From assembly GCA_002304315.1 (NCBI GenBank), contig NEUO01000015.1:1-39334 (forward strand): a stretch of DNA of 39,334 nt, in the 5' to 3' direction. The stretch is from Verrucomicrobiia bacterium Tous-C4TDCM (GTDB taxonomy: Bacteria; Verrucomicrobiota; Verrucomicrobiia; Verrucomicrobiales; Akkermansiaceae). Below are positions 1-39,334 of the stretch, one piece after another. Below the pieces are notes generated by a model. That model was given only the letters and a program-made list of their open reading frames with translations, had not been told where the DNA came from and made no database searches. Position 1 is the first letter of the stretch, and every line of letters starts with the position of its first letter. Position numbers and translations under genes: made by a program.

Positions 1-414
1 AGGAGTTGAACAGGCGGAGACTGCCCGAGATCTTGAGAACGGCAAGGAGTGGGTGCGTCTCGCGCCCCCCATCCCGCGAACGGTCGGCGAGGGCGCGAGA
101 CGCACCCTCTCCCATCACATCTTGTCCGTAAATGGGGTCCCCGCAAACGCACATTTAGCGGACGCTTGTGAATCTTCGGTCTGTCCTTGAACTTTGAATC
201 TGTTAGATCCTGATCCCCCTCTGTCCGTTGCCTCCCTTTGCCATCACGCCCCGCAGCACTTCTTGAACTTACGAGCGCTCCCGCCCTCGGGGGGGCTTGA
301 CTTTTGAACCGGTGAGGCTCCTGCCACCCGCCTTGTCTCCAGGGCTCTCGGGGGGGAGTAACTATGAAAGAGCTCCGGGGCATACCCACATGAGAGTTTT
401 CCAAACCGATCACC
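1..414. other. Intergenic region upstream of glnD; no credible gene
   Basis: No reading frame here looks like a gene. The region holds a long perfect inverted repeat (listed separately) and a degenerate stretch with several short recurrences of TTGAACTT-like and CTCGGGGGG-like words between about 200 and 360. A nine-codon ATG frame at 364-390 was seen but has no supporting signal. The promoter of glnD must lie here, but I cannot point to a convincing -35/-10 pair. Confidence 0.5.
51..107. repeat. Perfect 17-bp inverted repeat (REP-like hairpin)
   Basis: The arm at 51-67 is exactly complementary to the arm at 91-107, around a 23-base spacer. After one mismatch, four further pairs (46-49 with 109-112) extend the stem. 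The arms are very GC-rich and there is no T-run, so this fits a REP-like intergenic palindrome better than a Rho-independent terminator. It could still end transcription of a gene lying left of the window. Confidence 0.6.
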
Positions 415-453
415 TTGACCCGGAACGGATTCCGCGCACGCTGCCGCCACCGG

Positions 454-3195
454 ATGTCCGCTAACTTGAAAACCCTGCAGGCCCACGCGAAGACGGCGCT
501 CAAGCCCGCCGTCCAAGGCCAGCTCTCGCCCGCCGAGCGGATCGCCCTCTACAAGCGCTTCCTCAAAATCGAGGAGCACCGCATCAAACTCCGCCACCGC
601 GCCGGCGCTGGCGGCCTCGAGATCGCGCACGCCCGGGCCGAGCTGCTCGATGTCGTCCTGCGCTCGCTTTTCGAACTCGCCCTGTCGAAACGCAAGGAGG
701 CCCCGGTGATTGCGCTGGTCGCCATCGGCGGATACGGACGAGGGACGCTCAACCCGGGCTCCGACATCGACCTGCTGTTCCTCCTGCCCCGCGCCTCGAA
801 CAAGCTGCCAGAAGATCTCACGTCGCTGATTCAGGAAATCCTCTACCTGCTGTGGGACGTCGGCTTCAAGGTCGGCCACGCCTGCCGCTCGGTCACCGAA
901 TGCCTGGAACAGGCGAAAGCCGATCAGGAGAACAAGACCTCGCTGATCGAGGCCCGTTTGCTGGCCGGCGACAAGAAGCTCTTCTCCGAGTTCCAGGAGC
1001 GGCTCGACAAGGACTGCTTCGCCAAGGGGCAGGAGGCTTTTTTCGAACTCCGCCGCCAGGACCTGCGCAGCCGCCACCAGAAGTATTCCAAGACCGTCTT
1101 CCTCCAGGAGCCCAACGTGAAGGAAGGCTGCGGCGGGATGCGCGACTACCACAACATCCGCTGGGTCGCCCGGGTGAAACGCGGCAGTGCCGACCTGCGC
1201 AAGCTGGTCGACGACCGCCTCCTCACCGCCACCGCGCTGCGCAACATCGAGGCCGCCTACGATTTCCTCAACCGCGTCCGCAACGAACTCCACTACGAGG
1301 CCGGCCGCGAAAACGACCAGCTCACGCTCCGCCTGCAAGGCGTGGTCGCCACCAAATTCCGCTACCCGGAGCGCGGCATCCTGCGCAAGACCGAGGCCTT
1401 CATGCGGGACTACTACCGCCACACCCGCAGCCTCTACCAGCACACCGGCTCGCTGATGGAGAGCTTCCAGATCGAGCAAGAGGAGATGCCCGTCACCGGC
1501 CTCAAGTCCTTCCTGATGGTCCGCCCGAAGAAGCGCGAGGAGTTCGACGGCTTCGTCGCCCGGGAAGGCCGGATCTACCCGCTGAACAACGACATATTCA
1601 AAGAAGACCCGCAGCGCCTGATGCGACTCTTCCAGCACTGCCAACTCCGCGGCCTGAAGCTCAGCCCGCCGATGCGCAAGCTGATCAAGGCGCACCGCGA
1701 GGACATCGACCGGCCCTTCCGCTACTCCAAGGTCAACCGCGAAACCTTCCAAGGCATCCTCGAACGCAAGGGCGACGTCGCCCGATCCCTCCGGCAGATG
1801 CACCGCGTCGGATTCCTCGGCCGCTACCTGCCGGAATTCGGCGCGCTCGACTGCCTGGTCCAGCACGAGTTCTTCCATCGCTACACCGCCGATGAGCACA
1901 CGCTGCGCTGCATCGAGGAACTCGATGCACTGGTCGGCGGCGACGAACCCCGGCGGGAAATCTACCGCCGCCTGTTCCGCGAGGCCGAGGACCCCTACGC
2001 GCTCTATCTTGCCCTGATCCTCCACGACACCGGCCGCGCGGAGAATGTCCGCGAGCACACCGACGGCTCCGCAATGCTGGCCTCCAAGCTCTGCAACCGT
2101 CTCCAGGTCCATGGCCCGCGCCGCGCGCTCATCATGTATCTGGTGGACCACCACCTCACCTTCTGGCGCTTCGCCACCACCCGAAACATCGAGGACCCCG
2201 AAGTGGTCGCCGAATTCGCCCGCATCGTGAAGACCAAGGCGCGGCTCGATGTCCTGCTGCTCTTCAGCTTCGCCGACTCCAACGGGACCAACACCGAGAC
2301 CTGGTCGAGCTGGAAGGAGACCCTGATGCTCCAGCTCCACGCCAATACCCGGGTCTTCCTCGCCGAAGGCAAGGAGCGCTATGCCGCCTCGATCCGCACC
2401 GAAAAGAAGACGCTCAAGGAACAGGTCAAGGCACTCTTCAAGGAGGACGACCACGCCGGCGTCGACGAGCACTTCAAACGGATGCCGGAGTCCTACTTCC
2501 GCTTCCGTGACGCGGCTGCCGTGGCCAGCCACGTGAAAGCCGTGCTCAAGCTCGACCCGAAGGCCGATCCCGAGACCTTCGACTGCTCCCTCCAGTGGCT
2601 CGACAGCGCGGAAAAGGGCTACACCGAGCTGGTCATCGCCACCCACGACCGGCCGCTGCTGTTAGAGAAAATCTGCTGCGCGCTCGCTTCGGAGGAATTG
2701 AACATTCTCTCCGCCGACTTCTTCACCCGCAGCGACGGGGTGGTGCTCGATATCTTCCGCGTCTGCACCACGAACTTCGAGCCGGTCTCCGACCTCTCCC
2801 TGCGCAAACGCCTTTCCACCACGCTGCGCGAGGTCGGCCTGCTGGAGAAATACGAGCACGCCCGCTATTTCCGCCGCCGTCCGAACCTGCTTCGCCCGAA
2901 GAACGACCACGGCATGGCCTTCCCGGTCCGCGCCTACGTCTCGAACGACCTCCACCCGTCCTGCACCGCCATCGAAATCCAGGCGGTCGACCGCATCGGG
3001 CTGCTACACGATCTCTTCCACGCGATCAACACCCACGGCCTGAACACCGCCAACGCCCGGATCTCCACCGAAAAGGGCGCGGCGATGGACACGATCTACA
3101 TCACCACTCAGGACGGCAAAAAAGTGGCCGACGGGGCCCTTTTGCACCGTCTTCAGGATAGCATCGAGGATCTGATCGGGAAAAAGGACCAGTAA
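454..3195 (+). CDS. glnD: [Protein-PII] uridylyltransferase / uridylyl-removing enzyme GlnD
   Basis: This is the cytoplasmic bifunctional nitrogen sensor that uridylylates PII (GlnB/GlnK) when glutamine is low and removes the UMP when it is high. The 913-residue protein is close to the family length of about 890. The nucleotidyltransferase signature is clear at about residues 91-108 (GGYGRG, then PGSDIDLLF with the catalytic Asp pair). A central helical region is followed by the HD hydrolase domain with the HD pair at about residue 524 (LILHDTGR). Two C-terminal ACT domains, which bind glutamine, begin near 723 (TELVIATHDRPLLL) and 837 (TAIEIQAVDRIGLL). I chose the ATG at 454. An in-frame TTG at 415 would add 13 residues, and neither has a visible ribosome-binding site. 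No glnB or ammonium transporter gene is adjacent. Confidence 0.96.
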   Translation: MSANLKTLQAHAKTALKPAVQGQLSPAERIALYKRFLKIEEHRIKLRHRAGAGGLEIAHARAELLDVVLRSLFELALSKRKEAPVIALVAIGGYGRGTLNPGSDIDLLFLLPRASNKLPEDLTSLIQEILYLLWDVGFKVGHACRSVTECLEQAKADQENKTSLIEARLLAGDKKLFSEFQERLDKDCFAKGQEAFFELRRQDLRSRHQKYSKTVFLQEPNVKEGCGGMRDYHNIRWVARVKRGSADLRKLVDDRLLTATALRNIEAAYDFLNRVRNELHYEAGRENDQLTLRLQGVVATKFRYPERGILRKTEAFMRDYYRHTRSLYQHTGSLMESFQIEQEEMPVTGLKSFLMVRPKKREEFDGFVAREGRIYPLNNDIFKEDPQRLMRLFQHCQLRGLKLSPPMRKLIKAHREDIDRPFRYSKVNRETFQGILERKGDVARSLRQMHRVGFLGRYLPEFGALDCLVQHEFFHRYTADEHTLRCIEELDALVGGDEPRREIYRRLFREAEDPYALYLALILHDTGRAENVREHTDGSAMLASKLCNRLQVHGPRRALIMYLVDHHLTFWRFATTRNIEDPEVVAEFARIVKTKARLDVLLLFSFADSNGTNTETWSSWKETLMLQLHANTRVFLAEGKERYAASIRTEKKTLKEQVKALFKEDDHAGVDEHFKRMPESYFRFRDAAAVASHVKAVLKLDPKADPETFDCSLQWLDSAEKGYTELVIATHDRPLLLEKICCALASEELNILSADFFTRSDGVVLDIFRVCTTNFEPVSDLSLRKRLSTTLREVGLLEKYEHARYFRRRPNLLRPKNDHGMAFPVRAYVSNDLHPSCTAIEIQAVDRIGLLHDLFHAINTHGLNTANARISTEKGAAMDTIYITTQDGKKVADGALLHRLQDSIEDLIGKKDQ

Positions 3196-3360
3196 TCAAT
3201 CGATTCAATCGGGCGTTTCACGGCAATTGTGAATGGCTGGGAATAAGTTGCGTGGGTCGAAGTTCCGGGGGGATAACGGCTCACGCCTTTCTTTTGCGCT
3301 TGCTGCACAATGGATGCGGATCGTCTCCGAATCACCCTTTCGCTCCGGACATGGGGCGAT

Positions 3361-3948
3361 TCAGGGAGCCGGGGCGTCCACCTTGAAGCCAACCGGCTCC
3401 GAGGTCCCCTTTCCTGACCAAAGCGGTGCCGGATACACACCGTTCGCCACGAAATCCTGCGGTGCCGGTCTCAGTTTCACCATCAGGGAATGATCACCGG
3501 GTTCGACGGGCGTGACAGACATCCCGCCCGTCCGGTCGCTGAACTCCAATTCCATGGCCTTCGTCCGGGATGAGAATCGTAATTTCACACTCAAGGGATA
3601 CGAGAACCCCTTCCCTGGAGAAAGAACGATGACCGGGGTGATGATCGTTCCGTCACGATTGCCCGCCAATTGCACGGGCTTGCCGTCGGGACCTGTTAGG
3701 ATCACGGAAAAGGTATCGAGGGTCGGGAAGCAAACCGGATTCGCCCCGCGGTTCACGACTCGAAGCTGCACGACCAGGTCGGCTCCACCCGGTAAAGAAG
3801 CGGAAGTCCACTTGGCCTGGGTCAGGATCGAGAACTCCAGACCCTCGATCGCTTTCGGAGCCGATTCGACCGGCTCAAGGACCGGCACTTGGGGATCTCC
3901 CCGGAGCGTGCAGATCAGCGCTACCATTGTCAGTGCGAAGGTTTTCAT
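3361..3948 (-). CDS. Secreted beta-rich protein of unknown function
   Basis: I do not recognise this 195-residue protein. It starts with a short signal peptide (MKTFALTMVALICTLRG). The body resembles an extracellular immunoglobulin-like beta sandwich: it has alternating hydrophobic strands such as LVVQLRVVNRG and a segment FSVILTGPDGKPVQL of the kind found in BsuPI-like or other bacterial surface beta domains. The ATG at 3948 was preferred because the residues just after it form the signal peptide, whereas the upstream extension to 4026 runs back into the preceding gene. It follows the lipoprotein gene on the same strand after a 17-base gap, so the two are probably co-transcribed and could be partners in the envelope. 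The function is unknown. Confidence 0.7.
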   Translation of the reverse strand: MKTFALTMVALICTLRGDPQVPVLEPVESAPKAIEGLEFSILTQAKWTSASLPGGADLVVQLRVVNRGANPVCFPTLDTFSVILTGPDGKPVQLAGNRDGTIITPVIVLSPGKGFSYPLSVKLRFSSRTKAMELEFSDRTGGMSVTPVEPGDHSLMVKLRPAPQDFVANGVYPAPLWSGKGTSEPVGFKVDAPAP

Positions 3949-3965
3949 GGGGTTTCTTTGGTAGC

Positions 3966-4928
3966 TTACGGTGCCTTCGCAAAGGGATCCGCCGTCAACC
4001 GGTGCTGCACTTCCTGCGGCATCCAAGTCCAGGGATCCACGCCCTTCTCGGTGAAGACCGCCATGCCGATCACGCCGACGTTCCGATGATCGCCGTGCGC
4101 CAGGTTCGCATAGGAACCTGCGACGGTCGAAAATTGGAAGCGCGCCACGTTTTCGGGACTGGTCCGCCAGCCTTTGATCTCCAGCGTCTCGTCCGGCGCG
4201 ATCACGTAGCCGCGCTTCGGAAATGACGCCGCCTTGCCGTCGAGGACATCGAGACCGTCGACGCTCAGCACGACTTCAAGCCGGCTCTTGCAGCGGTTTT
4301 TCAGCACGATCGAATAGTGCGAGCCGTGCTTTCCGACCACGAAGCGTCGCGACGCCGAATACGTGCTGTAGGTCGGCAGGTAGCCGAAGCCGCCCTTGAT
4401 TCCCCACTCGATCATGTCCCCCGCGGCGGTCTGCACCCCGGACACCTTGTATTTGCCGCCGGTCATCGCGTCGATGCCCTCGCGATTGTTGTAGTAGAGC
4501 GCGCCGGTGCCGGCGGGCTTCGTCGAGGCGCGGACAAAGGACTGCTGGTACCAAGGCGAGCGGGTGGATTCTCCGAAACCGGTCGCCAGTCCGGGCCGTT
4601 CTTCGGCGGCTCTCTGGCGCGGCTTGGATTTGGTCTGGTTCGGGTTGTTAAGAACGCCATCAATGTTCTTGCGGGTGATCGCCCCGTCGCCGCTGCGGCT
4701 CCCGGCGGTGACGATGTCGCTCACATTCGGCGACGAGGCGGCCGGAACACCTGGAAGATTTGCACCTGCTACAGTCCCGATGAAATCCGCGTTGGTGCGA
4801 GCTTCCGGGGCATACCCTCCTCCCCCGTTCGTCGCGCAGCCGCTCAGCCACAGCGCCGCCAGCGCGGAAATCAGGAAAAGCCCGCCAACCCGCTTGCGGG
4901 CCGCCATCAAGTTCGTCATGCATTTCAT
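3966..4928 (-). CDS. Putative lipoprotein, divergent from BlaI-type repressor
   Basis: A 320-residue predicted lipoprotein. The N-terminal hydrophobic segment ends in a lipobox LSGC (Cys31 from the ATG at 4928), so it should be lipid-anchored. A low-complexity linker (about 32-120) is followed by a folded C-terminal domain (about 190-310) containing YSIVLKNR, LEVVLSVDGLDVLDGK and a late GVIGMAVFTEKG strand. I believe similar domains occur in other verrucomicrobial secreted proteins, but I know no function. The last residues (EVQHRLTADPF) closely match the end of the M56 peptidase encoded on the other side of the promoter region. In-frame ATGs at 4919 and 4907 are alternative starts. A 16-bp dyad ends three bases before the chosen start, which suggests direct control by the adjacent repressor. 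Confidence 0.8.
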   Translation of the reverse strand: MKCMTNLMAARKRVGGLFLISALAALWLSGCATNGGGGYAPEARTNADFIGTVAGANLPGVPAASSPNVSDIVTAGSRSGDGAITRKNIDGVLNNPNQTKSKPRQRAAEERPGLATGFGESTRSPWYQQSFVRASTKPAGTGALYYNNREGIDAMTGGKYKVSGVQTAAGDMIEWGIKGGFGYLPTYSTYSASRRFVVGKHGSHYSIVLKNRCKSRLEVVLSVDGLDVLDGKAASFPKRGYVIAPDETLEIKGWRTSPENVARFQFSTVAGSYANLAHGDHRNVGVIGMAVFTEKGVDPWTWMPQEVQHRLTADPFAKAP

Positions 4929-4930
4929 GG

Positions 4931-4946
4931 TGCTGGAAAAACAGCA
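4931..4946. promoter_or_regulatory. Candidate repressor operator, box 1
   Basis: The 16-bp dyad TGCTGGAAAAACAGCA has perfect 5-bp arms (TGCTG/CAGCA) around six bases. It lies immediately upstream of the lipoprotein start. It matches two reverse-oriented copies nearer the repressor gene, with consensus TGYTGGAAAARCNGCA. BlaI/MecI-type regulators are known to bind dyads in their own divergent promoter regions. Assigning this box to the adjacent regulator is inference. Confidence 0.55.
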
Positions 4947-4973
4947 TTTAAGAAAACCCGAGTCAAACTTTTG

Positions 4974-4989
4974 TGCTGCTTTTCCAACA
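4974..4989. promoter_or_regulatory. Candidate repressor operator, box 2
   Basis: This is the reverse-complement copy of box 1 (reads TGTTGGAAAAGCAGCA on the minus strand). Its centre is 43 bp from box 1 and 23 bp from box 3, close to whole helical turns (about four and two). That spacing would place bound dimers on one face of the DNA. Confidence 0.55.
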
Positions 4990-4996
4990 TTTCAAT

Positions 4997-5012
4997 TGCA
5001 GCTTTTCCAGCA
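4997..5012. promoter_or_regulatory. Candidate repressor operator, box 3
   Basis: The third copy reads TGCTGGAAAAGCTGCA on the minus strand. It ends 18 bases before the repressor start codon, where it would overlap the promoter or transcription start and allow autorepression. The arms differ from a perfect dyad at one position. Confidence 0.5.
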
Positions 5013-5030
5013 TCCTCTATTTCTCCGCTC

Positions 5031-5399
5031 ATGATCAATGCAGAGACACTGGCACGCCGCGAACGGCAGGTCATCGAAATCCTCTATCGGAAGAGCGAGG
5101 CCACGGCGCAGGAGGTGATGGACGAGATGGCGGATCCCCCGACCTACTCCGCGGTGCGCGCCTTGCTGGCCACGATGATGGAAAAGGGCCTCGTTTCCCA
5201 CCGCAAGGACTCCCGCCGCTACGTCTACCGCCCCGAAGTCCCCGAGAAAAAAGCCAAGCGCTCCGCCCTCAAGCAGCTCCTCTCCACCTTCTTCGAAGGC
5301 AGCCCCGAAAAACTCGTCGCCGCCCTCCTCGACCCCAAGGACCAGCAACTCAGCACCGACGAGATCGCCAAAATCCGCAGCCTAATCCACAAGAATTAA
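5031..5399 (+). CDS. BlaI/MecI-family (penicillinase repressor-type) transcriptional regulator
   Basis: A 122-residue winged-helix repressor of the BlaI/MecI/CopY family, normally a dimer that blocks its own divergent promoter until cleaved by a partner BlaR1-type protease. Residues 5-70 carry the DNA-binding domain (RRERQVIEILYRKSEATAQE, then PTYSAVRALLATMMEKGLV as the recognition region and a wing ending RRYVYRP). The C-terminal half has the family's dimerisation and cleavage region (LLSTFFEGSPEKLVAALL). The reading frame stays open upstream to 4317, but the family's N-terminus begins at the ATG at 5031. It is followed by an M56 peptidase gene, the standard partner, and three dyads lie in the divergent intergenic region. 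A beta-lactamase is not encoded nearby, so the regulated process is unknown. Confidence 0.9.
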   Translation: MINAETLARRERQVIEILYRKSEATAQEVMDEMADPPTYSAVRALLATMMEKGLVSHRKDSRRYVYRPEVPEKKAKRSALKQLLSTFFEGSPEKLVAALLDPKDQQLSTDEIAKIRSLIHKN

Positions 5400-5404
5400 T
5401 CCTC

Positions 5405-5489
5405 CTGTCCCCTGTCCCCTATCCCCTATCCCCTGTCCCCTGTCCCCTGTCCCCTCACTGATCACTGCTCACTGCTCACTGCTCACTCG
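5405..5489 (+). repeat. Heptanucleotide tandem repeat array (12 units)
   Basis: Seven consecutive 7-mers of CTGTCCC/CTATCCC type (5405-5453) are followed by five 7-mers of TCACTGC/TCACTGA type (5455-5489). The array fills almost the whole repressor-peptidase intergenic space and ends 14 bases before the peptidase start codon. Heptanucleotide arrays (STRR) are known from cyanobacterial genomes. Related heptamers occur here before glnS (15641-15738). Confidence 0.85.
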
Positions 5490-5503
5490 GCACTTTCCCA
5501 GCC

Positions 5504-6394
5504 ATGCTCTCCACCGCCATCGCCTTCTCCCTCATCGCCACCGCCGCCGTCTGGCTCGCGGGTCGGCGCGATGCGGCGCGCGATCCGCGGCTGACCCTTC
5601 TCGCCCTCGGCCTGCTCGCGATCTTCCCGCTGCTGTTCTTCCTTCCAAAAGCCCCGCTGCTGCCTCCCGGTGATTTCAAGCCAAGCTCCCCCGCCCTTTC
5701 GCTGTGGCTGCCGTGGCTCTGGGCGACGGGCGTGGCGATCGCCTCCGTCCGGCTCTTTGTCGCCCTCGGCGTGCTGATTCGCTGGCGCAGGAAGTCGGAA
5801 CGGATCGAGCTGCGCGACGGCATCGACCTCCGCCTCCTGCCCGGGCTCGCCGGTCCCGTCGCGGCCGGGATTTTCAAGCCGGTCATTTTCGTCCCCGAAG
5901 CCTGGCATCACTGGACCGCCGAGGTCCGCGAAGCCGTGCTGGCCCACGAAACGAAACACCACCAGCGCCGCGATCCCCTCTGGCGGGCTGTCGGTGCCGC
6001 CGCCTGCGCCCTGCATTGGTTCAATCCTTTCGTCTGGTGGATGGCCCGCCGCCTCGCGGAACAATGCGAGTTCGCCTGCGACGAAGCCTTGCTGGCCGAA
6101 GGCATGCCGGCCGACCGCTACGCCAACGTGCTGTGCGACCTCGCGGCTCCCGCCCATTCCCCGGCCACCGCGCTGGCGATGGCCCACGAAAGCGGCTTGG
6201 AAGCGCGGGTCCGCCGGATGTTCTCCGACTCCCCCCGCGGCTCGACCTTCGCGCTCGCGGCGCTGCTCCTTCTAACCACCCTGACCGCCGTGGCCTTGGC
6301 CGTGGTGAAGCGCGCCGACCCGCCTGCCAAGCCGGCGATCACGATGGAGGAAATCCAGCTCCGCCTGGATGCCGATCCGTTCCCGGGGAACTGA
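5504..6394 (+). CDS. BlaR1-like M56 family membrane metallopeptidase lacking a sensor domain
   Basis: A 296-residue integral membrane zinc protease. Likely membrane segments are at about 4-20, 30-48, 68-92 and 250-268. The zinc site is HETKH (His148, Glu149, His152) with a downstream Glu189 in CEFACDE, as in BlaR1/MecR1. In that family the protease domain lies in the cytoplasm and cleaves the partner BlaI repressor after an extracytoplasmic sensor detects its ligand. Here the protein ends about 28 residues after the last membrane segment, so the penicillin-binding sensor of BlaR1 (usually about 600 residues in total) is absent. The signal must come from elsewhere or from a separate partner. 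Its terminal tail EIQLRLDADPF closely matches the tail of the divergently encoded lipoprotein. It is probably co-transcribed with the repressor across the heptamer array. Confidence 0.88.
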   Translation: MLSTAIAFSLIATAAVWLAGRRDAARDPRLTLLALGLLAIFPLLFFLPKAPLLPPGDFKPSSPALSLWLPWLWATGVAIASVRLFVALGVLIRWRRKSERIELRDGIDLRLLPGLAGPVAAGIFKPVIFVPEAWHHWTAEVREAVLAHETKHHQRRDPLWRAVGAAACALHWFNPFVWWMARRLAEQCEFACDEALLAEGMPADRYANVLCDLAAPAHSPATALAMAHESGLEARVRRMFSDSPRGSTFALAALLLLTTLTAVALAVVKRADPPAKPAITMEEIQLRLDADPFPGN

Positions 6395-6461
6395 TTTTCC
6401 GGGAACGGCGGCGAGACCCTGCACATCGCGCCTGAACGCCTCACGTTGCTGGAACCTAATC

Positions 6462-6495
6462 AACGGCGTGGCGGGTTTCACCCTGCCGCGCCGTT
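6462..6495 (+). terminator. Candidate Rho-independent terminator after the M56 gene
   Basis: A 14-bp stem (6462-6475 with 6482-6495, including two G-U pairs) encloses a six-base loop and is followed by the T-rich stretch TCCGTATTTT. It sits 67 bases after the M56 stop codon, in the right place to end the repressor-peptidase transcript. Confidence 0.55.
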
Positions 6496-6593
6496 TCCGT
6501 ATTTTCCAATGTGGCGGATCATGATGCTGGAGTGGGAGCTGGCCAATCCATCATGACGAAAGGGCAGGCCTCTTATCAAAGTAACAGCACATC

Positions 6594-7838
6594 ATGAAAC
6601 ACCTCACCACGATTCTAACAACCGCGTTTCTCGCCATCACCGGTGCGGAAGCGAAGCCGCTGAAAGTCTTCATCCTCGCCGGACAGTCGAACATGGAAGG
6701 GCCGGCGAACGTCAGCACGTTCGATTACATCGGCGACGACCGGGCCACCGCACCCTTGCTCAAGATGATGCGCGGAGCCGATGGGGAACCCGCCACCAGC
6801 GATGGAGCCTGGATTTCCTATCTCACCGGTGCCGGCGAGAAAAACTTCACCCTCAACGGCAAACTCACCGCGGGCTACGGCTCGATGTGGGGGATGGATC
6901 CCGCAAAGCCCGGCGACAAGATCGGCCCGGAGTTCACCTTCGGTCTCATGATGGACAAGGCGTTCAATGAACCCGTGCTCATCATCAAGGCAGCCTGGGG
7001 CGGCAAGAGCCTGCACACCGATTTCCGCCCGCCTAGCGCCGGCCCCTACGTGATGCCAAAGGAAACCCAGGAAGTTTGGGACAAGCATCCCCAGGGAGCC
7101 CATGGAATTCCCAAGGCCGAGGATCGGCCGAAATGGAATGCCGAGAAGGTGGCGGCCACCGGGGTCTATTACCGCCTGATGACGGAGCATGTGAAAAAGA
7201 TTCTGGCCGACCCGAAACAAGTCATGCCGGATTATGACGCCGCACAGGGTTACGAGATCGCCGGATTCGCCTGGCTTCAGGGTTTCAACGACATGGTCGA
7301 TGGCCAAGTCTATCCGAAGCACGACAAACCGGATCGCTACGCCGTTTACTCCGAGCTGCTCGCCACCTTCATCCGCGATGTGCGCAAGGACTTCAACGCG
7401 CCGAAGATGCCTTTCGTCATCGGTGTGATGGGCGTGGGCGGACTCAAGGATCAATCTTCCAGCATGGTGGCATTCCGCCAGGCGATGGCCGCACCCGCCG
7501 ATATGCCCGAGTTCAAAGGGAACGTCGTGGCCGTGCAGACCGCCCCGTTTTGGGCGGACGAGCTGGGTGACATCGATGCAAAGCGCGCGCAGATCGGTCA
7601 GATGAGGCATTTCCTCGATTCGAATCACAAAGACCATGCCAACGCGGACGGCAAGATGACCCCGGAGCAAAAAGGGGAATACCTCAAAAAGTTCGAGGCC
7701 GATCTCATCACCCCTGCGGAGCTTGCCTTATGGAAGCGCGGCGCATCCAACGCGGGTTACCACTACCTTGGCTGTGCCAAGACCTTCGCGTTGATGGGCA
7801 AGCACTTCGCCGAAGCGAACCTGAAGCTGATGAAATAG
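6594..7838 (+). CDS. Secreted SASA-domain (carbohydrate esterase family 6-like) esterase
   Basis: A 414-residue exported hydrolase with a clean signal peptide (residues 1-20, ending GAEA). The nucleophile block is FILAGQSNMEG with Ser32. Further conserved blocks are WGGKSL, FAWLQGFNDM (the usual WHQGE/GESD position) and a late GYHYLGCAKTFALMGKHFAEA with likely catalytic His390. SASA/CE6 enzymes remove acetyl groups from sugars in xylan or sialic-acid-like substrates in the periplasm or outside the cell. An insert around residues 330-370 (DSNHKDHANADGKMTPEQKGEY) is typical of planctomycete and verrucomicrobial members. The gene is convergent with a second enzyme of the same superfamily. The substrate cannot be read from the sequence. 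Confidence 0.85.
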   Translation: MKHLTTILTTAFLAITGAEAKPLKVFILAGQSNMEGPANVSTFDYIGDDRATAPLLKMMRGADGEPATSDGAWISYLTGAGEKNFTLNGKLTAGYGSMWGMDPAKPGDKIGPEFTFGLMMDKAFNEPVLIIKAAWGGKSLHTDFRPPSAGPYVMPKETQEVWDKHPQGAHGIPKAEDRPKWNAEKVAATGVYYRLMTEHVKKILADPKQVMPDYDAAQGYEIAGFAWLQGFNDMVDGQVYPKHDKPDRYAVYSELLATFIRDVRKDFNAPKMPFVIGVMGVGGLKDQSSSMVAFRQAMAAPADMPEFKGNVVAVQTAPFWADELGDIDAKRAQIGQMRHFLDSNHKDHANADGKMTPEQKGEYLKKFEADLITPAELALWKRGASNAGYHYLGCAKTFALMGKHFAEANLKLMK

Positions 7839-7887
7839 GACAGCAACCCACCGTTAGATCCTCCGTGTTTGCCGATGCGTCGGCCCT

Positions 7888-9405
7888 CTATCGCTGCCCG
7901 GGCTTTCCCAAGGCATCCGCTTCCAACTCCGGTCCGTAGCCAATCGTGCTGAACGGCCCGACCGGTTGGCCCTCCTTGTTGTAGAGGAGGTTCCCCTTCG
8001 GATGCTGGGTGTAGGCATAACGGACTGCGACAGGCTCGGCGACGTCTTTGCTGGAAACGACAAGCTCCGAACCGACGATCCTGCCATCCGCCCAATGCCA
8101 GGTGCCGTCCTTGGCCTGGATCGATAGCCACTGAATGGGGGCATCCGGCTGCGGCACGGGCGGCAGAAATCCCTCTTTCCGGGCCACGCTCAACCCGTTC
8201 CGCGCGTTGTCGAAGGAAACCCGGATGGCGTTGCCTTCGATGGCATGCTTGGTGTAGAGCGGGGAAATGGTCAGATCCTTGAAACCATAGACCTTCTGCA
8301 ACACGGAACGCGCAAGGCGCTCGCCGGTGTCGTATTTGTTAGGCGGGTGTTCACCGGGCGCTCCCACATCGATGGTGACCGCCATGCCCGTATTCTTCAA
8401 TGCCAGGGTCTCGAAGGATGCCTGGCGGATTTCCGCACGACCATCGCCACCCGCGGGATTGTCCAAGGAAGACGAGCCGATTCCCGGCAACTGCACGAAA
8501 TGGACCGGAAAGTCTCCCTGCTTCCACGCCTTGCGCCAGCCCGTGATCAGCGACTCGAGCTTGGGCTGATAACGGCGGCCATCCTTTTCGTTGCTCTCAC
8601 CCTGATACCACACGGCACCGCGAATGCCGTAGCCAACAAGGGGCGCAACGAGGGTGGAATAGTTGTTGCCGATCGGATAGGGCTCCTGATTCAGCCACGA
8701 CTCGATGTTCGATCCACCCAAGGCCGTCGCGACAAGACCGATGGGCGCCAGCGCATCTCGTTGCAAACGCCGGGCGAAGAAAAAAGCCGTCCTTTTAAAA
8801 ACCGGTGCCGTTTCGGGAGTGCAGACGACCCATGCCGCGTCACCGGACTGGAACTGGCGTAGGGCCGGGTAGTTTGCGCGATCCAGCGTGTCCTCCGGAA
8901 AATGGCCGCTTCTGTTCGTTCGGATCGCACCCGCCATGTTGGATTGCCCCGCACACATCCATACATCCCCGAGAATCAGATTGCGGATGTTCTTCACCGT
9001 TTTCACCCCGGCCTTCTCGAAGGTCACCGTCATCGTTTCACCGACAGGGCTCTCATTGACGCTCTTCAGCCTCTCGGCCGGCATGGCATCCAGCACGACT
9101 CGCCAGTTTCCATCCATTTGCGCGGTCGTGGTCTTGTTCTGACCCTTGAAAACAACGGTCACCTTGGCTTCGGGCTCCGTTGAACCCCACACCGGCAAAG
9201 GGATCTGCTGTTGTAGCACCGCGTTGTCCAAGAACGGTGCCCCCAATCCCGCCTGTAGCGGTGAATCCACCGGCGCTTGGGCCGCAACATAGGCGGGCAA
9301 TAGGGCCAGGCATGTGGCAAGAATCAAGCCGGTGAAACCGGGGATCTTGCGCGTCCTGCCGTAAGTGGAGGGTGCCGCCAGAAACGGGACGAGGAGGTGC
9401 TTCAT
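7888..9405 (-). CDS. Secreted sialate O-acetylesterase-type hydrolase
   Basis: A 505-residue exported esterase of the sialate 9-O-acetylesterase (SIAE) type. The signal segment is unusually late (about residues 22-42, LILATCLALLPAYVAA). A beta domain typical of the family (NAVLQQQIPLPVWGSTEPEAK) precedes the nucleophile block WMCAGQSNMAG (Ser155). WYQGESN follows, and the C-terminal Asp/His site appears as TIDVGAPGEHPPNK with His at about 353. The enzyme would release O-acetyl groups from sialic acids or acetylated polysaccharides. I preferred the ATG at 9405; an in-frame TTG at 9462 would lengthen an already long leader. It is convergent with the other SASA enzyme, with a 49-base gap, and divergent from ctaB. 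Confidence 0.88.
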   Translation of the reverse strand: MKHLLVPFLAAPSTYGRTRKIPGFTGLILATCLALLPAYVAAQAPVDSPLQAGLGAPFLDNAVLQQQIPLPVWGSTEPEAKVTVVFKGQNKTTTAQMDGNWRVVLDAMPAERLKSVNESPVGETMTVTFEKAGVKTVKNIRNLILGDVWMCAGQSNMAGAIRTNRSGHFPEDTLDRANYPALRQFQSGDAAWVVCTPETAPVFKRTAFFFARRLQRDALAPIGLVATALGGSNIESWLNQEPYPIGNNYSTLVAPLVGYGIRGAVWYQGESNEKDGRRYQPKLESLITGWRKAWKQGDFPVHFVQLPGIGSSSLDNPAGGDGRAEIRQASFETLALKNTGMAVTIDVGAPGEHPPNKYDTGERLARSVLQKVYGFKDLTISPLYTKHAIEGNAIRVSFDNARNGLSVARKEGFLPPVPQPDAPIQWLSIQAKDGTWHWADGRIVGSELVVSSKDVAEPVAVRYAYTQHPKGNLLYNKEGQPVGPFSTIGYGPELEADALGKPGQR

Positions 9406-9595
9406 GAGGAATGGCAAGGCTACCTTGCTAGGGAGAAATAGGCTCCTCCCGTTCAGCCGCAAGCAGGAAGGGTGACGCCGGGAGGGGCTCGGAACCGATG
9501 GAGCGACGGCGCAGGTCAGGCGAGCCGCAGCAGCATCGTGAAACTATTTCCGTGCCTTGCCCGGCATCCGGGGTTCTCTTCTCCCCGTCCCGCCG

Positions 9596-10519
9596 ATGAA
9601 CGAAGAAGCTGCCCCAGACATCCCCGCCGCCGCGGCTCTCGAGCCGGACCCCGGCTTGCGGAAGGATTTGATGGTGCTGACCAAGATGCGGCTCAACGTC
9701 TTCGTCCTCATCACCACCTTCTTCGGATTCCTGCTGGCATCGCGCGGCGGCAGTTTCGATCTGATGAAGCTGGTCCACACCCTGGTCGGCACCGCCGCCG
9801 CGGCCTTCGGCTCGGCGGCTTTCAACCAGCTCATGGAAGTCGACCTCGACGCCCGGATGAAGCGCACCGCGAACCGCCCTTTGCCTTCGCGGCGAATGGA
9901 CCCGCTGTTCGCCTTCGGCGTCGGCTGGCTCCTTTCCGCCGCGGGCATCATCCACCTGGCCGTGAAAGTCGGCCTGTGGCCGGCGGTCCTCGCCGCCGTC
10001 ACGGTGGCCGTCTATGTCTTCGTCTACACCCCGCTCAAGCGCGTCAGCAGCACGAACACCCTGGTCGGCGCGATCCCCGGGGCGATCCCGCCGATGATCG
10101 GCTGGACCGCGGCGGGCGGCGCGTTCGATGGCGGCGCGTGGTTCCTCTTTTCCCTGCTCGCCCTGTGGCAGCTCCCGCATTTCGTGGCGATCAACTGGCT
10201 GTGCCGCGAGGAGTATGAAAGCGCGGGCTACAAAATGTGGTCCGATGGCGATGTCAGCGGCCGCCGCAGCGGGCTCCTTGCCGCGATCTTCGCGCTATTC
10301 CTCGCCGCGCTGCCGCTTTGGCCGTGGTTCGCCGGGTGGACGCCGGGCTGGCAGGGCTACGTCGCGCTAGGGGGTGGAATCCTCGCCGGACTCGTGATGT
10401 CGGCCCTCGCCGGGCGCTTCATGCGCGATGGCGAACGGGCCTCCTTCCGCAAACTTTTCCTGTTCACGCTGCTCTACCTGCCGCTTGAACTCGGATTGCT
10501 TGCCTTCGCATGGACCTAG
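9596..10519 (+). CDS. ctaB: Protoheme IX farnesyltransferase (heme O synthase)
   Basis: A polytopic membrane prenyltransferase that farnesylates heme B to heme O, the first step toward the heme A used by cytochrome oxidases. The 307-residue length is normal. The prenyl-diphosphate/Mg motif is intact at residues 77-97: Asn77, Glu81, Asp85, Met88, Arg90, then RPLP. The second conserved loop reads YTPLKRVSSTNTLVGAIPGAIPP. The ATG at 9596 was chosen because the family N-terminus is short; the frame stays open to 9557. It heads a tight operon with two SCO-like proteins and a DUF420 protein, all typical oxidase assembly functions. The oxidase subunit genes themselves are not in the window, and no heme A synthase (ctaA) is seen. 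Confidence 0.95.
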   Translation: MNEEAAPDIPAAAALEPDPGLRKDLMVLTKMRLNVFVLITTFFGFLLASRGGSFDLMKLVHTLVGTAAAAFGSAAFNQLMEVDLDARMKRTANRPLPSRRMDPLFAFGVGWLLSAAGIIHLAVKVGLWPAVLAAVTVAVYVFVYTPLKRVSSTNTLVGAIPGAIPPMIGWTAAGGAFDGGAWFLFSLLALWQLPHFVAINWLCREEYESAGYKMWSDGDVSGRRSGLLAAIFALFLAALPLWPWFAGWTPGWQGYVALGGGILAGLVMSALAGRFMRDGERASFRKLFLFTLLYLPLELGLLAFAWT

Positions 10520-10537
10520 TCTAGCTTCCGCCGCCCC

Positions 10538-11305
10538 ATGAGGACGCCTGTTGAAAAGCTCGAACCCGCCGTGCGCGACCCGCGCAAGCTCCGGCGGACC
10601 GCCCTGTGGTTGTTTGTCATCATGATCGCCAGTGGGGTCGGGATTTACGCCGCCTACCTGAAATGGGCGGCCGGACAGGCGGGCGACGACCGCCCCGGCT
10701 TCATCGGGCGGATCGACAACAAGGCCGAGTTCGGCGTCGTCCGCCAGGATGCCTCCGGGGCGAAGATCAGCGAGCTTTTCGGCAAGGTCTGGGTCGTCTG
10801 CGGGGTGTCGGTGAACCAACCGGACGACTGGAAAACGACCCGCGAGGTGCTCCTCCGCTTGAACGAGCGCTACGCCGGCCGCGATGACTTCCGGATCGTT
10901 TGTTTCACCGTCGACCCGAATCAGGAAGACCCCGCGGTGCTGGCCAAGGTCGCCGAGGAAATCGGGGTCGGGCTGCCGAACTGGTGGTTCGTCGGGGCGG
11001 GAGAGGAATACGTTCACAAGTTTCTCAAGAACAAGCTGCGGCTCGGCGTGATGCCGCACCAGAAGGACGGCAAGTGGGTCTTCGACGCGTCGTTGATCGT
11101 GGTCGATCGCGATCGCCACATCCGTCAGGCAACGCTGAAGCAAGGCAAGTATCGCCGCCAAAAGGTAACCTTCGATTTCGAACAAGCCGCAATCTGGGAT
11201 GCCGAAGGCCGGACCCAAGGCCTCGCGAAATCGAACGTGGAAACGCTTGAGGAGCTGCTGGTCAAAACCCTCGACGAAATGATCGCCCAACCCGTGACAC
11301 CATGA
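10538..11305 (+). CDS. SCO1/SenC-like membrane-anchored protein lacking copper ligands
   Basis: A 255-residue protein with one N-terminal membrane anchor (about 22-42) and a thioredoxin-like SCO fold. Fold landmarks are GKVWVV, FTVDPNQEDPAVLAK, NWWFVGAGEE and SLIVVDRDRHIR. SCO proteins deliver copper to the CuA site of cytochrome oxidase using CxxxC and a distal His. Aligned by eye with the downstream paralog, the motif position reads VSVNQPDD and the His position reads VFDAS, so all three ligands are missing. The lone Cys88 sits at a different place. It is therefore probably a non-metal-binding paralog, perhaps a scaffold or partner. It lies 18 bases after ctaB and overlaps the next gene by four bases (ATGA), a sign of translational coupling. 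Confidence 0.82.
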   Translation: MRTPVEKLEPAVRDPRKLRRTALWLFVIMIASGVGIYAAYLKWAAGQAGDDRPGFIGRIDNKAEFGVVRQDASGAKISELFGKVWVVCGVSVNQPDDWKTTREVLLRLNERYAGRDDFRIVCFTVDPNQEDPAVLAKVAEEIGVGLPNWWFVGAGEEYVHKFLKNKLRLGVMPHQKDGKWVFDASLIVVDRDRHIRQATLKQGKYRRQKVTFDFEQAAIWDAEGRTQGLAKSNVETLEELLVKTLDEMIAQPVTP

Positions 11306-12081
11306 ACGAACGACGAAGGATTGTCCTCATTTACAGCGTTGTGGCGGTGGTCTCGGTCATCTTCCTTGCCTTCGCTGTCCATCTCGGCAGCCAGGTGCCG
11401 GAGCAGGAGGAGCCGGAGTTCAGCAACATCTCGGCTCCGAAGGCTGAGAAGTTTTTCCCGATCAAAGCCGACTTCAGCGGGGTCAATCAGGCTGCCGCGC
11501 CGGTCAAGCTCTCCGACCTCAAGGGCAAGGTTTGGATCATCGCGGAGTTCTTCGCTGTCTGCCCGCACTGCGCCGTCCGCAACGGCCAGGAACTGAAGAC
11601 GATCTACGATGAGTTCAAGGATCACCCGGACTTCCACATGGTTTGCGTCTCGGTCGATCCGACCACCGACACCCCGGAGCGCCTGATCGACTATTCGAAG
11701 GCGCTCGGGGCCGATCCCGCGGACTGGTGGTTCATGAGCCATCCGAACGAGAAGGAAACCCACGACTACATGGAAAAGGAGCTCGGGTTCTTCGCCGTGC
11801 GCGAGCGGACGGATCCGGCCGATGCCGAGTCGAACGGCCGCTTCGCCCACGACATGGGGATCATGCTGGTGGACCGCGAATGGAATGTCGTTGGCAAGTG
11901 GCCACTCGCCGACGCGCGCTCCGAGGAAGGTCGCAAGCGGGACCCGGAGCTTTACGACAGATTGAAAAAGGAACTCCACGACCGCGTGCGCGAAGAATTG
12001 GAGAAGAACGAGACGGCGGGGATCGACGAACTCCTGCTAGGTGAAGAAGCCGCACCCGAGAAAACAGGAAATGATGAATGA
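11302..12081 (+). CDS. SCO1/SenC family protein with a CxxC site
   Basis: A 259-residue membrane-anchored thioredoxin-fold protein, with an anchor at about 8-28 and the domain facing the periplasm. The SCO signature GKVWIIAEFFAVCPHC carries Cys87 and Cys90, and RFAHDMGIMLVDRE carries the expected distal His183. Classical SCO has CxxxC; here one residue is missing, giving CPHC, a spacing more usual in thioredoxin or DsbA-like redox proteins. It could act as a copper chaperone or as the thiol reductant for the CuA site. A charged, Glu-rich C-terminal tail (about 225-259) is unusual. It is the third gene of the ctaB operon and overlaps both its neighbours by a few bases. Confidence 0.85.
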   Translation: MNERRRIVLIYSVVAVVSVIFLAFAVHLGSQVPEQEEPEFSNISAPKAEKFFPIKADFSGVNQAAAPVKLSDLKGKVWIIAEFFAVCPHCAVRNGQELKTIYDEFKDHPDFHMVCVSVDPTTDTPERLIDYSKALGADPADWWFMSHPNEKETHDYMEKELGFFAVRERTDPADAESNGRFAHDMGIMLVDREWNVVGKWPLADARSEEGRKRDPELYDRLKKELHDRVREELEKNETAGIDELLLGEEAAPEKTGNDE

Positions 12082-12646
12082 CGAACGCAAGGAGTGGCTG
12101 TCGCGCTCACCGGACGAAGCACTCTCGAAGAAGCTCGGGATCATCGCTTGGGTTCTGACCGCGGTGGTGCTGGTCCTGGTCGGCCTGATGCGCCGCCCGG
12201 AGCTGCGGATCGCGCTCCCGAACGGCTGGTCGTTCGCCTTCCTGCCGCCGGTCCACGCGGTGTTGAACTCGCTGGTTGCGATCGCACTGGTGGTCGCGGT
12301 GGTCGCGGTGAAGCAGGGCAAGATCGCGTTGCACCAGAAGGCGATCTTTGCGGCGATGGGGCTCTCGGTGGCCTTCCTGCTGTGCTACGTGGCCTATCAT
12401 TTCACCACGGAGGAAACGCGCTACGCCGGCACCGGAGCCATGCGTTCCGTTTACTTCTTCCTTTTGATCACCCACGTCGTCTTGGCCGGGGTCAGCCTGC
12501 CGGCGATTCTGTTTACCTTCATCGCCGGGTGGACGAACCGCTTTGCCGCGCATCGACGGCTGTCCAAGTGGGTCTTTCCAATGTGGCTCTACGTCGCGGT
12601 GACCGGCCCCATCTGTTACTTGATGCTCAGGCCGTATTACGCCTGA
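12074..12646 (+). CDS. DUF420 (CtaM-like) integral membrane protein
   Basis: A 190-residue protein with about five membrane helices. It belongs to the DUF420 family, which travels with heme-copper oxidase genes and is thought to help oxidase assembly (CtaM in Firmicutes). Histidines recur at membrane-facing positions: His61 (PPVHAVLN), His87 (ALHQK), His109 (AYHFT), His134 (ITHVVLA) and His160 (AAHRRLSKW). These are likely heme or metal ligands. The start at 12074 has an AGGA four bases upstream; a GTG at 12041 and an ATG at 12071 are alternatives. It overlaps the upstream SCO gene by eight bases and ends the ctaB operon, 21 bases before hisD. Confidence 0.9.
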   Translation: MNDERKEWLSRSPDEALSKKLGIIAWVLTAVVLVLVGLMRRPELRIALPNGWSFAFLPPVHAVLNSLVAIALVVAVVAVKQGKIALHQKAIFAAMGLSVAFLLCYVAYHFTTEETRYAGTGAMRSVYFFLLITHVVLAGVSLPAILFTFIAGWTNRFAAHRRLSKWVFPMWLYVAVTGPICYLMLRPYYA

Positions 12647-12667
12647 CTCCGTCCGCCTGATGCTCCC

Positions 12668-13948
12668 ATGAAAATCCTCGGATACCGCGACGCCGACTAC
12701 GAGTCCTTCGTCAAACGCCTGAACCGCCGTGCCTTGCCGACGCACGACGTCCGCGACCTCGTCAGCGAGATCATCGCCGAAGTCGCGGGTCAGGGCGACA
12801 AGGCCCTGGCCGCGTATGCCAAGCGCTTCGACAATGTGGTGCTCAAGGAGAAGCAGCTCTTTGTGACCGCGGACGAACTTGCCGCGGTGAAAGTGGCACC
12901 GGCCACGCGCAAGGCGGTCGCCGCCAGCCTGCGGAACATCACCGCCTTTGCGAAGAAAGGCCTGCGCAAGGACTGGTCGATGCTCAATGCCGAAGGCGCG
13001 CGGGTCGGCGAGCGTTTCCAACCCTTCGACCGCGTCGGCGTTTATGTGCCCGGCGGGAAGGCTCCGCTCGTTTCGACCGCGCTGATGACCGCCGGTTTCG
13101 CCCGGGCGGCCGGCGTGCCGGAGATTCTCGCCGCCACGCCTTGCGGTCCCGATGGCACGGTGAATCCGGAATTGCTCTATGCCCTCAAGGCGGCCGGAGT
13201 CACCGAGGTTCTCAAGATCGGCGGCGCCCAGGCGATCGCCGCGATGGCACTCGGCACGAAGTCGGTGCGTCCGGTCGACCGCATCTTCGGGCCCGGCAAC
13301 CGCTTCGTGGTGGAGGCCAAACGCCAGCTCTTCGGCGCGGTGTCGATCGACCTGTTGCCGGGGCCGAGCGAGGTCCTGATCATCGCCGACAAGACCGGCA
13401 GTCCGGACTACATCGCGGCCGACCTGTTAGCCCAGGCCGAGCACGGCGGCGACAGCGTGATCGGGTTCATCACCGACTCGAAGGCACTCATCGGCAAGGT
13501 GGTCAAGGCGGTCGAGCGCCAGCTCGCCACCCTGAGCCGCGCCCGCTACATCCGCGAGGTGCTCAAGCAGGCGACGTTCATGCTTCAGGTCCGCAACATG
13601 GCCGAGGCGATCGGGATCTCGAATGCCTTCGCCGCCGAGCACGTCTCGTTCATCTGTGCGGAAGAGAAGAAATGGCTGCCGCAGATCCGCACGGCCGGCG
13701 CCATCTATCTCGGCAATGATTCACCGGTGGCGGTCGGCGATTTCCTCGCCGGTCCCAGCCACACCCTGCCGACCGGCGGCAGCGGGCGCTCGTTCTCGGG
13801 CCTGCGCGCCGACCAGTTCCAGCGGCGGACCAGCATCGTGAAAATGGACAAAAAGGCGGTGCGCAAGTCGCTGGCTACAGTGCGGGAGTTCGCACGGATC
13901 GAAGGACTGGACGCCCACGGAAGGTCGACGGCGATCCGAGTGGAGTGA
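12668..13948 (+). CDS. hisD: Histidinol dehydrogenase
   Basis: This cytoplasmic zinc enzyme oxidises L-histidinol to histidine with two NAD+, the last steps of histidine biosynthesis. All key residues of the E. coli enzyme can be matched by eye: zinc ligands Gln256 and His259 (LLAQAEHG), the catalytic Glu324-His325 pair (AFAAEHVSF), Asp358 (VGDFLAGPSH) and His417 (GLDAHGRST). The NAD/substrate segments VYVPGGKAPLVST and GPGNRFVVEAKRQLFG are also present. The 426-residue length is normal. It follows the oxidase assembly genes closely on the same strand and may be read from the same transcript, although no functional link is evident. No other his genes are in the window. Confidence 0.96.
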   Translation: MKILGYRDADYESFVKRLNRRALPTHDVRDLVSEIIAEVAGQGDKALAAYAKRFDNVVLKEKQLFVTADELAAVKVAPATRKAVAASLRNITAFAKKGLRKDWSMLNAEGARVGERFQPFDRVGVYVPGGKAPLVSTALMTAGFARAAGVPEILAATPCGPDGTVNPELLYALKAAGVTEVLKIGGAQAIAAMALGTKSVRPVDRIFGPGNRFVVEAKRQLFGAVSIDLLPGPSEVLIIADKTGSPDYIAADLLAQAEHGGDSVIGFITDSKALIGKVVKAVERQLATLSRARYIREVLKQATFMLQVRNMAEAIGISNAFAAEHVSFICAEEKKWLPQIRTAGAIYLGNDSPVAVGDFLAGPSHTLPTGGSGRSFSGLRADQFQRRTSIVKMDKKAVRKSLATVREFARIEGLDAHGRSTAIRVE

Positions 13949-13963
13949 GTCGGCCAAAGTTCA

Positions 13964-15625
<1,662 letters not shown>

Positions 15626-15640
15626 GGAAGAGAGTGGAAA

Positions 15641-15738
15641 GTGATCAGTGAGCAGTGATCAGTGGAAGGCATCGTACTGAGTGAGCCTTTCGTTTCTTCA
15701 AATCTGCCACTGATCACTGCTCACTGATCACTTGGCAC
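15641..15738 (-). repeat. Heptamer-built element with perfect 25-bp inverted repeat before glnS
   Basis: The arm at 15641-15665 is the exact reverse complement of the arm at 15707-15731, with a 41-base spacer. Each arm is three heptamers (TGATCAC, TGCTCAC, TGATCAC) plus CCAC. Read toward glnS, the element ends CAC-TTTCC just before the start codon, as the array at 5455-5489 does before the M56 gene. The stem has no following T-run on either strand, so it is not a standard terminator. Confidence 0.8.
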
Positions 15739-15747
15739 TTTTCGGGG

Positions 15748-17079
15748 CTACTTCGCCAGTTCTTCGAGCAACGCCTGGTTGAGGCGGATGCCCGCTTCAA
15801 AGTTCTCCACCGGGAAATTTTCGTCCGGCGAGTGGATCTGGGCGTCGGCGAGGGCGAGGCCTAACAGCAGGGTGTCGGCTCCGAGGATCTCGCGGAAGGC
15901 CTGGACGATCGGGATGCTGCCGCCTTCGCGGATCAGCACCGGTTCGGCATCGAAGGCGACCCGCAGCGCACGTTGGGCGGCCTGGCCGAAGGGGCCGCTG
16001 GGGTCGGTGTGGTAGGGCTTGCCGTCGTGGCCGCCGATGTAGAGCAGTGAGACGCCGGGCGGGCAATGCTTGTCGATGTGGGCCTTCACCAATTCCAGGA
16101 TCGTCGCGGGATCCTGATTCGGGACGAGGCGGAAGGAGAACTTGGCCATCGCCTCGGCGGGGATCACGGTCTTCGAGCCCTCGCCTTGGTAGCCGCCGCC
16201 GATGCCATTGATCTCGGCGGTCGGGCGGGCCCAGGCGCGCTCGGCGGCGGTGTAGCCTTGCTCGCCGAAGAGGCTGCCACTGCCGGTGACTTTCAGGTAA
16301 TCCTCGTCGGACACGCCGGGGACCTTCGCCCACATCTCGCGCTCCCAGGCTTCGAGCGGTTTTACATGATCGTAGAAGCCCTCGATCATCACCTTGCCAT
16401 GCTCGTCGTGCAGGCTGGCGACCAGCCGCGCGATCGCCGTCGTGGGGTTCGCCACCGCGCCGCCGAAGAGCCCCGAATGCAGGTCGCGCGCCGGACCGCG
16501 GAGGATGACTTCGCAGCAGGCGATCCCGCGCAGACCGTAGCCGAGCGTCGGCACGCCGGGCGCCACCATGCCGGTGTCGGAGATCGCGATCACGTCGCAC
16601 TTGAGCAGGTCGAGGTTGGCGCGGAGAAAAGGTGCGAGGTTCGGGCTGCCGATCTCTTCCTCGCCTTCGAAGAGGAAGGTCAGGTTCACCGGCAGTTCGC
16701 CCTTTTCCTTCAGTGTTTTTTCGACGCCGAGGATGTGGGAAAGCATCTGGCCCTTGTTGTCGGAGGAGCCGCGCGCCCAGATTTTCCCGCCGCGGATCTC
16801 CGGCTCGAAGGGCGGCGTGGTCCACAACGCGAGCGGATCGACCGGCTGGACATCGTAGTGACCGTAAATCAGCACCGTCCGGCGGCCCGGCTGGTGCTCG
16901 TTCTTGGCGACGACGACCGGGTAGCCTTCGGTCGGATGGAGCGTGGTGGTCAGGCCCATCCCGGTGAGTTTCGCCACCAGCCAGTCCGCGCAGGCACGGA
17001 CGTCGCCGGCATTCCGCGAGTCGGTGGAAATGCTGGGGAAACGAAGAAACGCAAACAGGTCTTCAAGCTCCGGTGTCAT
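15748..17079 (-). CDS. M20 family metallopeptidase (dipeptidase-type)
   Basis: A 443-residue cytoplasmic di-zinc amino- or dipeptidase of the M20/CNDP-like group (ArgE/DapE/carboxypeptidase G2 superfamily). The first metal block is LIYGHYDVQPVDPLALW (His74, Asp76). The bridging Asp107 is in ARGSSDNKGQM, and the catalytic Glu region is FLFEGEEEIGSPNL (138-148). A dimerisation (lid) domain lies in the middle (about 195-310), and the distal metal His is expected near the end (ALADAQIHSPDENF). No signal peptide is seen, so it probably recycles peptides inside the cell. The start ATG at 17079 gives the normal N-terminus. No partner genes are evident. Confidence 0.9.
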   Translation of the reverse strand: MTPELEDLFAFLRFPSISTDSRNAGDVRACADWLVAKLTGMGLTTTLHPTEGYPVVVAKNEHQPGRRTVLIYGHYDVQPVDPLALWTTPPFEPEIRGGKIWARGSSDNKGQMLSHILGVEKTLKEKGELPVNLTFLFEGEEEIGSPNLAPFLRANLDLLKCDVIAISDTGMVAPGVPTLGYGLRGIACCEVILRGPARDLHSGLFGGAVANPTTAIARLVASLHDEHGKVMIEGFYDHVKPLEAWEREMWAKVPGVSDEDYLKVTGSGSLFGEQGYTAAERAWARPTAEINGIGGGYQGEGSKTVIPAEAMAKFSFRLVPNQDPATILELVKAHIDKHCPPGVSLLYIGGHDGKPYHTDPSGPFGQAAQRALRVAFDAEPVLIREGGSIPIVQAFREILGADTLLLGLALADAQIHSPDENFPVENFEAGIRLNQALLEELAK

Positions 17080-17264
17080 GCGGGCGAATCAAGCCCCCCC
17101 GTCCCCCACCCGGCAAGGCGAAACGCCCGCCGGGAGCGCCGGTCTGCGACCGGCAGAACGGTCCCTCGGCTCCCGCTGCCCGTTTCAGCCCGCATTGCCA
17201 ATACCGCCGTCCCCGTCGCTTCTGCGGGCCGGAGGCTCCGCGCACCCGGTGCGCCCGCGACGCC
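17080..17264. other. GC-rich spacer with two small perfect hairpins
   Basis: No gene is seen. A 7-bp perfect stem (17138-17144 with 17148-17154, loop TGC) and a second 6-bp hairpin near 17238-17252 (GCGCAC/GTGCGC) stand out. They may act as weak terminators for the short gene to the right on the minus strand, or belong to dispersed palindromic repeats. Confidence 0.4.
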
Positions 17265-17543
17265 TCACAGCCGCTCCCGTTCCTCGCGGATGACCCTCAG
17301 CACGTCGTAGAGCGCGAACAGCAATACGAAAAGCGTCAGCAATCCGCAGGCACCCCACCAGATCACGAACCGCAGGGGATCGGCCTTCAGCCAGCCGTCG
17401 ATCCCCCACAGGCCGATCGCGAACACCGCCAGCAGCAAGGCCACGCTGCGCCCCATCGCCCGCCGCCGCGCCGGGCGGTCGTGCAGGATGCTCTTGGCCA
17501 GGCCTTTGCTGGACTGCCAGTCGGACGGGCGCTTGTCGGTCAT
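17265..17543 (-). CDS. Small membrane protein, unknown function
   Basis: A 92-residue protein with a basic, soluble N-terminus (about 1-31) and two predicted membrane helices (about 32-48 and 58-80), ending in a charged tail (LRVIREERERL). I do not recognise the family. The start at 17543 is well supported: a perfect GGAGGA lies nine bases upstream, one of the few strong Shine-Dalgarno sites in this window. It is divergent from another small membrane protein gene whose start lies 101 bases away, so the two may share a control region. Confidence 0.7.
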   Translation of the reverse strand: MTDKRPSDWQSSKGLAKSILHDRPARRRAMGRSVALLLAVFAIGLWGIDGWLKADPLRFVIWWGACGLLTLFVLLFALYDVLRVIREERERL

Positions 17544-17644
17544 CGGCGGAAATCCTCCACCACCCGGCAAGCCGCGGCAAGGCCCGGATGGAATGTGCTG
17601 ACTCGATCCGCCGGGCGGTATAAGGAATGCGGCACCGGATATCC

Positions 17645-17974
17645 ATGAACGAAGCCCCTGAAGTCCCCGCTCCGATACCCGAGGTTCCGAAGAACAAGCT
17701 ATGGGCGTCATTGTCGATCCCACCGGCCGTGACCGTCATGGGCACCTTCTTGGCGGGTGGCGCTCACACTGCGAGCAGCTATGGAATCGAGTTCCTCTTC
17801 GTCTTGCCCGTTGGATTGCTGACGATTTTCTGCTGCCTCGTCACTTTCATCAACGCGTGGAAAGTCCGTTACCGCGGCCGCTCGCTCGTCTTGACGTCCA
17901 TCGGCTACGTTCTCGGCCAGATCATCCTCTGCCTCGGACTCTGGTTCGGCACCTGTTTGCTTTTTGTTTCCTGA
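17645..17974 (+). CDS. Small membrane protein upstream of the radical SAM gene
   Basis: A 109-residue protein with a proline-rich N-terminus (EAPEVPAPIPEVP) and three likely membrane helices (about 27-45, 48-70, 81-107). I do not recognise it. The ATG at 17645 was chosen; the frame opens at 17627, but the first codons of that version look non-coding. The stop codon is only three bases before the radical SAM start, so the two are almost certainly co-transcribed. A membrane partner or anchor for the radical SAM enzyme is a reasonable guess, not a finding. Confidence 0.7.
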   Translation: MNEAPEVPAPIPEVPKNKLWASLSIPPAVTVMGTFLAGGAHTASSYGIEFLFVLPVGLLTIFCCLVTFINAWKVRYRGRSLVLTSIGYVLGQIILCLGLWFGTCLLFVS

Positions 17975-17977
17975 CCC

Positions 17978-19330
17978 ATGCTCCCGCGCACCTTCAAGGA
18001 AACCCTCAAGCGGACCACCTCCCGCTGCCCCGTCTGCCAGCAGCCTGCCCCGGCGGAGGTCTGGAAAACCACCGGCAGCCCGTCAAAAGTCTATCTCACC
18101 CGGACCTGCGACGCCCACGGCGAGAACACCGCCTGCCTCGCCAGCGACGCCCGCTTTTACTGGCTCGCCCAAGGCGATCCGTCAAACGCCTGCGGTCCTG
18201 CCTGCGCCTGCTCGGCCGATCCCGCCGGCCGCGCCGGGACGCTCGGCCGCAACGCCGCCGCCACCGATCCGGCAGTCGAGGTGCTTTCGACCTGCCTCGC
18301 GCTGATCGAAATCGTCGATTCCTGCAACCTCGCCTGCCCGACCTGTTTCGCCGACTCGCCGGTCGGCGCGGCGGGCGACCGGCTGAAAGCGCACTCGCTC
18401 GAATCGCTGCAAGGGCGCATCCGCGGCGTGGTCGAGCGCAAGGGCAACATCGAGATCCTCCAACTCTCCGGCGGCGAGCCGACCCTCCATCCGCAATTCT
18501 TCGAGCTGCTTGACTGGATCCACGCCGAACCCGGCATCGACTACTGCCTCGTGAACACCAACGCGGTGCGGATCGCAAAGGAGGACGGCTTCCTCGCGGC
18601 CCTCGGTGAACGAGCGCGGCGCGGGCATTTCCAGCTCTACCTGCAATTCGACGGGCCGCAGGAAGCCGGTCAGCGCGAGCTGAGGGGCAGCGACCTCCGC
18701 GACATGAAGCGGCTCGCGATGGAGCGCTGCGAGCGGGAAGGCATTCCGTTCACGCTGGCGATGACCATCACGCCGGAAAACCTGCCGCACCTCTGGGCGA
18801 CCATCGAAACCGGCCTCCGCTACTCCTGCTGCCGCGGCGTCTCCTTCCAGCCGATGTTTCTAACAGGCCGGAGGCCCGCGGCCGCGGCGAAGCGGCTGAA
18901 TACCGCCGACATCATCCTCGGCGCGGTGGAGCAAGCGGCCGGCCGGCTGCGCTTCGAGGACTTCACGCCGCTGCCCTGCGGCGATCCGAACTGCGCGACC
19001 ATCGGCTACCTGTTGCGCACGCCGATCGGCGTCAGGAGCATCTCCGAGTTCATCGACTTCGCCAGCCTCCAGGGCTTCCTGCGCGACAAGGTGCGCTACG
19101 AGCTTTCCGACCTGATCCAGTGCGGCTGCGAGAACACCGAGCTCGGCGAGATCCTGCACCGTTTCGAGATGAAGGAGCGCGACGCCTTCCGTCTCTTCAT
19201 CAAGCCCTTCATGGACGCCTGGACCTGGGACCAGGACCGCATCGACCGCTGCTGCACCCACGTGATCCGACCGGATGGAAAGCTGGACTCGTTCTGCCGG
19301 TACTACTCGGGATTCCGCGACGCGTCATGA
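17978..19330 (+). CDS. Cysteine-rich radical SAM protein of the Tes/MJ0619-like group
   Basis: A 450-residue radical SAM enzyme. The cluster motif CxxxCxxC is Cys116, Cys120, Cys123 (SCNLACPTC), followed by the SAM-binding LQLSGGEPTLHPQF. What sets it apart is the extra cysteines. N-terminal CPVC (17, 20), TRTC (44) and a dense ACGPACACS (72, 76, 78) resemble a rubredoxin-like site plus a second cluster. The C-terminal set is PCGDPNC (334, 339), QCGC (382, 384), CC (425, 426) and FCRYY (440). This pattern, including the ending CCTHVIRPDGKLDSFCRYY, is how I recognise the MJ0619/tetraether-synthase family, whose studied members join lipid chains tail to tail with several iron-sulfur clusters. 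Bacterial homologs are linked to membrane-spanning lipids. The substrate here is unproven. It lies in an operon with a small membrane protein and an Lgt-like protein. Confidence 0.85.
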   Translation: MLPRTFKETLKRTTSRCPVCQQPAPAEVWKTTGSPSKVYLTRTCDAHGENTACLASDARFYWLAQGDPSNACGPACACSADPAGRAGTLGRNAAATDPAVEVLSTCLALIEIVDSCNLACPTCFADSPVGAAGDRLKAHSLESLQGRIRGVVERKGNIEILQLSGGEPTLHPQFFELLDWIHAEPGIDYCLVNTNAVRIAKEDGFLAALGERARRGHFQLYLQFDGPQEAGQRELRGSDLRDMKRLAMERCEREGIPFTLAMTITPENLPHLWATIETGLRYSCCRGVSFQPMFLTGRRPAAAAKRLNTADIILGAVEQAAGRLRFEDFTPLPCGDPNCATIGYLLRTPIGVRSISEFIDFASLQGFLRDKVRYELSDLIQCGCENTELGEILHRFEMKERDAFRLFIKPFMDAWTWDQDRIDRCCTHVIRPDGKLDSFCRYYSGFRDAS

Positions 19331-19342
19331 GCCCATGATCCC

Positions 19343-20023
19343 ATGCCCGTAGCCTCCGGTTCTCCCGTTTACGCCCTGATGATGCTGCTCGGCATCGTGA
19401 TCGGCGGCGTCTATTGGTTCCGCGTTTCGAAAACCGACGGCCGCCTGCCCCTGATCTACTTCGGCGGCTTGGTCGGGGCTTTCACCGGGGCCAAGTTCGC
19501 GTATCTCCTCGCGGAAGGCTGGCTGCATGTCGATCACCCGCTGCGCTGGCAGCTCTGGCTGTCGGGAAAGTCCATCATGGGTGCCCTGCCCGGCGGCTGG
19601 GCCGGAGTGGAAATCGTCAAGCGCGCGATGGAATACCGCGCGGTGACCGGCGACCGCTTCGCCCTGCTGTTGCCGATCCCGCTGATCCTCGGCCGGATCG
19701 GTTGCCTGAGCGCCGGCTGCTGCCCTGGCATCGTTTGCCCCTTCGGCAAGTGGCCCGCCGTGCCGGTGGAAATCGGCTTCCAAGCCGCGGCGCTGGTCGC
19801 GCTTCTCGTGATGCGGGCCCGCCATTGGCAGGTCGGCCAGCATTTCCATCTCTATCTCATCGGCTACGGCTTCTTCCGCTTCGGCCACGAGTTCCTGCGG
19901 AACACCCCGAAGCCTTTTGCAGGGCTCTCGGGCTACCAGATCCTCGCGCTGGCCACCGCGGCGGCGGCCATGATCGCCCACCGGCGGAGAGCCGTGTCAG
20001 GGACGGGAACGCCCGAAAAATAA
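19343..20023 (+). CDS. Lgt-like (prolipoprotein diacylglyceryl transferase family) membrane protein
   Basis: A 226-residue polytopic membrane protein related to Lgt, which moves the diacylglyceryl group of phosphatidylglycerol to lipoprotein cysteines. The family signature appears as GRIGCLSAGCCPG (117-129) and the C-terminal motif as YGFFRFGHEFLR (175-186). It is shorter than housekeeping Lgt (about 260-290). It has the Cys-rich GxxGCC form seen in the divergent Lgt-like group rather than the usual GRxGNFxNGE, so it may act on a different acceptor. It starts 12 bases after the radical SAM gene and is surely in the same operon. A pairing of two lipid-active enzymes suggests joint modification of membrane lipids, which is inference. 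Confidence 0.82.
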   Translation: MPVASGSPVYALMMLLGIVIGGVYWFRVSKTDGRLPLIYFGGLVGAFTGAKFAYLLAEGWLHVDHPLRWQLWLSGKSIMGALPGGWAGVEIVKRAMEYRAVTGDRFALLLPIPLILGRIGCLSAGCCPGIVCPFGKWPAVPVEIGFQAAALVALLVMRARHWQVGQHFHLYLIGYGFFRFGHEFLRNTPKPFAGLSGYQILALATAAAAMIAHRRRAVSGTGTPEK

Positions 20024-20291
20024 GTGGTCGCGGCGGCCAACTGTTGCGACACCGACAGGAAGCTGCGCTCACCGGTCATCGATCTGACGGGAGTGGCGGA
20101 AGCGACCCTGTCCTTCGCCTATTCCGTCGAATCCACCTCACCCGCCCACCGGATTCAAAAAACCGCAGCCGAAAGAAACATTGGCAAAGCGGCCCGAAGA
20201 GCTAGGCTCGTTTAAAGCGACTACGAAGGCGTCAAACCACTCCTGCTCAACGGCCAATCCCTGTGGATAAAATTTCGGCATTTTCAAGAAT
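20024..20291 (+). pseudogene. Decayed coding remnant upstream of the pseudopilin cassette
   Basis: The first frame reads DTDRKLRSPVIDLTGVAEAT followed by LSFAYSVESTSPA, which resembles the strand pattern of secreted jelly-roll ('choice-of-anchor'/MAM-like) domains. It breaks down after about 40 codons. Another stretch, DYEGVKPLLLNGQSLWIKF, is open near the end but has no start or context. I read this as debris of one or two secreted-protein genes. The promoter of the downstream cassette presumably lies in the last 70 bases, which are A/T-richer. Confidence 0.3.
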
Positions 20292-23200
20292 ATGACCGCT
20301 CGATCTAGCGATCGAATCGAATCCCGAGGATTCGCCTTGGTCGTTTCAATCTCACTGATGGTGCTGTTGACGGTCGTGGCGATCGGACTGCTGGGGCTCT
20401 CCGCAGTCTCGTTGCGCAGCAGTTCCCAACAAGCAGCGCAGTCCGAAGCCCGGGCCAACGCCAGAATGGCCCTGATCCTGGCCATGGGGCAATTGCAGAA
20501 GGCGATGGGACCGGACGCCCGGATCAGCGCGCGGGCCGGGACACTGGCCAAGGATTCACGGCTCGGTGCCTCCGTGGGCCCCAACACCGCAAAGGCCTGG
20601 TGGGTCGGCGTCGCCGGCAGCAATCGTGACAAAGGCCTTGATTCGAGCAACCCCGTCGGCTCCGGGAACCCGGCGGTCGTCTGGCTGGTCTCCGGCCTGG
20701 ATCCTCAAGCCCCTCCCGAGGCGCAGATCACCGCAGCAAAGCCCTTCAATTCCGCGGTTCTCATGTTTGGCGACAACAGTATTGATACGGCCGCCCTGAC
20801 GGGGGGCGAGCCGATCCAGGCCGGCAACGTGACGATCACCGGCCAAAGCGACGGGACTTCGGGAGGATTCGCCTACTTTATCGACGACAACGGGATGAAG
20901 GCGCAGTTGGCTGCCAACCACCCGAATTTGCGCAACGACCGCCAGCCGCCAAACGGCGGTGGTGTCCTGCCCGGCACTTACGACCTGAGCATCCTCGATA
21001 ACATGGCCAGCCTGAAAGGGGCGGCGCGCGAGGATTACCTCCGGCTCCTTTCGGTGAACGATCTTCCACTGATCGCCGATGACAAGAGGATCGCCCGGAG
21101 CAAGCGTTTCGGTTATACCACCCTCTCCCGGGGCGTGCTCTCGGATGTGCGCAAAGGCGGGCTGAAACGTGACCTGACCATCGCCTTCGAGAGGGATAGC
21201 GTGTTCGCGAATGTCTTCCCCAAGGGCAGCTCCGGATTCGGTGAAGCATACCTCGTGCTGGACTCGAAGAGGCTGTCGCAGAGTCCTGACCTCCAAACCA
21301 ACGGCTACATCCACTGGGAGATGTTCAAGGACCACTACAATATCAAAAAACACATCAAGAAGAGCGGTTCCATTTCTTACCTCGACTCCATTCTCATTAA
21401 CAAGAACGGGATTTTCAGCGGTCTTGAAACCCCTTTCGCAAGAGGCCAGCTGGGGCCCCACAACATCGGACAGGCCACCGCGCCGGCACCCCACCAGGCG
21501 ATGCCCTACGGCGACTACCAGCCCATCGCGGCACCATCCAATACGGACGAATACAAGCACAGCCCGGTGATTCCAATCCTTTCACGCATGCAGCAGAACG
21601 CATGGGTGGAGCGGCGGCAGCCCGACAAGATCCGGACCAACGTCCAGCTCTGGCAGGCCCAGTACAATCCATACAACGTCGGCCTCAATGTGGTCGGAGA
21701 TTCTCCCCAGTTCGGGCCCAGGTTCATTCATTACCCCCAGATCTATTTCACCATCAGCGGAATGACGGTCAAGGATGCCGGTGGTTCGACATTCCCGCTC
21801 AACAACATATCCGGGCACTCGGGGAAGCGCCAGTCGAGTGTTCCGCATGAGGTGCTTCTTGGCCCGGGCAGGAGTCATGTTTTTGCTTTCAAGGATTACG
21901 GGGCGGTTGGCCGTGACGACGACGATTTCCTGTATGACGACAGTGTGAAAAACCTCACCTTGCAGAGCATTTACCGGGAGTTTGATCTCGTTTCGGCACC
22001 GGATTCCATGACGCTCAAGGTGGACTTCGTGCTTGAGCGGCCCTCGATGATCCACGGCGCCAATTCCAATTCGTACAATGCCAATCATGAGGTCGCGCAA
22101 ACCCTTTGGGCGCCTTTCGCCTGGGATGCAATCAATGGCAACCTGCCGGGCAAGACCATGACCAAGAGCGGAATCAGCCCGGGCCAGTTGAACGAGAATT
22201 CCATGCTTTCCTTCGGGTTCAACCTGCGCACCACCAAGGAGGGCGGGGGCGCCATCCGACCGCTCGTCGACGCGAACATCCGCGCCATGTTCGGCAATAC
22301 CAAGTGGGATTCGCCGCTGGGAGTCGACCTGCTCGCCGCCTACTCGCCCAGGAACCGCGGAGTAATAGACGAGCAGATTCCCCAGATGAATGTCTCGGAC
22401 AACCCCAAAGGCTACACCTACTGGGGTGCGGGACTTGATGCCGCCGACGGATACGACCGGGTGATCCTGTTCGACATCCCGCGTGACGACCTCTTGTCGC
22501 TCGGGCAACTCCAGCACGCCGGAGTCGGCCGCTTCAGTTATGAGCCCACCTACATCGTGGGCAACTCTTACGCCAATCCCAGGATCGGCCTCAACCAATG
22601 GAAGACCTCGGTCAGCGACACCTTCAGCACGGCTTCCCGCGGGCTTCAGGAATACCAGATTCCCGGACAATTCAACCTCTATGACGCCTCCTTCCTGGTG
22701 AACGAGGAACTCTGGGACAGCTATATCTTTACCACCATCCCGCAGGCGGCGGACAACGTGAGCGGCAGCACGCCCGAGCCCGCGCCGAGTGCCGCGCACT
22801 TTACGAACCTGCTGCAGGGCACAGCCCTGCTGCCGAATCCGCGCTTCATTCCCTACGAACCCCGCGGCTCGAAGTTCGACAAGTCGACCTTGCAGATGAC
22901 CACCGCTTCGCGGGCCACCACCGGCGGATTCTACCACAATGCCGGCCATCTCCTCGTCGATGGGGCCTTCAACGTCAATTCCACTTCCGTCGATGCTTGG
23001 GAGGCGTTCCTCTCCGGAACCCACGAACTGCCCTATCAGAAACTGAGTGCCGACTCCACGGTGACGGGATTCTCACCGCCAGGGAATGTCAAGGGAGTGC
23101 GCTTTCCACGCGTGAAGGCGGTCTTCGGCAAGGGCACGGAAACAAAGAACCTCGACGAGAACTACTGGATCGGCTTCCGCACCCTCGAACAGAAGGAAGT

Positions 23201-23708
23201 CCGCAGTTTGGCGGAGGCAATCGTCAGCGAGATCAGGAAACGCGGTCCGTTTCTCACTCTGGGCGAATTCGTCAACCGCAAGTTGGAGGACGGGGAGACC
23301 GGCCAGCGCGGACCCCTTCAGGCCGCCCTCGACATGACCGTGAACAAGGATCTCGACAAGGGCTTCGAGCAGTCTTCCGCTCATCCGAAAGTGCCCAAGG
23401 ACAGCACCCAGGGCGCGGGCTTTCCCGGACAGTTGCTCCAGGGAGACATCCTACAGGCGCTCTCGCCCTGCATGACGGTGCGTTCAGACAGCTTTACGAT
23501 CAGGGCCTACGGCGAGTCGCGCGCCACGGCAACCAATGAAGTGCGCGCGACAGCATGGTGCGAAGCCACGGTGCAACGCTATCCGGACCCGGTCGCGTCA
23601 AGCGTCGGCGCCGGTAATCCACTCAGTGACTTGGTCAATCCGGCCAGTAGATTCGGACGCTCCTTTCGCATGCTCTCGTTTCGTTGGCTGAATCGGAACG
23701 AAATTTGA
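20292..23708 (+). CDS. Verru_Chthon cassette protein A-type giant pseudopilin (cassette 1)
   Basis: A 1138-residue protein with a PilX/type IV pilin-like N-terminus: a short basic leader, then SRGFALVVSISLMVLL, a long hydrophobic helix and an amphipathic helix (SLRSSSQQAAQSEARANARM). Prepilin peptidase would cut after Gly13, although the usual Glu at +5 is Val. The remaining 1050 residues are a beta-rich extracellular body. A conserved C-terminal part (HLLVDGAFNVNSTSVDAW; GPFLTLGEFVNRKL; FTIRAYGESRA; ATAWCEATVQRYPDP; RMLSFRWLNRNEI) is also present in the protein at 34541-37903. These traits fit the verrucomicrobial 'cassette protein A' family. The usual B, C and D partners are absent. A small secreted protein gene follows after 22 bases. 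The role is unknown; export by a type II/IV-like system is likely. Confidence 0.82.
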   Translation: MTARSSDRIESRGFALVVSISLMVLLTVVAIGLLGLSAVSLRSSSQQAAQSEARANARMALILAMGQLQKAMGPDARISARAGTLAKDSRLGASVGPNTAKAWWVGVAGSNRDKGLDSSNPVGSGNPAVVWLVSGLDPQAPPEAQITAAKPFNSAVLMFGDNSIDTAALTGGEPIQAGNVTITGQSDGTSGGFAYFIDDNGMKAQLAANHPNLRNDRQPPNGGGVLPGTYDLSILDNMASLKGAAREDYLRLLSVNDLPLIADDKRIARSKRFGYTTLSRGVLSDVRKGGLKRDLTIAFERDSVFANVFPKGSSGFGEAYLVLDSKRLSQSPDLQTNGYIHWEMFKDHYNIKKHIKKSGSISYLDSILINKNGIFSGLETPFARGQLGPHNIGQATAPAPHQAMPYGDYQPIAAPSNTDEYKHSPVIPILSRMQQNAWVERRQPDKIRTNVQLWQAQYNPYNVGLNVVGDSPQFGPRFIHYPQIYFTISGMTVKDAGGSTFPLNNISGHSGKRQSSVPHEVLLGPGRSHVFAFKDYGAVGRDDDDFLYDDSVKNLTLQSIYREFDLVSAPDSMTLKVDFVLERPSMIHGANSNSYNANHEVAQTLWAPFAWDAINGNLPGKTMTKSGISPGQLNENSMLSFGFNLRTTKEGGGAIRPLVDANIRAMFGNTKWDSPLGVDLLAAYSPRNRGVIDEQIPQMNVSDNPKGYTYWGAGLDAADGYDRVILFDIPRDDLLSLGQLQHAGVGRFSYEPTYIVGNSYANPRIGLNQWKTSVSDTFSTASRGLQEYQIPGQFNLYDASFLVNEELWDSYIFTTIPQAADNVSGSTPEPAPSAAHFTNLLQGTALLPNPRFIPYEPRGSKFDKSTLQMTTASRATTGGFYHNAGHLLVDGAFNVNSTSVDAWEAFLSGTHELPYQKLSADSTVTGFSPPGNVKGVRFPRVKAVFGKGTETKNLDENYWIGFRTLEQKEVRSLAEAIVSEIRKRGPFLTLGEFVNRKLEDGETGQRGPLQAALDMTVNKDLDKGFEQSSAHPKVPKDSTQGAGFPGQLLQGDILQALSPCMTVRSDSFTIRAYGESRATATNEVRATAWCEATVQRYPDPVASSVGAGNPLSDLVNPASRFGRSFRMLSFRWLNRNEI

Positions 23709-23730
23709 ATCCATCCGCCACAATCCCCAC

Positions 23731-24399
23731 ATGTTTCACCGTCGAGTCCTTGCCATCGTTTTACCAGCCCTTCTTGCGCTCACGGCGAGTCCGGCACAAA
23801 CTATCAAGGTGCGCACGCTGGCGCTGCTGGAGGAAAAATTGCCGGAAGTTTCGCTCAAGGGCCCGGAAGGTTTCCTGCCCTTGGTATTTTCGGATGTGCA
23901 ACCGGGCGAGTTGGTCACCGCGGCTTCCGCCAACCCATTGCCCCTCTACAAGAAGACAACGGATGCCGAGGGAAAGGTAGCGTTCGCTGTCGCCGAAAGC
24001 ATCAAGATCCCCCAGAACGCCAAGGGGATACTCCTTTTGGCCTGGACTTCGGGAGACAAGGTGCGCTACCTCGCGATTGAGGACAATTTCAGTGAGGCCC
24101 GTTTCAACGACTGGCTTCTTATCAATACCGGAACCCGGCCCGTCGCCTTTAAGGTCGGTGACGGATCGAAACCCTTCCTGATCCCTCCGGGAACGTCGAC
24201 CACCCAACGCATCTCGGCACCCAAGGGTGAGGGTGCCACCGTTCTGGCACAAGCCCCCTTCGACGGCAAAGCCAAGACCTTCTTCTCGACTTACTGGCCG
24301 GTGTATGAGGACAAGCGCGCATTGGTGCTCTTCTTCGATGACGGATCCAAGATGCGGGTCAAGCGTATCAGTGACAAAATCATCGCCGGGGGACCCTGA
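23731..24399 (+). CDS. Small secreted partner of the pseudopilin cassette (paralog 1)
   Basis: A 222-residue exported protein with a signal peptide (about 1-23, ending SPAQT) and a beta-rich body. It is related to the two proteins at 33053-34505, which also follow a giant pseudopilin. Shared landmarks are a middle strand (NDWLLINTGTRPVAFKV), the late block FFSTYWP and a final strand pair RALVLFFDDGSKMRVKRI. Identity looks low, but the order and spacing agree in all three. I know of no named family. Its position 22 bases after the pseudopilin gene indicates one transcript and probably one extracellular machine or structure. Confidence 0.78.
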   Translation: MFHRRVLAIVLPALLALTASPAQTIKVRTLALLEEKLPEVSLKGPEGFLPLVFSDVQPGELVTAASANPLPLYKKTTDAEGKVAFAVAESIKIPQNAKGILLLAWTSGDKVRYLAIEDNFSEARFNDWLLINTGTRPVAFKVGDGSKPFLIPPGTSTTQRISAPKGEGATVLAQAPFDGKAKTFFSTYWPVYEDKRALVLFFDDGSKMRVKRISDKIIAGGP

Positions 24400-24785
24400 T
24401 CTGGAGCCGTTTCCGGCACTTGCCTCAAAGGGCTTCGCCCACCGCGACCATCGACTTGAGAACCTCGTTCCAAGCTCCGGCACTCTCGAATACGACGTTC
24501 GGGAAGATGCAGCCTTTCCGGCAGACGTGTTTCATCCCGCTTGATCCGACACACTTGAGCCAGGAGCCCTCCCCTTTCCCCGCCCTCCAATCTCCGCCAC
24601 CTTCTTCGCCAACGCTTCGAAGGTCAGGAAGGCATACTCCTTCACTAAAGCTACGGCGGACAAGACGACCGCGTTCGAACGGAAGGCCTCCGGCAAGGTT
24701 CTCATCCGACCGCCCTTGGCCTGGGGTTGGGCGGGGTTCACCATGGGGCGAAACGGGAAGGGTCGGGACCACTCGAAAAGTGAGA
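24400..24785. other. Low-coding spacer with two doubtful overlapping minus-strand frames
   Basis: On the minus strand, 24705-24532 encodes a 57-residue frame (MRTLPEAFRSNAVVLSAVAL, then FEALAKKVAEIGG) whose stop overlaps (ATGA) a 36-residue frame at 24535-24425 (MKHVCRKGCIFPNVVF, then WNEVLKSMVAVGEAL). Both look more protein-like than random frames but are not recognised. They could be one gene broken by a frameshift, or element debris lying beside the attachment-site fragment. Confidence 0.25.
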
Positions 24786-24830
24786 TGGTCGGGGCGGCCA
24801 GATTCGAACTGACGACATCCTGCTCCCAAA
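24786..24830 (-). other. tRNA-Pro(UGG) 3' fragment, probable attachment site
   Basis: Read on the minus strand this is the 3' part of a tRNA. It has the anticodon loop TTTGGGA (anticodon UGG), the 3' stem strand GCAGG, the variable region, a T arm GTCAG-TTCGAAT-CTGGC, the acceptor strand CGCCCCG, discriminator A and an encoded CCA. The 5' half (acceptor, D arm and 5' anticodon stem) is missing, so it is not a working tRNA. A 45-bp tRNA 3' copy beside an integrase gene is the classic footprint of site-specific integration. Confidence 0.8.
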
Positions 24831-24940
24831 GGGGGCAATTAACTCACAACTTATTGATACTTAAGTGCAATTTTGTCGCGAAAGTCGCGCCCGTCGGGAA
24901 AGTCCTGGATTTTAAGGGCTATAAGGGCAAGCATCTCCAC

Positions 24941-25423
24941 ATGGCAAAGCCCGCGAGATTCACCCCCAAGCAAACGCCGCACGGTTGGCGGATCAACATC
25001 CCTCCCAAGTTCTCCGAGTCAGGAAAAAGGAACCGCTTTCACTATCCGTCCAAAAACGCGGCACTCGACGCCGCCAAATAATTTCGCGAGCAGCGGGAAA
25101 CCTTCGGGAATCAAGCAAAAGCCATCGCGCCCCACCTAGCGGACCAGGCTCACGCAGCAGCGAAGCTGTTAGAACCGCTGGGCATCGGACTCCTGGAAGC
25201 CGTTAGCCAGTTCGTTGAGGCGGAGATCTCACGTCGTGCATCGGTGCCGGTTGAAGAAGCCACCGCCAGATTCGAGGCCCACTGCGAGAACAATAGCCGG
25301 AAATACACCCAGTCCATTCGTCATGTGGCCCAGCACCTCGTCGAAGACTTTGCCGGCAGACTCCTCAGCACGATTTCGCTGCCTGGCAGACGCAACGCGG
25401 TATCGGGCACCGGGTGCGGCTAA
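24941..25423 (+). pseudogene. Truncated tyrosine recombinase (integrase), N-terminal part only
   Basis: The frame begins MAKPARFTPKQTPHGWRINIPP, then GKRNRFHYPSKNAALDAAK, typical of verrucomicrobial phage-type integrases with an N-terminal arm-binding region. A TAA at 25079 interrupts it. In the same frame it continues FREQRETFGNQAKAI, then AAAKLLEPLGIGLLEAV and NNSRKYTQSIRHVAQHL, the core-binding SAM-like domain, and ends at a second stop at 25421. The catalytic domain (Arg, His-x-x-Arg, Tyr) is absent. It sits 110 bases from the tRNA-Pro fragment and reads away from it, as expected for an integrase at its attachment site. The element is therefore immobile by its own enzyme. Confidence 0.75.
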
Positions 25424-25538
25424 CCATGCTGCCGAGCTGCCTCGGCACGGCATTCATTCAGTGTGATCAAGCCGGAAACCAGAGTTCGAAGAACCATTTG
25501 GATTTGTCCGGGGGCGCGGATGGGCCGCGGAGTGTGGC

Positions 25539-27194
25539 ATGTCATGCTTGAATCACGAATTCCCCCTGCTAGGCTCGGCTTCTCATTTGATCACAACCCG
25601 CCAAATCCTGCTACTTACGGCGGTGTCCTGCTCCCTGCACGGGCGGCTCGCGGCAGCGGAAGCCACGTCCGTGGAAGTCTTTGTGAACCGGGATCAGAGA
25701 GCCCAGCGGGGGCTTGATCTCACGGTGCCGGCGGGAACCAACGACCTTCGTTTCTTCGTGAAACCCAGGTCGCTGTCCGTCCGTTACAAACTCGAAGGCC
25801 TCGATGAGAATTGGAGCCAACAAACGGATACCATCTTCCTCCGGGTGGTGTTTTTCAATCAGAAGGGTGACCCGATCCAAGTGGACCCCTTCCCCGCTAG
25901 CGGTCGCAGCGCGGGCTGGAGAAAAACGATCGAGGACTCCGATTTCACCCCGCGGGTGGAAGGGGTCACCGTGCCACCTGACGCGGTCTCCATGTCCCTC
26001 ACCATGACCACCGCCGGACCCGCCACGCTCGTCGGCATCTATGCGATCAAGGATATAAGGGTATCCTCGATGGGGAAATCCGGGGCCACCACCAAGGTCC
26101 TGATGTCCGACAGCAGATTCCCGGAAGGAACCAAGGGAGTATGGAACAAGTCAGGCACCCATGCCTCGATGGCAAGCAAACTCGAACCCGACGATCAGAA
26201 GGATTCATCTCCGATCCTCCTGATCGTCGATGACGACATCAACGCCCATGCCGACTGGGTGACCCGGTTCCAGATCCCTCCTGACATCGCTGGCCGCGAA
26301 ACCCTGGAAATCCGCTGGAAAGAAGCCTACTTCACGGGATTGGGCGGCAACTTCACGGCGATCTACGAGCGCCTGCCCGCCGGAAAATACCGCTTCGTGG
26401 TGGAAGACCTCTCGTTGACGGGAGAGCCCCTGCAATCGGGAACCGCTATCTCTCTTGTCGTCCCGAGGGTTTTCTGGAAAAGCTTCTGGTTCTGGGGAGC
26501 CACGGCCTTGGTCCTCGGCTTGATTTCTATACTGATCGGACGTTATTTGATCCGCCGAAAAATCCGCCTCCATCTGGAGCAGGAGCGGATGATTTCCGAG
26601 GAGCGGCGGCGGATCGCGTTGGATCTGCATGACGACATTGGCACGCGCGTCTCCCACATCTCGCTGGTCGCCTCCCATGCCGACAACACCATCCAACATG
26701 AAGAAGCCAGCAAGGCATTCGGTCAAATTTCCTCCATGTCGCGCGACCTGATCGGCGCCCTGTCGGAATCCGTGTGGATGCTCAATCCAAACAACGACGA
26801 CTTGGAATCGCTCGTCGATTTCCTCTATCGGCTCGTCAACGAACTATGCCGCTTGAAGAACATCCGGTGCCGGGTGGACGCGGTGTTCATCACGGAGAAT
26901 CAAACCATCCGCTATGAATTCAGGCACAATGTGAGCCTCGCGGTCAAAGAGTGCGTGAACAACGTGCTGAAACATTCACACGCCACCGAGCTCGACATGA
27001 AAATCGAACTGGAAAAGAACGTTCTCGTGATTAGCATCACTGACAATGGTATAGGGATCTCCGAAGAATCCCGCCGCACCGGCCTCGGACTCGACAGCCT
27101 CAAATGCCGCATGAAATCCATCTGCGGCAATTGCACGTTCGAGCACCTTGCGGAAGGCGGTCTGCGGATTGTTCTTACCGCTCCTGTGGCATGA
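25539..27194 (+). CDS. Membrane sensor histidine kinase (NarL/DegS-type, HisKA_3)
   Basis: A 551-residue sensor kinase. A leader and signal-like segment (about 18-40) precede a beta-rich periplasmic region (about 41-305), one membrane helix (about 311-333) and a cytoplasmic kinase. The HisKA_3 motif ERRRIALDLHDDIGTRVSHI gives the phosphorylated His364. The ATPase carries an N box (VKECVNNVLKHSHATEL), a G1 box (ITDNGIGIS) and a G2 box (TGLGLDSL). The sensor region is not a seven-bladed propeller, and I do not recognise it; it includes strands such as SVRYKLEGLDENW that resemble the Y_Y_Y domain of hybrid sensors. The response regulator gene starts 19 bases after the stop. The surrounding glycosidase remnant and sulfatase suggest, but do not prove, a polysaccharide signal. 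Confidence 0.9.
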   Translation: MSCLNHEFPLLGSASHLITTRQILLLTAVSCSLHGRLAAAEATSVEVFVNRDQRAQRGLDLTVPAGTNDLRFFVKPRSLSVRYKLEGLDENWSQQTDTIFLRVVFFNQKGDPIQVDPFPASGRSAGWRKTIEDSDFTPRVEGVTVPPDAVSMSLTMTTAGPATLVGIYAIKDIRVSSMGKSGATTKVLMSDSRFPEGTKGVWNKSGTHASMASKLEPDDQKDSSPILLIVDDDINAHADWVTRFQIPPDIAGRETLEIRWKEAYFTGLGGNFTAIYERLPAGKYRFVVEDLSLTGEPLQSGTAISLVVPRVFWKSFWFWGATALVLGLISILIGRYLIRRKIRLHLEQERMISEERRRIALDLHDDIGTRVSHISLVASHADNTIQHEEASKAFGQISSMSRDLIGALSESVWMLNPNNDDLESLVDFLYRLVNELCRLKNIRCRVDAVFITENQTIRYEFRHNVSLAVKECVNNVLKHSHATELDMKIELEKNVLVISITDNGIGISEESRRTGLGLDSLKCRMKSICGNCTFEHLAEGGLRIVLTAPVA

Positions 27195-27213
27195 CGTTCA
27201 CCCCCGGAATCCG

Positions 27214-27846
27214 ATGATCCCCAAGAAAAAATCCGTGGTCATCGTCGAAGACGACCTCCGGCTCCAGCAGCACCTGATCGAGATCATCAAGGCCGCGGAG
27301 GACATCACCCTGTTGGGCGCGGTTTCCTCCGCCGAAGAAGCCGAGATGAAGATCCCCGCGCTTCAGCCCGATGTCGTCCTGATGGATATCAACCTGCCTG
27401 GAAAGTCGGGGATCGACTGTATACGCGGGCTGAAGAAGCGCCTGCCAAAACTCGAAGTGGTGATGCTCACGGCCTACGAGGAAGAGGACGACATCTTCCG
27501 GGCGCTGAAGGAGGGCGCGAGCGGCTATCTCATCAAATCGAGCAATTCGAACGACATCCTCGAGGCGATCCGCGATGTATTCGCCGGCGAGTCTCCGTTC
27601 TCCGGTCCCATCGCGCGGAAGATGGCGATGTATTTCCGGGAAGAACGGGAAACCCAGGACGAACGGGAAACGCTTTCCCCGCGGGAAACCGAGGTCCTCA
27701 AGCTGTTGGCCGCCGGATACATCCACAAGGAAGTGGCGGATCGACTGGACCTCACGGTGCCCACCGTCCGGACTTACGTGAGACGCATCTGCTTCAAGCT
27801 GCATGTCCGCAGCAAGGTGGAGGCGATCATCAAGTATTTGTCGTAG
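27214..27846 (+). CDS. NarL/LuxR-type response regulator
   Basis: A 210-residue transcription factor, partner of the upstream kinase. The receiver domain (6-120) has the acidic pocket VEDD, the phospho-accepting Asp58 (DVVLMDINLPG), a conserved Thr (MLTAYEE) and Lys (GYLIKSS). The C-terminal LuxR helix-turn-helix (about 147-208) reads LSPRETEVLKLLAAGYIHKE, then PTVRTYVRRICFKLHVRSK. The frame extends upstream into the kinase gene, but the ATG at 27214 gives the family N-terminus. Target promoters are not evident; the sulfatase gene to the right is one candidate. Confidence 0.93.
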   Translation: MIPKKKSVVIVEDDLRLQQHLIEIIKAAEDITLLGAVSSAEEAEMKIPALQPDVVLMDINLPGKSGIDCIRGLKKRLPKLEVVMLTAYEEEDDIFRALKEGASGYLIKSSNSNDILEAIRDVFAGESPFSGPIARKMAMYFREERETQDERETLSPRETEVLKLLAAGYIHKEVADRLDLTVPTVRTYVRRICFKLHVRSKVEAIIKYLS

Positions 27847-27881
27847 GCAGCACGGAGACACTTGCCGACCCAAGTCAGCCA

Positions 27882-28511
27882 TCACCCATTTTTCGCCGGT
27901 TCCGGGCGCATAGGCACGGGGTCCCTCATGGGGCATTCGCCGCGAAGCAAGCGGCCGCCCTTCCCCGTCAGCCAGAGGTAGTGATCACTGGGAAGTCCGT
28001 CGCAGGTAACGAACAGGTTGTCGCCGACCGGGGGATCGTTGGTGCATTGGAAGATGGCGGTTCCTTCGTCAACCTCATCAAACACGGCGACATAGATCAT
28101 GGAGGCGCCTGCTTTCTTGGCACCGGCGAACTGGGACCACAGGAATTGGCCCTTCAGCCGTGGCGTCCGATCGAATGGATCCTCCGGCTTCATGTTGTGT
28201 CAACTGAATCCCGGGAAAACGACCGGCAGGAAATCCAGGGAACGTTCCCGACACCACCGGATGTCAGCCTTGTAATACTTCTCGGCGTGGGACGTGGCGG
28301 ATGCGGGAGAGGAATAACGACCGGGTGTCCACGGGCTGATGACATCGGCGAGTTTCAGCATGTCATGGAACGCGGGGCCGGTGGTGGAATCCCGGTTTTG
28401 ATCTCGCCACCCGGTGGGCACGCCGCGCATGACCGAGCTTTTCATCAATTGGATTTGGCTCTCACTTCTTTCCAACGCTGAGCCATGAAAGTTGGGAATC
28501 ACGCCCTGCAA
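27882..28511 (-). pseudogene. Broken GH99-like glycoside hydrolase (endo-mannosidase-type)
   Basis: Two fragments in one frame, separated by a single TGA at 28200-28202, belong to one gene. The upstream piece contains GVPTGWRDQNRDST, DVISPWTPGRYSSP and ends FLPVVFPGFS. The downstream piece continues HNMKPEDPFDRTPRLKGQF, then MIYVAVFDEVDEGTAIFQCT and LPSDHYLWLTGKGG. I recognise this as the C-terminal half of GH71/GH99-like proteins, in which a Trp codon follows GFS; here TGG appears to have become TGA. The N-terminal half is missing, and the sequence before about 28450 no longer matches. It is convergent with the response regulator gene. Confidence 0.72.
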
Positions 28512-28708
28512 TTGACCGCGGGCGGATTCCCAAAGAGATACTACTTACTTTCCGGATAATGGGTAGTCCTCAAAGCGAGGACAGCGGGCGTGTCATCATA
28601 TTGTGGACTATGCTACCAAGGCTACCCCGGGTAACGTCGTTCAATGTGGAGCTGATTCAAAGGGACCTACACCAGCGATCCATCTGTTCCGGAATCATCA
28701 TCAAACCC

Positions 28709-31700
28709 ATGCTCCTGATCCGCGCTTTGACTGCAGCAACCGCTAGCGCGGATATTGACCCACGTTTTGCAAACCGCCCAAGTTGGCTCCGCCGCCGCCT
28801 TCCCCGGTTATGTGACGGGCTTCTGGCCGCTGTCGCTTGCTGGCTGGCCTGCACCAGTTCGGCAATGGCGGCCGTCGAGGTGGACTTCAGCCATACCAAC
28901 TCGGCGGCAACCACCTCGAACCAGAATACCGGCACGATCACCCTGGCGTTCACGGTAGATGGCTCGGGCAATGTGACGCTGGATGCCTCCTGTGTAAACT
29001 CAGGCCCGGCGGCTAACGTCAATGAGTTCGACGGCCCCTGCGGCACGATCAGCGACACGGCCATGTGGGGCAAGAGCTTCAGCATCGTGCTGACGTCATC
29101 GGGTGCCAACGGCCTCAGCCTGCGCGTCAGCAACTTGACCACCGGACTTTCCGTCCAAGGTCTAAACTCGCACCTCGTGGATAAAGCCGACGAGCAACTC
29201 ACCGCAACGGTCACCGGTCTCGGTACGAAATTCAAGCTGCAGGAACTCGGTTATGCCAATGCCACGACCTCGGCGGGCACCCAGATGAACGTCTCGGGAA
29301 CTGCCTACGGCTTGTCGGGCGCTGCCGGCACGGTCGATGTCTCTACCCAGGGAATCACCGGCGATTTCACCATCAACTCCGCGACGGACGCGGATACCCA
29401 GGGCTTCGTGCTGAGCGGTCTGTCCTTCGACGTGGTGGGGGACCCTCCGCCTCCTTTGGTGGCCAATGACGCGGTCGTGACTTTCGCCAACAGCGGCAAT
29501 GGATACGGACCGACCCCGCCGTATACCCAAGCCAGCGCCGGCGCCTCGACGATCACGCTGGGTTTCTCGATCAATGGTGCCGGGGTCATTTCCCTCGACG
29601 CGTCCACCACCAGCAGCGGGATCTTTTCCACCATGGTCGCGGAGTGGGACAAGACCAACGTCGGCTCGGTGGCGGACCCCTCGTTGTTAGGGAAATCCTT
29701 CACCCTGGTGGGCAGCCAGTCCGGCGGAGCAAACCTCACCATCAGTGAGCTTGGCGGCGGCGGCATCGGGATCCAGGGCGAGAACTCCAACCGGGTCGAT
29801 GGACTGAACTACGGCACGGGCGACGTCAACTCCACCCCGGAAACCCTGACCTGGACGCTCAACGCGCCGGCCGGCCTGGAACTGGTTCTCAAAAGTTGGT
29901 CCTTCATCGAAGGCACCAACGGGGACATCCGCGTCTCGAACGGAACCACGAACAGCGATTTCCCCAACATGACGGGTGCCACGGGAACGCTTACCCTTCC
30001 GAACCCGCCGCTTGCCAATGGCGGATCCCTCACCTTCAAGGAGATTCCGGGAATCGGGGCGACGACCGGCGCGGGCATCGCCGGCTTCACCTTCGCGGTC
30101 ACCGCACCTAACGCACCCGAAGGGTTTGACAACGGCTCGGGCAACAACCTGTGGACCAACGCCACCAACTGGAGCCCGGACGGTGTGCCGGCCGCCCCCT
30201 CCGATGGGATCATCAATGGCTACAATGTAATTCTCAACAGCGTGGCATCCGCCAGTCCGGACGAACTTCTGATCACCAATGGCTCGCTCACCCTCACCGG
30301 CAGCGGAGCGCTGTCGATGCGCGCCATGACGATTGGCCGAGACCTCACCAAAACCGTCCGCCTCGTGATCAATGGATCGGTCGTGTCCTTTGGTTACAAT
30401 GGATCATCCACCGCCAATGAGTTCGCAGTCGGCTCCGCCGCCACCGTGGAAACCAAGCCGGACTCGGGCGGCAGCAAGCCGCTCGAACTCGGCGCCGCCA
30501 AACTGGTTCTCGACCAAGGGTCGGAGTGGATTCTGGACGGGGCGAGCTACACGGGTTCGTTCCCTGTCGGCGACCGCTTTGTGCTTGCAAACTTCGGCTC
30601 CTTCGCCGGCAGCACCGGCGGCTTGCGCACCCGCAACTTCGACTTGCCCTCCAACCGCCGACTCCAATTGGTGGCCACTTCCACCACGCTCTACTACGAG
30701 GTGATGACCCAGACCGCCGCTACCGGACCGAACATCGTCCTCATCAACGTGGACGACATGGCAGGCGGACAGCATTTCGGCTTCGAGGGGAGGAATTGCA
30801 TCACCCCGACGCTTGATTCCCTCGCCTCCACCGGTCTTCGTTTCACCGCTGGCTTCGCCGCCGCGACGGTCTGCGGGCCCTCGCGCTACTCGCTGCTCAC
30901 CAGCCGCTGGCCGTCGCGAAACACCAGCCCCAACTTCACCTCTCTCTATCCATTGGGAACCCTCGGACGCTTCGGCGTCTCGGACACCGAACTGGAGTAC
31001 GACGGGCAGAACATCGGTGCCTGGCTGCAACAGGCCGGCTATCGCACCGGCTTCGTGGGAAAATCCCACGTGCTCGATGATGAGCTCAAGGTTACCACCA
31101 CTTGGTCGGCAAAGGGCCTCCTCACCTACGAGAAAGCCGCCGATCCGGCCACCAATCCCGCGGTCAACGCGGCCATGCAGCACAACCACCGTGTCGTTTG
31201 CCAAAACATGAGGGCCCAAGGCTTCGACTACGTCGACGCGTTCTACCACGCCAACCTCAAGGAACTCTACAGCGACAAGCTCAACGTCCACAATCAGGAG
31301 TGGATCACCAGCCGCGCCCTGCGCTTCATCGAGGAAAACCGCAACGAGCGCTTCTTCCTCTACATGGCTCCCACCATCAACCACGGGCCGGTGAACAACA
31401 ACCTCGACTACACGCTGCGGGCCAACAAGGCCTACACCAGCGCCGGTTACCTGCCCAACGAGGACTACTCATTCATGCCGACGCGCTCGTCGATCATCAC
31501 TCAGGTGCAGAACGCCGGCAAAGACCTTATTTCCGCCCGCGAGACCTGGCTCGATTACTCCATCCAAGCCATCCTCAACAAGCTCACCGCATACGGCATC
31601 CGCAACGACACACTGATCATCTTCACTTCCGACCACGGCGAGAAGACGCTCTCCAGCCCGGTTGTTTGGGGGAAATCCTCGCTCTACGACCTCGGCATGA

Positions 31701-32968
31701 AGGTGCCGCTGGTCATGAACTGGCCCAATGGCATCACCTCGCCAGGCCGGACCTATCATGAAGTCGTCAGTCAGGTGGACATCGCCCCCACGCTGCTCGC
31801 TCTGACCGGGGCCTCCGCCCTGCCGACCCGTCCAGTGGACGGCGTCAGCCTCGTGTCGGTGTTCAACGGCAGCACTACTGCGGTCCGTGACGACGTGTTC
31901 TGCGAGATCGGCTATGCCCGCGCCGTCCGCACCAAGACCCGCAAATACATCGCCGTGCGCTACACGCCCTCGATCTACGCCCAGATCGCCAGCGGCTACC
32001 GGTGGCCGGAATACAATACTAGTTCGCAGCTGACGGGAGGAACCATTCAACGGCCCTATTATCTCAACAACAGCGGTCTTGGAGCGGGAGTCGCGGATAC
32101 CAACCCGACCTACTTCGACGATGACCAGCTTTACAACCTGACCACCGACCCAACCGAAGATACCAACCTCTACGGCCAGGACCCCGCCACGACCTACGAC
32201 CTCAAGAAACGCCTCGCGAACTACATCGGCGGTATTCCCGATCGGCCATTCCGGCAGTTCAGCGACAGTTCCAAGGAGTTCTCACCCGCACCTTCCACCG
32301 CGCCGGCTGCCCCCGGTTCGGTCCAGATGACCTTCCAAGGCCTGAATCAGGTAATACTCAACTGGTCCGATGCCGCCGACAGCGAGCTGGGATACATCGT
32401 TCGCAAAACCGTCAACGGCGGCACGCCCGTTATGGTTGGCGAATATCCTCCCGGGACCACCAGCGCCACCGTGAACCTTGATAACGGAGTCTCAGACATT
32501 CTGCTCCAAGTGGCCAGCTACAACAGGCAAGGCGACACCGCGGTCTATCAGGATCTGCTCTCTCCCGAACCATGGCGCTACCGGACCTTCGGCGGCAGCG
32601 ATCCCAACCTGACCGGGCCCGCCAGCCAGTGGAACAACGATGCCGATGGCGATGGCGTCACCACGATGTGGGAATACGCCTTTGGCACCGACCCGCTTTC
32701 GGCCTCTTCGGTTGCCAAGCCCGCGATGCGGATGACGCCCGACACGGGCAATCGCTTCTTGGAATACGTCTTGCCGCGCGACAGCCGCCGTGGCGTGCAA
32801 TTCCTTGGCGCGGTCAGCTCGGACCTGACCACCTGGCAGAGCGGATCGCCGCATTGCACCGTCGTCGAGGAAGGGGCCAACCAAATGATCTTCCGCAGCG
32901 CGACACCCGTCAGCGGAAATCCCCGCCAGTTCATCCGTGCCGAAATGATCAATCCGCCCGGGCAGTGA
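28709..32968 (+). CDS. Giant secreted multidomain sulfatase
   Basis: A 1419-residue exported protein. After a long n-region comes a signal segment ending TSSAMA (about 51). Two tandem beta domains follow (about 54-250 and 254-470; compare GTITLAFTVDGSGNVTLDAS with STITLGFSINGAGVISLDAS). Next is a segment with NLWTNATNWSPDGVP like autotransporter-associated domains (about 477-670), then a full type I sulfatase. The sulfatase has metal Asp682-Asp683 (VLINVDDM), the formylglycine motif CGPSR (Cys722) and SDHGEK (Asp975-His976). A fibronectin-III-like domain (about 1201-1285) and a C-terminal EYAFGTDP module end it. It would cleave sulfate esters from polysaccharides after Cys-to-formylglycine maturation; no maturase is encoded nearby. 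The ATG at 28559 would add 50 residues that look non-coding. Confidence 0.88.
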   Translation: MLLIRALTAATASADIDPRFANRPSWLRRRLPRLCDGLLAAVACWLACTSSAMAAVEVDFSHTNSAATTSNQNTGTITLAFTVDGSGNVTLDASCVNSGPAANVNEFDGPCGTISDTAMWGKSFSIVLTSSGANGLSLRVSNLTTGLSVQGLNSHLVDKADEQLTATVTGLGTKFKLQELGYANATTSAGTQMNVSGTAYGLSGAAGTVDVSTQGITGDFTINSATDADTQGFVLSGLSFDVVGDPPPPLVANDAVVTFANSGNGYGPTPPYTQASAGASTITLGFSINGAGVISLDASTTSSGIFSTMVAEWDKTNVGSVADPSLLGKSFTLVGSQSGGANLTISELGGGGIGIQGENSNRVDGLNYGTGDVNSTPETLTWTLNAPAGLELVLKSWSFIEGTNGDIRVSNGTTNSDFPNMTGATGTLTLPNPPLANGGSLTFKEIPGIGATTGAGIAGFTFAVTAPNAPEGFDNGSGNNLWTNATNWSPDGVPAAPSDGIINGYNVILNSVASASPDELLITNGSLTLTGSGALSMRAMTIGRDLTKTVRLVINGSVVSFGYNGSSTANEFAVGSAATVETKPDSGGSKPLELGAAKLVLDQGSEWILDGASYTGSFPVGDRFVLANFGSFAGSTGGLRTRNFDLPSNRRLQLVATSTTLYYEVMTQTAATGPNIVLINVDDMAGGQHFGFEGRNCITPTLDSLASTGLRFTAGFAAATVCGPSRYSLLTSRWPSRNTSPNFTSLYPLGTLGRFGVSDTELEYDGQNIGAWLQQAGYRTGFVGKSHVLDDELKVTTTWSAKGLLTYEKAADPATNPAVNAAMQHNHRVVCQNMRAQGFDYVDAFYHANLKELYSDKLNVHNQEWITSRALRFIEENRNERFFLYMAPTINHGPVNNNLDYTLRANKAYTSAGYLPNEDYSFMPTRSSIITQVQNAGKDLISARETWLDYSIQAILNKLTAYGIRNDTLIIFTSDHGEKTLSSPVVWGKSSLYDLGMKVPLVMNWPNGITSPGRTYHEVVSQVDIAPTLLALTGASALPTRPVDGVSLVSVFNGSTTAVRDDVFCEIGYARAVRTKTRKYIAVRYTPSIYAQIASGYRWPEYNTSSQLTGGTIQRPYYLNNSGLGAGVADTNPTYFDDDQLYNLTTDPTEDTNLYGQDPATTYDLKKRLANYIGGIPDRPFRQFSDSSKEFSPAPSTAPAAPGSVQMTFQGLNQVILNWSDAADSELGYIVRKTVNGGTPVMVGEYPPGTTSATVNLDNGVSDILLQVASYNRQGDTAVYQDLLSPEPWRYRTFGGSDPNLTGPASQWNNDADGDGVTTMWEYAFGTDPLSASSVAKPAMRMTPDTGNRFLEYVLPRDSRRGVQFLGAVSSDLTTWQSGSPHCTVVEEGANQMIFRSATPVSGNPRQFIRAEMINPPGQ

Positions 32969-32972
32969 GAAT

Positions 32973-32996
32973 GCCCGTCGAGGAATGCAGGCGGGC
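32973..32996. terminator. Possible weak terminator between convergent genes
   Basis: A 7-bp stem (GCCCGTC with GGCGGGC, one G-U pair) with a ten-base loop lies just after the sulfatase stop. Only a loose T-rich stretch follows about 15 bases later, so terminator function is uncertain. Confidence 0.3.
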
Positions 32997-33052
32997 GAAC
33001 GGAATTTCAGATAGGGCGATTTAATTTATGGCAGCAAGAACCGATTGGAACG

Positions 33053-33790
33053 TTAGCCGTCGCGTTCTTCACCCGCCCCAACCCGCCGGGTTTGTTCAGC
33101 GCTTCTTCTTTTGCCAACCGGTTCCCCGACATCGACCGGCCGATCCACACTGCGGTAAGTCGTTTTCCCGTTAGATCCAGTCAGGAAGATGACAAAACTG
33201 CGGTTTCGGTTTTCCGACAGCCAGCGGGTGGAGGCGAAGATTTTATCTCCCGCTTCGCTGCGGTCACTCATGGTGATGTTATAGTGGTTGTTATGAACGG
33301 GGTCGGTGGGGCGCGACTTCACGCCCTTCCCCGCTTCAAGAACCACCTCGGTGCCGCCAAGTTTCAACACCACGGTTTTCGCGGATCGGTTGATGAAAAA
33401 ATAATCGCCCGCTTTGAACGAGTCGTCGTCGAGCCTGACGACGAAGGGGACGAATCCGGCATGCTTCTCCGAAGCCAGCACGACGGCGAAGGACTTGCCT
33501 TCAGCGGGCAGAGTGACATTGCAAAGCGGGACATCGCTGTCAGGGGCCTTGAGTTCCACCGAGCGGGCGGACACCGCAACGGCCTCGGAAAATCCTGATG
33601 AGGGAAGATCAAGCGCTTCGGATTTGGACTCCTTCGTTTGCAGGAACACCTTCGCCGGCTCCTTGGTGACTTCGCAGCCAAGAAGGCGCAGCATGATTCC
33701 TTTTTCGGATTTCCCTGCTCCCCTGGCGTTCTGGATGGCACAGGGCAGACAGGCGGCGGTGAGTAGAATCAGGGACAGGCGGCGTGTCAC
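33053..33790 (-). CDS. Small secreted partner of the pseudopilin cassette (paralog 3)
   Basis: A 245-residue exported protein with a signal peptide (about 1-24, ending NARG). It shares with the upstream gene product the block NVTLPAEGKSFAVVL (there NVVLPAEGKDFIILL), a strand DYFFINRSAKTVVLKLGG, and the late FASTRWL followed by RSFVIFLTGSNGKTTYRSV. It is therefore a tandem duplicate within the family that accompanies the giant pseudopilins. The last 30 residues are charged and differ from the others. It is the third gene of the minus-strand cassette, 34 bases after paralog 2, and is convergent with the sulfatase gene. No named family is recognised. Confidence 0.78.
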   Translation of the reverse strand: MTRRLSLILLTAACLPCAIQNARGAGKSEKGIMLRLLGCEVTKEPAKVFLQTKESKSEALDLPSSGFSEAVAVSARSVELKAPDSDVPLCNVTLPAEGKSFAVVLASEKHAGFVPFVVRLDDDSFKAGDYFFINRSAKTVVLKLGGTEVVLEAGKGVKSRPTDPVHNNHYNITMSDRSEAGDKIFASTRWLSENRNRSFVIFLTGSNGKTTYRSVDRPVDVGEPVGKRRSAEQTRRVGAGEERDG

Positions 33791-33824
33791 GGGTTCGTAA
33801 GGTTCGTGGTTTGCGGGAAAGGAA

Positions 33825-34505
33825 TCATTGAACCGAAGCTACGGGCGTCAGCTCCTCGTCAACCGCCTGATAGGTGAGGCGGCCGGTCTGGCTGCGGTAG
33901 AAGAAGATATAGCAGCGACTCTTTTCCCTGTGGGGCCAACGGGTGTTGGCGAAGGGGCGGGCCTTGCCGTCGTCCGGCTGATAGAAGGTGACCTGGTAAT
34001 ACGGTTTCTCACCGCGTGGCGGCGCCTTGGCGAACACCGCCACGCGCGGCTTGATGAGCACTTTGGTCTCACCAAGAGTGGCTCCCAGTGTGACCTCCGA
34101 GGCGTTGAAAAACAGCACGCTATCCGCGCCGAAACGGGATTCCCTGCCATTGACGAGATGGACCTTGTAAGTGGCTCCGGCAGGTTCCAGCAGGATGATG
34201 AAATCCTTGCCCTCCGCCGGCAGCACGACGTTTGCAACGGCGCGGAAGCCGGATTCCTGCTTGGCGTCCGGAATCGCGAGGGAGAACTCACGGGTGCCGG
34301 GCTTAAAGGGATCGCTGAGGCCGCGCGCGCCGATCTGGACCGCGTCGCCGGCCACGCTGCCGGACAGCAGGTGGAGCTTGACGACCGGACCACCCCGGAC
34401 GAGCAGCAGGGCGCGAACGCCTGTCGTATTGGACTCCGTGGCGGTGGTCAGGGAACCGGCGAAACAAGCGGTGACCAGAAGGAAATTGAACAAGAGCCGG
34501 AACAT
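33825..34505 (-). CDS. Small secreted partner of the pseudopilin cassette (paralog 2)
   Basis: A 226-residue exported protein with a signal peptide (about 1-22, MFRLLFNFLLVTACFAGSLT). The beta-rich body contains the shared blocks NVVLPAEGKDFIILL, SVLFFNASEVTLGATLG, FANTRWP and RCYIFFYRSQTGRLTYQAV, parallel to the paralogs at 23731-24399 and 33053-33790. It begins 35 bases after the giant pseudopilin gene and is surely in its operon. It may be a periplasmic chaperone, a minor structural subunit or a cargo protein; the sequence does not decide. Confidence 0.78.
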   Translation of the reverse strand: MFRLLFNFLLVTACFAGSLTTATESNTTGVRALLLVRGGPVVKLHLLSGSVAGDAVQIGARGLSDPFKPGTREFSLAIPDAKQESGFRAVANVVLPAEGKDFIILLEPAGATYKVHLVNGRESRFGADSVLFFNASEVTLGATLGETKVLIKPRVAVFAKAPPRGEKPYYQVTFYQPDDGKARPFANTRWPHREKSRCYIFFYRSQTGRLTYQAVDEELTPVASVQ

Positions 34506-34540
34506 GGAGCCAAAGGAAGGTTGAGGTGGTTTGCGGGGCT

Positions 34541-37500
34541 TCAGGAGATTTCCCGGGAATCCAGGTAGCGGAAAGAGATGATGTTGAAGCGGCGGCCGAA
34601 AACGAGGTTGACCTTCGATTTCGGAACGGTGTCGTAAGCCTTGTCCGAGGGATCAAGGTAGTCGGGCACGCGCTGGACCACGACTTCACACCATGAGCGG
34701 GCCAACACGTTTTTGCCGGACGTATCGCGGGCCTCGCCGTAGCCCCGGATCACGAAGGTGTCCCCACGCACCGCGACCAGCGGACCCAGCGTGGTGAGCA
34801 GGTCGCCCTGTTTTACATAGCCGGGAGCGGCGACCGCCTTGGCGCCAGCCTCCGCCTCGGGGAACGGAAACCCCTGACCGGTGGCCTCCGCCACGCTGAG
34901 GGCGCGCTCGCCTTCGCGGAATGCCGCGTTGATGGAGACGTCCTTGTCATCAAGCGCGCTCTGGAGCGGACCGGACAGGGCCAGATCCTTGTCGCTGCCG
35001 GGACGGCGGTTGATGAAGTCCGCGATCGAAAGGAAGGGGCCGCGCCTGCGCACCTGTTTGACCATGGCCTTGGCGAGTTCTTCGATCTGCTCGTCTTTCA
35101 GACTGCGAAAGCCGAGCCACTGGTCCCGGCCCGCGGAGTTGCTGAGGCTGGCATCGTCGATCACAGCGGCACCCGGCTCAAGCAGCGAGGCGACCGGTGT
35201 CCCTGCGGTTTCGACCAGATCCGGATTTTTCTTGAGAGCGGGTGTCGGACTAACGGGAACCTTGCCCCCCTTGAGACCTGATAGAAAACTCCTCCATGCC
35301 GCCACCGAAGTGGAGTTGACGTTGAACATGCCATCCACCATCAGATAGGAGGCGATGCGATCCGCAGCTTCAGCCGTGGGCTTGTTGGATGAAAAGATCG
35401 CATCGAGCGTGACCTTGGGATCGGAGGACCAGGCTCTCATCCGCTCGTTGGGCAGCGGCTTGTAACTTTTGCGGTCGGTGGCAAGGAACGATTCCAGACG
35501 CTCTTTTTGTTCCCGGTAGGCGGTGCTGCTGTTTTTGTTGGCGGAAGTGGTGCGCGGCTTGATCGAGGAGTAAAAATAAGTATCCCAGAGGGCCAGATTC
35601 GCGAGATACGAATGATCCGCCGCATCCCGTCCGGCAAGCGTGCCGCGGACCTCGCCGGGTGCGAAAATGGAAGGCGCGAACGAGTTGGAGATCGCACGGC
35701 TGGTGGATGGCTGCAGGAACCACGATTTCTCGCCGCGGGCCTGACCGAACCTCGTCCCCTCGGCAGCCCCGTGCTGAAGGGCGCCGAGCGAGTGGATGGG
35801 TTCCCGCGGAATCGAGCGGGTGATGACGTGGGAAACACCGCCAGACGCGCCATATTCCGCTCCATAATAGCCCAAGCCGTTGCTGTCACACTCGATGATC
35901 GGGCTGTTAAGGCTGTTCACCCGCCGCATTCCGACTTGCAGGGGGGAAGCCCGGACGATGTCCGGAGAGAGATTATACAAGTCCTGCGCCACGGAAGTTT
36001 CGTTTGCCCGCAGCATGGCACGTCCGGTAAAGCGGGTTCCCGAAGTCGGGTCGGCTTCAAAAAGAGGATCCGCCTCCGTTCTCAAACCGTAGGTGAACAC
36101 GCAGATTGGCCATTTGTTTCCTTCCAACTGGGCGATTGTTTTTGCTGCCGAAGGGTCGTTCGGCAAGGTGGGAAAGATCTTCGGGAAAGAGGATGCCGCG
36201 ATCGGTGACTCGCTGGCCAGCCGCGAATACACCAAGTCGATGTTGAAGCTGCCGACGTATTTCGTCGAGCCGGAGCTATCCACCAACTCGCCGATGTTGT
36301 AACTCCAGAGAAACATGCCGGCATCGCTCTTGATCGTGTTGGGAGTCATCGAGTAGGTGATTTTCTGGGCACCGTTCATCAACTCGGGGTCGGTTTCGTA
36401 GGGGATTGGATAGGCATAGCCCGAGGCGAACTCCCAGCCGAGCTTTCCATCGAACTGCCACGATCCTCCTGGAACGTTCTTGATACTCTCCCCGAAGCCT
36501 TGGGCGATGATCTGCACTTCTCCCGGCCGCATCACGAGGTTTTGACCGCGGCCCAGCTGGCCATAAAAAAAGAACAGGCGGTCGTTGGATAGTTTCTTGA
36601 TCGAATTGGTATAAGCGGCCTTGCTGCCCGCAGGCCCGTTCTCCAACTTCAGGTTCAAGTCATAAGGAATGGCCCAGCTTTTGAAGGTGGCGAAGGCGGA
36701 CTGTGGGTTGTGGAGGCAGACATCGAAGGGATTCCAAATCGTAAAGACCGGGTCGGCCACCAGAAACAGATCATACTGTTTCACGCTTCCGACCATCTTG
36801 CTTTTACTGATCAGCGAGTAAAGAAGCGTCAGCTGCAGCCGGGGCAGATGCTTGTAGAGCAGGAACGGGTCACTCTTGTCTGCGGTGCTCACCAAAAAGG
36901 GCATGCCGGAAGGAATCGTGCCGCCGTCGGCGTGCGTGGGAGGACCGGAAGGATACTCTAGCTCGGCCCAGACGTTGTGATCGACCCACAGCTCCCCGAG
37001 ATTGATGCCCGCCGTAGAGCCTGCCGTGTAGAGCGGGGAGACTTCGGCGGAATTGGCCGCTGGCTTGGGCGTTTCCAGCAGGAAATTCAGATCCTTGCGG
37101 AATCCTCCGCCGCGCACGTTGGTCAGCAGACCGAGCGAAGCGGTCGTGACGTCGTGAAAAACCGGCTTTGCAGGCCTGCCGACGAGATCGGCGGATTTCA
37201 CCGTGAGCAAGCGGTCCTGCACCGGATCTGCGGCTGCCACGGCGCTACCGAGAAACACCTCGTGAGCGGCGCGTGGCGCGGACTGCATCCGCGCGACAGC
37301 AAGTTCCCGATCAATAACCGGTTCAACGGCTCCACCGAGCTTGGCTTTCATGTTCTGATCGCCCACCCACCAGGCGCAGCCACCGCTGGGAAGGTCGATG
37401 AGTCCCGCTTCCACCGCATTATGGTCGGCGTCGGCGGCCACGACGGAGACCTTCTTCGTGGCGAGAGCGGAGCTTTGCGGGGCCGCCGGATTGGTGACCA

Positions 37501-37903
37501 CGCTTTCATCGCCGGAAATCAACCATCGGCGGAAAATGGGTGACGGACGCTTCTCGCTACCAGCCGTCCATGAAGCGTAAACACCCGTCCAGTGGTTCCC
37601 GCCGGACTTGTCGCCCTCTTCGAGTTGCTGCCCCCCGGAGGCCGAGATGCGCTGGTCAGGCCCGAGTCCGCTCTGCAGCTCGCCAAGCGCCAGCATCAGC
37701 GCCAGACGGGCGTTGGCCTGCGCTTGTTGCTGCGCGCCAGCCCTTGAGGACGAGCGAAGACTGGTGGAGGACAGAGTCAGCAAACCCACGGCAATCACCG
37801 TCAGCAGAATCATCAGGGAAAGCGTGACGACCAGCGCAAAACCGCGGTTTCCGACGAATCGACAGACGCCGTCGGAGTGGAGCGGAGGGGGCTTGATTTT
37901 CAT
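34541..37903 (-). CDS. Verru_Chthon cassette protein A-type giant pseudopilin (cassette 2)
   Basis: A 1120-residue paralog of the protein at 20292-23708. The leader ends VGNRG, followed by the pilin-like helix FALVVTLSLMILLTVIAVGL and an amphipathic segment SLRSSSRAGAQQQAQANARL. As in cassette 1, +5 is Val rather than Glu. The C-terminal third shares the blocks YLMVDGMFNVNSTSVAAW, GPFLSIADFINRR, FVIRGYGEARD, SWCEVVVQRVPD and FNIISFRYLDSREI. I chose the ATG at 37903 because the frame before it (to 38002) lies outside the recognisable leader. No B, C or D cassette genes are present. Two small secreted paralogs follow downstream. It is oriented opposite to cassette 1, about 10.8 kb away. Confidence 0.83.
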   Translation of the reverse strand: MKIKPPPLHSDGVCRFVGNRGFALVVTLSLMILLTVIAVGLLTLSSTSLRSSSRAGAQQQAQANARLALMLALGELQSGLGPDQRISASGGQQLEEGDKSGGNHWTGVYASWTAGSEKRPSPIFRRWLISGDESVVTNPAAPQSSALATKKVSVVAADADHNAVEAGLIDLPSGGCAWWVGDQNMKAKLGGAVEPVIDRELAVARMQSAPRAAHEVFLGSAVAAADPVQDRLLTVKSADLVGRPAKPVFHDVTTASLGLLTNVRGGGFRKDLNFLLETPKPAANSAEVSPLYTAGSTAGINLGELWVDHNVWAELEYPSGPPTHADGGTIPSGMPFLVSTADKSDPFLLYKHLPRLQLTLLYSLISKSKMVGSVKQYDLFLVADPVFTIWNPFDVCLHNPQSAFATFKSWAIPYDLNLKLENGPAGSKAAYTNSIKKLSNDRLFFFYGQLGRGQNLVMRPGEVQIIAQGFGESIKNVPGGSWQFDGKLGWEFASGYAYPIPYETDPELMNGAQKITYSMTPNTIKSDAGMFLWSYNIGELVDSSGSTKYVGSFNIDLVYSRLASESPIAASSFPKIFPTLPNDPSAAKTIAQLEGNKWPICVFTYGLRTEADPLFEADPTSGTRFTGRAMLRANETSVAQDLYNLSPDIVRASPLQVGMRRVNSLNSPIIECDSNGLGYYGAEYGASGGVSHVITRSIPREPIHSLGALQHGAAEGTRFGQARGEKSWFLQPSTSRAISNSFAPSIFAPGEVRGTLAGRDAADHSYLANLALWDTYFYSSIKPRTTSANKNSSTAYREQKERLESFLATDRKSYKPLPNERMRAWSSDPKVTLDAIFSSNKPTAEAADRIASYLMVDGMFNVNSTSVAAWRSFLSGLKGGKVPVSPTPALKKNPDLVETAGTPVASLLEPGAAVIDDASLSNSAGRDQWLGFRSLKDEQIEELAKAMVKQVRRRGPFLSIADFINRRPGSDKDLALSGPLQSALDDKDVSINAAFREGERALSVAEATGQGFPFPEAEAGAKAVAAPGYVKQGDLLTTLGPLVAVRGDTFVIRGYGEARDTSGKNVLARSWCEVVVQRVPDYLDPSDKAYDTVPKSKVNLVFGRRFNIISFRYLDSREIS

Positions 37904-38047
37904 GAATGTGACAAATTTACTTTTGAGGTGAGGGCCAGCGAAAGAGGCGTTTTCACAACCGCTCGTTCCGCCCTGAAAAACGATGCCGCCACCCTCAGTC
38001 AACGACGCCTCAAGACCGGGATAAACCGAATCATTCCAGGAAATGGT

Positions 38048-39334
38048 TCATCTACGGCGGCGGCGCAGCAGGGCCAGCATGCCGAGCCCCCCGACCAGCG
38101 CGGCGGCATTAGGTTCGGGGATGGCCGTCATGGTCACATAACTGCTGCCGGTCAGGTCGCCGGTATAGTTCGTGCCCGCTGAGGTGTCGTTGTAGTTGAA
38201 CAGCCAGTCCATGCCGCTGAAGTTGATGGTGGAATCATCCGCGAGGGTGCTGCCGTAGCTGAAGAGGCCGCCGTTCCATGTGCCGGAGTAGCTGATCAGG
38301 GTGAGCTTTTCCCCGATGCTCCACGAACCGGTTCCCAGTTCGCTAAGTGTGAGGAGCGATGCATTGCCCAAGTCGAGGGTCAGGTTGCCGGTGACAGCGG
38401 TGAGGTCGCCCGCCACCCCGGCAGCGGCATCGTTGTTGATTTCATAGGCAAAAGTGGATCCGGCTTCCAGGCTCAAGGCCCCGGTCGTCAGGCTTTCGAT
38501 GCTGTTGCCAGCGGCGATTATTCCGCCGCTCTGCACGGTGACCGAGCCACCAATACCACCGCTGCCCTGGAGGGTGCCGCCGTTGCCGACCGTCGTGGAA
38601 GTGTTCGCCAGCGAGCCGTTCACCGCGAGGGTGCCGGCGCTGACGGTGGTGGCTCCCGTGTAGGTGTTGGTGCCCGAGAGAACCAGACGGGATGTGGCGC
38701 TGTTCTGGGTGACGCCAGTTACATTCGAACCGATGTTCGCGCTGATGGTGGTATCGCCGGTGGCGGTACCTTGCAGGGTGAGGCTACCCGTGTGGTTGAT
38801 CGCACTGGTGCTCACGGTAATGGTGTTGGCGGCGAGACCGAGGTTATTGAGAACCACATTGCCGGTGCCGGTGATGCCACCGGTGAATCCACTCTGGGCC
38901 TTGGTGGTCCCGTTGATGGTGTTGTTGTATGTCTGAATGGTGAGGTTGCCATTCAAGGTGATTCCACCCGACAGCGTGAATGCGGAGCCGGCACCGTTGG
39001 CGCCGATGGCCACCGTGCCGCTGTCAGGAGCATTGATGACGAATGCATTCGAGTTGTTCTGCCCGGTGAGATAGGTGGCACCCGTTGAACCGGTGCCGCC
39101 CATGGTGACCGTGCCGGTGCCAAGTGTGGTGGTGGTGGTCTTGCTTTCCAGCGTGCCGTTCTTGATGGTGACTCCACCTGCGAAGGTATTGGCGGCGTTG
39201 AGGGTGGTGGTGCCGGTGCCCGCTTGCGTGAATCCGCCCGCGCCGGAGATGGCCGCGCCGCTGAAGTCGGTGCCCTGGGTGACGGTGTCGCTCTGGTTCA
39301 CGGAGAAGGTGGCTCCCGAAGCCACGCTGATCGC
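38048..39334 (-). CDS. PEP-CTERM protein with autotransporter-type beta-strand repeats (5' end beyond window)
   Basis: This is the C-terminal 428 residues of a larger surface protein; the frame runs off the right edge. Repeats of the PATR type (GAGGFTQAGTGTTTLNAANT, then SGTNTYTGATTVSAGTLAVNG) predict a long beta helix. They are followed by a characteristic LTTGALSLEAGSTFAYEIN region and strand-rich C-terminal domain. The end reads IPEPNAAALVGGLGMLALL then RRRRR, a PEP-CTERM sorting signal (PEP motif, hydrophobic helix, basic tail) recognised by exosortase. It should be exported and processed at the cell surface. Exosortase is not in the window. A 144-base gap separates it from the pseudopilin gene downstream on the same strand. 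Confidence 0.88.
   Translation of the reverse strand, partial: AISVASGATFSVNQSDTVTQGTDFSGAAISGAGGFTQAGTGTTTLNAANTFAGGVTIKNGTLESKTTTTTLGTGTVTMGGTGSTGATYLTGQNNSNAFVINAPDSGTVAIGANGAGSAFTLSGGITLNGNLTIQTYNNTINGTTKAQSGFTGGITGTGNVVLNNLGLAANTITVSTSAINHTGSLTLQGTATGDTTISANIGSNVTGVTQNSATSRLVLSGTNTYTGATTVSAGTLAVNGSLANTSTTVGNGGTLQGSGGIGGSVTVQSGGIIAAGNSIESLTTGALSLEAGSTFAYEINNDAAAGVAGDLTAVTGNLTLDLGNASLLTLSELGTGSWSIGEKLTLISYSGTWNGGLFSYGSTLADDSTINFSGMDWLFNYNDTSAGTNYTGDLTGSSYVTMTAIPEPNAAALVGGLGMLALLRRRRR

What the first reader, a model, noticed from the sequence alone, without database searches (positions are those of the whole stretch)
17645..20023. Tes-like radical SAM enzyme in an operon with an Lgt-like protein: candidate lipid-linking module
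The radical SAM protein has the CxxxCxxC site plus at least a dozen further cysteines arranged as in the MJ0619/tetraether synthase family, which couples lipid chains through several iron-sulfur clusters. The next gene, 12 bases away, is a short, divergent, Cys-rich Lgt-like protein. The gene before it, three bases away, is a small membrane protein. Two lipid-active enzymes in one operon suggest synthesis of a membrane-spanning or otherwise linked lipid, or of an unusual lipid anchor on proteins. The family resemblance is seen directly; the joint pathway is inference.
Basis: partly seen in the sequence, partly recalled or inferred. Interest (0 to 1): 0.75.

Follow-up and report, generated by a model that had tools for sequence, protein, structure and literature searches.

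The report
Three-gene membrane-protein cysteine modification system
The window carries a three-gene set found in several bacterial phyla (a radical enzyme with the fold of an archaeal lipid-joining enzyme, a relative of the enzyme that puts lipid on cysteines, and a fast-changing small membrane protein with a constant cysteine near its tail), which looks like an undescribed way of attaching or altering lipids on membrane proteins.

Summary
In detail: three co-directional genes (17645-17974 small membrane protein, 17978-19330 radical SAM, 19343-20023 Lgt-like), 3 and 12 bases apart. The radical SAM protein has the fold of tetraether synthase (best PDB match 7tol) but is not shown to be one: it scores far below the Tes cut-off, and Met439 and Tyr459 are replaced. 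The Lgt-like protein has the Lgt fold but lacks His103, Asn146 and Glu151; Cys replaces Asn146 in 18 of 18 proteins compared. The new point is the small membrane protein: a third component, often multi-copy, fast-changing, predicted N-in/C-out, with a cysteine near the C-terminus in 89 of 101 candidates. The same trio stands in Actinomycetota, Bacteroidota and the phylum of a genome labelled Hydrogenedentota. Best reading (0.45): the two enzymes lipidate, or tailor a lipid on, that cysteine. Gene conservation is shown; chemistry is inferred. A free membrane-spanning lipid is less likely.

The parts
17645..17974 (+). small membrane protein, 109 aa (in-frame ATG also at 17627): Pro-rich N-tail, three hydrophobic stretches by alignment (two pass my hydropathy limit), C-terminal ...WFGTCLLFVS
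   Evidence: no Pfam or NCBIfam match over a cut-off
17954..17956 (+). codon of the conserved cysteine (Cys104 of 109; C110 in the numbering from 17627)
   Evidence: 89 of 101 candidates chosen by position and hydrophobicity alone have a last Cys 3-15 residues from the end; only column at or above 90% among 104 aligned small proteins, a set chosen for having a C-terminal Cys
17978..19330 (+). radical SAM protein, 450 aa, with the fold of tetraether synthase (GDGT-MAS)
18026..18118 (+). rubredoxin-like metal site C17-x2-C20 ... C44-x2-H47
   Evidence: matches Tes C9xxC12...C33xxH36 (PMC9433317, passages)
18323..18346 (+). SAM cluster motif C116-x3-C120-x2-C123
   Evidence: invariant in 53 sequences
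19250..19297 (+). C-terminal motif C425-C426 ... C440
   Evidence: invariant in 53 sequences; aligned with the Tes C-terminal motif
19343..20023 (+). Lgt-like membrane protein, 226 aa
19691..19705 (+). altered Lgt signature GRIGC (Arg143 kept, Asn146 replaced by Cys121)
   Evidence: GRxGC in 18 of 18 Lgt-like proteins, the window's included; Cys121 invariant in 51 aligned sequences

Best explanation
The three genes are one system that modifies a small membrane protein. The small protein (N-terminus in the cytoplasm, usually three hydrophobic segments, C-terminus outside) places one cysteine at the outer face of the membrane, next to a Gly, as a lipobox does. The Lgt-like enzyme, whose fold and phospholipid-binding arginines are kept but whose His103, Asn146 and Glu151 are replaced, transfers a lipid part to, or otherwise works on, that cysteine. 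The Tes-fold radical SAM enzyme makes a carbon radical on an alkyl chain, on the lipid donor or on the attached lipid, and so tailors the anchor (C-C or C-S link, or methyl-type change). In one subfamily an ICMT/PEMT-like methyltransferase adds a further step. Shown: the gene set, its conservation, co-occurrence and one joint decay, the folds, the conserved cysteines, the predicted topology. Inferred: that the small protein is the substrate, that lipid is attached, and the order of steps.
For: Lgt-like gene downstream on the same strand in 71 of 80 loci, in 45 of them directly next to the rSAM. Genus: 9 of 18 genomes with both, 9 with neither, 0 discordant (Fisher p 4e-5, not corrected for kinship). 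Phylum: all 12 rSAM-positive of 383 genomes have the Lgt-like gene. Where the three genes lie far apart or on different contigs (G277, G306, G460) all three are still present. In G461 one locus shows remnants of all three genes fused by deletions. Small proteins: 101 candidates by position and hydrophobicity in 67 of 81 loci; 89 have the last Cys 3-15 residues from the end, in 66 of the 67 loci; Gly within three residues before it in 74 of 89 against 57 of 222 other Cys of the same proteins; N-in/C-out favoured in 75 of 75 Cys-bearing copies with exactly three segments, the side on which the Lgt active site lies (PMC4728403, passages). Small proteins diverge fastest: at rSAM identity 0.85-0.90 (15 pairs) Lgt-like averages 0.78 and small 0.44; 17 loci have two or more Cys-bearing copies within my limits and G373 has seven copies in one cluster, five with the Cys, as expected of substrates. 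Trio with Cys tails also in the phylum of the Hydrogenedentota-labelled genome, Bacteroidota and Actinomycetota. ICMT-like gene with some.
Against: No chemistry is shown. Copies without the Cys exist beside copies with it (5 of 24 copies in rSAM-positive genomes of the genus). G298 has two Cys-bearing copies but no rSAM or Lgt-like gene found, though near a contig end. G464 has rSAM and Lgt-like but no small protein at E <= 1e-4 by two profiles. 14 of 81 loci show no adjacent small protein by my criteria. The Lgt-like protein lacks residues shown to be essential in E. coli Lgt (H103, E151; PMC4728403), so ordinary diacylglyceryl transfer cannot be assumed. The rSAM is cytosolic by homology while the Cys is predicted outside. 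In Actinomycetota the residue before the Cys is V, L or I, not a lipobox residue. The control for the Cys among other membrane ORFs was not clean (21 of 46).
Confidence: 0.45

Rival explanations
1. Lipid synthesis complex: the rSAM and the Lgt-like enzyme make an unusual free lipid, and the small proteins are accessory subunits (membrane docking, lipid presentation, or a cysteine that carries the growing lipid or contacts a cluster of the rSAM).
For: Tes fold over the whole length; Lgt fold with phospholipid-binding arginines; the small protein is retained in three genomes where the genes are scattered (G277, G306, G460); Tes binds and joins lipids (PMC9433317, passages).
Against: Several diverging copies per locus and far faster change than the enzymes are unusual for a subunit; no further gene family is shared by more than 14 of the 81 loci (most of the rarer ones were not identified).
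Confidence: 0.22
2. Peptide-type (RiPP-like) maturation: the rSAM crosslinks or alkylates the cysteine or its neighbours in the small membrane protein, with the Pro-rich cytosolic N-tail as recognition leader, and the Lgt-like protein helps or anchors.
For: Variable, multi-copy, adjacent small genes with one constant residue; Pro-rich N-tails (Pro 17.7% over 71 tails); the second-best solved fold is the RiPP maturase SkfB.
Against: The best solved fold is the lipid enzyme 7tol, 19 orders of magnitude of E-value ahead of the next protein; Pfam finds no SPASM domain in the window's protein; the target Cys is predicted on the outer side.
Confidence: 0.15
3. One reading: synthesis of a membrane-spanning (diabolic or tetraether-like) lipid by a bacterial Tes homologue; the Lgt-like gene supplies or rearranges glycerolipids.
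For: Bacterial Tes homologues have been proposed for brGDGT synthesis (PMC8941075, passages); the C-terminal cysteines are kept.
Against: 148 bits against the Tes cut-off of 450; [quoted passage not shown] separate branch from the partial Tes row, with long branches; the constant third partner is a protein.
Confidence: 0.1
4. Unlinked functions kept together by chance or by horizontal transfer as a cassette.
For: Patchy distribution: 12 of 383 genomes of the phylum.
Against: rSAM and Lgt-like genes co-occur in the genus without exception, also when they lie apart, and the same trio stands in other phyla.
Confidence: 0.03

Closest known systems
Tetraether synthase Tes / GDGT-MAS (MJ0619, PDB 7tol)
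   Same: Whole-length fold (Foldseek E 1.9e-28, TM 0.74 by query), rubredoxin-like site, SAM cluster, C-terminal CC...C motif
   Different: 22% identity, 148 bits against a cut-off of 450; Met439 and Tyr459 replaced; one of three Cys of the N-terminal cluster not conserved; beside Lgt-like and small-protein genes
TrsS (NCBIfam NF045646, radical SAM (seleno)protein)
   Same: Best-scoring NCBIfam model (200.7 bits)
   Different: Cut-off 490. Three relatives beside a methyltransferase (L087, L090, L091) have no annotated Lgt-like gene in the stretches seen and are not among the Lgt-like matches. Function of TrsS not found
Prolipoprotein diacylglyceryl transferase Lgt (PDB 5azb)
   Same: Fold (E 3.1e-6, the only solved match below 0.001), Arg143, Glu202, Tyr235, Arg239, Glu243, Arg246
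   Different: His103, Asn146, Glu151 replaced; about 60 residues shorter; a canonical Lgt is present elsewhere in the genome
Mss, bacterial membrane-spanning lipid synthase
   Same: A lipid-joining enzyme said to share Tes architecture (PMC13274423, passages)
   Different: No Mss sequence was at hand, so not compared
C-terminal sorting signals with a cysteine (MYXO-CTERM; NCBIfam 'lipo-invert' tail NF058595)
   Same: Cysteine near a C-terminal membrane segment (MYXO-CTERM: start of the abstract of PMC11980579 in the listing)
   Different: Here the proteins are tiny and multi-spanning; NF058595 matched 1 of 104 small proteins at E 0.0046, noise level; what that model stands for was not seen

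Membership tests
Tes / GDGT-MAS | SAM cluster CxxxCxxC in a Tes-like fold | tested here: met
Tes / GDGT-MAS | rubredoxin-like CxxC...CxxH | tested here: met
   C17, C20, C44, H47
Tes / GDGT-MAS | N-terminal cluster C73, C77, C80 plus His | tested here: not met
   C72 and C78 at or above 90%, C76 not conserved
Tes / GDGT-MAS | C-terminal cluster cysteines (ligand assignment is my reading of the alignment) | tested here: met
   C425, C426, C440 invariant
Tes / GDGT-MAS | Tyr459 (strictly conserved) and labile ligand Met439 | tested here: not met
   V429 and K409
Tes / GDGT-MAS | NCBIfam NF045702 cut-off, 450 bits | tested here: not met
   148 bits
Tes / GDGT-MAS | joins alkyl chain ends of lipids | not testable with these tools
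   needs biochemistry
TrsS | NCBIfam NF045646 cut-off, 490 bits | tested here: not met
   200.7 bits
Lgt | Pfam LGT and Lgt fold | tested here: met
Lgt | essential His103 of the HGGL motif | tested here: not met
   SIMGAL in the window; no His there in the consensus of 51; own canonical Lgt has SHGGILG
Lgt | signature G-R-x-G-N...N-G-E (Asn146, Glu151) | tested here: not met
   GRIGCLSAGCC
Lgt | Arg143, Arg239, Glu243 | tested here: met
   R118, R179 invariant, E183 at least 90%
Lgt | NCBIfam TIGR00544 cut-off, 118.9 bits | tested here: not met
   34.7 bits
Mss | sequence kinship to characterised Mss | not tested
   no sequence at hand
small membrane protein in any curated family | recurrent match to a Pfam or NCBIfam family | tested here: not met
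   104 members scanned; no family matched more than two of them, best E-values 3e-6 (Pfam SPW, one member) and 2e-4 (NCBIfam, one member)

The most novel reading that the evidence does not exclude
A previously undescribed bacterial protein-lipidation pathway: small multi-spanning membrane proteins with a conserved C-terminal cysteine receive a lipid through an Lgt paralogue that uses its own active-site cysteine, and a Tes-fold radical SAM enzyme then forms a C-C or C-S bond in the attached lipid, possibly linking two anchors or two chains across the membrane. The small proteins would be its rapidly diverging, multi-copy cargo.
Probability: 0.3. Interest if true: 0.9.

Novelty: new variant of a known kind. 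Interest (0 to 1): 0.75.

Why it matters
Bacterial homologues of tetraether synthase have been read as candidates for membrane-spanning lipid synthesis (PMC8941075, PMC11868695, passages). This branch is instead tied to an altered Lgt and a cysteine-bearing small membrane protein, which would change how such hits are used as lipid markers and would add a protein-lipidation route beside Lgt. Named isolates that carry the radical SAM gene (Chthoniobacter flavus, Haloferula, Luteolibacter marinus, Roseibacillus) make it directly testable by deletion and mass spectrometry.

Tried and rejected
Tes or Mss membership: Tes features tested, three not met; Mss could not be compared. Plain Lgt paralogue for ordinary lipoproteins: set aside because His103, Asn146 and Glu151 are gone, a canonical Lgt is present in the own genome, and 5 of 5 further genomes have a second, stronger LGT match (motifs of those not read). 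A further shared neighbour gene: apart from the trio no cluster reached more than 14 of 81 loci, and several of the clusters are shadow frames; a DUF116-polyprenyl synthetase gene upstream in 6 loci may be local synteny. NCBIfam 'lipo-invert' tail: noise level. Control for the C-terminal Cys among other small membrane ORFs of the same loci: 21 of 46 also had it; reading them I judged 15 of the 21 to be further copies of the same family just outside my position limits, which leaves 6 of 31. That sorting was by eye on the tails, so this control is not independent. The first iterative Lgt profile took in shadow frames and was dropped; counts use a single-query search (recounted). The first Cys table for the genus read minus-strand loci on the wrong strand; one search then picked some neighbouring copies twice; the totals 19 of 24 and 2 of 7 come from combining both by hand, with one G298 tail and one G459 copy judged from the matching locus L009. 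Promoter, terminator and Rfam scans of the window gave nothing useful.
Full report
What is there. Three co-directional genes lie at 17645-20023: a 109-aa small membrane protein, a 450-aa radical SAM protein 3 bases further, and a 226-aa Lgt-like membrane protein 12 bases further. The window is contig C57 of a 4.28-Mb, 72% complete genome. Its phylum is not told; its nearest relatives by record title are Haloferula, Luteolibacter and other Verrucomicrobiota, and I call it Verrucomicrobiota on that ground.

The radical SAM protein. Pfam finds Radical_SAM and the HMPTM zinc ribbon. The best NCBIfam models are TrsS (200.7 bits, cut-off 490) and Tes (148 bits, cut-off 450), so it reaches neither. 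The best solved relative by sequence is GDGT-MAS, 7tol (1.7e-30; 9.4e-50 with a profile of 53 sequences). An AlphaFold2 model (mean pLDDT 78.7, pTM 0.84; weak at residues 72-76, 116-130 and 365-391) matches 7tol at E 1.9e-28 over 505 columns, TM 0.74; the next protein, SkfB, is at 2.8e-9. The rubredoxin-like site, SAM motif and C-terminal CC...C are kept. Met439 and Tyr459 of Tes (PMC9433317, passages read) correspond to Lys409 and Val429, both invariant in the 53 sequences. In a tree of 24 rows the window type joins the actinobacterial rows (99/97) and the partial Tes row joins the methyltransferase-linked rows; the tool warns that both joins are of long branches and may be false, and the root is a midpoint. 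So: it is built like Tes, and is not shown to be Tes.

The Lgt-like protein. Its model (pLDDT 93.9) has one solved match below 0.001, E. coli Lgt (3.1e-6, TM 0.64). In the profile alignment Arg143, Glu202, Tyr235, Arg239, Glu243 and Arg246 are kept; His103, Asn146 and Glu151 are not. PMC4728403 (passages) reports that His103, Arg143 and Glu151 mutants are inactive. All 18 Lgt-like proteins that I compared, the window's included, read G-R-x-G-C. The own genome has a canonical Lgt with SHGGILG and NFINGELYG, and 5 of 5 further genomes have a second, stronger LGT match.

Pairing. A scan of one genome for each of 84,980 species gave 127 relatives, of which the best 80 were kept. In 71 of the 80 the Lgt-like gene lies downstream on the same strand (in 45 directly next to the rSAM), in one upstream (L080), in one on the other strand (L032), in seven not found; three of those seven contigs end within 1.2 kb (L012, L014, L085). 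L026, one of the seven, matches G277 in contig length (165,449 bases) and rSAM place, and G277 has its Lgt-like gene elsewhere. Some loci are near-duplicates (e.g. L010-L011, L052-L053), so the 80 are not independent. Across the phylum 12 of 383 genomes have the rSAM (E <= 1e-20) and all 12 have the Lgt-like gene (E <= 1.7e-12); 43 other genomes have Lgt hits up to 1e-4, the best G250 at 1.6e-13. In the genus, 9 of 18 genomes have both (E <= 1e-40 and 1e-30) and 9 neither.

The third component. Upstream of the rSAM or between rSAM and Lgt-like gene lie small membrane proteins. Taking every ORF of at least 50 aa with two or more hydrophobic segments at those positions gave 101 ORFs in 67 of 81 loci (the window and the 80); a few are probably shadow frames. 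In 89 of 101 the last Cys is 3-15 residues from the end, in 66 of the 67 loci; 17 loci have two to four such copies. Aligning 104 Cys-bearing copies, including other phyla, leaves one column at or above 90%: that Cys, in a consensus F-G-x-C (the set was chosen for having a C-terminal Cys). Charged residues put N-terminus and second loop inside (means 2.37 and 3.13 K+R) and first loop and tail outside (0.75 and 0.41); N-in/C-out is favoured in 75 of 75 Cys-bearing copies with exactly three segments. They change fastest, though near-identical pairs exist (L052-L053 0.90, L066-L071 0.95) and swapping of copies inflates the effect (L010-L011: rSAM 0.99, small 0.48). They match no curated family more than singly or at noise level.

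Beyond Verrucomicrobiota. L084 comes from a genome titled Hydrogenedentota; in the phylum group of that genome 8 of 68 genomes match (names not told). Three are of the window type with Cys-tailed small proteins. Five have rSAM with an ICMT/PEMT-like and an Lgt-like gene; in the three of these with enough flank (G388, G391, G398) small proteins with tails such as FFGxC follow, three in tandem in G398. Two distant members of the window's phylum (L092, L093) have the same four-gene set. Persicobacter (Bacteroidota): Lgt-like, rSAM, then a 59-aa protein with two hydrophobic segments ending GTGICGSLLS. Mycobacterium branderi and Nonomuraea (Actinomycetota): Lgt-like, small proteins with Cys tails, and rSAM. 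Relatives in Mycolicibacterium and two haloarchaea lie beside a methyltransferase with no annotated Lgt-like gene in the stretches seen.

Does the cysteine go with the enzymes? In the genus, small homologues (E <= 1e-4, two profiles) were found in 8 of 9 enzyme-positive genomes (not G464) and 4 of 9 negative ones. Copies with a Cys within 15 residues of the end: 19 of 24 in positives, 2 of 7 in negatives (both in G298, near a contig end); the copies in G177 (two) and G455 lack it (Fisher p 0.02 on non-independent copies). G461 holds a decayed locus: the small gene runs into rSAM sequence and a middle piece of rSAM runs into the end of the Lgt-like gene. There the set decayed as a unit.

How it works. 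The target and direction of modification are inferred. The cysteine sits, by predicted topology, on the side where Lgt works, behind a hydrophobic stretch and a Gly, much as in a lipobox, but at the C-terminal end. Variable, multi-copy, adjacent genes with one constant residue look like substrates. A Tes-fold enzyme acts on alkyl chains. Hence: lipid attachment by the Lgt-like enzyme and radical tailoring of that lipid. The weak points are the changed Lgt active site, the side of the membrane on which the rSAM works, and Cys-less copies.

Literature. Bacterial Tes homologues have been reported and proposed for brGDGT synthesis (PMC8941075, PMC11868695, passages); the passages I saw mention no Lgt-like partner. 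My searches for the combination listed no paper whose title or abstract start describes it; most subscription papers are not in that library.

Noticed in passing
window 20292-23708: 1138-aa protein beginning like Verru_Chthon cassette protein A (TIGR02600, residues 13-72 only, far below cut-off), followed by a 222-aa ORF without family match.
   Followed up: partly
L057 3684-5426 and similar ORFs in L062, L064, L072, L075, L083: A DUF116-polyprenyl synthetase gene (Pfam run on L057 only; the others by similarity) ends about 0.5-2.0 kb upstream of the rSAM start in six related genomes; isoprenoid link or local synteny, not resolved.
   Followed up: partly
L092 6093-6740, L093 5853-6407, L094 5577-6230, L109-L113: ICMT/PEMT-like methyltransferase gene in the same cluster in one subfamily.
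   Followed up: partly
L143 (G461:C39:61395): Decayed copy of the whole operon: remnants of small, rSAM and Lgt-like genes fused by deletions.
   Followed up: yes
L030 7114-7116: The rSAM gene of Roseibacillus ishigakijimensis is interrupted by one in-frame TAA just before the conserved CGC motif; decay or sequencing error, and not a selenocysteine UGA.
   Followed up: partly
L087, L090, L091: Distant relatives of the rSAM beside a methyltransferase on mycobacterial and haloarchaeal plasmids, with CcdA-type, DsrE, TauE/SafE or DUF3179 genes nearby.
   Followed up: no
L067 11977-12141: A second, partial match to the rSAM about 4.7 kb downstream of the first.
   Followed up: no
L095 5293-6861: The Lgt-like domain of this distant member lies at the end of a 522-aa open frame; true start or fusion not resolved.
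   Followed up: no
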